Positions 1-64,000 of a DNA stretch of 64,000 nucleotides are shown in pieces. The position numbers were made by a program, and so were the translations under genes. Source of the stretch: an uncultured SAR86 cluster bacterium (lineage in GTDB: Bacteria; Pseudomonadota; Gammaproteobacteria; Magnimaribacterales; AG-339-G14); NCBI GenBank assembly GCA_902595715.1, contig CACJRI010000001.1, positions 62,001 through 126,000 of the forward strand. Reading direction: 5' to 3'. Each line of letters begins with the position of its first letter. The stretch's first letter is position 1. Under the pieces are notes generated by a model that did no database searches, was not told the DNA's origin, and saw only the letters and a list, made by a program, of their open reading frames with translations.

Positions 1-1
1 T

Positions 2-799
2 GGATCAGAAGTAGTTATCTGCGGAAGAAGGGAATCAGTATTGGAAGATACAGTAAAAGAGTTAACAGATGAAACTGGCGGGAAGATTACTTGTTTTGCC
101 CTAGATATCAGAGATTCACTAGCAATAGAGTCTTCTATAGAGGAGCTATTTGCTGAAAAACCGATTACCGGTTTAATTAATAATGCAGCAGGTAATTTTA
201 TCAGCAGGACAAAAGATTTATCACCAAACGGTTTTAATGCGATAGCAAGCATCGTCTTTCATGGAACTTTTTACATAACAAATGCAATTGGTAAAAGATG
301 GATTGAAAATAAACAGAAGGGAAGTATTGTGTCAATCCTTGCTACTTGGGTTTGGACTGGATCTCCCTATGTAATTCCATCGGCAATGTCTAAGTCGGGT
401 ATCAATGCAATGACTAAATCATTGGCAGTCGAATGGGGTCAATATGGAATTAGATTAAATGCAATAGCGCCTGGCCCGTTTCCTACAGAAGGAGCTTGGT
501 CAAGGTTAATGCCTCAAACTGGAGACAGCAAAAAAGATGAAAAGGTAACTGGACAATATATGAATATCCCATTGCAAAGGGCTGGGGAAATGGAAGAACT
601 TGGAAATCTTGCTACATTTTTAATGGCAGATGGCTGTGAGTATCTTACTGGACAAACCATAGCAATTGATGGGGCGCAATATTTATCTTCTTCAGGAACT
701 TTTGCTAACTTAAATAGCCTTTCCGATGAAGATTGGGATAACATTAGAAATACAATAAAAAAATCTAATGAAAAGGATAAAAAACAAAGATCAGTTTAA
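2..799 (+). CDS. SDR-family oxidoreductase, 2,4-dienoyl-CoA reductase-like (5' end truncated by window edge)
   Basis: Frame open to the window edge (GSEVVICGRRESVLED upstream of the listed TTG start at 41); SDR motifs NNAAG, S-(x)n-AMSKSG, NAIAPGPFPTEGAW. Confidence 0.85.
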   Translation, partial: GSEVVICGRRESVLEDTVKELTDETGGKITCFALDIRDSLAIESSIEELFAEKPITGLINNAAGNFISRTKDLSPNGFNAIASIVFHGTFYITNAIGKRWIENKQKGSIVSILATWVWTGSPYVIPSAMSKSGINAMTKSLAVEWGQYGIRLNAIAPGPFPTEGAWSRLMPQTGDSKKDEKVTGQYMNIPLQRAGEMEELGNLATFLMADGCEYLTGQTIAIDGAQYLSSSGTFANLNSLSDEDWDNIRNTIKKSNEKDKKQRSV

Positions 800-816
800 T
801 TAATAGGGAGAATATT

Positions 817-2268
817 ATGAGTACAGAAACTTTACAAGAAATGGAAAGCGTTCTAAAGCTGCAAAAAAAACTTCATATCGAAGAAGGTCCTGCGAGCATA
901 GAGCTTAGAAAAGACAGATTGAATCGTTGTATCAAGATGATTAAAGAATACAGTGATGAAATAATTGATGCTCTGCAAAAAGATTTTGGTAATAGAGATC
1001 CAAAATCAAGTTTTTTAACTGAAATTGCTACAACTATTGGTGTTTTAGAACACGCTATAAAAAATGTAGATAAGTGGACAAAAGACGAAAAAAGACCTTC
1101 AAATGTCGATAGACCTTTCTTCATTAGAATGTTGATGGGATTATTGGGATCAAAATCCTATATAAAGTATCAACCCCTTGGAACAGTTGGTGTTATTAGC
1201 CCATGGAACTTTCCAGTTAATTTGATTTTAGCTCCTTTAGGAGGAATTTTTGCTGCTGGTAATAGAGCTATGATCAAACCTTCTGAATTAACTCCGGCAA
1301 CAAGCGAAGTAACTAAAAAAATGTTTGAAGCTTATTTTGATAAGTCTGAAGCAGCTGTCTTTACAGGAGATGCTGAAGTAGGAGCTGCGTTTAGTGCTCT
1401 ACCATTTGACCATCTTCTATTCACAGGTGGAACACAAATTGGTAAAAAGGTTATGAAAGCCGCTTCGGATAACTTAGTTCCAGTAACTTTAGAATTAGGT
1501 GGAAAATCTCCAGTAATAGTTGATGAAGATGCAAATTTATCAGAAGTTGCTAAAAAAGTAATGCGAGGAAAAACTATGAATGCTGGACAAATTTGTTTAG
1601 CTCCTGATTATTTAATGCTTCCCAAAGGCAAAAGTGAAGAGTTCGCAAAAGCTTCAAATGAAGCTGTAAGTGAAATGTTTGCAGATCTTAAATATAACGA
1701 AGACTACACTTCTGTAATTAATGAGAGACATTATGAAAGAATTAATGAACTTGTTTCAGATGCAAAAGATAAAGGTGCGGAAGTCATTCAAATAAACCCT
1801 GCAGATGAAGACTTTGAACAACAAGAATTGCACAAAATTCCGCCAACATTGGTTTTAAATCCAACTGATGAAATGAAAATTATGCAAGAAGAGATATTTG
1901 GACCGGTATTACCCGTCAAAGAATATGAAGACTTTGATGAAACTGTTAATTACGTAAACTCTAAAGATAGGCCTTTAGGACTTTACCTTTTTAGTAAAGA
2001 TAAAAATAAGGAAAAGAAAGTTCTTGATAATACCACTTCAGGCGGAGTCACTTTAAATGATGTTATTTGGCATATTGGTCAAGAAGAACTTCCTTTTGGA
2101 GGGGTTGGGCCAAGTGGAACAGGTTCTTATCACGGTCATGATGGTTTTAAGGAATTCAGTCACGCTAAAGCAGTCTATAAACAATTTTCAGCGGATCTTA
2201 TGGCTCAGATGATGCCTCCTTACAAGGGCAAAATGTTTGAAACCATGAAAAATCAAATTAAAAAATAG
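817..2268 (+). CDS. NAD(P)-dependent aldehyde dehydrogenase, coniferyl-aldehyde dehydrogenase type
   Basis: 483 aa; ALDH motifs SPWNFPVNL, FTGGTQIGKKVM, LELGGKSPVIV, NAGQICLAPDY, EEIFGPVLP. Confidence 0.88.
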   Translation: MSTETLQEMESVLKLQKKLHIEEGPASIELRKDRLNRCIKMIKEYSDEIIDALQKDFGNRDPKSSFLTEIATTIGVLEHAIKNVDKWTKDEKRPSNVDRPFFIRMLMGLLGSKSYIKYQPLGTVGVISPWNFPVNLILAPLGGIFAAGNRAMIKPSELTPATSEVTKKMFEAYFDKSEAAVFTGDAEVGAAFSALPFDHLLFTGGTQIGKKVMKAASDNLVPVTLELGGKSPVIVDEDANLSEVAKKVMRGKTMNAGQICLAPDYLMLPKGKSEEFAKASNEAVSEMFADLKYNEDYTSVINERHYERINELVSDAKDKGAEVIQINPADEDFEQQELHKIPPTLVLNPTDEMKIMQEEIFGPVLPVKEYEDFDETVNYVNSKDRPLGLYLFSKDKNKEKKVLDNTTSGGVTLNDVIWHIGQEELPFGGVGPSGTGSYHGHDGFKEFSHAKAVYKQFSADLMAQMMPPYKGKMFETMKNQIKK

Positions 2269-2284
2269 TTTTGAAACTTAAAGG

Positions 2285-3532
2285 ATGTCTCAAAACTATA
2301 CGCCTTTTTATATAGCTTTGAGATATTTGAAAGGAAGAAAGTCAGGCTTTCTTTCTTTCATCTCAGCACTTGCATTTATTTCTACTTCACTTGGTGTTGC
2401 AGTTTTAATTATTGTTTCATCGGTTATGAATGGCTTTGAAAAGGAGCTTAAAGACCGAGTCCTAAATGTTATTCCGCATGCTTCAATTTATGGCCTAAAT
2501 CCAATTGATGGTTGGGAAAATATAGAATTTAATCTAAAAGATGACGCCAATATAAAAGGTATCTCTCCTTACATTGAAACCGAAGCGCTTATAAAAAGTA
2601 AATCAGCTGTTGCCGGGGTAATGGTGAATGGTGTCGAAGCCTCTAAAGATAAATTGGTATCGGTCATTCACGAATTCATGCAGGTAGGTAAGTTTGAAAG
2701 TATTCAAGAAGACAATAATATTGTTTTGGGTAGGCTGCTTGCTAGAAAATTGAATGTTGATCTAGGAGACAAAATTTCTTTAATGCTTCCTGATACCAAT
2801 TCTTCTTTTGCTGGATATTTTCCTAGATCTAAAGTTTTTAATGTATCAGGAATATTTAATATAGGATCCAAAGATATCGACGAGGCTCTAGCTTATATTT
2901 CTCTCGAAAATGCATCCATTCTCTCCGGTCTGGATAATCAAATACACGGTTTTAGATTAAAATTTGATGATTTATTCGAAGCTCCATATTTGGTTTGGCA
3001 GTCCTTAATTTTTGCAGAAAAAAGTTCAAACGTTTTACTTAATGCGGAAGATTGGTCTTATACATATGGGCCTTTATTTGAAGCGATTATGATGGAGAAA
3101 AGTTTAGTTTTTTTACTATTAACATTAATAATTGTTGTTGCAGCCTTCAATATAGTGTCAATGCTCATGACAATGATCAATGAAAAAAGAGGGGCAATTG
3201 CTATTCTGCAGAGCATGGGCATGGGAAATAATGAGATATTTAAAATATTTTTATATCTAGGCATATTAATTGCCCTCATAGGAACATTTTTAGGATTAAT
3301 TTTTGGATTGAGTATTACTTTTCTAATTGGATCTTCAATGTTTGAAACTCAACTTTCATCTTTAATGGAATACTTTGGTACCTATTTTATATCTTACTTT
3401 CCATACGATATACGTTTGGATACGCTTCTAATAATCGTAGCAGTAAGTTTGCTGATTACAATACTTTCAGTAATTTTCCCTGCTAGAACTGCGAGCAAAC
3501 TTCATCCAATTCAGATTTTAAGAAATGAATAA
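2285..3532 (+). CDS. Lipoprotein-releasing ABC transporter permease, LolC/LolE family
   Basis: 415 aa; N-terminal ALRYLKGRKSGFLSFIS...VMNGFEKELKDRVLNVIPHA typical of LolC/E; followed directly by LolD. Confidence 0.9.
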   Translation: MSQNYTPFYIALRYLKGRKSGFLSFISALAFISTSLGVAVLIIVSSVMNGFEKELKDRVLNVIPHASIYGLNPIDGWENIEFNLKDDANIKGISPYIETEALIKSKSAVAGVMVNGVEASKDKLVSVIHEFMQVGKFESIQEDNNIVLGRLLARKLNVDLGDKISLMLPDTNSSFAGYFPRSKVFNVSGIFNIGSKDIDEALAYISLENASILSGLDNQIHGFRLKFDDLFEAPYLVWQSLIFAEKSSNVLLNAEDWSYTYGPLFEAIMMEKSLVFLLLTLIIVVAAFNIVSMLMTMINEKRGAIAILQSMGMGNNEIFKIFLYLGILIALIGTFLGLIFGLSITFLIGSSMFETQLSSLMEYFGTYFISYFPYDIRLDTLLIIVAVSLLITILSVIFPARTASKLHPIQILRNE

Positions 3533-4193
3533 TTTATTGGAAGCAAAAAATTTATCTAAATCTTTTAAGGAAGGTAATGAGGAAATAAAAGCTGTAAACA
3601 AAATTGATTTTTCAATCAAAGAAAATGAAAAAATAGTTATTTATGGAAGATCAGGATCTGGAAAATCTACATTACTTAATCTGTTGAGTGGATTAGATGC
3701 TTATTCCGAAGGTGAAATTTCATACAAAAACTTCAATTATGACAACCAACAAAAGAAGTTAACTACATTGAGAAAAGAGAATATGGGGTTTGTATATCAG
3801 TTTCATTACTTACTTAAAGAATTTACTTCTGTTGAAAATGTTGCATTAGGAGCGATGATATTGGGAGAATCTAAAAAAAATTCTATGAAAAAAGCATCTG
3901 ATATTTTAGGTAAATTTGGTTTGTCTGAAAGATTGCATCATTTTCCAAGCGAGCTTTCTGGAGGAGAAAAACAAAGAGTTGCTATGGCAAGAGCATTAAT
4001 CAACAAACCCGATCTTATCTTTTTAGATGAACCAACTGGAAATTTAGATAAGGAAACTTCCAAAGAAGTGATAAATTATCTAAATCATTTAGCCACTGAG
4101 TACAAATCTTCAATAATTGTGGCTACTCACGATCCTGAATTCAGAAATTTTAGCGATAAAATTCTTACCATGGATTCAGGCGTTTTCGTTTAA
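3525..4193 (+). CDS. lolD: Lipoprotein-releasing ABC transporter ATP-binding protein LolD
   Basis: 222 aa; Walker A GRSGSGKST, signature LSGGEKQRVAMARAL, Walker B LIFLDEPTGNLD; overlaps the permease gene. Confidence 0.92.
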   Translation: MNNLLEAKNLSKSFKEGNEEIKAVNKIDFSIKENEKIVIYGRSGSGKSTLLNLLSGLDAYSEGEISYKNFNYDNQQKKLTTLRKENMGFVYQFHYLLKEFTSVENVALGAMILGESKKNSMKKASDILGKFGLSERLHHFPSELSGGEKQRVAMARALINKPDLIFLDEPTGNLDKETSKEVINYLNHLATEYKSSIIVATHDPEFRNFSDKILTMDSGVFV

Positions 4194-4205
4194 AATAAGT
4201 CTTCA

Positions 4206-6971
4206 ATGAAAATGAGCCCCTATTCAAGGATAATATCTTATGTCCTTCCAAATTTAGGATTCTTTCTTTTAAGTTCTCTGGGTTATTTTCTTTTCGCTAT
4301 ATCTCAAGTTGGAATAGCAGATTGGTTTAGACAAATTGTTGATTATATTTCTCAACCTGATTCGTCTTTAAATCTTTATCTGCCGATTCTTTTATTATTT
4401 TTGGCATTAGGAAGAGGAATTGGTTATTTCATTGGAAATTTTTTTATGGCACTTGTCTCAACTAGGTTAGTTTTTGATTTAAGAAAAGATTTGTTTAAGT
4501 CTTTGATTTATCTGCCGTCTAGTTTTTATGATTCCAATAATAGCGGTCATCTTCTTTCAAGAATTACATTTAATGTTGCACAAATAAATGAAGCGGGTAC
4601 AGCTGCTATAACAATTCTGGTAAGAGAGGGGCTTATTGTTTTGGGTTTGCTAGGTTATTTAATCTATCTTAATTGGCAACTTACAGCCCTATTATTTCTA
4701 GCATCGCCTTTTATTCTTTTGGTCGTCTCCATCGCAGGAAAAAGAATGAAAAGGGTAAGCGCAAGAATTCAAAACTCAATGGGGGATGTCACTCAGGTTA
4801 GTTCTGAATCAATTAATGCCAATAAAGAAGTTAAAATATTCGGTCAACAAAAAAATGAAATTAATAAATTTGACTTAGTTAATTCAAATAACAGAATCCA
4901 AAATTTAAAACTGGAAACAACAAATTCACTTCAGTCTCCAATTATTCAAATTTTTTTAGCCATAGCTCTATCAATTATTACTTGGGTTGCATTGGATTCT
5001 TCCTTTTTTGAGAGAATGTCTCCAGGAACATTTATTGCATTCTTTGGTGCTGCGGCAATGTTACCAAGACCAATCAGGCAACTATCCATGACAAATTCCA
5101 TGATACAAAAAGGTCTTGCAGCTGCAGAAGTTATTTTTAATCAAATGGATTTAAAACCTGAAACAGATGACGGCGCAAAAGAAATATCCGAAATTAAAGG
5201 AGATCTTTCATTCAAAAACGTAAATTTTTCATATATTGATAATGAAAAAATACTTAATGATGTTTCCTTTGACATCTCAAAAGGCAATACTCTAGCTATT
5301 GTTGGTCAATCTGGTTCTGGTAAAAGTACAATGGTAAATCTTATACCTAGATTTTATGAAGTCTTAGATGGGCGAATTGAAATTGATGGCTGCAATGTGA
5401 AAGAGATAAAACTTGATAATCTCAGAAGTTTAATTTCAACAGTTAGTCAAAATACCGTTTTATTTAATGATTCTGTTAAAAATAATATTAGTTACGCCAA
5501 TCCAATGGCATCTGATGAAGAAATTTTTGAAGCTGCAAGAAATGCCAATGCTCATGAGTTTATAGAAAGTCTTCCAAATGGATATGAAACAATTGTGGGT
5601 GATGATGGAACCTTACTTTCAGGAGGTCAGAAACAAAGGATTGCAATTGCTAGAGCTTTATTAAAAGACGCACCAATCATAATCTTAGATGAAGCTACAT
5701 CTGCTTTGGATTCTGAATCGGAAAATCAAATCCAACAAGCAATAGATAACTTAAAAATAGGGAAGACCACTATTGTTATTGCTCACAGATTGTCGACCGT
5801 TGAAAATGCTGAAAAAATTATTGTTTTAAAAGACGGCAAAATTGTAGAAAGCGGTACTCATGACGATTTGATGAATCTAGAAAAGACTTACTTTGAACTT
5901 TACAAGAACCAATTTAAGGATGAAGCTGAACCGGCTAAGAAAAAACTTCCTATTCTAAAATCTCAATTTGCTTTAACGGAGCAAAAAACTAGTAACTTTA
6001 TTGAAGAAGCTTGGTATGAAAATAAAAGTTGGATAAAAATACTCATTCCGCTTTCGTGGATTTATAGATTTTTATTTAAATTTTTTCGTAAAAGAGCCTT
6101 AGCTTCTGCATGGAAGCCTGATTTTAAGACAATCGTGATTGGCAATCTAACAGTCGGGGGTACCGGAAAAACTCCTCTAGTTATTTGGCTTGCTAATGAA
6201 CTTAAAAAAGAAGGTTTTAACCCCGGTATCGTATCAAGAGGGTACAAGAGTACAGCCAATAACAATCCCGTAATGATTACTCATTCTTCGAATCCAAGTG
6301 ACGTAGGAGATGAACCCTTAATTATATTTAATAATACGAATTGTCCAGTAGTGGTAGGATCTAATAGAGTGAAAGCTGCGAAATATTTAATACAAAATAG
6401 ACAATGCAACGTTCTAATAAGCGATGATGGTCTCCAACATTTTAAACTTGGAAGAGATATTGAAATTGCCATGATAGATGGTATGAGAAAATTTGGTAAT
6501 AAGCTTCTGCTACCTGCCGGCCCGTTAAGAGAGCCAATTAAAAAGTTAGATCAGGTTGATTTTGTTATCAATACTAATACTTTTTATTCAAAGGATGCTG
6601 AATCAAAAAAGAATAACTTTTTGATGACCTACAAGCCTATATCTTGGGTTAACTTAGTAACTCAAGAATCAGTTGATGTAAGTGATTGGAGCAAAGATAA
6701 AATTGTTTATGGAATAGCTGGTATTGGAAATCCTAGTAGTTTCTTTTCTCTTCTAAGAAGTCTTGATTTTCAAGTGATTGAAAAGGTGTTTCCCGATCAT
6801 CATGAATTCATAGATACGGATTTTTTTGAAATGAATGATCTACCTATCGTAATGACAGAAAAAGATGCAATTAAGTGTAAGTTTTTAAAAAATCCTAATT
6901 GTTGGTATTTAAAAATTGAACCTGTCATTAACGAAGATTTTAAAACTGACTTGTTTAAAAAAATAATTTGA
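4206..6971 (+). CDS. Fusion protein: N-terminal MsbA-like lipid A flippase (TMD+NBD) and C-terminal tetraacyldisaccharide 4'-kinase LpxK
   Basis: One uninterrupted 921-aa ORF; ABC exporter core (GQSGSGKST, LSGGQKQRIAIARALL, IIILDEATSALD) followed by LpxK (PLSWIYRFLF, IVIGNLTVGGTGKTPLVIWLANEL, GIVSRGYKS, DDGLQHFKLGRDIEI, PAGPLREP). Confidence 0.9.
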   Translation: MKMSPYSRIISYVLPNLGFFLLSSLGYFLFAISQVGIADWFRQIVDYISQPDSSLNLYLPILLLFLALGRGIGYFIGNFFMALVSTRLVFDLRKDLFKSLIYLPSSFYDSNNSGHLLSRITFNVAQINEAGTAAITILVREGLIVLGLLGYLIYLNWQLTALLFLASPFILLVVSIAGKRMKRVSARIQNSMGDVTQVSSESINANKEVKIFGQQKNEINKFDLVNSNNRIQNLKLETTNSLQSPIIQIFLAIALSIITWVALDSSFFERMSPGTFIAFFGAAAMLPRPIRQLSMTNSMIQKGLAAAEVIFNQMDLKPETDDGAKEISEIKGDLSFKNVNFSYIDNEKILNDVSFDISKGNTLAIVGQSGSGKSTMVNLIPRFYEVLDGRIEIDGCNVKEIKLDNLRSLISTVSQNTVLFNDSVKNNISYANPMASDEEIFEAARNANAHEFIESLPNGYETIVGDDGTLLSGGQKQRIAIARALLKDAPIIILDEATSALDSESENQIQQAIDNLKIGKTTIVIAHRLSTVENAEKIIVLKDGKIVESGTHDDLMNLEKTYFELYKNQFKDEAEPAKKKLPILKSQFALTEQKTSNFIEEAWYENKSWIKILIPLSWIYRFLFKFFRKRALASAWKPDFKTIVIGNLTVGGTGKTPLVIWLANELKKEGFNPGIVSRGYKSTANNNPVMITHSSNPSDVGDEPLIIFNNTNCPVVVGSNRVKAAKYLIQNRQCNVLISDDGLQHFKLGRDIEIAMIDGMRKFGNKLLLPAGPLREPIKKLDQVDFVINTNTFYSKDAESKKNNFLMTYKPISWVNLVTQESVDVSDWSKDKIVYGIAGIGNPSSFFSLLRSLDFQVIEKVFPDHHEFIDTDFFEMNDLPIVMTEKDAIKCKFLKNPNCWYLKIEPVINEDFKTDLFKKII

Positions 6972-7681
6972 AAAAAATTGTCATAATTCCTGCAAGGATA
7001 CAATCCGAAAGATTGCCTGAGAAACCTTTGAGGCTAATATCTAATAAACCAATGATTAATTGGACCTTTGAAGCCGCATTAAAATCTTCCGCGGATATTA
7101 TTCAAGTAGCAACAGATTCAAAAAAAATTTATAACTTACTTCCAAAAGATAATGTAATCATGACATCTTCAAATCATCTTTCCGGAACTGATAGGGTGTA
7201 TGAGGCTGTTTCAAAGATTAATTTGAATGATGATGATGTAATCATTAATGTTCAAGGTGATGAACCTTTTATTCATCCAGAAGATATAAACAATCTTTTT
7301 GATTTAGTTTCCAAAGAAGAAATATCAATGGCAACTCTTTACAGTAACCTCAAATCTTTAGATGAATTAAAAAAATCAAATATAGTAAAAATATTGGTCA
7401 ATGATGGAATTGCTTTAAACTTTTTTAGAAAAACATCTCTAGAGGATAATATATTCATTCATCAAGGAATTTATGCATTCAAATACAAGACTTTGAAAAG
7501 TTTTGTTTCTTGGCAGCCAAGTGATAATGAAAAGATATATAAACTAGAGCAGTTTAGGGCTATAGATAACGGAATTACAATAAATGCAATCAAATCAGTA
7601 TCAAATATTCATTTGGGCGTTGACACAGAAGATGATCTAAATAAAGCTAATGAAATTGCAAAAAAAGATAATCACAAATAA
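6968..7681 (+). CDS. kdsB: 3-deoxy-manno-octulosonate cytidylyltransferase
   Basis: 237 aa; IIPARIQSERLPEKPL, NVQGDEPFI; TTG start overlapping the upstream stop. Confidence 0.9.
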   Translation: MKKIVIIPARIQSERLPEKPLRLISNKPMINWTFEAALKSSADIIQVATDSKKIYNLLPKDNVIMTSSNHLSGTDRVYEAVSKINLNDDDVIINVQGDEPFIHPEDINNLFDLVSKEEISMATLYSNLKSLDELKKSNIVKILVNDGIALNFFRKTSLEDNIFIHQGIYAFKYKTLKSFVSWQPSDNEKIYKLEQFRAIDNGITINAIKSVSNIHLGVDTEDDLNKANEIAKKDNHK

Positions 7682-8636
7682 AAATCTTCGTGAGTTTAAT
7701 TCTCTTCAGATAGCTGTAAAAGCAAAATATTACATAGAGTGCAAAACGGATCATGATTTGGAAGTTGCTTTTCAATTTATAAAGAAAAACAAAATTAAAT
7801 TTCTTATATTGGGGGAGGGAACTAATGTTGTTTTCACAAAACACTTTGAAGGACTCATCATCAAAAATATATTTAAAAATGAAAAAAAAATTTATAAAAA
7901 CAATGTAAAAGTTTCTAGTGGCTACAACTGGGATAGGTTTGTTTCATTTTGTATTAAAAATTCTCTTTATGGTTTAGAAAATTTATCAGGTATACCAGGA
8001 ACTGTAGGCGCCGGTCCGATTCAAAATATAGGTGCTTATGGAGAAGAAATATCGGATTACATCGAACATATTGAAGTTTATAACCTTAAAACAGGAAATC
8101 TTGAAACTCTTAATAATAAGAATTGTAATTTTGATTATAGAAATTCATTTTTTAAAAAAAATAAACACTTATTCATTAAAAATATCTTTTTTAAATTAAA
8201 AGATAAATTTATTGCAAATAATTCATATCAAGATTTACAGGTTTATGAATTTAAGAATGCCTTACAGCTAAGAAAGAAAGTTTTAAAAATTCGTAGTAGA
8301 AAATTAGAAAACTATCTAAGCAAGCCAAATGTAGGAAGTTTCTTTAAAAATCCATTGATCAAAAGGCAAGATTTAAAAAGGCTCCTTTCGCAAGATGCTA
8401 ATTTAAAATTTTATAATCACAACTCGTTAATAAAGGTTTCAGCAGCCTGGTTAATAGAAAGAAGCAATTTAAAGGGATTGAAATTTGATAATGCGAGAGT
8501 CTCAACAAAACATTCTCTGGTATTAATCAATGAAGATAAATCACCGAATTCAATTTTGAAGTTAAAGAATAAAATAAAGACAGTTGTTTTAAACAAATAT
8601 GATATAAGACTTGAAGAAGAACCTACAATAATTTGA
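7650..8636 (+). CDS. murB: UDP-N-acetylmuramate dehydrogenase
   Basis: 328 aa; LGEGTNVVF, GLENLSGIPGTVGAGPIQNIGAYG, NVGSFFKNP, SAAWLIE. Confidence 0.9.
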   Translation: MKLQKKIITNKNLREFNSLQIAVKAKYYIECKTDHDLEVAFQFIKKNKIKFLILGEGTNVVFTKHFEGLIIKNIFKNEKKIYKNNVKVSSGYNWDRFVSFCIKNSLYGLENLSGIPGTVGAGPIQNIGAYGEEISDYIEHIEVYNLKTGNLETLNNKNCNFDYRNSFFKKNKHLFIKNIFFKLKDKFIANNSYQDLQVYEFKNALQLRKKVLKIRSRKLENYLSKPNVGSFFKNPLIKRQDLKRLLSQDANLKFYNHNSLIKVSAAWLIERSNLKGLKFDNARVSTKHSLVLINEDKSPNSILKLKNKIKTVVLNKYDIRLEEEPTII

Positions 8637-9202
8637 TGGCTAACGAAATCAACACGAGCTCCTTATTTCAATCCATTTTGGAAGCTCAAAAAAATAATAA
8701 ATTACCGCCAGTAGAAAAATGGAATCCACCTCTTTGCGAAAATGTTGATATGAAAATTGCAAGAGACGGAAAATGGTATTTTAAAAACTCTCCTATAGGA
8801 AGAGAGAAAATGGTCAAACTTTTCAGCACCGTTATTCGATATGATGATGACGGTTTTTATTATCTAGTAACTCCTGTTGAAAAAATTCAGCTTCAAGTTG
8901 AGGATAAGCCTTTTGTAATCAAGACGTTCAATAAGGAGCTAATAGATGGTAAAGAAGTTTTTTTATTTCAAACTAATGTAGATGATATTGTTACTTTGAG
9001 TAATAAAAATCCTCTTAGAGTTGAAATCAACAAAGATACTCAGGAGCCTTCGCCTTATATTTTAGTGAGAAAAAATCTTGAAGCTTTAATCGGTAGAAAC
9101 GTTTTTTATCAGTTAATAGAAGAAGCGAAATTAAATTCCAAAACTCAAGAATTAGAAATTAATTCTGGTGATGAAGTATTTTCTTTAGGCAAAGTTATAT
9201 AA
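8636..9202 (+). CDS. DUF1285 family protein
   Basis: About 188 aa; CENVDMKIARDGKWYFKNSPIGREKMVKLFSTVI pattern of DUF1285; ATG at 8636 overlaps the murB stop. Confidence 0.7.
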   Translation: MANEINTSSLFQSILEAQKNNKLPPVEKWNPPLCENVDMKIARDGKWYFKNSPIGREKMVKLFSTVIRYDDDGFYYLVTPVEKIQLQVEDKPFVIKTFNKELIDGKEVFLFQTNVDDIVTLSNKNPLRVEINKDTQEPSPYILVRKNLEALIGRNVFYQLIEEAKLNSKTQELEINSGDEVFSLGKVI

Positions 9203-9203
9203 T

Positions 9204-9506
9204 TTAAATATCTAATTTTTCTCCACATCTAATAATTTTTAAACTTGCTGCGCCCCCATCAAGCAAGGGTTCTAAAACATCAGCTAATCCTGTTTCTGCT
9301 CGCCAATTTGCATAGTTTGAATGATTGTCTAATGATTCCCAGTCTTCTATCAAATAGATAGTATTTGTTGAGACATCTTCATATGTATCTATAGAAATGC
9401 ATCCTTTAAATGCTCTTGTATCAACTAGTGCTTCTTTTAAGGTATTTTTTAAAACTTCAAACTTTTCTTTCTTTGCTGGGAACCCAACGATAACTAAATT
9501 TTTCAT
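9204..9506 (-). CDS. Antibiotic biosynthesis monooxygenase-like (dimeric alpha-beta barrel) protein
   Basis: 100 aa; ABM-like pattern FKGCISIDTYEDVSTNTIYLIEDWESLDNHSNYANWRAETG. Confidence 0.7.
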   Translation of the reverse strand: MKNLVIVGFPAKKEKFEVLKNTLKEALVDTRAFKGCISIDTYEDVSTNTIYLIEDWESLDNHSNYANWRAETGLADVLEPLLDGGAASLKIIRCGEKLDI

Positions 9507-9560
9507 ATTTTTTTTAACTGTATTATTATCAAATCTTATTTAACTATATTAGGAGAGAAA

Positions 9561-9938
9561 ATGAAAAAATTAATTTTTGTTGTAATGTTGGGATTGTCAT
9601 CAATCGGTTTCAGTGGTCCAGTCGTTGAAATTTATGAATGCCAGATCAATAAGGGTAAAACTTTAGAAGATTTATCAGATATGATGGATACGTTTTCTGC
9701 TTATTTAAAGAAAGCAGGTTTATCGAATTCCTACAAAGCTCATGCTGGCTTTCAACAAATTCCTATTAAACCAGGCTCTGTTAATTGGATAGGAATATCA
9801 CCAACAGCGGAAGATTACGGTAAAGCAATAGAATGGTTTACTTCATCTAAAGATGGACAGTCTTTTGGTGAGTTATATCAATCTGTTTATACTTGCCAAG
9901 AGTCTTTTATGACCTTTATTACAACTTCTTCAAAATAA
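9561..9938 (+). CDS. Exported protein of unknown function (possible dimeric alpha-beta barrel fold)
   Basis: 125 aa; N-terminal signal peptide MKKLIFVVMLGLSSIGFSG; upstream SD AGGAG. Confidence 0.65.
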   Translation: MKKLIFVVMLGLSSIGFSGPVVEIYECQINKGKTLEDLSDMMDTFSAYLKKAGLSNSYKAHAGFQQIPIKPGSVNWIGISPTAEDYGKAIEWFTSSKDGQSFGELYQSVYTCQESFMTFITTSSK

Positions 9939-9943
9939 ATTAA

Positions 9944-9978
9944 ATGTAAAAGGCTGATTAAAAATTGGCCTTTTACAT
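9944..9978. terminator. Bidirectional hairpin terminator between convergent genes
   Basis: Perfect 11-bp inverted repeat ATGTAAAAGGC...GCCTTTTACAT; overlaps the 3' end of the ETF-QO gene. Confidence 0.6.
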
Positions 9979-11643
9979 ATTTGGGTAATTAGGTCCGCCC
10001 ATGCCTTCAGGAGTAACCCAAACGATATTCTGACTTGGGTCTTTGATATCGCATGTTTTGCAGTGCACACAATTTTGAGCATTAATTTGAAATTTCTGTT
10101 CACCATCTTTTTCTACAACTTCATAAACTCCTGCTGGGCAATATCTTTGTGCCGGTTCATCATATTCAGGAAGATTTACAGAAATAGGGATGGCAGCATC
10201 TTTTAAAGTTAAATGACATGGCTGATCTTCTTCGTGATTGGTATTGGATAGAAAAACAGATGATAATTTATCAAAACTTACAACGCCGTCAGGTTTTGGA
10301 TAATCTATTTTCTTAGATTCAGAAGCTTTTTTTAAACAAGCGTAATCTGGAGTAGGGTGATTTAAAGTAAATGGGAGTTTACCTCTAAAGATAAATTGGT
10401 CTATCGCGGCTAACGCAACTCCCAATAGACCTTTGAAACCCCATTTCAATCCATTGTGTAAAAAGGGTCCCCAGTTTCTGGCTTTGTGTAATTCTTTGTT
10501 TACCCAAGAACTGGAAAACTTATCCTCATATGAAGTCAAATCTTCGCCGACAGAATTTTTTTGAAGAGCTTCATAAATAGTCTCAGCTGCGATCATTCCT
10601 GACTTCATTGCTGTATGAGTGCCTTTAATTTTTGGAAAATTCAGAGTTCCCGCATTATCTCCGACTAGTAAACCTCCGGGAAAGGACATTTTTGGTCTTG
10701 ATTGATAACCGCCTTTTATCAATGCTCTAGCTCCGTAAGCAACTCTTTTACCTTTTTCAAGGATCTTTTTAATATCTTTATGTTGTTTCCATTGTTGGAA
10801 TTCATCGAAAGGACTCAAATGTGGATTTTCATAATCTAGAGGAACTACATATCCCAAGTAGACTTGATTATTTTCTCCATGATAAAAATAAGATCCTGAA
10901 ATGGTGCCATTACTTGGCCAGCCCATGGTATGCATTACTGTTCCTTCTTTATGGTCATCAGGAGAAATATCCCATATTTCTTTGAAACCTATTCCATAGT
11001 GTTGAGGGTCTCTATTTTCATCTAAATTGTATTTTTTTATTAATTGCTTGCCTAAATGTCCTCTGCAACCTTCAGCGAATACAGTATATTTTCCTCTGAG
11101 CTCCATAGAGGGCTGATAAGATGGTTTTTTCTCTCCATCTTTTGAAATTCCCATCTCGCCAGTCAGGACTCCTTTAACAACATTCTCTTCAAAAATTACC
11201 TCTGCTGCTGTGAAGCCTGGAAAAATTTCAACTCCTAAAGACTCAGCCTGTGATGCTAACCATCTTGTAAAATTAGCCAAACTCATTACGTAATTCCCAT
11301 GATTATTAAATGTTGGAATCAAAAAGCTAGGAAAAGGTATATTTATTGAAGAATTTTCTGAAATCATGAATTTAACAATATCTTTGATTGCAGGTGAATT
11401 TAGAGGAGCTTCCTTTTCTTTCCAATCAGGGATTAATTCGTTTAGAGCAGTGGGTTCGAATACATTTCCTGAAAGAATATGAGCGCCAATTTCAGAACCT
11501 TTTTCGAGAACACATACAGAAATATCTTTTCCTTCAGCACTTGCTAACTGCTTAACTTTAATTGCTGAGGATAGGCCTGAAGGACCTCCGCCTATAATAA
11601 GTACGTCATATTCCATGACATCTCTTTCAACCTGTTCATTCAT
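9973..11643 (-). CDS. Electron transfer flavoprotein-ubiquinone oxidoreductase
   Basis: 556 aa; N-terminal FAD motif VLIIGGGPSGLSSAI; C-terminal 4Fe-4S region CPAGVYEV...NAQNCVHCKTCDIKDPSQNI. Confidence 0.93.
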   Translation of the reverse strand: MNEQVERDVMEYDVLIIGGGPSGLSSAIKVKQLASAEGKDISVCVLEKGSEIGAHILSGNVFEPTALNELIPDWKEKEAPLNSPAIKDIVKFMISENSSINIPFPSFLIPTFNNHGNYVMSLANFTRWLASQAESLGVEIFPGFTAAEVIFEENVVKGVLTGEMGISKDGEKKPSYQPSMELRGKYTVFAEGCRGHLGKQLIKKYNLDENRDPQHYGIGFKEIWDISPDDHKEGTVMHTMGWPSNGTISGSYFYHGENNQVYLGYVVPLDYENPHLSPFDEFQQWKQHKDIKKILEKGKRVAYGARALIKGGYQSRPKMSFPGGLLVGDNAGTLNFPKIKGTHTAMKSGMIAAETIYEALQKNSVGEDLTSYEDKFSSSWVNKELHKARNWGPFLHNGLKWGFKGLLGVALAAIDQFIFRGKLPFTLNHPTPDYACLKKASESKKIDYPKPDGVVSFDKLSSVFLSNTNHEEDQPCHLTLKDAAIPISVNLPEYDEPAQRYCPAGVYEVVEKDGEQKFQINAQNCVHCKTCDIKDPSQNIVWVTPEGMGGPNYPNM

Positions 11644-11706
11644 AATTCATCTCTTTTGGGCTTATTATTAAGTTATAACCCATTTAGTTAGCGATATTTT
11701 AATACT

Positions 11707-11734
11707 TTGATGAAAAGTCATCATCCTATAGAAT
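11707..11734 (+). promoter_or_regulatory. Possible sigma70-like promoter for etfBA
   Basis: TTGATG (11707-11712), 16-nt spacer, TAGAAT (11729-11734) in the divergent ETF-QO/etfB intergenic region; visual match only. Confidence 0.3.
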
Positions 11735-11778
11735 ATATCCTTCTTGAGTTATTCCACTAACCATTATAAGGGTAATAT

Positions 11779-12531
11779 ATGAAAGTTTTAGTTCCAATAA
11801 AAAGAGTTGTAGATTACAACGTAAAAGTTAGGCCAAAGGCTGATGAATCAGGCGTAGACCTCAATAACGTGAAGATGGCCATAAATCCTTTCTGTGAAAT
11901 TGCAGTTGAAGAAGCTGTAAGGCTTAAAGAAGCGGGTTCAGCTACTGAAATCATTGCAGTGACTGTTGGAGCTGAAAATGCTCAAGAACAACTAAGGACA
12001 GCTCTTGCTCTAGGAGCAGATAAAGCAATTTTAGTAGAAACTGATCTAGAAGTTGAGCCACTGGGTATTTCAAAAGTGCTTAAAGCTATTGTCGAGAAAG
12101 AGTCTCCAAATCTTATTATTATGGGTAAGCAAGCCATTGATGGAGATAATAATCAAACTGGGCAAATGTTGGCTGCTTTGATGAATTATCCTCAAGCAAC
12201 TTTTGCTTCAGAGCTTAAAATTGAAGGTGAGAAGGCAGTAGTTACTAGAGAAGTAGATGGCGGTCTGCAAACCATTTCTATCAATTTACCTGCTGTTGTT
12301 ACATCTGATTTAAGACTTAATGAACCAAGGTATGCTTCTTTACCTAACATAATGAAAGCAAAACAAAAACCTTTAGAAGTTATTAAATCTGACGATCTGG
12401 GGGTTGATTTAAATCCAAGGATTTCAACATTAAAAGTTTCTCCTCCTCCAGAAAGAGAGGCAGGTATAATTGTTGAATCTGTAGACCAATTGGTCGAAAA
12501 ATTAAAAAATGAAGCAAAGGTGATTTCATGA
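11779..12531 (+). CDS. etfB: Electron transfer flavoprotein subunit beta
   Basis: 250 aa; [49 protein letters not shown]. Confidence 0.95.
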
Positions 12532-13457
12532 CAGCATTAGTAATAGCAGAACACGACAATAACGAGCTTAAAGTCTCAACGCAAAATACCGTAAGTGCGG
12601 CCTCGAAACTAGACAGTGATATTCATGTTCTAGTTGCTGGAGCAGAATGTAATGCGGTTGCTGAAGAAGCAGCTACTTGTGAAGGAGTTACGAAAGTTTT
12701 GTATGTAGATTCAAAAGAGTATGAAAATTTTCTTGCTGAAAATATTGCAACCCTAATAAAAAACGTGAGCGATGATTATTCAGCAATATTGGCTCCAGCG
12801 ACAACAAACGGTAAAAATTATATGCCAAGAGTTGCGGCACTTTTGGATGTAGCACAAATTTCAGATATTAGTTCGGTTGAATCAGAAGATACTTTTCAAA
12901 GGCCTATTTACGCAGGAAATTGTATTGCTACTGTTCAATCATCAGATGCAAAAAAAGTAATTACCGTTAGAACTACTGCCTTTGATGCAGCACCAAAAGG
13001 TTCCAATAGTGCCGAAATTCTAAAATTAGAAGAAGTTAATGATGCTGGTATATCAGAATTTATAAAAGAAGAATTAGCTAAATCAGACCGTCCTGAATTA
13101 ACAGCAGCAGAAGTGGTTATTTCTGGTGGCAGAGGTATGCAAAATGGAGATAATTTTTCTCTGCTAGAAGGTATAGCAGATAAATTGGGCGCAGCAATCG
13201 GAGCTTCGAGAGCAGCAGTTGACTCAGGATTTGTCCCCAATGATTATCAAGTAGGTCAAACTGGAAAAATAGTAGCACCGAATTTATATATTGCAGTCGG
13301 TATTTCTGGTGCTATTCAACACTTGGCTGGAATGAAAGACAGTAAAGTTATTGTTGCTATTAATAAAGATGAGGATGCTCCTATTTTTCAAGTTGCCGAC
13401 TATGGATTGGTTGCAGACTTATTTACCGCTTTACCTGAGATGGAGTCAAAAATATAA
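12528..13457 (+). CDS. etfA: Electron transfer flavoprotein subunit alpha
   Basis: 309 aa; [67 protein letters not shown]. Confidence 0.95.
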
Positions 13458-13460
13458 AAT

Positions 13461-14045
13461 ATGTCTGTGGTTTCAATCTCAGATTCTGCAGTAACTTATC
13501 TGCAAGATTTACTTAATAGTCAGGAAGAAGAGACAAACATAAAAATATTTGTTTCAGACCCTGGAACTATGAGAGCTGAAACATGTATTGTTTATTGTAA
13601 GGTTGGCGAAGAAGAAGAAGATGATGTTCTGATGGAAGTTGGCGATCTTTCGGTTTATTTGGAAAACGAAAGCCTCCCTTTTTTAGAAGATTGTAAAGTT
13701 GACTATCACCCTGATAAATTTGGGGGTCAGCTGACAATCAGAGCTCCAAATGCAAAAGTACCCAGCTTAAAAGAAGATAGTTCTTTAGAAGAAAAAATTA
13801 ATTATTATTTATATAGCGAGATCAATCCTTCACTAGCATCCCATGGTGGTGAAGTGAGTCTTGTGGAAGTAATTGATTCAAGCAAAGCTGTTTTGAGATT
13901 TGGCGGTGGCTGTCAAGGCTGCGGCATGGTAGACCTCACACTTAAAAACGGCGTTGAAAAGACTTTAAAAGACAATATTCCTGAATTATCAGAAATCATT
14001 GATTCTACAGATCATTCTTTTAAAGATAATGCTTATTATAAATAA
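13461..14045 (+). CDS. nfuA: Fe-S biogenesis protein NfuA
   Basis: 194 aa; degenerate A-type N-domain plus NifU-like C-domain with GGGCQGCGMVDLTLKNGVE. Confidence 0.9.
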   Translation: MSVVSISDSAVTYLQDLLNSQEEETNIKIFVSDPGTMRAETCIVYCKVGEEEEDDVLMEVGDLSVYLENESLPFLEDCKVDYHPDKFGGQLTIRAPNAKVPSLKEDSSLEEKINYYLYSEINPSLASHGGEVSLVEVIDSSKAVLRFGGGCQGCGMVDLTLKNGVEKTLKDNIPELSEIIDSTDHSFKDNAYYK

Positions 14046-14062
14046 CGTCATAATTTGACGTT
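14044..14062 (+). terminator. Small hairpin, possible terminator after nfuA
   Basis: 7-bp stem AACGTCA-TAATT-TGACGTT followed by TGTTTCCCTT. Confidence 0.35.
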
Positions 14063-14083
14063 TGTTTCCCTTATAATTTAAAA

Positions 14084-15499
14084 ATGTCTTCAACAAATGA
14101 CCTTTACGTTTTCTATGATACGGAAACTACTGGACTTGATATAAATTTCTCTCAAATTATTCAGGTTGGATGCGTCCTAACAGATGGAGATTTCAATATA
14201 CTTGAAGACCTGAATTTAAGTTCAAAAGTTCTCCCATGGATTGTTCCTTCCCCAGACGCTTTCTTGGTTCATAGACAGGCTGATTGTCTTGAATCAGGAC
14301 TTTCTCATTTTGAGATGATGAAATCATTGAGAGATAAATGGTTATCATGGGGAAAAGATAATAATCTGATATTTGTCTCATACAACGGCCATCGATTTGA
14401 TGAAGAACTTGTTAGAAGACAGTTTTACTGGAATCTTTTTGATCCATATATAACTAATACAAATGGTAATCGAAGACTTGATCTCATGAGTCTATTTCAG
14501 ATAATTGGAAATTTTTATGATTCAAAAATAAAAGTCCCGCAAGATGAAGATGAAAGCATCAGCTTAAAATTAACTGACTTAGCTAAAGAAAATGATATAT
14601 CTGTAGAAAATGCACACGATGCTATTGTTGATTGCATGCTCATGGTTAATTTGATGAAAAAAATTAAAGCGCATGCACCAGAGGCATTAAATGCAGCTGT
14701 TAAAGGGTCCTCAAAAAATGGAAATATTGAGTTAACTAGATCCAGTCCGTTCTCTGTTTTAGGGGAAATCTATCGCAAGAAAAAATACATATATCCTGTC
14801 ATTTCTTGCGGTCAAAATCCCAATCAAACTAACCAAGTGGCAATGCTGGATTTATATTTTGATCCAAAAAAAATGTTTGATATGACTGATTATGAATTAT
14901 CAGAACAATTTGGAGCTGGGGGAGGGCTTAAAACAATTTCAATTAATAAAAGCGTACCGTTGATGCCGGTAGATAAAATTACAAATATAGAAAATTTCCT
15001 TGACTCTCCTCTTAAACTATTAGCATCAAGAGCTCAGCAGGTAATGGAAAATACGGACTTTCAGAATAGAATTTCTGAACTATTATCAATCAACCAAAGA
15101 GAATATCCTCCCAATAAATACTTAGAACAAAAGGTATATGAGAGATTCCCTTCAAATAGCGACAAACTTTGGATGGAAAGATTTGAGATATCAACATGGG
15201 CTGAGAAGGCAAAACTCTTAAATGGATTTGAAGACGAAAGATATAGAGAGCTTTCTCAAAGACTCATTAGCTATTTGAAACCTGAATTCTCTTCCAATAA
15301 AGAACAAGATAGCTATCATGAATTTCTAAAAGAGAGACTTTTGACAAATGGGCCCTGGAAAATGACATTGGAAAAAGCAATCTCGAGGACTAACTCATTA
15401 AAAATTGAGGCAGAAGAAAATAAAGATCAAGAAAAATTAAAAATTATTAATTCTTTGTTAAATCATTATCAGGAGAAAAAAGCTCTTTCTGAGCTTTAG
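14084..15499 (+). CDS. sbcB: Exodeoxyribonuclease I
   Basis: 471 aa; DEDDh exonuclease motifs FYDTETTGLD, YNGHRFDEELVRRQFYWN, NAHDAIVDCMLM. Confidence 0.9.
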   Translation: MSSTNDLYVFYDTETTGLDINFSQIIQVGCVLTDGDFNILEDLNLSSKVLPWIVPSPDAFLVHRQADCLESGLSHFEMMKSLRDKWLSWGKDNNLIFVSYNGHRFDEELVRRQFYWNLFDPYITNTNGNRRLDLMSLFQIIGNFYDSKIKVPQDEDESISLKLTDLAKENDISVENAHDAIVDCMLMVNLMKKIKAHAPEALNAAVKGSSKNGNIELTRSSPFSVLGEIYRKKKYIYPVISCGQNPNQTNQVAMLDLYFDPKKMFDMTDYELSEQFGAGGGLKTISINKSVPLMPVDKITNIENFLDSPLKLLASRAQQVMENTDFQNRISELLSINQREYPPNKYLEQKVYERFPSNSDKLWMERFEISTWAEKAKLLNGFEDERYRELSQRLISYLKPEFSSNKEQDSYHEFLKERLLTNGPWKMTLEKAISRTNSLKIEAEENKDQEKLKIINSLLNHYQEKKALSEL

Positions 15500-16280
15500 T
15501 AAGTTTTACAAGCATCCCGAATTTTGGGTGGTCTACATAATGAAGTTCTCCACTTCGAAATTTTTTTGAATGTTTGACCTCAAAAAGAACTTTTTGATTT
15601 TTTTCTTTAAATATATCAATTTCTTTTTCTTCATTAAAAATATTTTTCCCAACTATAAATTTCTCATCTTGGGAAAATAATGGATCTAATTCAGAAAGAT
15701 ATAATTTTGAATTAAAGTGTAAGAAACGTTCCCTGTAGAGCTGAAAAAAACCAAATATTCTAGTACCCTTAAAAAAGTCACTATCGATAAAAACAAGCTC
15801 GGCTTCATCTTTATTTTTAATATACTGAAACCATGATTTTGTAGCGATAACTCTAAAGTCTCTACTTCTTGCAATTTTAGAAGCCTCAGCTGATAAAGAA
15901 AAATCTCTAGCAGAATCGATTTCAAATAAAGATTTTTTTATTCCTAAATAAGGGATATCTTCAATATTTGTGAAGATTTCATCTTCAGACGTAATCAGGT
16001 CTGAGTCTTCTTCAATTTTTATTGACATAAATAAATCTTGAAATTTGTACTCAAGATCAAAGGGCAAAGGTTTAATCTCTAGTTCAGGGTAAGGAAACTC
16101 GGCAAGTAAAGTAATATTCTCCGGGATATCGAGCTCAGGTGAGAGAAATTTTTCACTAGTTTCAAATTCTGGAAGGTATTTGATTAAAATCAAGTCGACC
16201 AAATAAAGCTGCTCTTCGGAAATTAAATTTATTGAAAAAAGCGTTAGTAAAAAAGATATTTTAAATTTCATTCTTATCAA
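15447..16280 (-). CDS. CsiV-like exported protein (peptidoglycan-binding CsiV family candidate)
   Basis: 277 aa with signal peptide; located directly downstream of mfd as CsiV is in other gammaproteobacteria; C-terminal RSGELHYVDHPKFGMLVKLT. Overlaps the sbcB 3' end. Confidence 0.6.
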   Translation of the reverse strand: MIRMKFKISFLLTLFSINLISEEQLYLVDLILIKYLPEFETSEKFLSPELDIPENITLLAEFPYPELEIKPLPFDLEYKFQDLFMSIKIEEDSDLITSEDEIFTNIEDIPYLGIKKSLFEIDSARDFSLSAEASKIARSRDFRVIATKSWFQYIKNKDEAELVFIDSDFFKGTRIFGFFQLYRERFLHFNSKLYLSELDPLFSQDEKFIVGKNIFNEEKEIDIFKEKNQKVLFEVKHSKKFRSGELHYVDHPKFGMLVKLTKAQKELFSPDNDLTKN

Positions 16281-19194
16281 GAAAACTTTCTAACTTAGAC
16301 ATTATAAAGGTAAGGCGATCACTTTTAATATCTCTGGCATTAACTTTAATTTCTCTTATTTCTGAAGTCGGAGGAATGAGTCTTGAATTATCTGCTAACT
16401 TTAAGGAAAAATTTCCATCCCGATACTTGATACTTAGTATATTTAGTTTCCTCGCAATATTCTTTAGCTTTGATAATTCATATAGATTAATGATTTCTGG
16501 AGTTAAATCGCCAAAACGATCAATAAAATCCCTTTTATTTTGATCTAAATTTTTATTTTCTTTTATGGAGGATATTTCTTTATAAATACTCAGTCTTAAT
16601 TCTGCTTGAGGAATTATTTCTTCTGGTATGAACCCATAGATACCGATATCAATATCTATATCTGATTGGTTAATTATTTTTTCACCTTTTAAAATTTTAA
16701 TTGCGCTTTCAATCATTTTTGAAAATAGTGTTAATCCTACAACATCTATTGGTCCGCTTTGCTTTTCTCCTAACAACTCTCCAGCCCCTCTAATTTCTAA
16801 ATCTCTCATTGCTAAACTAAATCCAGATAAAAGTGATTCGTTCTCTTGAAGAGCTTCAATTCTCTCAGACGCCTTATTTTTTAATTCTTTAGCTTCATTT
16901 AGGAAAAAATAGGCATAAGCTTCTCTTTGCGATCTTCCGACTCTGCCTCTTATTTGGTGAAGTTGAGACAACCCATAATTTTCTGAATCTTCTACAATTA
17001 GAGTATTTGCGTTTTCTATATCAATCCCGCTTTCAATAATGGTTGTACAAACAAGCAAATCAATTTCTTTCCTTACAAAACTTTGCATGACTCTGCTTAA
17101 CTCCTTTGGTCTAAGCTGTCCATGAGCAAAAGCAATTGATTTGTCTGGAAATCTTTCTGAAATTTCTTTTTTTTTCTCTTCGAGCATGCTTACGTTATTT
17201 AAGAGATAAAAAACTTGGCCGTCTCTATAAAATTCTCTTTGAATGGCTTCAAAGACAAGGCTTTTCGAATATCTCGAAACTATTGTTTTAACACTTTTCC
17301 GTCCTGATGGGGGAGTAGTGATTAAAGAGATATCTCTCACTTTAGATAAAGATAGGTTTAACGTCCTTGGAATTGGAGTTGCTGAAAGAGAAATGACATT
17401 AATGCCAGTTTTTAAAGATCTTATTTGTTCTTTTTGCCTAACGCCAAATTTATGCTCTTCATCGATAATAAGGAGATTTAAATTATTAAAAGAAATCTCT
17501 TTATTGAATAGGGCATGAGTCCCAATAATAATTGTGTAATAGTTTTCTTTAATTTTTTTATATATTTCTACTTTTTCTCCTTTTGTTTGTTCTCTAGTTA
17601 GAAGACAAACTCTTTGAGGAAATTCACTAAATCTATCTTTGAATACCTCATAATGCTGTTTAGCTAACACGGTAGTTGGCGCAAGAATACAAACTTGATA
17701 ATTATTTTGAGCCACTATGAAAGAGGCTCTCAAGGCTACCTCTGTTTTACCAAATCCTACCTCACCACAAATTAATCTGTCTTGGGGCTTATCTGAAAGT
17801 AAATCATTAATGACTTCTTTAATGACTCTTTCTTGGTCTGGAGTTTCTGTAAACTTAAAAGTGTTACAAAACCGCTCATATTCAATTGTATTCAGGGAAA
17901 CTTTTTGTGACTTTTTTAAATTTCTTTTGGCTTCAGCTTCCAAAATTTCTGAAGCTATATCAAAAGCTTTAAGTTTAGATTTTTGTGATTTTTCACTCCA
18001 TTTCTTTTTGCTCAAAGAATCTAATGGAATATCTTTTACGCCAATGTAGGGAGTAATTTGAGATATTGAATTTACCGGAACGTAAAGTAATTCTTTGTTT
18101 TGATACTCTATTAAAAAGCATTCTGTATTGTTTAGATTTTTTAAACCCAAAAATTTTCCAATTCCATGATTTGCATGAACAACGAGCTCATCTTTTTTAA
18201 AATTCAATAACGAATCAAAATCTCTATCTAATTGTTCTGAACTAGAAGAGAAGTCTTTAGAAGCAAAATCTATCAGTTTATTTAGAGAACTTTTTGGTAA
18301 GTCTATTTTTTTAGACTTGGAAATTAATTTATTAATTTCATCCAGCGAATTAAAGATTTCTGCTGGTTTCAAGATTGGTCTATTGATGTCGCCTAAAAAT
18401 TCTTCATATCTGTTATTTATCAAATCCCAGTAATTTTTAGATTCTGATTTAACATCTCCAATAATAAAAATATTAAAGTCATTCAGATAGTCACCTAAAG
18501 AAGTTTTTTCATCATAGAAAAGAGATGAATAGAATTCTATACCTGCTATAAATTTTCCTTTACTGACATTATCAAAAACCTCGCCATCATCCTTAAACCT
18601 TAGACGCCAATTTTTTTTAAATACCTTTATAGAATTTTCATTTAAAACAAAACCTCGCGAAGGTCTAACAATAAATGAATTTATTTTTCTTAAGGTTTTT
18701 TGTGTATCAGTATCAAAAATAGAAAGACTTGAAATTAAATCGTCGTCTAAATCTATCCTGACAGGATATTTACTATTGGATGGAAATATATCTATTACAG
18801 AGCCTCTCACGGCATAACTGGAGGGTTTAATAACTAAATCTGCGGATTCATATCCATTTTCTACTAAATTTGAAATTAGCTCGTTTCTATCAATTTTTTG
18901 ATTTTCTTTGAACTCAAAATAGAGAGTATTGATGCTAGCTTTATCAAAAAATGGTTGAAAAAGAGCAGGTACTGTAGTGAAAGCTGTAATTGAATTTTTT
19001 TTTAATAAATCCCTCATGGCTATCAACCTTCTTGAAGAAACCTCAGCATGTGGGGAAAAATTATCATAGGGTAATACCTCTAAATCAGGTATTAAAACTT
19101 TTTCATTATTAGTGGAGTTAGACCAAGTTCTTTTCAGAAGCTCTGAATTACTGCAAATTACCAAGTTCTTTTGATAACCAAATGTTATTTCCAT
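16261..19194 (-). CDS. mfd: Transcription-repair coupling factor Mfd (shortened form)
   Basis: 977 aa; LPYDNFSPHAEVSSRRL, LVVHANHGIGKFLGL, CGEVGFGKTEVALRA, LLIIDEEHKFGVRQKE, HQIRGRVGRSQREAYAYF. Confidence 0.93.
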   Translation of the reverse strand: MEITFGYQKNLVICSNSELLKRTWSNSTNNEKVLIPDLEVLPYDNFSPHAEVSSRRLIAMRDLLKKNSITAFTTVPALFQPFFDKASINTLYFEFKENQKIDRNELISNLVENGYESADLVIKPSSYAVRGSVIDIFPSNSKYPVRIDLDDDLISSLSIFDTDTQKTLRKINSFIVRPSRGFVLNENSIKVFKKNWRLRFKDDGEVFDNVSKGKFIAGIEFYSSLFYDEKTSLGDYLNDFNIFIIGDVKSESKNYWDLINNRYEEFLGDINRPILKPAEIFNSLDEINKLISKSKKIDLPKSSLNKLIDFASKDFSSSSEQLDRDFDSLLNFKKDELVVHANHGIGKFLGLKNLNNTECFLIEYQNKELLYVPVNSISQITPYIGVKDIPLDSLSKKKWSEKSQKSKLKAFDIASEILEAEAKRNLKKSQKVSLNTIEYERFCNTFKFTETPDQERVIKEVINDLLSDKPQDRLICGEVGFGKTEVALRASFIVAQNNYQVCILAPTTVLAKQHYEVFKDRFSEFPQRVCLLTREQTKGEKVEIYKKIKENYYTIIIGTHALFNKEISFNNLNLLIIDEEHKFGVRQKEQIRSLKTGINVISLSATPIPRTLNLSLSKVRDISLITTPPSGRKSVKTIVSRYSKSLVFEAIQREFYRDGQVFYLLNNVSMLEEKKKEISERFPDKSIAFAHGQLRPKELSRVMQSFVRKEIDLLVCTTIIESGIDIENANTLIVEDSENYGLSQLHQIRGRVGRSQREAYAYFFLNEAKELKNKASERIEALQENESLLSGFSLAMRDLEIRGAGELLGEKQSGPIDVVGLTLFSKMIESAIKILKGEKIINQSDIDIDIGIYGFIPEEIIPQAELRLSIYKEISSIKENKNLDQNKRDFIDRFGDLTPEIINLYELSKLKNIARKLNILSIKYRDGNFSLKLADNSRLIPPTSEIREIKVNARDIKSDRLTFIMSKLESFLDKNEI

Positions 19195-19232
19195 AATGAT
19201 TTTTACTACGTATTAACAGATAAATGTTTGTG

Positions 19233-19238
19233 TATAAT
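19233..19238 (+). promoter_or_regulatory. Candidate -10 box upstream of the acyl-CoA dehydrogenase pair
   Basis: Perfect TATAAT 38 nt before the ATG; no good -35 at 16-18 nt. Confidence 0.35.
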
Positions 19239-19275
19239 ACTGACTTCTAAGAATAAGACTATAAAGAGGTTTTAA

Positions 19276-20469
19276 ATGAATTTATCTTTTTCAGAAGAAG
19301 ATCTTAAATTTCAAGATGAAGTGAGATCATTTATTGCAGAGAATTATCCTGCTGATATTAAAAATAAAATGGATAATGGGATTCCTGTTTCTAAAGAAGA
19401 CATCCAAACTTGGCAAAGAATCCTTAGTAAAAAGGGTTGGTTTGCAGTTAATTGGCCTGAAGAATATGGTGGAACTGGTTGGTCTATTACACAAAAACAT
19501 ATTTTTCAAAATGAATTAGCTGATGCTAATACTCCAACTCTTGTTCCTTTTGGAGTTAGTATGTGTGGTCCTGTGGTTTATACCTTTGGAACTCAAGAAC
19601 AAAAAGATAGATTTCTTCCTGGGATAATCAATAATGATGTCTGGTGGTGCCAAGGCTATTCAGAGCCTGGATCTGGATCAGATTTAGCATCGCTAAAGAC
19701 TAAAGCGGTAAAAGATGGTGATCACTATATTGTAAATGGAACGAAAACTTGGACAACCATGGCGCAACATGCAGATTGGATTTTCTGTTTAGTTAGAACG
19801 GAAACAACTGATATTAAACAGCAAGGAATAAGTTTTCTTTTGATCGATATGAAAACTCCAGGAGTTGAGGTTAAGCCCATCATTACTATCGATGGATCTC
19901 ATGAGGTAAACATGGTCTACCTAGATAACGTCAAAGTTCCTGTCGAAAATCTAATTGGTGAAGAAGGTGCTGGTTGGAATATTGCAAAATTTCTTTTAGC
20001 TCATGAGAGAACAGGTATCGGTGGTATTCCGGCTCTCAAAAGAGAGATTCGAAGACTTAGAGAAATTACTTCCGAACTTCCTTTAGGTGAAGGTTTCTTA
20101 AAAGATGATGAATTATTTATGGACAAGCTTAATAAGCTTGAGATTGATTTATTGGCTGCAGAATACAGCGAATTAAGAACTTTGGCAGCAATGTCGAAAG
20201 GAGGTCATCCTGGCCCAGAATCATCCATACTAAAAATTAAAGGTACCGATTTACAGCAAGGTCTTTCTGACTTGTTTGTTGAGGCTCTTGGATACTATGC
20301 TCATCCTTTTATGTCAGAAGATGATTTAATTTCTAATGAAGGGAGAATAGGTCCGGATTTTGCAGCCAATGTTATGCCGCATTACTTGAACTATAGAAAA
20401 GTGTCTATCTATGGAGGGAGTAATGAAATACAAAGGAATGTAATTGCTAAAGCTGTTTTGGGTATTTAA
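19276..20469 (+). CDS. Acyl-CoA dehydrogenase family protein
   Basis: 397 aa; WCQGYSEPGSGSDLASLKT, NGTKTWTTMAQHADWIFCLVRT, IYGGSNEIQRNVIAKAVLG. Confidence 0.93.
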   Translation: MNLSFSEEDLKFQDEVRSFIAENYPADIKNKMDNGIPVSKEDIQTWQRILSKKGWFAVNWPEEYGGTGWSITQKHIFQNELADANTPTLVPFGVSMCGPVVYTFGTQEQKDRFLPGIINNDVWWCQGYSEPGSGSDLASLKTKAVKDGDHYIVNGTKTWTTMAQHADWIFCLVRTETTDIKQQGISFLLIDMKTPGVEVKPIITIDGSHEVNMVYLDNVKVPVENLIGEEGAGWNIAKFLLAHERTGIGGIPALKREIRRLREITSELPLGEGFLKDDELFMDKLNKLEIDLLAAEYSELRTLAAMSKGGHPGPESSILKIKGTDLQQGLSDLFVEALGYYAHPFMSEDDLISNEGRIGPDFAANVMPHYLNYRKVSIYGGSNEIQRNVIAKAVLGI

Positions 20470-21597
20470 ATGGATTTCTCGTTATCTGAAGAACAATTAT
20501 TGCTTAAAGATAGTATTACCACCTTTGTAGATAAAGACTATCTTTTTGATGTAAGACAAAAAAATATAAAAACTGAATTAGGATACAGTTCAGATTTTTG
20601 GAAAACTTTTGCTGATTTAGGATGGTTAGGCATGCCTTTTTCAGAAGCAGATGGCGGCTACAATGGCGGACCAATTGACCTCATGGTTATTATGGAGTCA
20701 CTTGGAAGAGGTCTAGTCGTTGAGCCTTATATCCCAAATGTTGTTTTGGCAGGTGGCTTGGTTAGTAGACTAGGTTCAGAGGAACAAAAGCAAGATCTTT
20801 TACCAAAAATTATTTCTGGTGAAATCCAAATGTCTGTAGCATTTTCTGAACCTCAAAGTAGGTTTGATTTAAATGACGTTATTACGTCCGCCAAGAAAGA
20901 TGGTGAAAACTATATTCTTGATGGTTACAAAGCAGTAGTCATGAATGGTCCTTCTTCAAATAATATTATTGTTGTAGCAAGAACAGCTGGAAATCAACTT
21001 GATAAAGAAGGCTTATCTTTGTTTATTGTTGATCCATCTTTAAAAGGAGTATCTTTAAGAAACTATTCAAATGTAGATGGGTCTAAAGCTTCAGAGATAA
21101 CGCTTGAAAACGTATCCGTGCCAGATTCCTCTCTATTGGGAAGCGAGGGTGATGCTTTTTCTGCGTTGGAAGAAGTCATTGACTTAGCAACATTAGCTAT
21201 ATCAGCTGAAGCGGTTGGTATTATGGAAAAAATGAATGAAATAACATTAGAGTATTCTAAGACGCGAGAGCAATTTGGTGAGACCCTTAGTTCTTTTCAA
21301 GCATTACAACACAGGATGGTGGATACTTTCATGGCATACGAACAAACTAAATCTTTACTCTTAATGTGTGCAGCAAAACTTACAGATAAGTCAGATGATG
21401 CTAAAAAAGCTGTTTCAGCATTAAAATATCAAGTTGGTATCGCAGCCAAGCATGTTGGTGAAGAATCTGTTCAGTTGCATGGTGGTATGGGTGTAACTGA
21501 CGAGACAAATATTGGTCACTACTTTAAGCGTTTAACAACAATTAGAGCAATTTTTGGAAATACTGATTATCACCTAAAAAGATATTCTGCTTTGTAA
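20470..21597 (+). CDS. Acyl-CoA dehydrogenase family protein (second subunit/paralog)
   Basis: 375 aa; LGWLGMPFSEADGGYNGGPIDLMVIMESLGRGL, REQFGETLSSFQALQHRMVD, QLHGGMGVTDETNIGHYFKRL; starts immediately after the upstream stop. Confidence 0.92.
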   Translation: MDFSLSEEQLLLKDSITTFVDKDYLFDVRQKNIKTELGYSSDFWKTFADLGWLGMPFSEADGGYNGGPIDLMVIMESLGRGLVVEPYIPNVVLAGGLVSRLGSEEQKQDLLPKIISGEIQMSVAFSEPQSRFDLNDVITSAKKDGENYILDGYKAVVMNGPSSNNIIVVARTAGNQLDKEGLSLFIVDPSLKGVSLRNYSNVDGSKASEITLENVSVPDSSLLGSEGDAFSALEEVIDLATLAISAEAVGIMEKMNEITLEYSKTREQFGETLSSFQALQHRMVDTFMAYEQTKSLLLMCAAKLTDKSDDAKKAVSALKYQVGIAAKHVGEESVQLHGGMGVTDETNIGHYFKRLTTIRAIFGNTDYHLKRYSAL

Positions 21598-21600
21598 TAA

Positions 21601-23088
21601 ATGACAGCAATAAAATCTGACTCTAACCCTGATAAGAGGGATAGAGCAAAACCGGATAATTATCTAGAAAACTGGATAGAAAGACAGTCGCTTGTTGAAT
21701 CAATGATTCCTATCATTGGTAAATTTCATAGAGAAAAAAATGTTCGAATTTTATTATATGGAAATCCTCTAATTTCTCTTTCGGTTATAGAAATAATGCA
21801 AGCTCACAGAGCTGTAAGAGAAGTTGAGGAAAATGAACTAAGTGAATACGAAACATCAATGATCTTAGCTAGTTTAGACAAAATTGATCTAGGACCCGCA
21901 CAAATAGACATAGGAATATTGGCTGCAGCTTTTATGTTTGATGATCACGGACAAAATATAGATGAATTTGTAAATGACCAAGTAAAGAAAGCGATAGGAA
22001 ATCACACTCCTGTGCTAAGAAAGCCTCAAGATGTAGTCCTATTTGGTTTTGGAAGGATAGGTAGATTAATTACAAGGTTAATTCTAGAGGATACGGGCGC
22101 AGGTGAAACTTTTTCTCTAAAAGCAGTGGTTGTCAGACAATCTAAGTCAGAAGATCTTTTTAAAAGAGCGGAGTTAATGAGAAGAGATTCTGTTCATGGC
22201 CCATTCAAAGGAACAATTAGAGTAGATGAAGAATCCAATACTCTTGTAATGAACGGCAATCCTGTAAAATTTATCTACGCAAATAATCCAGAGGAAGTGG
22301 ATTATTCCAAGTACAATATAGATAAAGCAATTTTAATAGATAATACTGGAGTTTATCGTGACAAAAAGGGGCTCTCAAAGCATCTTAAATCTAAGGGGGT
22401 TTCAAAAGTATTGCTTACAGCACCTACCAAAGGAGAATTAAAAAATATAGTTTATGGCGTGAACCATAAAGATATTACTGATAAAGATAAAATTTTAGGC
22501 GCCGCTTCTTGTACTACTAATGCAATTGTTCCTCTTTTAAGGGCGATATCTGAAGAGTTTGGTATTGATAATGGTCATGTTGAAACTGTTCATTCATATA
22601 CCAATGATCAAAATCTAATTGATAACTATCATGACAAAGCCAGGCGCGGAAGAAGTGCAGCTTTAAATATGGTTTTAACAGAAACTGGGGCTGCAAAAGC
22701 CGTGTCTCAAGTTCTTCCTGAATTGGAAGGAAAGTTATCGGCAAATGCCATAAGAGTTCCAACTCCGAATGTTTCCATGGCGATTTTAAATCTTCACCTC
22801 GAGAGAGAATCAACGACTGAGGAACTCAATGATTTTCTAAGAAAAACAGCGTTTCATAGTATCTATAAAGACCAAATCGACTATACAAATTCTCCTGAAA
22901 TTGTTTCATCCGATATTATTGGAAGTAGGTTTGGGTGTGTTGTAGATTCGCAAGCAACAATATGTAATAGAAAAAATGTAGTCATTTATGCTTGGTATGA
23001 TAATGAACTTGGTTATTGTGTCCAATTACTTAGAGTCTTAAAGAAGATGGCCGGTATTAAATACCTTCGATTACCTTTATTTTTATAA
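21601..23088 (+). CDS. Glyceraldehyde-3-phosphate dehydrogenase, long form with N-terminal extension
   Basis: 495 aa; LFGFGRIGRLITRLI, GAASCTTNAIVPLLRAI, VHSYTNDQNLIDNYHDKARRGRSAALNMV, WYDNELGYCVQ. Confidence 0.92.
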   Translation: MTAIKSDSNPDKRDRAKPDNYLENWIERQSLVESMIPIIGKFHREKNVRILLYGNPLISLSVIEIMQAHRAVREVEENELSEYETSMILASLDKIDLGPAQIDIGILAAAFMFDDHGQNIDEFVNDQVKKAIGNHTPVLRKPQDVVLFGFGRIGRLITRLILEDTGAGETFSLKAVVVRQSKSEDLFKRAELMRRDSVHGPFKGTIRVDEESNTLVMNGNPVKFIYANNPEEVDYSKYNIDKAILIDNTGVYRDKKGLSKHLKSKGVSKVLLTAPTKGELKNIVYGVNHKDITDKDKILGAASCTTNAIVPLLRAISEEFGIDNGHVETVHSYTNDQNLIDNYHDKARRGRSAALNMVLTETGAAKAVSQVLPELEGKLSANAIRVPTPNVSMAILNLHLERESTTEELNDFLRKTAFHSIYKDQIDYTNSPEIVSSDIIGSRFGCVVDSQATICNRKNVVIYAWYDNELGYCVQLLRVLKKMAGIKYLRLPLFL

Positions 23089-23089
23089 G

Positions 23090-24436
23090 ATGACTATCAA
23101 AATCACAAAGGGATTGAATTTATCTCTTAAGGGAGAAATAAATCATCAGGTTTTACCGGAGGATAGTAATTTAACTTCAAGGATAGCTATCCTAGGAAAA
23201 GATTTTCACGGTATAAAACCAACAATGTTTGTGACTGAAGGACAGGAAGTCATTCAAGGAGAAAAGCTTTTTGAAGATAAAAAAAATCCTGGATATTTTC
23301 ATTTATCTCCAGTGAATGGGACGATTTCAGAAATTAACAGAGGTGATAGAAGGTCTTTTCTATCAATGGTTATAGAAAAGAGTAATGACGATGCTTCATT
23401 TGAAGTTGATACAACATTCGATAAAACTAATGAGCAAGTTTTAAATTTTCTTAATAATTTTGGTTTACTTAGTCTTTTTAGAACTAGGCCTTTTTCTAAA
23501 GTTCCTTTAGTAGGTTCTCTACCCAATAAAATTTTTATTTCGCTAATAGATTCAAACCCTTTATCTTTTGATCCAACATTGGTTCTCAGAGAGAATCTTG
23601 AAGCCTTTAACAAAGGATTGGAGATTATTTCCTATCTCCCAACAGAAGGTACTCATGTCGGTATTGCTGAAGATAATGATTTAGATTTATATAAGTCAGA
23701 AATCATTCACTACCATGCTTTTTCAGGACCCCATCCAATTGGGCTTGTTGGAACACAAATTCATAAAATTTCTCCCGCAACATTGAAGAATCAAATTTGG
23801 ACTATTGGATATCAAGAATTAATAAAAATAGGAAAAACTGTTCTTACAGGCTACCAATCAAATGAAAAATATATATCTATTTCTGGTCCTCAGGTATTTA
23901 ATCCAGAAATTGTTTTAACAAATTTTGGTGCATGCGTTGAAGAACTTATAGCTGGTAAGTTGATAGAGGATGATAATAGACTGATTTCCGGATCTGTATT
24001 ATGCGGTCACATCTGTGAAGGACCACTTGCTTATATATCAAGTTTTTCTAATCAACTCACCGTCATAAGAGAAGTCAATCAAGACGATCGTGAATTTTTA
24101 AATTGGTTAAGGCCCGAAATTAAAAAACATTCATCCTTAAGAATGTTTCTTGCATCTGCAATGAAAAATTATAAATACAATCTTACATCAGCTTTAAACG
24201 GAGGCTTTAGAGCAATTGTTCCTGTTGGTATTTATGAAGATATTTTCCCGATGAATTTAATGATTACTCAACTTCTTAAAGCAATAGTGACTGAGGATAC
24301 AGAATTGGCTCAAAGCCTGGGTGTTTTAGAATTGGATGAGGAAGATTTAGCTCTATGTACTTATAGTTGTCCAAGCAAATATGATTATGGGTTAATCCTT
24401 AGGAATATTTTAGAAAAAATAGAAAAGGATGGATAA
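23090..24436 (+). CDS. nqrA: Na+-translocating NADH:quinone reductase subunit A
   Basis: 448 aa; first gene of a complete nqrABCDEF series; HAFSGPHPIGLVGTQIHKI. Confidence 0.93.
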   Translation: MTIKITKGLNLSLKGEINHQVLPEDSNLTSRIAILGKDFHGIKPTMFVTEGQEVIQGEKLFEDKKNPGYFHLSPVNGTISEINRGDRRSFLSMVIEKSNDDASFEVDTTFDKTNEQVLNFLNNFGLLSLFRTRPFSKVPLVGSLPNKIFISLIDSNPLSFDPTLVLRENLEAFNKGLEIISYLPTEGTHVGIAEDNDLDLYKSEIIHYHAFSGPHPIGLVGTQIHKISPATLKNQIWTIGYQELIKIGKTVLTGYQSNEKYISISGPQVFNPEIVLTNFGACVEELIAGKLIEDDNRLISGSVLCGHICEGPLAYISSFSNQLTVIREVNQDDREFLNWLRPEIKKHSSLRMFLASAMKNYKYNLTSALNGGFRAIVPVGIYEDIFPMNLMITQLLKAIVTEDTELAQSLGVLELDEEDLALCTYSCPSKYDYGLILRNILEKIEKDG

Positions 24437-24514
24437 AAGCATAATATAGAAGAATATCTTCTAAAAACTAAATTGACACACTTAAATCATTAAAATTGCG
24501 TCTATATCTCAGAG

Positions 24515-25729
24515 ATGAAAGATCCATTAAGAAATTTTCTTGATAAAATTAAACCTTCTTTTCAAGGAAAAGGTGGTCTTTCTTATTATTTTCCAATATT
24601 TGATGTCATAGAAAATCTTTTTTATTCCTCCGATAAAAAAACTAAAGGTTTAACTCATGTTAGAGATGGTTCAGATATTCAGAGGATTATGGTTGTGGTG
24701 TGGCTTGCAACTTTTCCGACAATGTTTGCCGGAATGTATAACCTTGGATTTCAATCACTTAATGCAATTGAACAATTAACTCTTGCAAATGCTACTTTTG
24801 AGAAAGACTGGCATTGGCCATTAATTACTTTCTTTACCTCGCTCAATCCAAATAGCTTTATGGATTGCTTGGTTTACGGGGCTATCTATTTTATTCCTAT
24901 ATATGTCGTAGTATTTGCAGTTGGAATTGGATGTGAATTAATTTTTGCCCTTATACGAAGACATGAAGTAAGTGAGGGTGCATTCGTTACAACAGTGTTA
25001 TTTGCATTATCTTGTCCGCCTAATGCTCCTCTCTGGCAATGTGCATTGGGTATTGCAGTTGGATTAGTAATAGGTAAAGAAATTTTTGGCGGTACTGGTA
25101 AGAACTTTTTAAATCCAGCTCTAACGGGTAGGGCATTTTTGTATTTTGCTTATCCAGCATCTTGGTCAGGTGATATGTCCTGGGTTGCAGTTGATGGATA
25201 CACAGCAGCAACAATCCTAGGAACAGCAGCTCAAGATGGCTATCAAAGTCTTGCTTATACATGGAATAATGCTTTTCTTGGATTTATTCCAGGTTCTATT
25301 GGAGAAACTTCAACTTTAGCTATATTAGTAGGCTTAGCTATTCTCCTTTATACAAAGGTTGCTTCATGGCGAATAGTTCTTGGTGTAGTTATAGGTACAA
25401 TCTTTACAAGTTATTTATTCAATCTTGTCGGCAGTGAAACCAATCCTATGTTTTCTATGCCTTTTTGGTGGCATATGGTAATTGGAGGATATGCTTTTGG
25501 CTTGGTTTTTATGGCGACTGAACCAGTCTCTGGATCACACACAAATGCCGGCCGATGGGCTTATGGAATTGTTATTGGTGTAATGGTGATTTTAATTAGA
25601 GTTCTTAATCCAGCTTTTCCTGAAGGTATGATGCTTGCAATTTTATTTGGAAATTTATTAGCTCCTTTGATTGATCATTTTGTGGTTCAAAACAATATAA
25701 AAAAAAGATTAGCTCTTCAAAATGCCTAA
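24515..25729 (+). CDS. nqrB: Na+-translocating NADH:quinone reductase subunit B
   Basis: 404 aa; HVRDGSDIQRIM, FLNPALTGRAFLYFAYPASWSGD. Confidence 0.95.
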   Translation: MKDPLRNFLDKIKPSFQGKGGLSYYFPIFDVIENLFYSSDKKTKGLTHVRDGSDIQRIMVVVWLATFPTMFAGMYNLGFQSLNAIEQLTLANATFEKDWHWPLITFFTSLNPNSFMDCLVYGAIYFIPIYVVVFAVGIGCELIFALIRRHEVSEGAFVTTVLFALSCPPNAPLWQCALGIAVGLVIGKEIFGGTGKNFLNPALTGRAFLYFAYPASWSGDMSWVAVDGYTAATILGTAAQDGYQSLAYTWNNAFLGFIPGSIGETSTLAILVGLAILLYTKVASWRIVLGVVIGTIFTSYLFNLVGSETNPMFSMPFWWHMVIGGYAFGLVFMATEPVSGSHTNAGRWAYGIVIGVMVILIRVLNPAFPEGMMLAILFGNLLAPLIDHFVVQNNIKKRLALQNA

Positions 25730-26498
25730 GATTAATAAAGATAGCGCTTTAAATATAACATTCGTTGGAGTTGGCCTTTGTTTATTATGCAGCGCTATTA
25801 TTTCGTTTATTGCTATTCAACTGAGATCTGTTCAAGAAAATAATGTTGTTTTGGATATGCAAAAAAAGATTGTTTCATCAGCAGGGTTGGAAAAAGCCTA
25901 TGGTTCAGTAGAAAATGCTATGTCCAACATAAAAACTTTAATAATAGACTTAGATAAGGGTGAAATTGTAGACATAGACCCAGATTCTTATGAACTAGCA
26001 AAAGAACTTAGAGAGGAAGGAAAATATAAATTTCTATCTGCAGAGGAAGATGTAGCTTCAATTAAAAAAAGAGAAAAATACTCAAAGATCTATATTGAAT
26101 ATAAGGATAATGAAATAAATACCTTAATTTTACCAGTAAGGGGATATGGCTTATGGGGAATCCTCTATGGTTATTTGGCTATTGAAGGAGATTTCAATAC
26201 CGTTGCTGGCTTGGAATTTTATGAACACAAAGAAACTCCAGGACTTGGTGCCGAGATTGATAATCCGAAGTGGAAAGCCTTATGGAAAGGAAAAAAAATA
26301 TATCAAGAAAACGGTGAAGTTTCCTTAAAAGTAATCAAAGGAAGTGTATTGAAAACTAGTAATAACTTCAATTATGAGATTGATGGGTTATCTGGAGCTA
26401 CCTTGACCTGTAATGGAGTAAGTAATTTGATAGCTTATTGGATGGGTAACGATGGTTTTTTAAATTTCATTAATAATTTACAAAAAGTAGATGTCTAA
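25722..26498 (+). CDS. nqrC: Na+-translocating NADH:quinone reductase subunit C
   Basis: 258 aa; [16 protein letters not shown] and flavinylation motif DGLSGATLT. Confidence 0.95.
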
Positions 26499-27186
26499 AT
26501 ATTCAGAAATATTATTTCGACCTGTATTCAAAGAGAATCCCATTGCTCTACAAATGCTTGGTATTTGTTCTGCTTTGGCCGTTACCAGCAAACTTTACCC
26601 GACTTTAATAATGTGTGTAGCTTTGACAGTTACTGTGAGCTTGTCCAATTTCTTTATTTCAATGATAAGAAATATTACTCCATCAAATATAAGAATTATC
26701 GTACAAATGACAATTATTTCTTCCTTAGTAATCTTGGTTGATCAGGCATTAAAAGCTTATGATTATGAAACAAGTAAGACTTTATCTGTATTTGTCGGTT
26801 TAATAATTACCAACTGTATTGTAATGGGTAGAGCTGAAGCTTTCGCAATGCAAAACCCTCCAGGAGTGTCTTTTCTCGATGGTTTTGGTAATGGATTGGG
26901 CTATAGCGTAATTTTGATAATTCTAGGAACAATTAGAGAATTATTTGGTACCGGAACAATTCTTGAATATGAAATCTTTCCTTTGGTACAGAATGGTGGC
27001 TGGTATGTGCCTAACAACTTTTTTCTACTGCCTCCTGTTTCCTTCATATTAATTGGTTTGATCATTTGGGCCTTAAGAGCATGGCAAAAAGATCAAATCG
27101 AAGAACCAGAATTTAAAATGTCTCAGAATTCTCCCGAAATAGTGCCAAATCCTCCGCCGACACCTTCATCAAAGGCAGCATCATGA
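26491..27186 (+). CDS. nqrD: Na+-translocating NADH:quinone reductase subunit D
   Basis: 231 aa; [32 protein letters not shown]. Confidence 0.95.
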
Positions 27187-27794
27187 TAGAAAATTATTTG
27201 AATATTTTTATCAATGCCATTTTTATAGAAAACCTTGCTTTATCTGTGTTTTTAGGGATGTGTACTTTCATTGCTATTTCTAAAAAAATTGAAGCTGCAA
27301 TTGGCTTGGGAATTGCCGTAATTGTTGTATTGGCAATTACTGTACCCATCAACAACTTAATCTATAACTATATCTTAAGAGATGGAGCACTTGCTTGGGC
27401 GGGTCTTTCAGATGTTGATTTAAGCTTTGTAGGCTTAATTAGCTACATCGGTGTGATTGCTGCTTGTGTTCAAATATTAGAAATGTTTTTAGATAAATAT
27501 GTTCCTGTTCTTTATAACGCTTTGGGCATATTTTTACCCCTAATCACAGTTAATTGTGCAATTCTGGGGGCATCGCTCTTCATGGTAGAAAAAGATTTAT
27601 ATTTTGGAGAAAGTGTTGCCTATGGTTTAGGAGCAGGAGTTGGTTGGGCATTAGCAATCACAATACTCGCTGGAATTAGAGAAAAATTAAAATATAGCGA
27701 CATGCCAGAAGGCCTTCAAGGACTAGGTTCTACTTTTATAATTGTTGGTTTGATGAGCTTTGGATTTATGTCGTTTGGAGGCATTATTTTATAA
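27183..27794 (+). CDS. nqrE: Na+-translocating NADH:quinone reductase subunit E
   Basis: 203 aa; [32 protein letters not shown]. Confidence 0.95.
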
Positions 27795-29020
27795 TGATCA
27801 CAGAGATAGTATTAGGTATTTTATCTTTTACAGTTATTGTAAATGTCATGGTTGCCATCATCCTTTTGGCAAGATCTCAGTTGGTTTCTACAGGAGACGT
27901 AACTATTGAAATCAATGATGATCCTACTCAAAAAATTACTGTGCCTGCAGGAGGAAAACTTTTACAAACTTTAGCAGAAAATAATCTTTTTCTTTCTTCG
28001 GCATGTGGAGGTGGAGGTACATGCGCTCAATGTCGTTGCCAAGTTTTTGACGGAGGTGGTTCAATTTTATCTACCGAGGAAAGTCACTTTAATAACAAAG
28101 AAAAAAAAGACTTCTGGCGACTTTCTTGCCAAGTTCCTGTTAAAAGTGATATGAAAATTACCATACCAGAAGAAGTTTTCGGCGTAAAAAAATGGGAAAC
28201 TACGGTTAGATCAAACGATAATGTTGCTACTTTTATTAAAGAGTTAGTATTAGAGCTTCCTGAAGGGGAAGATGTTGGATTTGAAGCTGGAGGTTATGTG
28301 CAAATGGAAATTCCGCCTTATCAAGCTGATTATAAAGACTTTTATATACAGGATGAATATAAATCTGATTGGGATAGATTTGAGGTATTCAATAATATTT
28401 CCACAGTAAGAGAAGAAGTCATAAGAGCTTATTCAATGGCAAATTATCCTGAAGAAAAAGGGATTATGAAATTTAATATTAGAATTGCTTCACCGCCACC
28501 AGGCATGTCAGTTCCTCCCGGAGAGGCCTCGTCTTATTTATTCAATTTAAAAGCAGGGGATAAACTAACCATTTTTGGTCCTTTTGGTGAATTTAAAGCT
28601 AAAAAAACCGATGCTGAAATGGTATTTATCGGAGGAGGAGCCGGTATGGCTCCAATGAGATCTCATATCTTCGATCAACTCCTAAGAATTAATTCTTCAA
28701 GAAAAATAAGTTTTTGGTATGGAGCTAGAAGTCTAAAAGAAATGTTCTACGTTGAAGAATTCGATAAGTTATCAAAAGACTTTGAAAATTTTTCTTGGTA
28801 CGCGGCTTTATCTGATCCATTGCCTGAGGATAAATGGGACGGTCTAACAGGTTTTATTAGTCACGTATTATATGATGAATACCTACAACATCACCCCTCA
28901 CCAGAAGATTGCGAGTATTATCTTTGTGGTCCTCCTATGATGATGTCAGCAGCATTCAAAATGCTCGATAGTCTAGGCGTTGAACCAGAAAATATAATGT
29001 TCGATGATTTTGGTAGCTAA
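27794..29020 (+). CDS. nqrF: Na+-translocating NADH:quinone reductase subunit F
   Basis: 408 aa; 2Fe-2S motif [14 protein letters not shown]...[12 protein letters not shown] and NAD-binding domain [12 protein letters not shown]. Confidence 0.95.
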
Positions 29021-29849
29021 TATTTTTAAAAAATCTCTATTATTTTTTCTTTTCTTTTTAACAGCTTGTTCTAGTAACTATGAGATTATTGCTATATCTG
29101 GCCAAGCTTTTGGAACTTTTTACGATATAAAGTTTGAAAAATCCCAGCACAGCATAAAAAAAATTAATGACGAAATTGATAATATTTTTATTTCTATCAA
29201 TCAATGTTGTTCAACATACGAGAATGATTCTTTGGTGTCATTTGAAAGAGATAATAAGAATACTGACTTATTTAAACAAGAAGTTAAATATTATTTTCAA
29301 GAAGTAGTAAAAATTTCAGTAAAGGCTAATAAAACTGTTGAAGGATTTATATTATTTGAAAATTTTGACTACTTTAATGCAGTTGCAAAGGGTTATGCGG
29401 TAGATATCGTTTCTTCTAAATTAAAAGAATTAAATATTAAAAATTTTTTTATAAATATTGGTGGCGAAATAAGAGCTGAAGGTATGAAAAATAAAAATTT
29501 TTGGAAAATTGGAATAGAGAATCCTTTACCAAATCAACAAGGCATATTTAAGCCTTTTGAATTTAAACAAAGTCTTTCAATTGCTACCTCTGGAAATTAC
29601 AGAAATCCTGGACATATTGTAGGAATTGAAGGAAATAAAATTGATCAAGATCTGCTTTCTATTTCAGTTATTGATAAAAAATCAACTGCCTATGCAGATG
29701 CTCTTGCAACTGGTTTATTTGCATTAGGAAAAGTTGATTTAATTAAAAATAATATTATTGATAATGGTATTCCTGCATTACTCATCTTCAAAGATAATGA
29801 AAAAATTCAATCTTTTGAATCAAAAGAATGGAAGGAATTGCTACAATAG
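29004..29849 (+). CDS. apbE: FAD:protein FMN transferase, lipoprotein
   Basis: 281 aa; lipobox [45 protein letters not shown]; overlaps the nqrF 3' end. Confidence 0.9.
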
Positions 29850-29853
29850 TTAA

Positions 29854-30012
29854 ATGATTACAGCCTTATTAGCTATATTTATTATCATTCTTTCAATAGC
29901 GGGAATGTCAATAGGACTTATTCTTAAAAATAAACCCCTCCAACCAAGTTGCGGAGGAATTTATTTAGAAAAAGGTGATACTTGTAAGGTTTGTGGTAAA
30001 ACAGTTGATTAA
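29854..30012 (+). CDS. nqrM: NqrM (DUF539), Na+-NQR maturation protein
   Basis: 52 aa, absent from the ORF track: MITALLAIFIIILSIAGMSIGLILKNKPLQPSCGGIYLEKGDTCKVCGKTVD; Cys motif and position after apbE. Confidence 0.88.
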   Translation: MITALLAIFIIILSIAGMSIGLILKNKPLQPSCGGIYLEKGDTCKVCGKTVD

Positions 30013-31613
30013 AACTGGTTCATTGTATTATCTTCACCACCAGCCTTGAGGGCATTGTCACCAGAAAAATATTCTTTGTGAGTATCACCAACAGTTGAGC
30101 CAGCTAAGTCCTGATGCTTAACAGAGGACATATCACGTCTGATTTCTTGTCTTTGTATCTCTTTGACATATGCCAACATACCTTGATCTCCAAAATAACC
30201 TTCAGAAAGTACTGAAGTGCCCAAAGCTGTTTCATGATAAGTGGGTAAAGTGATCAAATGATGAAATATTCCTGCTTCTCTAGAGGCATCTTTTTGGAAA
30301 TTTTGGATTAATTTGTCTGCTTCACGCGCGAGCTCAGAATCATCAAATTTTTCATCCATCAAACCTTTTGTATTTTTAGCTGGATCAGGATAATTTGAGA
30401 CATCTTTTCCAGCTTCAACCCATTCTTGATATACCTGCTCTCTAAAAGATAAAGTCCAATTAAAAGAAGGGGAATTGTTGTAAACAAGTTTTGCTTGCGG
30501 TTGCTTCTCTCTAATAGCAGAAACCATTTCTGCAATCTGTTTTACATTTGGTTTTTCAGTCTCAATCCATAAAAGATCAGCACCATTTTCAAGACTAGTT
30601 ATACAATCGAGCACTACGCGATCAAATCCAGTATCTTTTTTAAATTGATAGAGGCCGTTTGGCAATCTTACAGGTTGAACTAGTTTTCCACCTTGATGAA
30701 TAGTTACATCATTATCTTCTAATTCACTCAAATCATTTATTTCATGTGATTCAAGAAAGCTATTGTATTGGTCAGCAAGATCTCCAGGTTCTTTTGAAAC
30801 TGGAACCTTTTGAGTTAAACCTGCCCCAAGGGAATCTGTTCTTGCAACTATAATTCCGTTTTTTATACCTAACTCTAAGAAAGCATATCTAACAGCATTT
30901 ACCTTGGATAAAAAGTCTTCATGAGGAACCGTTACTTTTCCATCTTGATGCCCACACTGTTTCTCATCGGATACTTGGTTTTCAATTTGAATGGCACAAG
31001 CACCAGCCTGAATCATCTTTTTAGCAAGTAAATATGTAGCTTCTTCATTACCAAACCCAGCATCTATATCAGCAATGATAGGGACCACATGAGTTTCAAA
31101 ATTATCAATTCTTTTAATAATTTCGTCAGTTTTATTTCCCGCTGCTTCTGCTTCGTCTAATTCATTGAACAAATGTTGCAACTGCACAGAGTCAGCTCTT
31201 TTTAAGAAGGTATAAATCTCTTTAATTAAGTTGGGCACTGCAGTTTTTTCATGCATGCTCTGATCTGGAAGAGGGCCAAATTCAGATCTCAAAGCAGCAA
31301 TCATCCAACCACTCAAGTAAACATACCTCTTAGAAGTTGTTGTGTGAGAACGTTTAATTTCCATCATCATTTGTTGAGCAGTGAAGCCATGCCAACAACC
31401 TAAAGACTGGGTATAAACACTGGAATCTTTATCGTAATCTGCCATGTCTGCATGCATTATGTCGGCTGTGTATTGAGCAATATCTAAACCAGTATGAAAT
31501 CTATTTTGCAATCTCATTCTTGCTGCAGATACAGGATTAATATTTTTATAAATATTAGGACTTTGGTTCTTAAGATCCTCATATTCTTTAACGGTTTTTT
31601 TGTAATCAAACAT
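30009..31613 (-). CDS. aceA: Isocitrate lyase (long form)
   Basis: MFDYKKTVKEYEDLK start internal to the 552-aa ORF; IADIDAGFGNEEATYLLAKKMI, QIENQVSDEKQCGHQDGK (catalytic KxCGH-type loop). Confidence 0.93.
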   Translation of the reverse strand: MFDYKKTVKEYEDLKNQSPNIYKNINPVSAARMRLQNRFHTGLDIAQYTADIMHADMADYDKDSSVYTQSLGCWHGFTAQQMMMEIKRSHTTTSKRYVYLSGWMIAALRSEFGPLPDQSMHEKTAVPNLIKEIYTFLKRADSVQLQHLFNELDEAEAAGNKTDEIIKRIDNFETHVVPIIADIDAGFGNEEATYLLAKKMIQAGACAIQIENQVSDEKQCGHQDGKVTVPHEDFLSKVNAVRYAFLELGIKNGIIVARTDSLGAGLTQKVPVSKEPGDLADQYNSFLESHEINDLSELEDNDVTIHQGGKLVQPVRLPNGLYQFKKDTGFDRVVLDCITSLENGADLLWIETEKPNVKQIAEMVSAIREKQPQAKLVYNNSPSFNWTLSFREQVYQEWVEAGKDVSNYPDPAKNTKGLMDEKFDDSELAREADKLIQNFQKDASREAGIFHHLITLPTYHETALGTSVLSEGYFGDQGMLAYVKEIQRQEIRRDMSSVKHQDLAGSTVGDTHKEYFSGDNALKAGGEDNTMNQF

Positions 31614-31623
31614 ATTATGCCCC

Positions 31624-32997
31624 TTAGGATTTAAAAGAAGATTTAGCCAATTTGTCTGCCAATCCAATGTATTTTTTTGGAGTAAGGCTTAAAAGAAGTT
31701 CCTTATCTGCTTTATTTATTTTTAAGTCGTCAATTATCTTTATGTAGGAATGATAATCAAGCTTTTTTCCACGTGAAATGGATTTAATTTTTGTATAACT
31801 ATCTTCAACACCATTTTTTCTTAGTATGGTTTGAATAGCTTCGGTTAAAATCTCCCAACTATTATCTAGGTCTTTTAGGATTAACTCCTTGTTAGGTTCG
31901 ATTTTAGCGATACCTTTTTTCAGAGAATTAAGGCTGATAATAATATAAGCAAATAACGAGCCAATGTTTCTTAATACAGTTGAATCCGATAAATCTCTTT
32001 GCAGTCTTGATACTTGAATTTTATTTTTTAGTGCAATAATCAAGCTATTTGCAATAGATAGGTTTCCTTCCGCATTTTCAAAATCTATAGGATTAACCTT
32101 GTGAGGCATAGTTGAAGAACCTACCTCTCCAGATTTTAAGTTTTGTTTTAGATAATTTTTTGAAATTAAAAGCCAAATATCTTGAGCAAAATCAATCAGT
32201 ACGTTGTTAAAATTATGGGTATTCGCTAACTGAAATGCCATAGCATCTTTAAGTTCAATCTGAGTTGAGTGACTTGCAAAATCTAATCCGAGAGAAGTCA
32301 CGAATTTTTTAGACAAAGCTTCCCAATCTACTTTCTTTTCGGCAATGACATGTGCATTGTAATTTCCAGAAGCTCCATTAAATTTTCCTTTTTGCTTAAT
32401 AGATTTAATTTGATCTAAATGAAACTTCATTCGATAAGAAAAATTAGAAAATTCCTTGCCTAGCGAAGTAGGGGAGGCAGGTTGACCATGAGTAAAGGCT
32501 AACATTGATAATTTAGAATATTTCTTAGCTAGTGAATTTAATTTTTTCTCTAGAGAATAAGCCTCAGGTAAAAACTCACTGTTTAAAAATCTTTGCAACA
32601 TAAGAGAATAAGATAGATTATTGATATCTTCAGACGTACAACAAAAATGAACAAACTCACATAGTTTTTTTAGTTTTAATTTTTTTAGTTTTTCGACAAT
32701 AAAGAGCTCGACCGCTTTGACATCATGATTGGTCTTCTTTTCAATTTTCTTAACTTGCCTAGCATCTTGGATAGAGAATTCTTTGAAAACATTAATAATT
32801 TTACTTTGCTGTATTTTTGAGACCTCAGGAATAAATTTAAGAGACTTATTCTTTGATATCAAAAGAAGCCATTCAATTTCAACTTCTACTCTGGTTTTAA
32901 TCAAAGCAAATTCACTAAAATAGTTTGCAAGAAATTTTGTTTGAGATTCATACCTCCCATCAATAGGAGTTATAGAAAGCAGATTATCGTTGGGCAT
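31624..32997 (-). CDS. purB: Adenylosuccinate lyase
   Basis: 457 aa; SPLTPIDGRY-like start SITPIDGRYESQ, signature GSSTMPHKVNPIDFENAEGN. Confidence 0.95.
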   Translation of the reverse strand: MPNDNLLSITPIDGRYESQTKFLANYFSEFALIKTRVEVEIEWLLLISKNKSLKFIPEVSKIQQSKIINVFKEFSIQDARQVKKIEKKTNHDVKAVELFIVEKLKKLKLKKLCEFVHFCCTSEDINNLSYSLMLQRFLNSEFLPEAYSLEKKLNSLAKKYSKLSMLAFTHGQPASPTSLGKEFSNFSYRMKFHLDQIKSIKQKGKFNGASGNYNAHVIAEKKVDWEALSKKFVTSLGLDFASHSTQIELKDAMAFQLANTHNFNNVLIDFAQDIWLLISKNYLKQNLKSGEVGSSTMPHKVNPIDFENAEGNLSIANSLIIALKNKIQVSRLQRDLSDSTVLRNIGSLFAYIIISLNSLKKGIAKIEPNKELILKDLDNSWEILTEAIQTILRKNGVEDSYTKIKSISRGKKLDYHSYIKIIDDLKINKADKELLLSLTPKKYIGLADKLAKSSFKS

Positions 32998-33014
32998 TAA
33001 TTTTCAAAAGGCGA

Positions 33015-34073
33015 TTATATATCTATCTCGCCTCCACCTAAACAAATTTCATCTTCATAAAACACAATAAATTGACCTGGAGTAATTGCTCTCTGTGGTT
33101 CTTTAAAGAAAACTTTAGCTTTGTTCCCTTGAACATCAATTTTGCAATCTTGATCTTTTTGGCGATACCTAATTTTTGCCGAAACTTTATTAGTAGATGG
33201 CTGTTTCAACCAATTTATATTTGAAACGGAAAGTTCTTGTTTAAATAGTAATGGATGATCATTTTCTTGAACAACCACTAATTTATTGTTTGAAAAATCT
33301 TTTTGTGCAACGTACCAAGCTTTTTCTGCTCTATTCTTCAAGCCTCCAATCCCAAGACCTTGTCTTTGACCGATAGTATAAAAGTACAAACCTTTATGTT
33401 CTCCAATAACCTCATCATTCTCATCAACGATTTCTCCATAATCTTCAGGAAGGTAATTTTTTAAGAATTCTGGAAATGGCCTTTCGCCAATGAAACAAAT
33501 GCCCGTACTGTCTTTCTTATCATAAGTAACTAGATTTTCTGCTTCAGCTATCTTTCTTACATCACTTTTTAAAAGATTTCCCAAGGGAAATTTTATTTTC
33601 TTAAAAACATCTTTTTCAACCTGACTTAGAAAATAAGTTTGATCTTTACTTTGATCATAGGATTTACACAAGAAATGTTCTCTATCTATCACCTGAACCT
33701 TAGAGTAATGTCCAGTTGCGACAACATCGAAGTCATTCTGCATTGCATAATCTGTGAACTCTTTGAATTTTATATATTTATTACAATAAATATCTGGATT
33801 AGGAGTCTTACCATGGTTCAATTTGTCTAAGAAATAACTGAATACTTTATCTTTGTATTGTTTTGCAAAATTCATTTGCACTAAATTTATGCCTAATTTG
33901 TCAGAAACTTGTGCAGCATCTAAAAAATCTTCTTTAACGCTACAATATGGAGAGCCGTCATCGTCCTCCCAGTTTCTCATAAATCCAGCTGTAACATCGA
34001 AACCCTCTTTCTTTAGAAGGAATGCAGCAACTGAAGAGTCAACTCCTCCTGATAAACCTACTAGAACTTTCAC
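33015..34073 (-). CDS. mnmA: tRNA-specific 2-thiouridylase
   Basis: 352 aa; GLSGGVDSSVAA, PNPDIYCNKYIKF, YTIGQRQGLGIGG, STGICFIGERPF. Confidence 0.95.
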   Translation of the reverse strand: MKVLVGLSGGVDSSVAAFLLKKEGFDVTAGFMRNWEDDDGSPYCSVKEDFLDAAQVSDKLGINLVQMNFAKQYKDKVFSYFLDKLNHGKTPNPDIYCNKYIKFKEFTDYAMQNDFDVVATGHYSKVQVIDREHFLCKSYDQSKDQTYFLSQVEKDVFKKIKFPLGNLLKSDVRKIAEAENLVTYDKKDSTGICFIGERPFPEFLKNYLPEDYGEIVDENDEVIGEHKGLYFYTIGQRQGLGIGGLKNRAEKAWYVAQKDFSNNKLVVVQENDHPLLFKQELSVSNINWLKQPSTNKVSAKIRYRQKDQDCKIDVQGNKAKVFFKEPQRAITPGQFIVFYEDEICLGGGEIDI

Positions 34074-34135
34074 AATTTTTATAGATAAGTAAAAAATGCT
34101 ATGATACCGCGCTTTAAAGGACTTTTATAACTCTT

Positions 34136-35395
34136 ATGGTATATAAACACATTGAAATTCCAGAGGATGGAGAGCAAATTACAGTTAATGATTCTGGTGA
34201 ATTAATAGTTCCTCCAAATCCAATAATTCCTTTTATCGAAGGAGATGGTATAGGCACAGATGTAACGGCTGCAATGATCAAAGTAGTAGACCATGCTGTA
34301 AATCTTGCCTATAACGGCGAAAGAAAGATTGCTTGGATGGAAATTTTCTGTGGTGAGAAATCTTTGAGTGTTTATGGCGAAAACGAGTGGTTACCTGATG
34401 AAACCATTGACGCATTGGAAAACTATATTGTTGGAATTAAAGGCCCTTTGACAACTCCTATTGGAGGAGGAATTAGATCTTTAAATGTTAGATTAAGGCA
34501 AGTACTTGATCTCTATGTTTGTCAAAGACCTATAAGGTATTTTGAAGGTGTGCCTAGTCCAGTAGTTATTCCAGAAACTACCGATATGATTGTTTTTAGA
34601 GAAAATTCTGAGGATATATATGCAGGAATAGAGTTTGAAGCTAATTCTGATGAAGCTTCAAAATTAATTGAATTTCTGACTAAAGAAATGGGTGTTAAAA
34701 ATATTAGATTTGAAGAAGCTTGTGGAATAGGAATCAAGCCTATTTCGAAAGAAGGTACAGAGAGACATGTCAGAAAAGCCATTCAATATGCAATTGATAA
34801 TGATCGTTCTTCAGTAACTATTGTGCATAAGGGGAACATAATGAAGTATACCGAAGGGTCTTTTAAAGAATGGAGTTATTCGCTAGCGGCAAGAGAATTC
34901 GGCGCAACTTCTTTAGATGGTGGTGAATGGATGAGCTTTAGGAATCCAGTGACTAAACGTTTGATTATTTTAAAAGACATCATTACCGATAACTTCTTAC
35001 AGCAAATTCTTATTAGACCTGGTGATTATGACGTAATCGCTACGATGAATCTTAATGGCGATTTCATCTCTGATGCTTTAGCGGCAAAAGTTGGTGGATT
35101 AGGCTTAGCGCCTGGCGCGAATCTTGGCGATAAAGTAGCTTTATTTGAAGCAACGCATGGGACAGCGCCAAAATATGCTGGACTGGATAAAGTAAACCCA
35201 GCTTCATTGATATTATCAGCAGAAATGATGTTGAATCATATGGGTTGGCACGAAGCTTCAGAAAATATTATCAAAGGAATTAGTTGGGCTATAAAGAATA
35301 AGTTAGTAACTTATGATTTAGAAAGATTGATGACAGGAGCAAAATTACTAAAATGTTCAGAGTTTGCTGAACAAATTTGTAATGGAATGTCATAA
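34136..35395 (+). CDS. icd: NADP-dependent isocitrate dehydrogenase
   Basis: 419 aa; [58 protein letters not shown]. Confidence 0.95.
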
Positions 35396-35409
35396 TATCT
35401 TTTTAATGA

Positions 35410-35760
35410 ATGATTGAAATAAAACTTAATAATAAATCTGAAGACTACGAATCTAATTCATCATCTCTAGTTGAATTAGAAGAGCCTAAGTTAAAAAAAC
35501 CTTCTTTGTATAGAGTCATTCTTCTAAATGATGATTATACTCCAATGGAGTTTGTAATTTATGTTCTGCAAACTTTTTTTAATTACGATAAGGAAAAAGC
35601 TACACAAATAATGCTTGCTGTTCATACAAAAGGAAAGGGAGTGTGTGGTATTTATACGAAAGAAGTAGCAGAAACAAAATCAAATCAAATTAATAATTTT
35701 GCAAAGCAAAATGAACATCCTTTAGTAAGTGATATTGAACCAATAGATGAGGAAGATTGA
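35410..35760 (+). CDS. clpS: ClpA adaptor ClpS
   Basis: 116 aa; [24 protein letters not shown]...[20 protein letters not shown]. Confidence 0.95.
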
Positions 35761-38009
35761 TGTTAGAAAAAAGTCTTGAAGAATGTCTTAACAATGCTTT
35801 TAAATTTGCTCACGAAAATAATCATGAATTCGTTACTACTGAGCACCTTCTATTATGTATTTTAAATAACCAAGACGCTCTTAATGTCCTCCTTGCTTGC
35901 GACATAAACATCGATATTTTGGAAGCTGAATTAAAAGAATTCATATCAAAAAACTGTCCAGAAAAGAAAGACGATGCAGTTGAAATTCAACCAACCCTAT
36001 CTTTTCAAAGAGTAATTCAAAGAGCAGTCTTTCACGTTCAATCCTCTGGAACTGGAGAAGTTACGGGAGCAAATATTTTGGTGGCTTTATTTAGCGAAAA
36101 AGAAAGCCATAGTGTTTATCTTTTAAAAAAACAAGGAATGACAAGGTTAGATGCAGTCTCATATATGAGTCATGGAGAAGGAGTTACGGAAGACGAATCT
36201 TTTGATGATATTTCACAAGAATCTTCTTCATCGAAAGAATCAGGTTATCTTGGTAAATATGCTTTAAATCTCAATCAAGAAGCTGAAGCGAATAGAATCG
36301 ATCCTCTTGTAGGAAGAGATAATGAGATTGAGAGAATCTCTCAAATTCTTGCTAGACGTTCTAAAAATAATCCAATTTTAGTTGGTGAATCTGGAGTTGG
36401 GAAAACAGCTTTGATTGAAGGGTTGGCTAAAAACATTGTTGAAAAAACAGCTGCTCCTTCACTTCAAGATAGTATTATTTATTCTCTTGATATGGGCTCT
36501 TTGTTAGCCGGCACTAAATATCGTGGAGACTTTGAAAAAAGACTTAAAGGAATTTTAAAAGAACTGACTGCCATTCCAAATTCCATTTTGTTTATAGATG
36601 AGATCCATACCATCATCGGAGCAGGTGCTACATCAGGTGGAGTTATGGATGCATCCAATTTACTGAAACCTGTCTTAGGAAAAGAGGGTGTAAAATTCAT
36701 CGGTTCAACTACTTTTAAAGAATATAGAACTATTTTTGAGCAAGATAGAGCGCTTTCCAGGAGATTTCAAAAAGTCGATCTAGTTGAACCTTCTGTGCAA
36801 GAAACAATAAAAATTCTTGAAGGGTTAAAAAAGAAATACGAGCAGCACCATGATTTAAAGTATTCAAAAGCCTCTCTTAAAGCAGCAGCTGAACTTTCAG
36901 CAAAACATATAAATGATAAATTTCTTCCCGATAAAGCAATTGATGTCATTGATGAAGCGGGTGCTAGATTAAGGCTCAACTTGAGTACCAAACGAAAAAC
37001 TGTAAATGAACAGGATGTTGAAAGAGTTATTTCTTTAATGGCACAAATTCCGGAAAAAAGTGTTTCAACTCAAGATAGAGTTTCATTAGGTAAATTAGAA
37101 GAAGATCTAAAAAGAGTTATTTTTGGTCAAGACGAAGCTATCCAAAAACTTTCTAATTCTATTATGATGTCTAGAGCTGGGTTAGGTGAAGATGAAAAGC
37201 CAATAGGTTCTTTTTTATTTTCAGGACCTACTGGAGTTGGTAAAACTGAAGTATCAAGACAACTGGCTAAAATCTTAGGAGTTGAGTTAGTAAGATTTGA
37301 TATGTCCGAATATATGGAAAGGCATACCGTTTCTCGTCTCATAGGAGCTCCTCCTGGTTATGTTGGTTATGACCAAGGTGGTTTATTGACTGAAGCCGTA
37401 ACTAAAAATCCTCACTCGGTCATACTCTTGGATGAAATAGAAAAAGCACATCCAGAAGTTTTTAATGTTCTTCTACAAGTAATGGATCATGGAATGTTAA
37501 CCGATAATAACGGAAGGCAAGCAAGTTTTAGAAACTGTATATTGATTATGACAACGAATTCTGGTGCATTGGAAATGGCAAGAGAATCTATGGGTTTTCA
37601 AAAACAGGATAATTCTACAGATGGAACTGAAGTAATTAAAAAAACTTTTAGTCCAGAGTTTAGAAACAGATTAACTTCTATCGTTCAATTTGGTTCTTTG
37701 AAAACAGAAGTTATTCATACTGTAGTTGATAAGTTTTTAACAGAACTTCAAGCTCAATTGGATGAAAAAAGAGTTGTGCTTGAAGTTGATAACAAAGCAA
37801 GAACCTGGCTTGCAGAAAAGGGTTACGATGAAAAAATGGGTGCTCGCCCAATGCAAAGACTCATCCAAGATGAAATTAAACAAAAATTAGCTGAGTCTAT
37901 TTTGTTTGGAGATTTAGCCAAAGAGGGTGGAATTGCAAAAGTTTCAATCAAGAAAAATCAAATAGATATAAAGTTTCTTCCTCACGAAGAAAAAGAACTA
38001 ACGTCTTAA
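35760..38009 (+). CDS. clpA: ATP-dependent Clp protease ATP-binding subunit ClpA
   Basis: 749-750 aa; two AAA modules GESGVGKTALIEGLA and GPTGVGKTEVSRQLA; overlaps the clpS stop (TGATG). Confidence 0.95.
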   Translation: MLEKSLEECLNNAFKFAHENNHEFVTTEHLLLCILNNQDALNVLLACDINIDILEAELKEFISKNCPEKKDDAVEIQPTLSFQRVIQRAVFHVQSSGTGEVTGANILVALFSEKESHSVYLLKKQGMTRLDAVSYMSHGEGVTEDESFDDISQESSSSKESGYLGKYALNLNQEAEANRIDPLVGRDNEIERISQILARRSKNNPILVGESGVGKTALIEGLAKNIVEKTAAPSLQDSIIYSLDMGSLLAGTKYRGDFEKRLKGILKELTAIPNSILFIDEIHTIIGAGATSGGVMDASNLLKPVLGKEGVKFIGSTTFKEYRTIFEQDRALSRRFQKVDLVEPSVQETIKILEGLKKKYEQHHDLKYSKASLKAAAELSAKHINDKFLPDKAIDVIDEAGARLRLNLSTKRKTVNEQDVERVISLMAQIPEKSVSTQDRVSLGKLEEDLKRVIFGQDEAIQKLSNSIMMSRAGLGEDEKPIGSFLFSGPTGVGKTEVSRQLAKILGVELVRFDMSEYMERHTVSRLIGAPPGYVGYDQGGLLTEAVTKNPHSVILLDEIEKAHPEVFNVLLQVMDHGMLTDNNGRQASFRNCILIMTTNSGALEMARESMGFQKQDNSTDGTEVIKKTFSPEFRNRLTSIVQFGSLKTEVIHTVVDKFLTELQAQLDEKRVVLEVDNKARTWLAEKGYDEKMGARPMQRLIQDEIKQKLAESILFGDLAKEGGIAKVSIKKNQIDIKFLPHEEKELTS

Positions 38010-38011
38010 AT

Positions 38012-38230
38012 TTATTTTTCTCTGAAAGTGATTCTGCCTTTAGTTAGGTCATAAGGGGTCATTTCTACTTTTACTTTATCTCCAGTCAAAATACGTATGT
38101 AATTTTTTCTCATTTTTCCAGAAATATGTGCAGTAATGACATGATCATTTTCGAGTTTCACTTTGAAGGTAGTATTTGGCATGGTATCGATAACCTCGCC
38201 TGACATCTCAATTAAATCTTCTTTTGCCAT
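38012..38230 (-). CDS. infA: Translation initiation factor IF-1
   Basis: 72 aa; [70 protein letters not shown]. Confidence 0.97.
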
Positions 38231-38254
38231 AAATATTGGTCATAATTATGCCTT

Positions 38255-38362
38255 ATGAAGAACGAAGATAAAAAATTTAATTTGAAAGGGCTTTTATTGG
38301 TAATAGTGCTTGTCAATGTTTTTTTAGCAATAATTGCTGCAATAGTTGATTATTTCTTTTAA
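38255..38362 (+). CDS. Small single-pass membrane peptide of unknown function
   Basis: 35-aa ORF absent from the track: MKNEDKKFNLKGLLLVIVLVNVFLAIIAAIVDYFF; charged N-terminus then one hydrophobic helix. Confidence 0.4.
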   Translation: MKNEDKKFNLKGLLLVIVLVNVFLAIIAAIVDYFF

Positions 38363-38425
38363 AGAAAATGATATGAATTTTCAAAAAAAAATAGTATAAA
38401 TATTTAATCAATGAGGTCTAATTTT

Positions 38426-38599
38426 ATGAATAAATTATTTACAATTTTGGCAATCACAGTCTTGTTAATTGGTTGTGGTGGCGGTGGATATGGTAGTAGT
38501 AGCAGTGGCGGTAATTCTAGTTCGAATAACTCCTACGGAGGTTCTACACCAACAGGTAATTTTGCCGGACAGGTAGATCCTGTACAAGCAACAGACTAA
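38426..38599 (+). CDS. Small Gly/Ser-rich lipoprotein
   Basis: Starts at internal ATG (SD GAGGT upstream): MNKLFTILAITVLLIGCGGGGYGSSSSGG; lipobox LIGC. Confidence 0.65.
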   Translation: MNKLFTILAITVLLIGCGGGGYGSSSSGGNSSSNNSYGGSTPTGNFAGQVDPVQATD

Positions 38600-38619
38600 T
38601 TTAATTAAGGAATTTAAAA

Positions 38620-41571
38620 ATGAAAACGATTAAGCTTTTTTTTACTACATTAACTTTCATATTCATAAGTAATTCATCTTTTGCGGATGATTACTCTGAT
38701 GATGCTGCAGAAGTAGATTATTACGTACCTGGCATACTTGCTAATGATGCAATGAGCCAAGTTAACTTTCTTTTGTGTTTTATGGAGAGTATTAATTTTT
38801 CCACTTTTGTCAATAAAGGAGTTTATAAAGCTTTAACTGATGAGGCTAAATGTGAGTCTGCAAGCGGAGCTGATGCAGCTTCTGAAGCAGCATCTGCAAC
38901 AGGCTCATCAGCTAGTGGTGGTGGAGCTGGAACAGGAAATGCAGTTGACGCTATTGAATATACCACTGGCATTTATACAGGGGAAACTTCTGGAAATACA
39001 GTACAAGGAAAAGGTTGGGTAGATATCGAATTGAATATGGGCCAAAACGATACCGTAGTTCCAACAACTGCTTATTTATCTACAACGGTATCTGCAGACA
39101 AGAGTAGTACCAATCGTTTTGGAACTTTTACCATGCGATATGATCTCAGAAACAAACAAATTCATAACCCGCTTGGACTTTCAACAGCTGGTATATCCAT
39201 AAATAAAGGTTATTTAAATGTAAACAACACCACTATCCAGTATCGAGAAACAGGTATGCAAGGTCCAGATAGAGTAATCATCGCTGACTTGACTGATGCC
39301 AACAATATTCAAGGATTTATGCAAACAATTCTTCGTATTGCTGGCGGCGGTGGAATGACAACTTATGCTGTTAGACATCAAGTACAAGTTAACGAAGGTG
39401 CAGATAGATACTGCCAAAAATTTTCTAGTGCTAATGAATATTCTCAGGGAGGTAATGGTCTCTGGACAGAAGGTGCAGCAATCTCTGAAGCTAATCTAGC
39501 AACAGCTATAACCAACGCCCAAAACGGGGGAGGCTTTGTTGATACTGATGGAGGAACTGCAGCTACAATTACTGGTGAACATTGCTGGGATACTAGAAGA
39601 TCTGCAGCAAAAAGAGTGGTATATGAATATGGTACTTACAAAAATTCAGACGGCTCAAGGGCAGACTTAACAACACCTTCCATGTCTTTGGAAGCAAATA
39701 TTACAGATAATGGCTCTCTTTCAGCTCCAATATGGTCTCATGCCAGCTATTGGGGAGTGCATGTTAATCCTACGGATAGGGCAAATGTAACTGACTCAAC
39801 TGTATTTAAAAATAAAAGAAATTCCAGCGATAACAATTCATATAATTTAAGGAAAAATTATTATGAAATTGTAAAAAGAACACGTCAGTATCTTTCGTTA
39901 GACCAACTTGGTGGAGTTTCTTTTCAGTTTTATGCAAATAATTTCAGAGATGGCGGCACTTTTCAAACAAAACTAGGGAATCTTAATTTTCCGAATGCCG
40001 GTAATTGTAATGCTGCTCAAGGTAACTGTCCTGAATACTCAGGAACAATTACTGTCAGCGGTTCTACTGTAACTTTTACTGTAACTCATGGAATGGATTG
40101 GGGAGCAAGAATAATGCCTTTTGAATTGGATAATCCTTTCTCATTTACGGCAGCAAATTGGTCAACTCAAATGACCGACTCAGGCTGGAATAGAAGGATG
40201 CATTTTTGGGATCCTGATTCTCATCAAAGTTACACAGTGCCTTATGCTGCTTTTGGTGACCCTGACTCAACAACTCCTTCCGCTCAAGTTAGAACAAGAA
40301 CAGAAGAAAGAATAAATATCGATCAATTGGCAACAGAAATTTCTAATACTGGCGATAATGCAACGGGTCTATTGTGTATTAGAGAATGTCTTGATGCTTC
40401 CAATATGAATTCTGCTATTGCTGCTGCTTTTACCGCTCTTGAAAATGAGGATAATCCAGGAGCTTTAAACGTTACTCCCTACAAAAATGTAGGAGACTGG
40501 TGGACAGCTACAGTTTATTACGACTCAAATGGTAATGGTGACCAAGATGGAGGAGAGTCAGATATTGCAGCAGGTAACTATAATAATATTGGCGGAGTAA
40601 AAGTTGCTGATGCTCCTCAATATACAATTGTAAATGTTGCAGGAACCAATAAACTCAGAGATGGTACAGCAGGTAATACTTACATAGAATATTCTGGTTT
40701 AAATGGACCAAAAGTAGATGCTAGACAGCATGGCGACTCATTACAAAATTATCGTTATTACATGAAGCCACATACTTACGGCAATAATTGGACAAATAAC
40801 TTTGGTCATGCTTTCCATATGAGAGCTGTGATTAATTCAGATACTAATAAAGCAGCTCTTTATTGCGATGTTTCAGGCGGTAATGCAAGGGGTTACGATG
40901 TTAGGTTTAAAGCTAAAGCAAATGATGCAGCAGTTCATGCTACCGGAGCAACCTCTTATTATTGTGACTATAAAATGTGGGAAGGAGCGGTTGCGACTAT
41001 GTACGATATCAGAGTTAGACAAATGACTGACTATCGACTGTATAACGATACTTCTAGCCAATATGTTAGTGTCTCCGCACCGCAATCAGTTTTATTTACT
41101 GTTCCCTCAAGTGGAATAAACTATAACTTCCCAAACACAAATCTTGCTGGAAAAAAATTCAAACTGAAATTTGAAGGTTACGGAGAGCTTCATAATATTC
41201 CCGGACGAGTAGTAAATACCTGTACAGGCGCAATCTTAGGAAGATATGTTGATGGTGGATGGAACCAGTGTTATCGATACGTACATGAATTTGTAATACC
41301 TGATGCTACTGTTCTTACAAACCTAAGCGGAGGAGACGACTTGAAGATAAGAGCTCTAAGAGGAGATGAATATTTACTTAAGTTAGGAAGTATTCCTGCT
41401 GGAGTAAGTTACTCTAAGTCAGTGAGTGATTTGCCGGCAGCAAATAATATTCAGAACTTATTTTCCGGTACAAATTCCATTGGTACTGTTCCTGCTACTA
41501 CTTTGCCAAGTGCCAACAGTACGGATCCCTCAGTAATTCATGGTAAAACTGTTATAGCTCCATCGAACTAA
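38620..41571 (+). CDS. Large exported protein of unknown function
   Basis: 983 aa; signal peptide MKTIKLFFTTLTFIFISNSSFA; DSNGNGDQDGGESD Ca-binding-like motif; several Cys. Confidence 0.8.
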   Translation: MKTIKLFFTTLTFIFISNSSFADDYSDDAAEVDYYVPGILANDAMSQVNFLLCFMESINFSTFVNKGVYKALTDEAKCESASGADAASEAASATGSSASGGGAGTGNAVDAIEYTTGIYTGETSGNTVQGKGWVDIELNMGQNDTVVPTTAYLSTTVSADKSSTNRFGTFTMRYDLRNKQIHNPLGLSTAGISINKGYLNVNNTTIQYRETGMQGPDRVIIADLTDANNIQGFMQTILRIAGGGGMTTYAVRHQVQVNEGADRYCQKFSSANEYSQGGNGLWTEGAAISEANLATAITNAQNGGGFVDTDGGTAATITGEHCWDTRRSAAKRVVYEYGTYKNSDGSRADLTTPSMSLEANITDNGSLSAPIWSHASYWGVHVNPTDRANVTDSTVFKNKRNSSDNNSYNLRKNYYEIVKRTRQYLSLDQLGGVSFQFYANNFRDGGTFQTKLGNLNFPNAGNCNAAQGNCPEYSGTITVSGSTVTFTVTHGMDWGARIMPFELDNPFSFTAANWSTQMTDSGWNRRMHFWDPDSHQSYTVPYAAFGDPDSTTPSAQVRTRTEERINIDQLATEISNTGDNATGLLCIRECLDASNMNSAIAAAFTALENEDNPGALNVTPYKNVGDWWTATVYYDSNGNGDQDGGESDIAAGNYNNIGGVKVADAPQYTIVNVAGTNKLRDGTAGNTYIEYSGLNGPKVDARQHGDSLQNYRYYMKPHTYGNNWTNNFGHAFHMRAVINSDTNKAALYCDVSGGNARGYDVRFKAKANDAAVHATGATSYYCDYKMWEGAVATMYDIRVRQMTDYRLYNDTSSQYVSVSAPQSVLFTVPSSGINYNFPNTNLAGKKFKLKFEGYGELHNIPGRVVNTCTGAILGRYVDGGWNQCYRYVHEFVIPDATVLTNLSGGDDLKIRALRGDEYLLKLGSIPAGVSYSKSVSDLPAANNIQNLFSGTNSIGTVPATTLPSANSTDPSVIHGKTVIAPSN

Positions 41572-41587
41572 AAAGTTTGTCTAAGAA

Positions 41588-41618
41588 AAAAACCCCTTTA
41601 ATTTTAAAGGGGTTTTTT
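41588..41618 (+). terminator. Rho-independent terminator
   Basis: AAAAAACCCCTTTAA-TTTTAAAGGGGTTTTTT perfect stem with T-tract, 17 nt after the 983-aa CDS. Confidence 0.9.
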
Positions 41619-41639
41619 GCTTCTTGGGTTAACTAATCT

Positions 41640-42497
41640 TTACAAGGATTCTAAAAAATCTTTTATAGCTACTCCTATTTCATTGGGAGAATGTTCTTGA
41701 ATAAAATGATTTCCTTTTACAGTTATTTCTTGTAAGTTATTCCAGCTTCGAACAAATTCTCTTTGATCTCCAACAAGAATGCTTCCAGGATCGGCATTAA
41801 TGAAAAGTTTTGGAATATTTGAATCCTTATGAAATTCGCCATTTTTTATTACTTCATCAATTACAGCCTGAGGAGAACCATCTACAGGAATTTGTCTTGG
41901 CCAAGTAAGAGTAGGGCGACGATCTTCACCTGCATTTTTAAAGGGACGAATGTATTCAGCCTTTTCTTCATCGGTAAAACCATCCGCAGAATCATTTAAG
42001 AGAATCCTTTCTACAAAAACATTTTTTTCAAGAACAATTTCTTCTCCTGCATCTGAACGCATTAATTGAAAAATGTTTCTTGCATTTTCTGGCCATTGAT
42101 CCCAAGTTAGTGGCATTACGATTGCCTCCATAAATGTAATCGATTTGATTTTATCGGCATTTTCTCTCGCATATTGAAATCCCATTGCAGAACCCCAATC
42201 ATGTATAACCAAATTAATTTCTTCGCCTAAATCTAATTCGTCTAGTAATTTAGATAGATATTTGTATTGCCCATGATATTGATAATCAGGATTATCTATT
42301 CCTTCAAGTTTTTCAGAATCGCCCATTCCTATTAAATCTGGAACGACTATACGGCCCATATCTTCTACATATGGAGTTATATTCCGCCATAAAAAAGAAG
42401 ATGCAGGATTACCATGTAAAAATACTATTGATTGGCCTGCACCTGAATCTATATAAGCCATTTGTTTTCCCAAAATCTCTTTGTACTCCTTGTCCAT
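41640..42497 (-). CDS. Haloalkane dehalogenase, HLD-II (LinB/DhaA-like)
   Basis: 285 aa; HGNPASSFLWRNI, VIHDWGSAMGF (nucleophile D and halide W), ITFMEAIVMP (E), RRPTLTWPRQIPVDG, KLFINADPG, NHFIQEHSPNEIG; strongly resembles LinB over its length. Confidence 0.88.
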   Translation of the reverse strand: MDKEYKEILGKQMAYIDSGAGQSIVFLHGNPASSFLWRNITPYVEDMGRIVVPDLIGMGDSEKLEGIDNPDYQYHGQYKYLSKLLDELDLGEEINLVIHDWGSAMGFQYARENADKIKSITFMEAIVMPLTWDQWPENARNIFQLMRSDAGEEIVLEKNVFVERILLNDSADGFTDEEKAEYIRPFKNAGEDRRPTLTWPRQIPVDGSPQAVIDEVIKNGEFHKDSNIPKLFINADPGSILVGDQREFVRSWNNLQEITVKGNHFIQEHSPNEIGVAIKDFLESL

Positions 42498-42561
42498 TAT
42501 TATTACTCCTGTAAAGTAAATAAATATATCACTTATATAAATAAAGATTTAGGAGAATTAG

Positions 42562-43113
42562 ATGTTTGATCCGGAACAAAGGAGCAGGGCGTTTAACTTT
42601 GCGTTAAGAGCTCAAGGTATATTTGGAACAGTTATGGGAATAACAATATTGTGGTCTTTGTATGCCCTCCTGTTTACTGATTACTCACATATTTTTATTT
42701 CAAAGGTTTTATTAACTGTAATTTGTATCGGATTTGGCACAATAACTCCTTTAATAGATTTCAATGAATCTCATGCTACAAATCCATTGTGGACGGGTCA
42801 TGCACGTTTTCATTTAGTTTGGCAGGTTAATGCAATGATAATAACAGCAGTGCTGTCTATATCTCTGTTGTGGTTTTATTATTCAATTACAAATCACTTA
42901 ATAGTCATTCTTCTTAATTACTTATGGATATTCTCTTTCTATGCAACTGTATTTGGTCTTAAGCTTTTCGATGGAGAATTAAATGATATTAATGGTGTAC
43001 CACCAGTTTTTATCAAAATACTTGGACGAGAGTATGAAATTGATAGAAATATACAAGCTATAACGGGCGGCTTATTTGTAAATTCATATGCTATAGCCTT
43101 ATTTTTTGTCTAA
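42562..43113 (+). CDS. Membrane protein of unknown function
   Basis: 183 aa with several hydrophobic segments; SD AGGAG upstream; divergent from the HLD-II gene. Confidence 0.6.
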   Translation: MFDPEQRSRAFNFALRAQGIFGTVMGITILWSLYALLFTDYSHIFISKVLLTVICIGFGTITPLIDFNESHATNPLWTGHARFHLVWQVNAMIITAVLSISLLWFYYSITNHLIVILLNYLWIFSFYATVFGLKLFDGELNDINGVPPVFIKILGREYEIDRNIQAITGGLFVNSYAIALFFV

Positions 43114-43214
43114 TCTATATTTAACATAATATATATTATACGAATATATAAATATTGATATAGAAGGCTTTAATCAAACACTAAGTATAGAAAAGGCCTA
43201 AACAAGTAAGAAAA

Positions 43215-44126
43215 TTAAAAATATGTCTTTTCTACTAATTTGTCTATTGTGATGAGATCCTTTTGACACTTATCTAAGAAAGTATGTAATTTATTATCAT
43301 CAAAGTTTTCAAATGAAGCTGTATCAAATCTTAGTCTTAAAGTTCTAATCTTAAGGATTATCTTTTCATTTTTAGGGAGGCTGTCTAAACAAAGTCTTAA
43401 TACTGAAAGACATCTTGTTATTGATCTAGGAAAACTATCATCTTGTAAAAGAAAGTTTATTACTTCTTCTCTATCAACCTCTCCTTTCGATACCTTTCTA
43501 AACGCGTCTTGAGCGGACAATATTGATAACAAACTTATCCACTCCATCGTAGAAAAGTCATAAGTTTTTTTATCGCTTTTCGTAATACACAGACAATCTA
43601 TGATTCGCGATATCATATCAATTCTTTCTAAAAATCTACCTAATCTTATAAATTCAAATTCGTATCCTCTCGAAAGATTATCATTTATCGAACTAAAAAA
43701 TTCTTGTGTAAGGTCAACTATATTTGTAATGAAAGGTAATCTTTTTCTTTTATGAATTTTTAGAAAAGTTGCGTTGAAGATATGATCGTGAAGATGATTC
43801 AAACTGATACTTGCAGATTTTGGTAAATCATCCCTAACTGTTTCAATATTGTACTTGGCCATGTCCAAACAATTTTTTATTGAACTAGAATTATTAGTTC
43901 CCTCAAAAAGAAAACTCAAAACATTATCTTCATTATATTTTTTGTATTTTTTTTCATAGTATTGGTTTGCATCTAGAGTATCGATTAATGGTTTCCAGTT
44001 GAGTGAATGATCTACGGGATAATCAAGTATTAATTCTAAATTAACGTCAATCATCCTAGCTATGTTTTCAGTTCGTTCAATATATCTGGCTAACCAGTAA
44101 AGATGTTTGGCACTTCTACTTAACAT
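43215..44126 (-). CDS. Alpha-E domain (DUF403) protein
   Basis: 303 aa; MLSRSAKHLYWLARYIERTENIARMIDVN typical of the alpha-E family. Confidence 0.9.
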   Translation of the reverse strand: MLSRSAKHLYWLARYIERTENIARMIDVNLELILDYPVDHSLNWKPLIDTLDANQYYEKKYKKYNEDNVLSFLFEGTNNSSSIKNCLDMAKYNIETVRDDLPKSASISLNHLHDHIFNATFLKIHKRKRLPFITNIVDLTQEFFSSINDNLSRGYEFEFIRLGRFLERIDMISRIIDCLCITKSDKKTYDFSTMEWISLLSILSAQDAFRKVSKGEVDREEVINFLLQDDSFPRSITRCLSVLRLCLDSLPKNEKIILKIRTLRLRFDTASFENFDDNKLHTFLDKCQKDLITIDKLVEKTYF

Positions 44127-45565
44127 TACGCTTCAACTATCCAAGTATCTTTGCTACCTCCCCCTTGGGAAGAATTCACAACAGTTGATCCTTTTTTTAA
44201 AGCTACTCTAGTTAATCCACCAACCGTTACGTAAGTTTCTTTTCCAGAGAGGATAAAGGGTCTTAAATCTAAGTGACGTGGAGAAATTTCATTTCTACTA
44301 AAAGTTGGTGTTGTGGATAGATCAATTAATGGTTGAGCGACATAATTTTTTGTATTTGCTAAAACCTTCTTTTTGACCTCTTCTTCTGTTTCATTATTTA
44401 AGGTTTTACCAATAACTATTCCATACCCCCCTGCTTCAGCAACAGGCTTTATAACCATTTTTCTAATATTTTGAAAAACGTAATTTCTGTGTTTCTTTTT
44501 ACTCATAAGATAAGTTTTTATATTGGGGAGAATGCATTCCTCATCCAAATAAAATTTAATCATTTCTGGAACGTATCTATAAACTGCTTTATCGTCAGCA
44601 ATACCACATCCAGGGGCATTAACGATAGATACTGTTTTATTTTTCCAACATTTGATTAATCCCTTCACTCCGAGAACACTTTTTGGATTTCCAACTTCAG
44701 GATCTAAAAAAGCATCATCTACCCTTCGATAGATCACATCAACTTTAGATAAGCCTTCAATTGTTTTTTTATAAACAAATCCATTTTTTACAACTAGATC
44801 CCTTCCTTCTACTAAATCTATTCCCATCTGTTGAGCTAAATAGGAATGTTCATAATAAGCCGAGTTATAAATTCCGGGAGTGAGTAAGACTATTTCTGGA
44901 GACTTGGTATTTCTAAAGGATGAATCTACTAACGTTTCATATAACCTAAGAGGATACTCATCAATTCTAGATACGCCATAGTGAGAGAAAAGATCGGGGA
45001 AAACTCTTTTCATTACATATCTATTTTCAAGCATATATGAAACCCCTGAAGGTATTCTTAAATTATCTTCTAATACATGAAAATCACCTTTTATATCTTT
45101 TATTAAATCCGAACCGCAAATATGTGACCAAGCAGAATTAGGTAGCTTTACGTTTTTACAAAAAGAAAAATATGCTTTTGATTTAAGTATCAGATCATCA
45201 TTCATAGAACTTTGTTTTAAAAACTTCTGTTCGTTATAACAATCTTCAATAAATAGGTTTAACGCCTTGGTTCTCTGAATAAGGCCTTTGCTCACTTGAT
45301 CCCATTCCTTCTTTTTAATAATTCTAGGAATAAAATCCAAAGGCCAACTCCTTTCTTCTGAGCCTGTATCAGAATAAACACGGAAATTTATTCCAAGAGA
45401 TTTGATTGCGGATTCAGTAGAGCTATTTAGTTCTTGAAGTTCAGTTAAAGATAAAGATTCAAAGAAGTTGCCAATCTTTCTAATGTGGCCTCTTACTTTA
45501 TTATCAGAATTAATATATTCATCAAAAGATTTAGCCAATTCATAATTTGACCACTTTAATTTCAT
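44126..45565 (-). CDS. Circularly permuted type-2 ATP-grasp protein
   Basis: ATG at 45565 (MKLKWSNYELAKSFDEY); VLEDNLRIPSGVSYMLENR, VDVIYRRVDDAFLDP, VKPVAEAGGYGIVIG, LRPFILSG. Confidence 0.9.
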   Translation of the reverse strand: MKLKWSNYELAKSFDEYINSDNKVRGHIRKIGNFFESLSLTELQELNSSTESAIKSLGINFRVYSDTGSEERSWPLDFIPRIIKKKEWDQVSKGLIQRTKALNLFIEDCYNEQKFLKQSSMNDDLILKSKAYFSFCKNVKLPNSAWSHICGSDLIKDIKGDFHVLEDNLRIPSGVSYMLENRYVMKRVFPDLFSHYGVSRIDEYPLRLYETLVDSSFRNTKSPEIVLLTPGIYNSAYYEHSYLAQQMGIDLVEGRDLVVKNGFVYKKTIEGLSKVDVIYRRVDDAFLDPEVGNPKSVLGVKGLIKCWKNKTVSIVNAPGCGIADDKAVYRYVPEMIKFYLDEECILPNIKTYLMSKKKHRNYVFQNIRKMVIKPVAEAGGYGIVIGKTLNNETEEEVKKKVLANTKNYVAQPLIDLSTTPTFSRNEISPRHLDLRPFILSGKETYVTVGGLTRVALKKGSTVVNSSQGGGSKDTWIVEA

Positions 45566-45608
45566 ATAATTATTAGTATATTTAACAAAACTCAATATAT
45601 CATTCCTT

Positions 45609-45614
45609 TATAAT
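45609..45614 (+). promoter_or_regulatory. Candidate -10 box for the Anbu-type protease gene
   Basis: Perfect TATAAT 29 nt upstream of the ATG; no good -35 seen. Confidence 0.3.
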
Positions 45615-45642
45615 TTTATTGAGGTCCAATTTATAGCCCAAA

Positions 45643-46380
45643 ATGACCTATTGTGTAGCAATCAAAATAGAAGAAGGATTAGTCTTCGCTTCGGATTCCA
45701 GAACTAATGCTGGTTTAGATAATGTCAGCACTTACTCAAAAATGTTTACCTTTAATGTTGGTGACAGAGCTTTTGTTATCTTAACTTCTGGAAATCTTGC
45801 AACTTCACAAGCTGTTTATCATCGAATAGAAAAAGATTTAACTTCAACGGATGGTTCAAGGAGTTTAAATACCTGCGAAGATTTAGAGGATGTAGCTGCT
45901 TATGTGGGAGAGTTAAATGTTGAGTATCAGTCAGTAGCTAATGAAAATCCGTCTCAAAATAGTGTTATTTTAGGTTCTCATTTTATTGTAGGAGGACAAA
46001 TTAAAGGTCAAGAGCCAAATTTAATGCTGGTTTATCCAGAAGGAAATCATATACATATGTCAGACGAACAACCCTATATGCAAATCGGGGAAACTAAATA
46101 TGGAAAGCCTATTTTAGATAGGATGATTCATCCTGACACATCCATAGGAGATGCAGCCAGAGTTGCTCTTCTATCTCTTGATTCAACAATGAGGTCAGAC
46201 TTAACAGTAGGCCCTCCGATTGATTTAATTGTCTTTAAAAAAGATCAAATAAATCTAGATTTTCAAGAGCAATTAAAACTAGATTCCCCTTTCTTTAAAG
46301 AATTATCTGAAATTTGGGCTAAACAAATAGACAAGGGAGTTAAAAAACTACCAAAATTTCATTGGGAAGATAATAGTTAA
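45643..46380 (+). CDS. Proteasome-type (Anbu-like) peptidase
   Basis: 245 aa; MTYCVAIKIEEGLVFASDSRTNAGLDNVSTYSKMF with Thr2 as predicted nucleophile; adjacent to alpha-E and ATP-grasp genes. Confidence 0.88.
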   Translation: MTYCVAIKIEEGLVFASDSRTNAGLDNVSTYSKMFTFNVGDRAFVILTSGNLATSQAVYHRIEKDLTSTDGSRSLNTCEDLEDVAAYVGELNVEYQSVANENPSQNSVILGSHFIVGGQIKGQEPNLMLVYPEGNHIHMSDEQPYMQIGETKYGKPILDRMIHPDTSIGDAARVALLSLDSTMRSDLTVGPPIDLIVFKKDQINLDFQEQLKLDSPFFKELSEIWAKQIDKGVKKLPKFHWEDNS

Positions 46381-46396
46381 AATTTTTTTTCAGAAA

Positions 46397-46424
46397 ATAA
46401 GCCGCTCGTTTATGAGCGGCTTAT
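46397..46424 (-). terminator. Hairpin terminator between convergent genes
   Basis: ATAAGCCGCTC-GTTTAT-GAGCGGCTTAT perfect stem; T-rich tract on the minus-strand side. Confidence 0.55.
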
Positions 46425-46431
46425 AGATCGA

Positions 46432-47163
46432 CTATCTTTCAGCTGGATATGCTTTAACCAATTGAGCAAGTGTTGAATTTACTAACTTTCTGATATTTCC
46501 TACCTTTCTATTGAAAGATTTGAATTCATTTGAAGCGTAAACTTCATCCAGAGCATCATTTAGTTCTTGAATGGAATTAGATCCGTTATACAACATATGA
46601 GATACGTATTTGTTGCCATAAACTACTCTGTTAATACCATAAGAACCAAAAGAATCTGCAGTGGAATCTGTAAGTTGTTTGTATGCTTCAAGATAAGATG
46701 CCTGACTTCCAGTTTTTACCTTAACTTCAATGTTAGAAAAAACTGTATTCAATCTCCAATCTCCTGCCTCTAAAACTAACTCAGTAACATAATTATAGTA
46801 ATCTTCACTAACTGAAGTTTTAGCAAAGGCTACATTCATTTCTGAAGATGCCTCGCAAGAAGCAAAGATATTTTGGCCTAATTGCATTTTGTCATAATCT
46901 TCATACCCAACAAGAATTATATGAGAATGTCCTCCACCCATTCGAGAATAAAGACCCACATTTGCTCCAGATTCGTTTCTCCACTTTGCTGCACATGATG
47001 AAGAATCAAAAGACTCGATAGCAGCTACAAACCCTGCTGGATTAGTAACGTTAAAAAAATGAAATTCGTAAACACCGCTACCAGGTCTTAAGGTATTCTC
47101 ATCAGAAAACAAATTAAAAGATAATGCTCCGGAAAGAATTAAATATATTATTTTATTCTTCAT
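46432..47163 (-). CDS. Exported protein of unknown function
   Basis: 243 aa; signal peptide MKNKIIYLILSGALSFNLFS; SD upstream (tctcct on + strand). Confidence 0.65.
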   Translation of the reverse strand: MKNKIIYLILSGALSFNLFSDENTLRPGSGVYEFHFFNVTNPAGFVAAIESFDSSSCAAKWRNESGANVGLYSRMGGGHSHIILVGYEDYDKMQLGQNIFASCEASSEMNVAFAKTSVSEDYYNYVTELVLEAGDWRLNTVFSNIEVKVKTGSQASYLEAYKQLTDSTADSFGSYGINRVVYGNKYVSHMLYNGSNSIQELNDALDEVYASNEFKSFNRKVGNIRKLVNSTLAQLVKAYPAER

Positions 47164-47172
47164 AACTTTCTC

Positions 47173-47865
47173 CTAATTTCTTGTATAAATGGTTTCACAA
47201 TATTCAAAAGTTTCTTCAACTTCTTCATCTATGTATTGCTGTGCATCATCCCAAGTAGCTGCCCAATCTGCTCCTCTGAAATATTCATCAATAATTTTTC
47301 CAGTTTCTGCTGCTGTTTCGGTAATGGTTCTTATGTGAAACATTCCGGTTTCAGCAAATCCTCCGCCAAGTTGAGCAAAAACACCAATCATCATATTGTG
47401 ACCTGCAGCATCAAGTTCTTTTTGAAGTTTTGTCATTGAATTTGAAAAAGCCTGCCAATCATTCAACTTTGCTCTCCAAAGCCTATGGTATCCATCTCTT
47501 GCTTCAAAATCCTTAAGTGGTTTAAAAGCTGAAGAATATTTGATAGTTCTTAATTGTTTAAGATCAAAATTAGCACTTGCTGGATCATATAACTCAATAA
47601 ATCCTATAGCTTTTTCAACACTCGTAAAAGCATTGTAGATGAACATTTGACCCTGATAGCTTTCTCCTGTTCTGGTTTTGCAATAACCAGCTTGTTCAGA
47701 TCCGAAGTTATCAAAATCTACATTTTCTTTTAAAAAATCAACATATTTATCAATATCTTTCGCTTGAACCATAAGGGTGGTAAATGCTCCTTCTGGAACA
47801 GCGCTAAGATTTAATGAAAATATTGAGCTTAAAAGAAAAATTAGAGATATTTTTATATTTTTCAT
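47173..47865 (-). CDS. Exported protein of unknown function
   Basis: 230 aa; signal peptide MKNIKISLIFLLSSIFSLNLSA; likely cotranscribed with 46432..47163. Confidence 0.65.
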   Translation of the reverse strand: MKNIKISLIFLLSSIFSLNLSAVPEGAFTTLMVQAKDIDKYVDFLKENVDFDNFGSEQAGYCKTRTGESYQGQMFIYNAFTSVEKAIGFIELYDPASANFDLKQLRTIKYSSAFKPLKDFEARDGYHRLWRAKLNDWQAFSNSMTKLQKELDAAGHNMMIGVFAQLGGGFAETGMFHIRTITETAAETGKIIDEYFRGADWAATWDDAQQYIDEEVEETFEYCETIYTRN

Positions 47866-47932
47866 TATTTTCTCCCAAATTATTTATTTAAATATTACAA
47901 GAGAAAAATTAGAATTTTTGTATCAAATTAGG

Positions 47933-48388
47933 TCAATTTCTTTTAATCAAAGAAAAAACAAATAAAATAAATAGAAACAAAGTCATATAAGGTGCGTAAA
48001 CCATTCCAGGAGTAATTCCGTCAGAATAAATCGAATCATTAACAATTGGACTTGAATTTAATACTCTAACAGACCACTCAACTAAAAAAGCTAGGATTAT
48101 TAAAGGAGTCAATGACTTATATTTTATGATGACTATCCAGGCAAAAGCACAAAATATAAGCTGAACTAACCCCCACGCAGAAAAAAAAGCATATATCAGC
48201 GGCATTGGATCTGGAGTACCAGTTAATACTTTTACATTAGCAATATCATGTAATCCAAATTCTTCAAACGACATATGAATTACAGAACGCCAGGTCATTA
48301 AAAGCAAAAATGGTATAAAGGCGTAGAAAACAAATTTATAGCCCAAATAATTATTATCTGCAGATTTGGGAAAAAGCATTTCTAACAT
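47933..48388 (-). CDS. Membrane protein of unknown function
   Basis: 151 aa with about 4 hydrophobic segments; starts 2 bp after the upstream HLD-I stop. Confidence 0.6.
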   Translation of the reverse strand: MLEMLFPKSADNNYLGYKFVFYAFIPFLLLMTWRSVIHMSFEEFGLHDIANVKVLTGTPDPMPLIYAFFSAWGLVQLIFCAFAWIVIIKYKSLTPLIILAFLVEWSVRVLNSSPIVNDSIYSDGITPGMVYAPYMTLFLFILFVFSLIKRN

Positions 48389-48390
48389 AA

Positions 48391-49479
48391 CTAATCTTTC
48401 TTTTTAATAAAATTGGCGAGTAAGTCAGATAGTTCCTTAGGTCTAGTCCATTGATAAAAGTGCCCTCCTCCTATGTGAGGCGCACTTTTTGCATTAGGAC
48501 ACATATTCAAAACATCTCTTTCAGCACCATTGGTTACTGGATCATCTCCAGCAAAAACACTTAAAAAAGGTTTATTCCAATTTTTAAAAATTTCTCTGGC
48601 TTCTCTTACTGCATTTAAAGATTGATCTGGGATTGTAGGAACATGACTTGGCATGGCTCTTGGACCCATTTTATAGGATGGGTCAGGAAATGGAGCCTCA
48701 TACGCATGATCTATTACTTTATTCAATGGGAATAATTTTCTTAATCCTAGTCTAAGAAATAAATAAGAAATAAGTGTCTTAAGAGTAGAATTTTTTCCCA
48801 TCATATTAGACATCAAAAAACCAATAGGGAGATCTTCTGTGTCCCAACAAAATTTCTGCCAATACATAAATTTAAGTGCTGGACTGGTAGATGTTTTATC
48901 ATCGGCAATGTTCTTACCATCCATTTGACTGACTTCTTTTTGCATGGACATCACAGTAAGTTTTATATCGCTATCTCTAAAAGCTTTAACTTTGTTAATT
49001 ACATCTTGAGGAGTGTCAGGGTTATAAGGTAGGCCTGTATTTCCCATTGCGACCTTGAGAAATCTATCTGGCTCATTTGCTACTACTCTCAGTCCTATAA
49101 GACCTCCCCAATCCTGACCGAAAAAGGTTAAATTTTTGAAATCATTAGCTTTAAGCCAATCTGTCATCCAATCAACTTGTCTTTGATATGAATAGTCTTC
49201 TCTGGATGCAGGTTTATCTGACTTTCCGTAGCCAGGTAAATCCGGCGCTATAACTCTTATTCCTGCTTCTACCAAAAAAGGAATCATTCTACTGTATAAA
49301 TAACTCCAAACAGGTTGACCATGCATGGCCAATAGAATCGGACCATCTTTAGGTCCTTCATCAACGTGATGAATTCTCAATTCAGAGCCGTCGTGAGTTT
49401 GTATTGTTGTATAGTTTGGCTCGAAAGGATAATTTTTTACGTTCTCAAAAGCACTATCTGGGGTTCTTAAAATTTTCAT
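48391..49479 (-). CDS. Haloalkane dehalogenase, HLD-I (DhlA-like), cytoplasmic
   Basis: 362 aa; LRTPDSAFENVKNYPFEPNYT, HGQPVWSYLYSRMIPFL, PDLPGYGKSDKP, FFGQDWGGLIGLRV, AGDDPVTNG, GGGHFYQW. Confidence 0.85.
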   Translation of the reverse strand: MKILRTPDSAFENVKNYPFEPNYTTIQTHDGSELRIHHVDEGPKDGPILLAMHGQPVWSYLYSRMIPFLVEAGIRVIAPDLPGYGKSDKPASREDYSYQRQVDWMTDWLKANDFKNLTFFGQDWGGLIGLRVVANEPDRFLKVAMGNTGLPYNPDTPQDVINKVKAFRDSDIKLTVMSMQKEVSQMDGKNIADDKTSTSPALKFMYWQKFCWDTEDLPIGFLMSNMMGKNSTLKTLISYLFLRLGLRKLFPLNKVIDHAYEAPFPDPSYKMGPRAMPSHVPTIPDQSLNAVREAREIFKNWNKPFLSVFAGDDPVTNGAERDVLNMCPNAKSAPHIGGGHFYQWTRPKELSDLLANFIKKKD

Positions 49480-50405
49480 AATTCAAATTTAGAGTTGGAT
49501 AAAGATTCACATACAGAATTAAATTCTTGCATGGTTTGTTTGATAATCTGTTCTACTGGTAATACCTCATTTATGAGTCCAATAGACTGACCAGCTAAAG
49601 CAGGCGCAGCATTCATGTCGCCGCCAAAATATAAATCTTTTATTCCGCTAAGAGCAGACATATCCATTAACCCTTCTTCATAAATCTTATCGGTTAACTC
49701 TGTCTTTAAAGCCCTAATACAAGGTTTTGCTTTTTTATTAAGTATGTAGGTTCCTTGTTCGGAACCATTTACGATTGCACCTTTGAAATTTTCATGAACT
49801 GGACTTTCTATGGATGATACAAATCTTGTTCCCATTTGAATACCATCAGCACCTGCTGCGAAAGCCGCTGCCATTCCTATACCGTCGACAATACCTCCAG
49901 CAGCTACAATAGGTAGATCCGTGTGTTTACGAATAGATTGAATCAAAACATGTAGGCCAACTTCTTCGGGGCTTTTAAAACCCCCTCCTTCTGTTCCTTC
50001 AACGACTAATCCATCTACACCTGCATTCACTGCCTTTAGGGCTCCTGCTAGGCTTGGAACTGCGTGAAATACTTTGATATCTGCTTCCTTAAGCTTATGA
50101 ATATATTTCGCTGGATCTCCTGCAGAAGTTGTAACAAATTTAACATTTTCTTCTATTACTACTTCCAACATACTTTCATCCGAAAGAAATAAAATTGGAA
50201 GATTCACTCCAAATGGGCTATTCGTAAGAGAAGCCATTTTTCTTATTTCATCTTTACACTGATCTACTTCTCCCGATGACGTTTCAATAATCCCAAAACC
50301 TCCAGCATTTGATACAGCGGAAGCAAGTTGACTCCTAGCAATCCAGCCCATTGGTGATTGAATAATTGGATATTTGCAACCCAACATTTCAGTTATTCTA
50401 TTCAT
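49476..50405 (-). CDS. Nitronate monooxygenase / 2-nitropropane dioxygenase-like flavoprotein
   Basis: Likely start MNRITEMLGCKYPIIQSPMGWI; GGFGIIETSSG, GVDGLVVEGTEGGGF, PIVAAGGIVDGIGMAAAFAAGADGIQMGTRFVSS. Confidence 0.88.
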   Translation of the reverse strand: MNRITEMLGCKYPIIQSPMGWIARSQLASAVSNAGGFGIIETSSGEVDQCKDEIRKMASLTNSPFGVNLPILFLSDESMLEVVIEENVKFVTTSAGDPAKYIHKLKEADIKVFHAVPSLAGALKAVNAGVDGLVVEGTEGGGFKSPEEVGLHVLIQSIRKHTDLPIVAAGGIVDGIGMAAAFAAGADGIQMGTRFVSSIESPVHENFKGAIVNGSEQGTYILNKKAKPCIRALKTELTDKIYEEGLMDMSALSGIKDLYFGGDMNAAPALAGQSIGLINEVLPVEQIIKQTMQEFNSVCESLSNSKFEL

Positions 50406-50407
50406 AT

Positions 50408-51433
50408 TTACTCCACTAACGATTGACAATTGTTTGCTGTTAAAAAACTTAATACTTTTTCCTGATTTATATTATCAAGATCTCTAAATTCATCTCTTAT
50501 CCAATCAAGACACTTTGCTTGATAAGGAAATGATTTCTGTTTCCAAGGATAACCTGCCAGGTCTACAGACCATTCTTTTTTACCTTCTCCGATTGCTTTA
50601 TGATTTTCTATTAGAGTTGGCACATAAGAGACGGCTAACTCTTTAAAAAGATCGTGTATTGAGTCGCTAAGGGAGTCTAAAGAGATATCTTCCTCGACAT
50701 AATCTAAGCCTCCTCTATCATCAAGTGTGTTTACATATGCAACTGTTCTAGGAGAAATTTGATGTGCTATTCTTCTGGGAGTAGGATCAAATCCGACTAA
50801 TTGAGTAAATTGCCCATAAACTGCAAAATCGCATGAAGATGGAAAGTTACCAAGTAGAAATGGATGCTTTTTAAATTGTTCTTCAAAAATTGAAAGTACA
50901 TTTTTGTAGCTTTTGTCTATAAACTCAGCAGTTTCTTTGCTAGAGCCTACTACCCATAATCTGTCTATTTGTCTTTTTGCAAAATGTTCTTTAAAGAATG
51001 CCAACTCATCGTCTTTCAAAGAACTGTTTATGCCCAAAGGTAAAATGGTTCCTGCATTATCTGCATCCTCATCAAAATGCCATCTATAGTGGAACATAAA
51101 TTTTGTACACCATTCGTCGCCAAAGTCCTCAAGGATAAAATTTATAAAGTTTAGAGCTGGATCCTTGGGGAGCACTGATCTGTCAGGATATTTTTCTTCA
51201 AACTCTCTTATAAGAGGAGTTGAGTCGGTAACTGCAGTAGCTTGACCATCTCGATCTAATATAAATACTGGCAAAAGAATAGGTTTTGGAGGTTCGATGT
51301 TCATTTTCTTAAGAACATCTTCTGGTTGACCCCAAATTACTTCATATGGAATTCTCTTATATCTTAGATAAGCAATCATCTTCCTGGTATATGGTGATGC
51401 TACATTCCCTATAAGCTTTATTGAGTCTGTCAT
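50408..51433 (-). CDS. Glutathione S-transferase family protein
   Basis: 341 aa; thioredoxin-like N-domain LIGNVASPYTRKMIAYLRYKRIPYEVIW, DSTPLIREFEEKYPDRSVLP; C-terminal helical domain FLLGNFPSSCDFAVYGQF. Confidence 0.82.
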   Translation of the reverse strand: MTDSIKLIGNVASPYTRKMIAYLRYKRIPYEVIWGQPEDVLKKMNIEPPKPILLPVFILDRDGQATAVTDSTPLIREFEEKYPDRSVLPKDPALNFINFILEDFGDEWCTKFMFHYRWHFDEDADNAGTILPLGINSSLKDDELAFFKEHFAKRQIDRLWVVGSSKETAEFIDKSYKNVLSIFEEQFKKHPFLLGNFPSSCDFAVYGQFTQLVGFDPTPRRIAHQISPRTVAYVNTLDDRGGLDYVEEDISLDSLSDSIHDLFKELAVSYVPTLIENHKAIGEGKKEWSVDLAGYPWKQKSFPYQAKCLDWIRDEFRDLDNINQEKVLSFLTANNCQSLVE

Positions 51434-51536
51434 GAGAATACTCCTAAAATCGAAAAATTATCTTACCAAATTTATATCATTTTTATTAAAGAAAGGAGAT
51501 CTGGTTTGTTAATCCTTTAGCTATTTACAGAAATTT

Positions 51537-52637
51537 TCAATTTTTAGGTGGTAAATCCGCTACTGGCTTTCCTTGAATAAAATCACTAATGATTTGCGCG
51601 AGCTCGGGACCAACTTCTTCCTGCACAAAATGACTTGCGCCTCCTAAAGTTATAACAGTTGGGTTTGGAATACGTTCTAGAAAAACAGCCTTCATTGGAA
51701 GAGTAATTCTTTCATTTTCTCCAAAAGCTACTAGGAAAGGTTTATCCCATTTTTCATACACTTCTTTCCATAATTTTTCATTTTCTTGAAGTTGAGTTGG
51801 AATAAGATAAGGCCAAACATGCGCTCCTGCTTTATATAAACCCGAGGGATAAGGAGCTTCATAAGCATAAGCTTCCTCTTCTGATAAATCTATTCCGCCA
51901 AAATTTTTAATGATTCCAGGAATATTCATATCATCTGCATAATATGAATATGCTATCCAATTACTAAACATTGAAATTCCTGTAGAGGCAGAAGGATTTT
52001 CAACTGTCAATGCTTCTTTGGCTATGGACATTAACTCTTCGAAAGTAATCGGTCCGATCCACCAAACCCTGAATTGAACAAATTTTTCAAATAGCCAAGC
52101 TGATATGCCAGATCGAGCAACCATTCCTGTATTGGATACGACAACGTTGTCAAAGCGATCCGGTAACTCAGCGACTACTCTTAAACCTACTAAACCACCC
52201 CAATCTTGACCAAAGAAAGTTGCATTCTGAAGATTAAGTTTTTGGACTAATTCCTTCATGACCTCAACATGATGCTTGTAAGAATAGTCATATTTTGAAA
52301 TAAACTTATCTGATTTACCAAAACCAACACAGTCTGGAACAATTACTCTATGTCCTTGCGCAGTTAATACAGGTATCATTTTTCTAAACAAATAACTCCA
52401 GGCAGGTTCACCGTGAAGCAGAAATATTGGATCCGCATCTCTTGGGCCTTCATCAAGATAATGAATTCTCAAACCATCAATCATCATATAATTGGGTTTA
52501 AAAGGATAATCTTTCAGATTTTCAAATCTTTCATCTGGAGTTCTTAAAACGCCCTCTTTAATCTCATCTCCAAAAATATTTGTGGAAATAAAAAAATTAA
52601 CTATTAAGAAAATAAAGAAACCTAGAATTGACTTCAC
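51537..52637 (-). CDS. Haloalkane dehalogenase, HLD-I-like, with N-terminal signal peptide
   Basis: 366 aa; GTG start with SD AAGGAGG 8 nt upstream; signal MKSILGFFIFLIVNFFISTNIFG; LRTPDERFENLKDYPFKPNYM, HGEPAWSYLFRKMIPVL, FFGQDWGGLVGLRV, ASHFVQEE. Confidence 0.83.
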   Translation of the reverse strand: MKSILGFFIFLIVNFFISTNIFGDEIKEGVLRTPDERFENLKDYPFKPNYMMIDGLRIHYLDEGPRDADPIFLLHGEPAWSYLFRKMIPVLTAQGHRVIVPDCVGFGKSDKFISKYDYSYKHHVEVMKELVQKLNLQNATFFGQDWGGLVGLRVVAELPDRFDNVVVSNTGMVARSGISAWLFEKFVQFRVWWIGPITFEELMSIAKEALTVENPSASTGISMFSNWIAYSYYADDMNIPGIIKNFGGIDLSEEEAYAYEAPYPSGLYKAGAHVWPYLIPTQLQENEKLWKEVYEKWDKPFLVAFGENERITLPMKAVFLERIPNPTVITLGGASHFVQEEVGPELAQIISDFIQGKPVADLPPKN

Positions 52638-52670
52638 TTAATATTCCTCCTTGCTTAAAAATATAAATTG

Positions 52671-52699
52671 AATATAGAATATGACAGTATGTGTGTCAA
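52671..52699 (-). promoter_or_regulatory. Sigma70-type promoter of the exported HLD-I gene
   Basis: Minus strand: TTGACA (52699-52694), 17-nt spacer, TATATT (52676-52671). Confidence 0.65.
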
Positions 52700-52700
52700 T
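52680..52700. promoter_or_regulatory. Operator-like site 2 (TATGACAG-N5-GTGTCAAT)
   Basis: Shares TGACA-N7-TGTCA geometry with the site at 52705; covers the HLD promoter spacer and -35. Confidence 0.55.
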
Positions 52701-52704
52701 AACT

Positions 52705-52725
52705 TATGACAGCGCTACTGTCATA
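52705..52725. promoter_or_regulatory. Operator-like site 1, palindrome TATGACAG-N5-CTGTCATA
   Basis: Perfect 8-bp inverted arms, ends 5 nt before the TetR ATG. Confidence 0.65.
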
Positions 52726-52730
52726 TTCAT

Positions 52731-53306
52731 ATGAATAAGCTAAAAAAAGACGGAAGAAAATTAAGAAGTGAGTCTACTTCAGATCACATTTTGAATACTG
52801 CTATAAAAATTGCCCGTAAGGGCAACATAGATAACATGTCCTTTAATTCTATTGCAAAAGAAGCAAATATAGGAACTAGAACAATTTTTCGTCATTTCAA
52901 AGATCAAGAAACGCTGCAAGAAAGTTTAGATCAAAAACTTGGCGAAGAATTTACCAATGCCTTTTCTTTAATAAATAAAACGGATAACTTAGAAAATAGA
53001 ATTGAAAATGTTTCCTCTATTCTTATTAAACTCTACGTAAAAAATCAAAATATTATCCGTTGGAATCTTCGCAATATCTGGAGAGACAAAAATTTAAGAA
53101 AAAATATGTTTTCTTGGAATCAAATTTTAAGAAATTTTGTTTATTCCATTCTCCCTGAGATTCAAGAAAAAAAGAAATCAGAAAGAGAAATTATATTTGA
53201 ATGTATGTCTTTTATGTTTTTTTTAAGACTCAAAGTTGTTCAAGGATTAGATGAAAAACAAATCAAAGAAATTTTTACATTAAATACAAAAAATTATTTA
53301 AGTTAG
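52731..53306 (+). CDS. TetR/AcrR family transcriptional regulator
   Basis: 191 aa; HTH region ILNTAIKIARKGNIDNMSFNSIAKEANIGTRTIFRHFKDQETLQESL. Confidence 0.88.
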   Translation: MNKLKKDGRKLRSESTSDHILNTAIKIARKGNIDNMSFNSIAKEANIGTRTIFRHFKDQETLQESLDQKLGEEFTNAFSLINKTDNLENRIENVSSILIKLYVKNQNIIRWNLRNIWRDKNLRKNMFSWNQILRNFVYSILPEIQEKKKSEREIIFECMSFMFFLRLKVVQGLDEKQIKEIFTLNTKNYLS

Positions 53307-53308
53307 CT

Positions 53309-54262
53309 TCAAGAAACTCTTCTAATATTCTCAACAATTTCTTTAATTATTTCTGGCACTAACTCTTCAGGAATTTCATGCCCCACACCTTCCATAATCA
53401 TTCTTTTCGAGTCTTTTATGCCATCTGCTAAAGCAATGCCATGATCTAAGGGCAGGATAGCATCTTCTGTTCCATGAATAATTAGCGCAGGAACTTTAAT
53501 TTCGTGAAGTCGACTGGTTCTATCTGGACTTGCTCCAACTGCAGCTCCATGAAGAGCGAAAGGATTATTTCCATGCGCAATAACTGGCTTTAACTTATCT
53601 CTAAACTCTTGTTCATTAAAAGGAAAACGCGACCCAGTAAGTTGGCGATAAATTTCAACAACCCCATCTTCTATTCTGCCTTTAAGGTTAAATACAAAAG
53701 ACTTTTTCATAGCCTCAATCAATTCTTTGGTTGGCCCAGATAATGAAGCATTTTGTATTCCTGGAGAAGTCATGATGGGAGTAATGCTCAAAACTTTTTC
53801 TGGATAGTCTAAGGCGATGATCTGTGTAATCATTCCACCCATTGAAGCTCCAATGATATGTGCTTTTTCAATTTTTAAAGCATCCATTAGTGATACAGCA
53901 TCTTTGGCCATATCTGATAAATCATATTGTATTGAGGTAGATTCGCTAAACTTAAATCTTCCTTTTTCATCAACAGCCAAACCAAAAATGCTATTCACTA
54001 TCATTTTTAATAGAAAATTAGGAAGAATTTTCAAAATTTTATTAAAAGCAGGTTCCTTTCCAAACCATGTAGTTTTACCAACATCTCTGTTATCAAATCT
54101 AACTACATGAAAATCGTTTGCAACTAAATGATCAATAAACTCTTGATCCCATTGCATGCAATTAGCATTAGCTCCCATTATAAGAAGAATTGTTTCTTTA
54201 TTTTTATCACCGAATTCTTCATACCAAATATCTATATCATTTGCTTCCACTATAGTTCCCAT
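53309..54262 (-). CDS. Alpha/beta hydrolase
   Basis: 317 aa; nucleophile elbow IGASMGGMI, LIIHGTEDAILPLDHG, GVGHEIPEELVPEI. Confidence 0.88.
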   Translation of the reverse strand: MGTIVEANDIDIWYEEFGDKNKETILLIMGANANCMQWDQEFIDHLVANDFHVVRFDNRDVGKTTWFGKEPAFNKILKILPNFLLKMIVNSIFGLAVDEKGRFKFSESTSIQYDLSDMAKDAVSLMDALKIEKAHIIGASMGGMITQIIALDYPEKVLSITPIMTSPGIQNASLSGPTKELIEAMKKSFVFNLKGRIEDGVVEIYRQLTGSRFPFNEQEFRDKLKPVIAHGNNPFALHGAAVGASPDRTSRLHEIKVPALIIHGTEDAILPLDHGIALADGIKDSKRMIMEGVGHEIPEELVPEIIKEIVENIRRVS

Positions 54263-54272
54263 TTAACTTCTC

Positions 54273-55028
54273 CTAAGACTTTTCAAATTCACTAAATTTT
54301 TCTCTTTTCACATATGGAGTTAAACCTTTGCCAGGTTTCCAATTGCAACTACGAGATTCAAAATTAATTAGATCATTAATAAATATTTTATACCTAGTTA
54401 TTTCATTGATTTGATAATTAATTAATTTATCTAAATTAGTATCCTCATTATTTATAATTTTTTTATAAATTTTCTCTAGTTTATAAATTTCTGAATTTAA
54501 CATAATGTTATTTTTATCATCATCAGATGTAAAATTCTCTCTATTATCAATTATGAATTTATTAATCTTATTTCTTTTTTCTTCAGTATCGTATTCATAT
54601 ATATTGGAAAAGTTTAAAACTTGATCATTAAAAATATTATCAACAAAAAACCCATTTAAATAAGTTTTTCTTCCTAAATAAAAATTCTTATCCAGATGAT
54701 CTATTATTTCAGGCCAATTGTTTATAATTTCCATGCAATTTTCTCGAACAGATTTATTTTGATCTTTTGTATTGGCAAGCATATATATATAAAACCTATT
54801 TCTTTTATAAGAAAATTTACAAGAAAAAGAGTTTGTTAAGGAGTTATCTTGATTAGCTTTATAAATTCTATTCTCCTTAAAAAAATTCTCACAGTGTTTT
54901 GTACCTGAAGAAATAATTGAAGTTGAATTTAAATCAGATATTTTCCTAAAGAAATCTAAATCTTCTAAAGATATATTTGCAAAAAGGAATTTAGAGAAGA
55001 AAAATAGAAAAAAGAGAGCTAATTTCAA
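54273..55028 (-). CDS. Exported protein of unknown function next to the Wza/Wzc pair
   Basis: 251 aa with signal peptide MKLALFFLFFFSKFLFA; 12 nt from the polysaccharide export gene. Confidence 0.55.
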   Translation of the reverse strand: MKLALFFLFFFSKFLFANISLEDLDFFRKISDLNSTSIISSGTKHCENFFKENRIYKANQDNSLTNSFSCKFSYKRNRFYIYMLANTKDQNKSVRENCMEIINNWPEIIDHLDKNFYLGRKTYLNGFFVDNIFNDQVLNFSNIYEYDTEEKRNKINKFIIDNRENFTSDDDKNNIMLNSEIYKLEKIYKKIINNEDTNLDKLINYQINEITRYKIFINDLINFESRSCNWKPGKGLTPYVKREKFSEFEKS

Positions 55029-55040
55029 AAAAGTTTCTAA

Positions 55041-56174
55041 TTAGTTAGTTATCAAATCTGTATCTTCAGCCTGATTAATAAAGGTCGTAAATGGAAGAAG
55101 TTGACTGATAAATCTAGACCATGAAGTAACTCCTGAAGTACCGATAAAAACAATATCCTCTGCTTGAAGTAAAAAATCACTGGCTAATAGGTATCCTGTA
55201 GGTGACGAGATATTTGATTTAAAAATTCTTGGCTTACCTTCATAATCTTTTGGCCTAAAAATATAAACTTCTTTACCTCTTGAGGTGGATTGGTTTAAGC
55301 CTTGAGAACTTGCCAATGCATGAGATAAAGAAATATTTTTTCTTCTTAAGGTTATTGATGTAGGTGAATTAGCTTCTCCTAATACATGGACCTGACTTAA
55401 TGAGTTATCAGGTAAAAAGATAACATCTTTATCCTTTAAATAAATGTAGTTTTGGATTAAAGATGTCCTTGAAAGATACTCAAAATCAATATCATAAGTA
55501 ACTCCATCGCGAGAGAGTTTTAAGGAGGTAAGATCCCCATTCGAAAGGGTTCCACCCACTCCAAAAGGGTTTGCATTTGCCACTACCTCGTTTAACGTAA
55601 CTGGATTTAGAGTTACAGGAACCGTACCAACATTATTAAAATTTCCTGAAACAACAATTCTTTGAGAATTGAATTCAGAAACAGATACATCGACTTGTGG
55701 ATTATTTAAAACATCTGATAATTTATCAGTTAATGTTAGTCTGATTTCTTCAATTGATTTTCCTTTTACATCTATAATTCCAGCATTGGGATAAAATATA
55801 GTTCCATCATCTCTAACTTTTTTTTCAAAAACTGGATTGATAGCCGCCCCTCTAGCTAAAGATGCCGAAAGCCTCTCTGTTTCTCCGTAAACATAAATAA
55901 AAAGCACATCCCCTATTCCAACTTTATAAGATGAAGGCTCATAATTTAGAAGTGATAATGGCAAGTTAAGTGGAGTTTTTCTCGATTCACTTGAAATAAG
56001 ATCTTTAGAAACTGTCTCTATAAATATGGGTTCTGATGATAACTCAGGAATTACAACGCCCTTAAAAGACTTAACTTGGGTAGGTTTAAAGTGCGTTCCG
56101 ATTGAACAAGAAACCAAGAAAACGAATAGGCCAAAGATTATTGAAGCCCTCTTTGCAATAAACATAAGTCTCAT
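55041..56174 (-). CDS. Polysaccharide export protein (Wza-like, SLBB) lipoprotein
   Basis: 377 aa; lipobox FLVSC; YKVGIGDVLFIYVYGETE, DGTIFYPNAGIIDVKGKSIEEIR, VHVLGEANSPTSITL. Confidence 0.87.
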   Translation of the reverse strand: MRLMFIAKRASIIFGLFVFLVSCSIGTHFKPTQVKSFKGVVIPELSSEPIFIETVSKDLISSESRKTPLNLPLSLLNYEPSSYKVGIGDVLFIYVYGETERLSASLARGAAINPVFEKKVRDDGTIFYPNAGIIDVKGKSIEEIRLTLTDKLSDVLNNPQVDVSVSEFNSQRIVVSGNFNNVGTVPVTLNPVTLNEVVANANPFGVGGTLSNGDLTSLKLSRDGVTYDIDFEYLSRTSLIQNYIYLKDKDVIFLPDNSLSQVHVLGEANSPTSITLRRKNISLSHALASSQGLNQSTSRGKEVYIFRPKDYEGKPRIFKSNISSPTGYLLASDFLLQAEDIVFIGTSGVTSWSRFISQLLPFTTFINQAEDTDLITN

Positions 56175-58087
56175 TTCGTCCTTTTTTTTCTTAAATCATC
56201 AAAAAACATGCGCAATTTATCAAAAATACGCTGAAAAAGGAATTTTTTAGTATTTCTATATCCTGAATATTCATAATAGTAATTATCGGAATAATTGGGA
56301 TAATTATAGGAATACCAAAGAAAATTAAAGAAAATATCAAATTTATTATAAAAATATCTTACGTCAATTTTTTTATCTATTGAGTCAATATCTTTATTAA
56401 AAAGAATAATATCTTTGAAAGTAGACATTTTATTACCAACAACATACAAAGAAGAATCGAAGTATTGAGATACAATCTTAGCATCAACGAATAAGCCCCA
56501 AGGAGGAGTGTCGCATAGCAATATATCGTAATCTTCTTTTAGCTTTTCTAATTCTGATTTAAATTCTTCCGACATAAAGAATTCAACTGAATTCTCAACT
56601 TCAAAAGACGGGATAAACAGACTTTGTTCAAATCTATAATTATCGATGTCTTGATAAAACTCCTTAAAACTCTTAGGGCTGTTTTTGGGGTTAATTGATT
56701 TTAATGTTAAGTCTCTTTTTTTGTAATCGAGGTCTAAAAGACAAACTTTTTTACCCATTGATGTTAGTTTATAAAAAAGTTTTTCTGATATTTCTGTTTT
56801 TCCAACTCCCTTTTTTGAACCAACAATTGCAATTGAAGAAAGTTTGTCTTCTGATTGAATAATTTCATAAGATATTTTATTCATCAATTCTTCCGCCAAA
56901 GCGAATGAAGAATCTTCTATTCCTGTTAATCCTTTCTTATAAAGAGGTAGCTCTCCAAGAATATTTTTTTTATCTACAAAGTCAATTAAAGCATCATAAT
57001 TAGTAATTCTATCTCCTAGAAAATGTCTTATTGTCTGAATCAAATATATAAAAATTATCAGTGCAAAAGGAATCGAAAAAACATAATAAGTTGGTTGTAT
57101 TTTTACAGCTTTACTAGCTTGATTAATAACTCTTACATTACTTATGCTAGATGCTTCTGCCATAGCTAAATTTATTTCCTGAGCTGAAAGATCATTAAGA
57201 ACATCAGAGTAAATAACAACCTCTCTTTTGAGATTTTCTAGCTTTCTTTGGGTATTAGGGATGTTTGGTAAATCATCTTCTATGGTATCTATTTTATTTT
57301 GCAAGAATCTTTTCTGTTCTGTTAGTGTTAGATAAATTGGGTGAGTAGATTTATAAAATTCTTTTAGCTCCAACTCTTTAAACTCTATTTCTTTTATTGA
57401 TTCATATAAGCTGCTTAATTCAGAATTTCTATTTTCTGATTCAAATATAAGTCCAGAATCATTTTTAGAAATTTTAAAATTATTGAGATTATCTTCTGCT
57501 TCTTTTAGTGATGTTTTAATTTTGGGTATTTCGTTTTTAATAAAATTTCTTCCTGCCGCAGTAGATCTTTTTCTAAAGTCTCTTCTATCTTTTATATATT
57601 CATTATTAAGAAGGTTTAAGATTTCCTCTGTTAATTTCTGATCAGAATGATTAAAAATTATTGTAATTAATGAATTTCCACTGGAAGATACGGTTAAGTT
57701 AGACCTAATAGTACTGGCAGATGGAATCACATCCTTTTCTATTTCCTCATTAGTTAAGAGAGTACTAACAACATCATCAATTGTGTAAGCTGATTTATAA
57801 ATAGCAACCTCTGCTTGAAGGGAATTTTGATTGCGATTGCCCATTCCAGGAATATTAGTTCCGAACATATTTTGTTCTTGTTGAATTTCAATCAGTGATT
57901 TTGAACTAAAAATATTTTCTGAAGTTATATAAATAATAAAGGCAAGAAAAAACCCAACTAGAAAAGTAGAAATAAGGAGGTTAAAATTATCTAAAAGAAT
58001 TGAAAGAAGACTAGATAAGTCAATTTGATCATTAATAATATTCTCTTCGTTGAAAGAATTATTGTTCTCACTACCCTTGCCAGACAT
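56171..58087 (-). CDS. Polysaccharide co-polymerase / BY-kinase (Wzc-like)
   Basis: 638 aa; Wzz domain plus Walker A GSKKGVGKTE, A' LLDLDYKKRD, Walker B DILLCDTPPW; Tyr-rich C-terminal cluster. Confidence 0.87.
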   Translation of the reverse strand: MSGKGSENNNSFNEENIINDQIDLSSLLSILLDNFNLLISTFLVGFFLAFIIYITSENIFSSKSLIEIQQEQNMFGTNIPGMGNRNQNSLQAEVAIYKSAYTIDDVVSTLLTNEEIEKDVIPSASTIRSNLTVSSSGNSLITIIFNHSDQKLTEEILNLLNNEYIKDRRDFRKRSTAAGRNFIKNEIPKIKTSLKEAEDNLNNFKISKNDSGLIFESENRNSELSSLYESIKEIEFKELELKEFYKSTHPIYLTLTEQKRFLQNKIDTIEDDLPNIPNTQRKLENLKREVVIYSDVLNDLSAQEINLAMAEASSISNVRVINQASKAVKIQPTYYVFSIPFALIIFIYLIQTIRHFLGDRITNYDALIDFVDKKNILGELPLYKKGLTGIEDSSFALAEELMNKISYEIIQSEDKLSSIAIVGSKKGVGKTEISEKLFYKLTSMGKKVCLLDLDYKKRDLTLKSINPKNSPKSFKEFYQDIDNYRFEQSLFIPSFEVENSVEFFMSEEFKSELEKLKEDYDILLCDTPPWGLFVDAKIVSQYFDSSLYVVGNKMSTFKDIILFNKDIDSIDKKIDVRYFYNKFDIFFNFLWYSYNYPNYSDNYYYEYSGYRNTKKFLFQRIFDKLRMFFDDLRKKRTK

Positions 58088-58126
58088 GATTTATAAATAC
58101 CAAAGACGATTTTTCGGTGATTTTAG

Positions 58127-60166
58127 ATGAAAATCCCTCCTAAACCAAAAAAAATAACAAAAAAACTAGCCAACCATGGTGATGAAAGAATTGATTACTA
58201 CTACTGGCTTAGAGACGATAAAAGAAAGAATAAAAAAATATTAAGTTATCTAAAACAGGAAAATAAATATACGGATCAGTGGTTTAAAGATAATAAAGTA
58301 AATTCAAAAAAAATTTTTGAAAGATATAAAGAGTTTTTACCAAAATCCGAAAAAAGTGTTGAAACAAATATTGATGGCGTTAGCTACTATTTTCAAACAT
58401 CTATTTCAACAGAATACAATAAGTATTACCAAATCAAGAATAAGAAGAAAAAGTTGATTCTTGATGTAAATCAACTTGCTAAAAATAAAAAATATTATGA
58501 GATATCGTCTGTTTTCCCATCCAGAAACCATAAATATTTAGCTTATTGCGAAGATATAAACGGCAGAAGAGATTTTCATATTGTGATTAAGGATTTAACA
58601 AAGAATAAAATCGTAGAAAAAAATAAGATTCCATCCACCGGAAGTTTAATCTGGAACAAAAAATCTAGTGGGTACTTTTATTTAAAAAAAGATCCAACAA
58701 CATTAGTCACCAATTCATTATTTTTTCATGAAATAGGAACTAAGCATAAAAAAGATAAACTAATTTACAAAGAAGAGGACAATCAATTTAATTTAAGTAT
58801 TTCTTTAAGCAGAACCAAAAGATACCTTTTTTTGCAAGCATCTAAAACAGAATCAAATGAGACATGGATTCTTGATCTTGAAAATGAAAGTTTTAATTTA
58901 AAGTGTTTTCTTAAAAGAAAAAATAAGCATAAATATTATATTGATGACACTCCAAAATTTTTCTTTATTCTTAGTAATGAGAATAATAAAAAAAATTATG
59001 CTCTTTATAAAACTGATTCAAATAACACTTCAAAAGTTAATTGGAAGATTTTTGTTAATCACAAAAAAAATGAATTAATAGAGGATTTCTTATGTTTTAA
59101 AGATTTCGTATTACTGCAAACTAGGAAAAATGGCTTGCCTTGCTTGATACAGGTAAATAGAAAAACCAAAAAGAAAACATACATAGAATTAAAAGATGAA
59201 GTCTATACAGTTAGCTTAACTAACAATAATAATTATAAGGCTTCTAGCTTCTGTTTTATATTTTCAAGTTTAAAAACTCCCTCCTCTATTTATTCTCAAG
59301 ATTTATATACAAAAAAAAGAAAAAAAATCTGGAGTCAAAAAGTTTTAAATCTTAAGCAAAATGAATATGAAACTAAAAGAGTTTTTATAACTTCCAGAGA
59401 TGGTACTAAAGTTCCTGTTTCTTTAATGTATAAAAAAGGAATTAATTTGAAGCAAGCACCTTTATTGCAATATGGTTATGGATCATATGGGTTAGTGATA
59501 GAGCCTTCTTTTAAATTAGCCTTTATGCCTTTAATAGAGCAAGGTTTCATTTTTGCAATAGCTCACATAAGAGGCGGTCAAGACTTAGGTAAAGACTGGT
59601 ATGACCAAGGCAGAATGACGAATAAAATGAATACCTTTTATGATTTTATTGATTGTACAAAAAAACTACACAGCAAAAACATAGGCAATAGGAATAACAC
59701 TTTTGCAATGGGAGGAAGTGCAGGAGGACTTCTTATGGGGGTGATAATTAACTTAGAGCCTCAATTGTATAAAGGCATAGTCTCTGCAGTGCCTTTTGTT
59801 GATGTGCTAACAACAATGTCGGATGAAAGCATACCTTTAACGACATTTGAATATAAAGAATGGGGCAACCCAAATAATAAAAAAGAGTATTTCTATATCA
59901 AAAGATACTCTCCTTATGACAATATAGATTTTAAGCCCTACCCTTCGGTCTTAGTAACTTCTAGTTTGTATGATTCCCAAGTTCAATATTATGAGCCGGC
60001 AAAATATGTTCCAAAACTCAGAGAGCATAGTACTTCTGATAATCCTATTCTGCTAAAAATGAACTTGATTGGAGGACATGCCGGAAAAAGTGGAAGGCTT
60101 GCATCTTTACAAGAGACTGCCGAGGAATTAGGATTTTTAAAAACTCTTTCTACAAAAGATTCTTAA
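58127..60166 (+). CDS. Prolyl oligopeptidase family serine peptidase (S9A, oligopeptidase B-like)
   Basis: 679 aa; HIRGGQDLGKDWYDQGRMTNKMNTFYDFI, nucleophile GGSAGGLLMGVI, VTSSLYDSQVQYYEPAKYVPKLR, GGHAGKSGR. Confidence 0.92.
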   Translation: MKIPPKPKKITKKLANHGDERIDYYYWLRDDKRKNKKILSYLKQENKYTDQWFKDNKVNSKKIFERYKEFLPKSEKSVETNIDGVSYYFQTSISTEYNKYYQIKNKKKKLILDVNQLAKNKKYYEISSVFPSRNHKYLAYCEDINGRRDFHIVIKDLTKNKIVEKNKIPSTGSLIWNKKSSGYFYLKKDPTTLVTNSLFFHEIGTKHKKDKLIYKEEDNQFNLSISLSRTKRYLFLQASKTESNETWILDLENESFNLKCFLKRKNKHKYYIDDTPKFFFILSNENNKKNYALYKTDSNNTSKVNWKIFVNHKKNELIEDFLCFKDFVLLQTRKNGLPCLIQVNRKTKKKTYIELKDEVYTVSLTNNNNYKASSFCFIFSSLKTPSSIYSQDLYTKKRKKIWSQKVLNLKQNEYETKRVFITSRDGTKVPVSLMYKKGINLKQAPLLQYGYGSYGLVIEPSFKLAFMPLIEQGFIFAIAHIRGGQDLGKDWYDQGRMTNKMNTFYDFIDCTKKLHSKNIGNRNNTFAMGGSAGGLLMGVIINLEPQLYKGIVSAVPFVDVLTTMSDESIPLTTFEYKEWGNPNNKKEYFYIKRYSPYDNIDFKPYPSVLVTSSLYDSQVQYYEPAKYVPKLREHSTSDNPILLKMNLIGGHAGKSGRLASLQETAEELGFLKTLSTKDS

Positions 60167-61262
60167 TAAGTTTTCCTATAGCCAATGACGATGTCAGACC
60201 TGGACTTTCTATTCCTTGTAAATTTATAAGATTTTTAATTCCATGATCATTAAAGGTTTGAATACTAAAATCTCTCATAGTTTGATTAGGTTTGGTTATC
60301 TTTGGTCTTATACCAGTATAGTCTGGATGAAGTTTTGAAGGATTGATATCAGGCCAATACTGAGAAATAGATTCAATAAATTTACTTTTCAAAGATTCAT
60401 TGAAACTATAGTCAATTTCTTTTACAAACTCTACATCTGGTCCGAATCTCATTCCGCCAGCAAGATCAAAACCTACATGAATTCCCAGGCTATGTTGGCC
60501 TGATACTGGATAAATTAAGTTTGAAAAAGGAGCTTTTCCTGAATATTTAAAATAATGACCTTTTGCAAAATAATTTCTATAAATTTTATCTTTTGGAAAA
60601 GATTTTATATTTGCAAGAGTTGATTCGTTGCTTAATCCACTGCAATTAATTAAAAACTTGCAATCTATTTCAAATTCATCTTCCGCTGAACAGGCAACTA
60701 TAAACTTACTGTCTTTTCTTTTTGCAGATAAAAAAGATGTTCTTAAAGAAATTAGACCGCCAAAATGTTGGATATCCCCTTCTAAAGCAGTGACATATTC
60801 TGGTACATCAATTACTCCTGAATTTGGAGAATAAAGTGCTTTATAAAATATTAACCCTGGGTTGTTTTTTAGAACTTTGTCATTTTCAACCATGCTTATT
60901 TCAACATTATTTTTTTTTCCTTGAGTTAAAATTTTTTCTAGATTTGAAAGTTCTTTTTTATTTGATGCAATAATGAATTTTCCATATTTTTTATGGTTAA
61001 TGTTTTTTTCTTTAGCGTACTCGTAAATCAGTCTGTTCCCTTCAACACAAAGTTTTGTTTTTAAAAAATTCTCTGGATAGTAAATACCTGCATGTATCAC
61101 TCCAGAATTACGTGATGAAGTTACATCACCCGCTCTTTCATTTTTTTCGAGAACAATAGTCTCCATTCCAGAACTAGAAAGTTCTCGAGCTATGCTTAAT
61201 CCAATTACACCTCCGCCAATAACAATAACATCAGTCATTTGTTTTATTGTTATAGGTGTCAA
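60150..61262 (-). CDS. FAD-dependent oxidoreductase, L-2-hydroxyglutarate dehydrogenase/oxidase-like
   Basis: 370 aa; VIVIGGGVIGLSIARELSSSGMETIVLEKN, SRNSGVIHAGIYYPENFLKTKLCVEGN, GIHVGFDLAGGMRFGPD. Confidence 0.85.
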   Translation of the reverse strand: MTPITIKQMTDVIVIGGGVIGLSIARELSSSGMETIVLEKNERAGDVTSSRNSGVIHAGIYYPENFLKTKLCVEGNRLIYEYAKEKNINHKKYGKFIIASNKKELSNLEKILTQGKKNNVEISMVENDKVLKNNPGLIFYKALYSPNSGVIDVPEYVTALEGDIQHFGGLISLRTSFLSAKRKDSKFIVACSAEDEFEIDCKFLINCSGLSNESTLANIKSFPKDKIYRNYFAKGHYFKYSGKAPFSNLIYPVSGQHSLGIHVGFDLAGGMRFGPDVEFVKEIDYSFNESLKSKFIESISQYWPDINPSKLHPDYTGIRPKITKPNQTMRDFSIQTFNDHGIKNLINLQGIESPGLTSSLAIGKLIKNLL

Positions 61263-62871
61263 TAAGACTTTTCATTTTGCCTCTTAAAAGAAAAATGGAA
61301 ATTAAATTAGGCAGTGTGCTTGCTGCGACAGTAATTAAAGCAAAATTCCAAATAATTTCAGTATCAAGGAAACCACTACCCGCAATAAAAAAAGCAATAA
61401 TATAAAGAATTCTGTAATAAATTATTGAAGATTCTCCAAATAAATAAGCTGAACAACGATCGCCATAGTAGGCCCATGTGATGACAGTTGAAAAAGCGAA
61501 TAATAACAGTCCTACGGATACTATATATTCGCCATAACTTCCAAAAAATCCTTTATTGAATGCCTTACTTGTTAGAACTGCAGATTTAACTAGTGATTTG
61601 CCAACAAACTCGAAATCAGAATCAAATTCTGAATCTTTAATTTCTAATTTTCCCGTGAAAGGAATGCCATTTTTATTTACAGAAATATTTTCAGCAATGG
61701 ATCTGTTGTTAATAATTGTTACTGAATTTTGAATTTCACCTGAAATGACATTTAGATCGCCTGAAAAACTTTTAAGAGATGTACTTTCTCCATATAAAAA
61801 ATTTAAAATTTCTTTGCTGTCTCTTCGTTCATCTAAAGTTCCACTAACAACAAACATTGAGGTTCTTTCAAAGTTATTTGTAAATTTTTCTGTCCAAACT
61901 CCCGATGAAAGGATTACCAAGCCAGTCAGAGTACAAATTACAATCGTGTCAATAAACGGCTCTAATATTGAGACGAACCCTTCTTCAACAGAATGTTTGG
62001 TCCTTGAAGTTGCATGAGCGATGGGAGCTGATCCCTGACCTGCTTCATTAGAATATAGGCCTCTTGCCACCCCATATGTAAAAGCTAATGAAAATGAAGC
62101 TCCTAGAAAACCCCCAACTACAGAAGTTCCTTCAAATACATCGAGAATAATTATCTGAAAGGAGGGAATAATATTTTCATAATTGAAAATTAAAACACTC
62201 AGTCCCCCTATTAGATATATGAAAGCCATCACTGGGACAATTGATGCTGCTATTGTAGATATTCTTTTTATTCCTCCTATGATTACAAGAGCTACAAGTA
62301 AGCTCATCACACAAGAAGTCATAAGCGGATCAATTCCAAAACTTGATTCAATTGTGCTTGAAATGTTGTCAATTTGGGGCATATTTCCTGATCCAAAGGT
62401 ACTTACTAAAAGAGAAAAGGCGAATATCGTGCCTAACCATTTCATATTTAAGCCCTTTTCCATATAAACCATCGGGCCTCCTGAAATCTCACCAGAATTA
62501 TTTTTTTCTCGATAGGCATGGGATAAGGAAACTTCAACAAATTTAGTCGTCATCCCAAGAAAAGCTGTAAGCCACATCCAGAATAAGGCTGCTGGTCCTC
62601 CAATAAAAATAGCCATTGCTACTCCACCAATATTTCCTGTTCCAACTGTCCCTGATAAGGCTGTACTTAAAGCTTGAAAAGGAGATGTTTGGCCCTCATT
62701 GCCTTTACCAGATGAAAATAAAATTTTCCAACCCCTTGAAAAGTATTTAAGTTGAGGAACGCCTAAATATACTGTAAAAAAAATACCTACCGAGAGTAAA
62801 AGCAAAGGAAACCAAGTAGCACTTCCGAAGTAGCTATCAACTAAAAGAATATAGCTGTTTAGGAGTTCCAA
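61231..62871 (-). CDS. Alanine/glycine:cation symporter (AGCS) family protein with an internal insertion
   Basis: 546 aa; TALSGTVGTGNIGGVAMAIFIGGPAALFWMW, SNEAGQGSAPIAHATS, EPFIDTIVICTLTGLVI, TWAYYGDRCSAYLFG. Confidence 0.9.
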   Translation of the reverse strand: MELLNSYILLVDSYFGSATWFPLLLLSVGIFFTVYLGVPQLKYFSRGWKILFSSGKGNEGQTSPFQALSTALSGTVGTGNIGGVAMAIFIGGPAALFWMWLTAFLGMTTKFVEVSLSHAYREKNNSGEISGGPMVYMEKGLNMKWLGTIFAFSLLVSTFGSGNMPQIDNISSTIESSFGIDPLMTSCVMSLLVALVIIGGIKRISTIAASIVPVMAFIYLIGGLSVLIFNYENIIPSFQIIILDVFEGTSVVGGFLGASFSLAFTYGVARGLYSNEAGQGSAPIAHATSRTKHSVEEGFVSILEPFIDTIVICTLTGLVILSSGVWTEKFTNNFERTSMFVVSGTLDERRDSKEILNFLYGESTSLKSFSGDLNVISGEIQNSVTIINNRSIAENISVNKNGIPFTGKLEIKDSEFDSDFEFVGKSLVKSAVLTSKAFNKGFFGSYGEYIVSVGLLLFAFSTVITWAYYGDRCSAYLFGESSIIYYRILYIIAFFIAGSGFLDTEIIWNFALITVAASTLPNLISIFLLRGKMKSLIDTYNNKTND

Positions 62872-63099
62872 TTATTCTTCAGATCTTACTTTTGCTTCAA
62901 ATTCAGTGTAGCCACCGATTAATTCGCCATTAACAGTAATTTGTGGAAAAGTTCTTGCGGAAGGAAACTTTTCGAACATTTGTTCCCTAGTAAAATCCAC
63001 ATCGAGCATATACTTTTTGTATTCAAAGTTTTTTTGTTTGCATAAATTTTCTGCTTTGTCACAAAAAGGACATTGCGGTTTAGACCAAATTTCTATCAT
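62872..63099 (-). CDS. Glutaredoxin
   Basis: Likely start MIEIWSKPQCPFCDKAENLC; CPFC active site, TFPQITVNGELIGGYTEFEA. Confidence 0.88.
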   Translation of the reverse strand: MIEIWSKPQCPFCDKAENLCKQKNFEYKKYMLDVDFTREQMFEKFPSARTFPQITVNGELIGGYTEFEAKVRSEE

Positions 63100-63120
63100 A
63101 ATTAACCTCTTATTAATTCT

Positions 63121-63816
63121 ATGACACTTCAAGCAATATCTAAAGGATTTGAGTATTACAAAAAATTTGGATTGAATTTTACTATTAAGATTCTCCCATT
63201 AATTTTTCTTTTTGGCTTCTTGGCAAGTGTTGGTACTTCATCAAGCTTATCAGAAGGTATATCAAATTTTGATATTTCTCTCTTGCTGATTAACAACTTT
63301 TTAATTTCTCCTCTCACAACTATTATTGCTATTTTCATAGCTAATGATTTGATTGAAAACAATAATAGAGATGTTTTGGTTTATTACGCGATTTCTTGGC
63401 AGTATTTATTAAAAGTATTGATACTTTCTTTAATTTCTACTTTATGTATTGGGATCGGTCTACTTTTATTCATAGTTCCTGGAATATTGATTGCTGGATT
63501 ACTTCTATTTGTGAATTATTTTGCAATTTTAGAAAATAAATCAGTTCTTGATTCTTTGAATCTTTCTTGGGAGAAAGCAAAGTTAAACTTCTTTCAATGT
63601 ATTCTTATGGCCGGTTTTTTTTGGTTCATTACAATTCTAACCATCACTATTTTGTCTACAATTTCAGGCAGTTATGAAGAACTGAGTCAGATTTCTCAAA
63701 CGCAAGCAATAATTTCAAGTAGTTTCGCAATATATATACAAGTATGTCTGATTTCTTTTCCCATCTTGGTTTTTTATAAAAAACAATCATCAAATAAGAT
63801 CAAAGACAGAATCTAA
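63121..63816 (+). CDS. Membrane protein of unknown function (BPSS1780/YciC-like)
   Basis: 231 aa with multiple hydrophobic segments; LLLFIVPGILIAGLLLFVNYFAILENKSVLDSLNLSWEKAK. Confidence 0.65.
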   Translation: MTLQAISKGFEYYKKFGLNFTIKILPLIFLFGFLASVGTSSSLSEGISNFDISLLLINNFLISPLTTIIAIFIANDLIENNNRDVLVYYAISWQYLLKVLILSLISTLCIGIGLLLFIVPGILIAGLLLFVNYFAILENKSVLDSLNLSWEKAKLNFFQCILMAGFFWFITILTITILSTISGSYEELSQISQTQAIISSSFAIYIQVCLISFPILVFYKKQSSNKIKDRI

Positions 63817-63999
63817 TTGAATTTTCTTATTTAGAGAAACCTTGTTTTCTAACATACCTTGCAGCAAGATGATTTCTTCTAAAAATAAGAAAAGTCTCTC
63901 CTGATCAAGTGTAGAAATTGCAGAAGCATTTTTAAAACCGCTATCCATTAATTTATTCGATAAAATATTGAATATATTTTGTTTTAAAATATTTAATCT
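63790..63999 (-). CDS. Partial CDS, possible C-terminus of DNA polymerase III delta' subunit (HolB-like)
   Basis: Open minus-strand frame to the window edge, not in the ORF track: RLNILKQNIFNILSNKLMDSGFKNASAISTLDQERLFLFLEEIILLQGMLENKVSLNKKIQLDSVFDLI*. Confidence 0.45.
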   Translation of the reverse strand, partial: RLNILKQNIFNILSNKLMDSGFKNASAISTLDQERLFLFLEEIILLQGMLENKVSLNKKIQLDSVFDLI

Positions 64000-64000
64000 A

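Follow-up and report, generated by a model that had tools for sequence, protein, structure and literature searches.

A putative TetR-controlled locus for hydrolytic dehalogenation in a marine SAR86 bacterium

Introduction

Bacteria of the SAR86 and SAR11 groups are among the most abundant in the surface ocean and have very small genomes. Some marine halocarbons influence atmospheric chemistry. What haloalkane dehalogenases (HLDs) do in nature is a long-standing question, since many of these enzymes have been studied with man-made pollutants. In a macroalgal metagenome study, HLD genes were the most abundant among dehalogenation genes and glutathione S-transferases (GSTs) were discussed alongside them (PMC10919026). 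The paper on the SAR86 isolate Magnimaribacter mokuoloeensis HIMB1674 is without mention of halogens (PMC11582366), and our literature search, of partial coverage, returned no paper linking SAR86 or SAR11 with haloalkane dehalogenases.

An earlier note on 64 kb of DNA (positions 62001–126000 of contig 1 of an SAR86-type genome of 1.21 Mb, 83% complete; hereafter the window) described three HLD-like enzymes of two subfamilies, together with a GST and a nitronate monooxygenase-like enzyme, and proposed a locus for naturally produced marine organohalogens. Are these proteins dehalogenases, and do they form one system? Here we report that two of them are encoded in one operon-like run next to a TetR-family regulator, and consider it somewhat probable that the locus is an inducible system for the hydrolytic dehalogenation of marine organohalogens under TetR control. 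The export signal, the Asp-to-Glu change in the catalytic acid, the enlarged caps, the putative TetR operators and the module of HLD-I, GST, DUF1330 and membrane proteins described below go beyond the earlier note.

Results

All three open reading frames are present where the note had placed them, all lie on the minus strand and all score above curated HLD cutoffs. We refer to them as HLD-Ix (51537–52637), HLD-Ic (48391–49479) and the LinB-like protein (41640–42497). We assign the genome to the SAR86 type because the nearest SAR86 single-cell genomes encode, in identical gene order, an exported HLD-I protein 88–92% identical to HLD-Ix.

Seven minus-strand genes form one operon-like run from 52637 to 46432, divergent from the gene for the TetR-family regulator (52731–53306, plus strand). 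The run opens with HLD-Ix, whose GTG start is preceded by an AAGGAGG site, and continues with a long GST-like protein of 341 residues (50408–51433), a nitronate monooxygenase/FabK-like flavoenzyme (NMO; 49476–50429), HLD-Ic, a hydrophobic, membrane-like protein of 151 residues (47933–48388) and, at its end, two proteins of 230 and 243 residues with probable signal peptides (47173–47865 and 46432–47163), the last three being of unknown family. The NMO gene overlaps both the GST and the HLD-Ic genes, and 2 bp separate HLD-Ic from the gene for the 151-residue protein. The 93-bp gap between the TetR and HLD-Ix genes contains two palindromes, TGACAGTATGTGTGTCA (52682–52698) and TGACAGCGCTACTGTCA (52707–52723), which are presumed TetR operators; the window contains the pattern TGACA-N7-TGTCA exactly twice, both times in this gap (0.04 occurrences expected). 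Six of nine relatives have exact copies of it, and the remaining three have near-matches. The earlier view of one locus thus holds for both HLD-I proteins, the GST and the NMO, but the LinB-like gene lies outside the run in a separate transcription unit; between them are two minus-strand genes flanked on either side by a plus-strand gene. We also considered a recent mobile pollutant-degradation island and rejected it: the genes of the run keep their order within the genus, and no mobile-element gene is found among the open reading frames listed around it.

The catalytic pentads of the two subfamilies are Asp-His-Asp plus Trp-Trp in HLD-I and Asp-His-Glu plus Asn-Trp in HLD-II (PMC6920932). The LinB-like protein reaches 356 bits on the NCBIfam haloalkane dehalogenase model NF002938 (cutoff 241), and its nearest solved structures are 7pw1, 4brz (HanR) and LinB, with 54–57% identity to 4brz and 7pw1 (57% to 7pw1). 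Its HLD-II pentad is complete (Asp-100, His-264, Glu-124, Asn-30, and Trp-101), including the Asn, Glu and His residues pointed out before, and is also complete in nine SAR86 homologues. By these measures it appears to be an ordinary new member of the LinB/DmbA/HanR group. Renilla luciferase is found among its HLD-II matches.

HLD-Ic and HLD-Ix score 328 and 318 bits, respectively, on NF002043 (PRK00870 haloalkane dehalogenase, cutoff 265), and their nearest solved structures are DpcA (6f9o), DccA (5esr), DmrA (4mj3) and DhlA. A profile built from 27 HLD-Ix relatives places nine solved HLD-I sequences at the top of the ranking (DpcA, 357 bits), with no epoxide hydrolase within its best 60 PDB matches. 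AlphaFold2 models of HLD-Ix and HLD-Ic (mean pLDDT 94.4 and 85.5, respectively) match DccA, DpcA, and DmrA best, with TM-scores of 0.85–0.90 on target length. The DhlA reference sequence agrees with the PDB letter for letter; those of DpcA, DccA, DmrA and 7avr, taken from printed alignments, miss a few residues. Tree, model, profile and fold all place both proteins with known HLD-I enzymes, and models and nearest structures bear out the proposed division into one HLD-II protein near LinB and two HLD-I proteins.

HLD-Ic contains the full HLD-I pentad (Asp-123, His-340, Asp-313, Trp-124, and Trp-207). HLD-Ix keeps Asp-145, His-336, Trp-146 and Trp-227, and has Glu-309 at the HLD-I Asp position after strand 7. 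Across an alignment of 107 HLD-I rows the nucleophilic Asp, the Trp following it and the His are invariant, the cap Trp is present in 105 of 106, and at the position of the catalytic acid 57 rows have Glu and 50 have Asp. Glu is found in every one of the 57 rows of the HLD-Ix clade (SAR86, Pelagibacteraceae (SAR11), PS1/OCS116/Rhodobiaceae, SAR92 and Halieaceae) and Asp in the sister groups; exported relatives that branch more basally (Halioglobus and others) keep Asp, as do some exported SAR86 proteins. The difference maps to one change on the HLD-I tree, a quick tree with long reference branches flagged, in which the clades are well supported and the deep placement of HLD-Ic beside DccA is unsure. 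One small alignment shifts the acid column by one residue around an indel; we take Glu-309 as the presumed acid because of the large alignments, the GxxD/E spacing and the fact that SAR11 members have lost the first Glu. As Glu-309 stands where HLD-I enzymes have their catalytic Asp, HLD-Ix is a variant descended from HLD-I and not a canonical member. Relative to DhlA, both HLD-Ix and HLD-Ic also have about 30 additional residues on the way from strand 6 to the cap Trp, and these form additional cap helices in the AlphaFold2 models.

The two proteins differ at their N termini. HLD-Ic and the HLD-I references begin near a conserved RTPD motif, whereas HLD-Ix relatives have a hydrophobic N-terminal extension, with a lipobox-like Cys in three of them; exceptions in this comparison are two short HLD-I proteins that are not HLD-Ix, two mis-chosen starts and one early RT motif. 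Judged by hydropathy, HLD-Ix is likely exported from the cytoplasm and is probably periplasmic, and HLD-Ic is predicted to be cytosolic.

The Asp-Trp pair on which the earlier note had relied is indeed kept in all three proteins (Asp-100–Trp-101, Asp-123–Trp-124, and Asp-145–Trp-146). It is weak evidence on its own, because an epoxide-hydrolase-like fragment elsewhere in the genome shares the sequence H-D-W-G-G. HLD identity is decided by the cap Trp, the position of the acid, the HGEP, HGQP or HGNP motif, and the curated-model and profile scores. An exported hydrolase with an Asp nucleophile and a Glu acid next to a divergent TetR gene resembles Cif/CifR (PMC8244358), and HLD-Ix could be a Cif-like enzyme under a CifR-like repressor, with the HLD-I proteins acting as epoxide hydrolases. 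In the epoxide-hydrolase motif H-G-X-P, however, X is aromatic (PMC8244358), whereas HLD-Ix reads HGEP and HLD-Ic HGQP; in both, a Trp occupies the halide position of the cap in the alignment, both score above the HLD cutoffs, and epoxide hydrolases are absent from the best 60 PDB profile matches noted above. Epoxide hydrolases of this fold are further characterised by a ring-opening pair, Tyr-Tyr or His-Tyr, in the cap, a region for which the alignment shows the Trp just mentioned. Motif, halide Trp pair, model, profile and structure ranking led us to reject this assignment as a first choice, and we regard it as highly improbable; the grouping with epoxide hydrolases that the earlier note had named as counterevidence was not seen. 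A candidate fourth HLD in the genome, the H-D-W-G-G fragment, which lies at a contig end, was discarded as epoxide-hydrolase-like (HGWP, low HLD-model scores), and four further genome matches carry motifs of other alpha/beta hydrolases. The three HLDs are not a chance finding, since the other hydrolases examined in the genome are non-HLD, homologues are common in the SAR86 order and the linkage recurs.

Among 121 SAR86-order genomes, many of them incomplete, HLD-Ic is present in 82 (19 of 20 genera), LinB-like proteins in 67 at the thresholds applied, and exported HLD-I homologues, some of the Asp type, in 55 (59 matches minus four HLD-Ic). HLD-Ic and the long GST lie at most 6 kb apart in 67 of the 73 genomes having both, and no other gene accompanies HLD-Ic as constantly across the order as this GST. 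Over 21 neighbourhoods, three of which hold just an ordinary short HLD-I, the partners are the GST (16), the 151-residue protein (15), a DUF1330 protein (14) and the NMO (13). Among the rarer partners are a protein with a metallo-beta-lactamase fold (10), a sulfatase (7), additional GSTs (6 and 5) and a DSBA-like protein (4). The order of the partners varies and the set recurs.

Linkage to HLD-II is lineage-restricted. Of the 41 SAR86-order genomes that have both an exported HLD-I gene and a LinB-like gene, 22, from four genera, carry the two no more than 15 kb apart, and the other 19 have them on different contigs. The synteny survey thus confirms that the HLD-Ic/GST linkage recurs, but that between HLD-I and HLD-II is confined to certain lineages. 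HLD-Ix, HLD-Ic and the LinB-like protein could then be separate dehalogenases that are close by chance in this genus and share no common function. The position of the LinB-like gene outside the run and the 19 genomes with split contigs agree with this, as does the occurrence of HLD-Ix alone, in stable housekeeping surroundings at most SAR11 loci and in another housekeeping neighbourhood in a different SAR86 family. Yet the genes lie within 15 kb in all 22 genomes that have them on a single contig, in arrangements that differ between the four genera, HLD-Ix and HLD-Ic belong here to a single run preceded by a TetR gene, and the three types occur together in unrelated lineages. We therefore consider chance proximity quite unlikely.

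A restriction of HLD-Ic to SAR86, suggested by 274 genomes of the class, was overturned by copies at 56–73% identity in PS1, SAR92 and Halieaceae. In PS1 alphaproteobacteria HLD-Ic is 72–73% identical and sits beside the GST; two of the three genomes also have the DUF1330 and 151-residue proteins there. This pattern suggests that the HLD-Ic module has been transferred between distant plankton lineages. Nine non-SAR86 genomes were checked, and all three enzyme types are present in three from PS1, one from SAR92 and one from Halieaceae. Two of four SAR11 genomes encode HLD-Ix and an HLD-II protein at 44% identity, and a sample of the phylum yielded no further carrier of HLD-Ix.

Discussion

In the scheme we infer for enzyme activity, export, regulation, substrates and the order of steps, exported HLD-Ix would hydrolyze haloalkanes from seawater by the HLD mechanism: Asp-145 would attack the halogen-bearing carbon, Trp-146 and Trp-227 would hold the leaving halide, and His-336, backed by Glu-309 in place of the usual Asp, would activate the water. 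In the cytosol, HLD-Ic may carry out the same chemistry with a substrate that suits its larger cap. Electrophilic substrates or oxidised products may be handled by the GST and the NMO/FabK-like enzyme, and the nearby HLD-II protein could provide a second specificity. TetR would sit on the two palindromes until a halogenated compound or product binds and releases it. Biogenic marine organohalogens are the probable natural substrates, and the joint occurrence of the three enzyme types in unrelated marine plankton fits a shared marine function.

Dehalogenase chemistry is likely, judging by sequences and structural models. Support for the dehalogenation reading comes from the model cutoffs, the structure and profile rankings, the AlphaFold2 models, the invariant residues, the tight gene spacing, the palindromes, the linkage, the recurring partner set, shared in part with PS1, and the co-occurrence. 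Against it stand the unusual Glu-309 and HGQP, the lineage-restricted HLD-II linkage and the breadth of the GST and flavoenzyme families, which indicate no single pathway. Alpha/beta hydrolases of HLD ancestry can also switch reaction, and the enzymes here may have done so (compare the Renilla luciferase match).

The strongest rival follows from this last point: the HLD-I scaffold and its Asp nucleophile may be kept while the main substrate is another electrophile, such as an epoxide, an activated ester or a sulfate ester of hydrophobic algal compounds. The locus would then serve a degradation of aromatic or steroid-like compounds that has been proposed for SAR86. The Glu acid and the HGQP motif are non-canonical for HLD-I, the caps are enlarged, GST, sulfatase and metallo-beta-lactamase-fold partners occur in other genera, and the SAR86 isolate paper proposes aromatic degradation in which many GSTs would take part (PMC11582366). 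The two Trp residues that bind halide are, however, kept in nearly all 107 sequences and are not obviously needed for another substrate class, and model, profile and fold all give HLD-I enzymes as the closest kin. We rate a change of substrate class as rather unlikely and retain dehalogenation as our preferred reading.

That very small SAR86 and SAR11 genomes hold on to two or three dehalogenases implies that these bring a steady benefit, and the distribution suggests a widespread, unstudied breakdown or neutralisation of halogenated compounds in the sea. If active, the enzymes of the locus would act as a biological sink for halocarbons in the ocean. More tentatively, and with some doubt on our part, the exported Asp-His-Glu plus Trp-Trp lineage might work in the periplasm of SAR86, SAR11, PS1/OCS116 and SAR92, all abundant in the surface ocean, and might, together with the cytosolic HLD-I/GST module and HLD-II, remove biogenic organohalogens from sunlit seawater as a microbial sink that has so far gone unrecognised. 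The existing SAR86 isolate makes the question testable if HIMB1674 or a later isolate has the genes, and the Glu-for-Asp clade offers a natural experiment on enzyme mechanism.

Comparison with known systems sets the three proteins apart to different degrees. The LinB-like protein has the full HLD-II pentad in common with the LinB/DmbA/HanR group, and we find no notable difference from it. HLD-Ix and HLD-Ic share fold, nucleophile, base and halide Trp pair with DpcA, DccA, DmrA and DhlA, at 30–40% identity over most of their length, but have the extra cap residues; HLD-Ix differs further in its putative export signal and Glu acid, and HLD-Ic in reading HGQP instead of HGEP. DmmarA is an HLD-II enzyme with Asp instead of Glu as its acid (PMC10619424) and, like HLD-Ix, represents an exchange of Asp and Glu inside an HLD subfamily; the swap is the reverse one in the other subfamily, and the acid lies on strand 6, not at the strand 7 position of HLD-Ix. 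Cif of Pseudomonas aeruginosa is an exported epoxide hydrolase whose operon is controlled by the TetR repressor CifR, which binds the intergenic region (PMC8244358). The HLD-Ix locus resembles it in combining an apparently exported Asp-nucleophile alpha/beta hydrolase with a TetR repressor layout, but Cif has a His-Tyr pair, whereas HLD-Ix has a Trp-Trp halide site and HLD-I kinship.

Genes Flanking and Separating the HLD Genes

The LinB-like HLD-II gene (41640-42497, minus strand) and the HLD-I run, a seven-gene minus-strand run (46432-52637), are separated by an island at 43215-46380, which holds a minus-strand gene pair and one plus-strand gene. Reading the sequence, we named the pair as putative circularly permuted ATP-grasp and alpha-E proteins and the plus-strand gene as a putative proteasome-type protease. 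The island is found in most close relatives and missing from some, and thus comes and goes.

Adjoining the HLD-II gene, a plus-strand gene (38620-41571) encodes a 983-aa protein with a probable signal peptide. In one relative, L037, this protein is 92% identical; other relatives show 31-47% identity or lack it.

HLD Genes in Other Genomes

G003, a same-genus genome, carries one in-frame stop each in the HLD-II gene and in HLD-Ix, the gene for the probably exported HLD-I that heads the run in the window (51537-52637, minus strand), and both matches are fragmented in L038. The SAR86 HLD-Ix operon start also occurs, at 74-92% identity, on a contig filed under a Flavobacteriaceae MAG (L034), which is probably a misbinned SAR86 contig.

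HLD-Ix from SAR11 (L059-L077) has the motif HGLP in place of HGEP and is followed immediately by an enoyl-CoA hydratase-like gene, a family likewise close to HLD-Ix relatives in L093, L095, and L101.

The module of HLD-Ic, the cytosolic HLD-I (48391-49479, minus strand), takes a longer form in a different SAR86 family (L119, L120, and L121), where DUF1330, metallo-beta-lactamase-fold, DSBA-like, and three GST genes surround HLD-Ic.

Upstream of the divergent TetR gene (52731-53306, plus strand), close relatives keep the alpha/beta hydrolase of 53309-54262, which is kin to macrolide esterases and scores 223 bits against NF052610, below the cutoff of 420.
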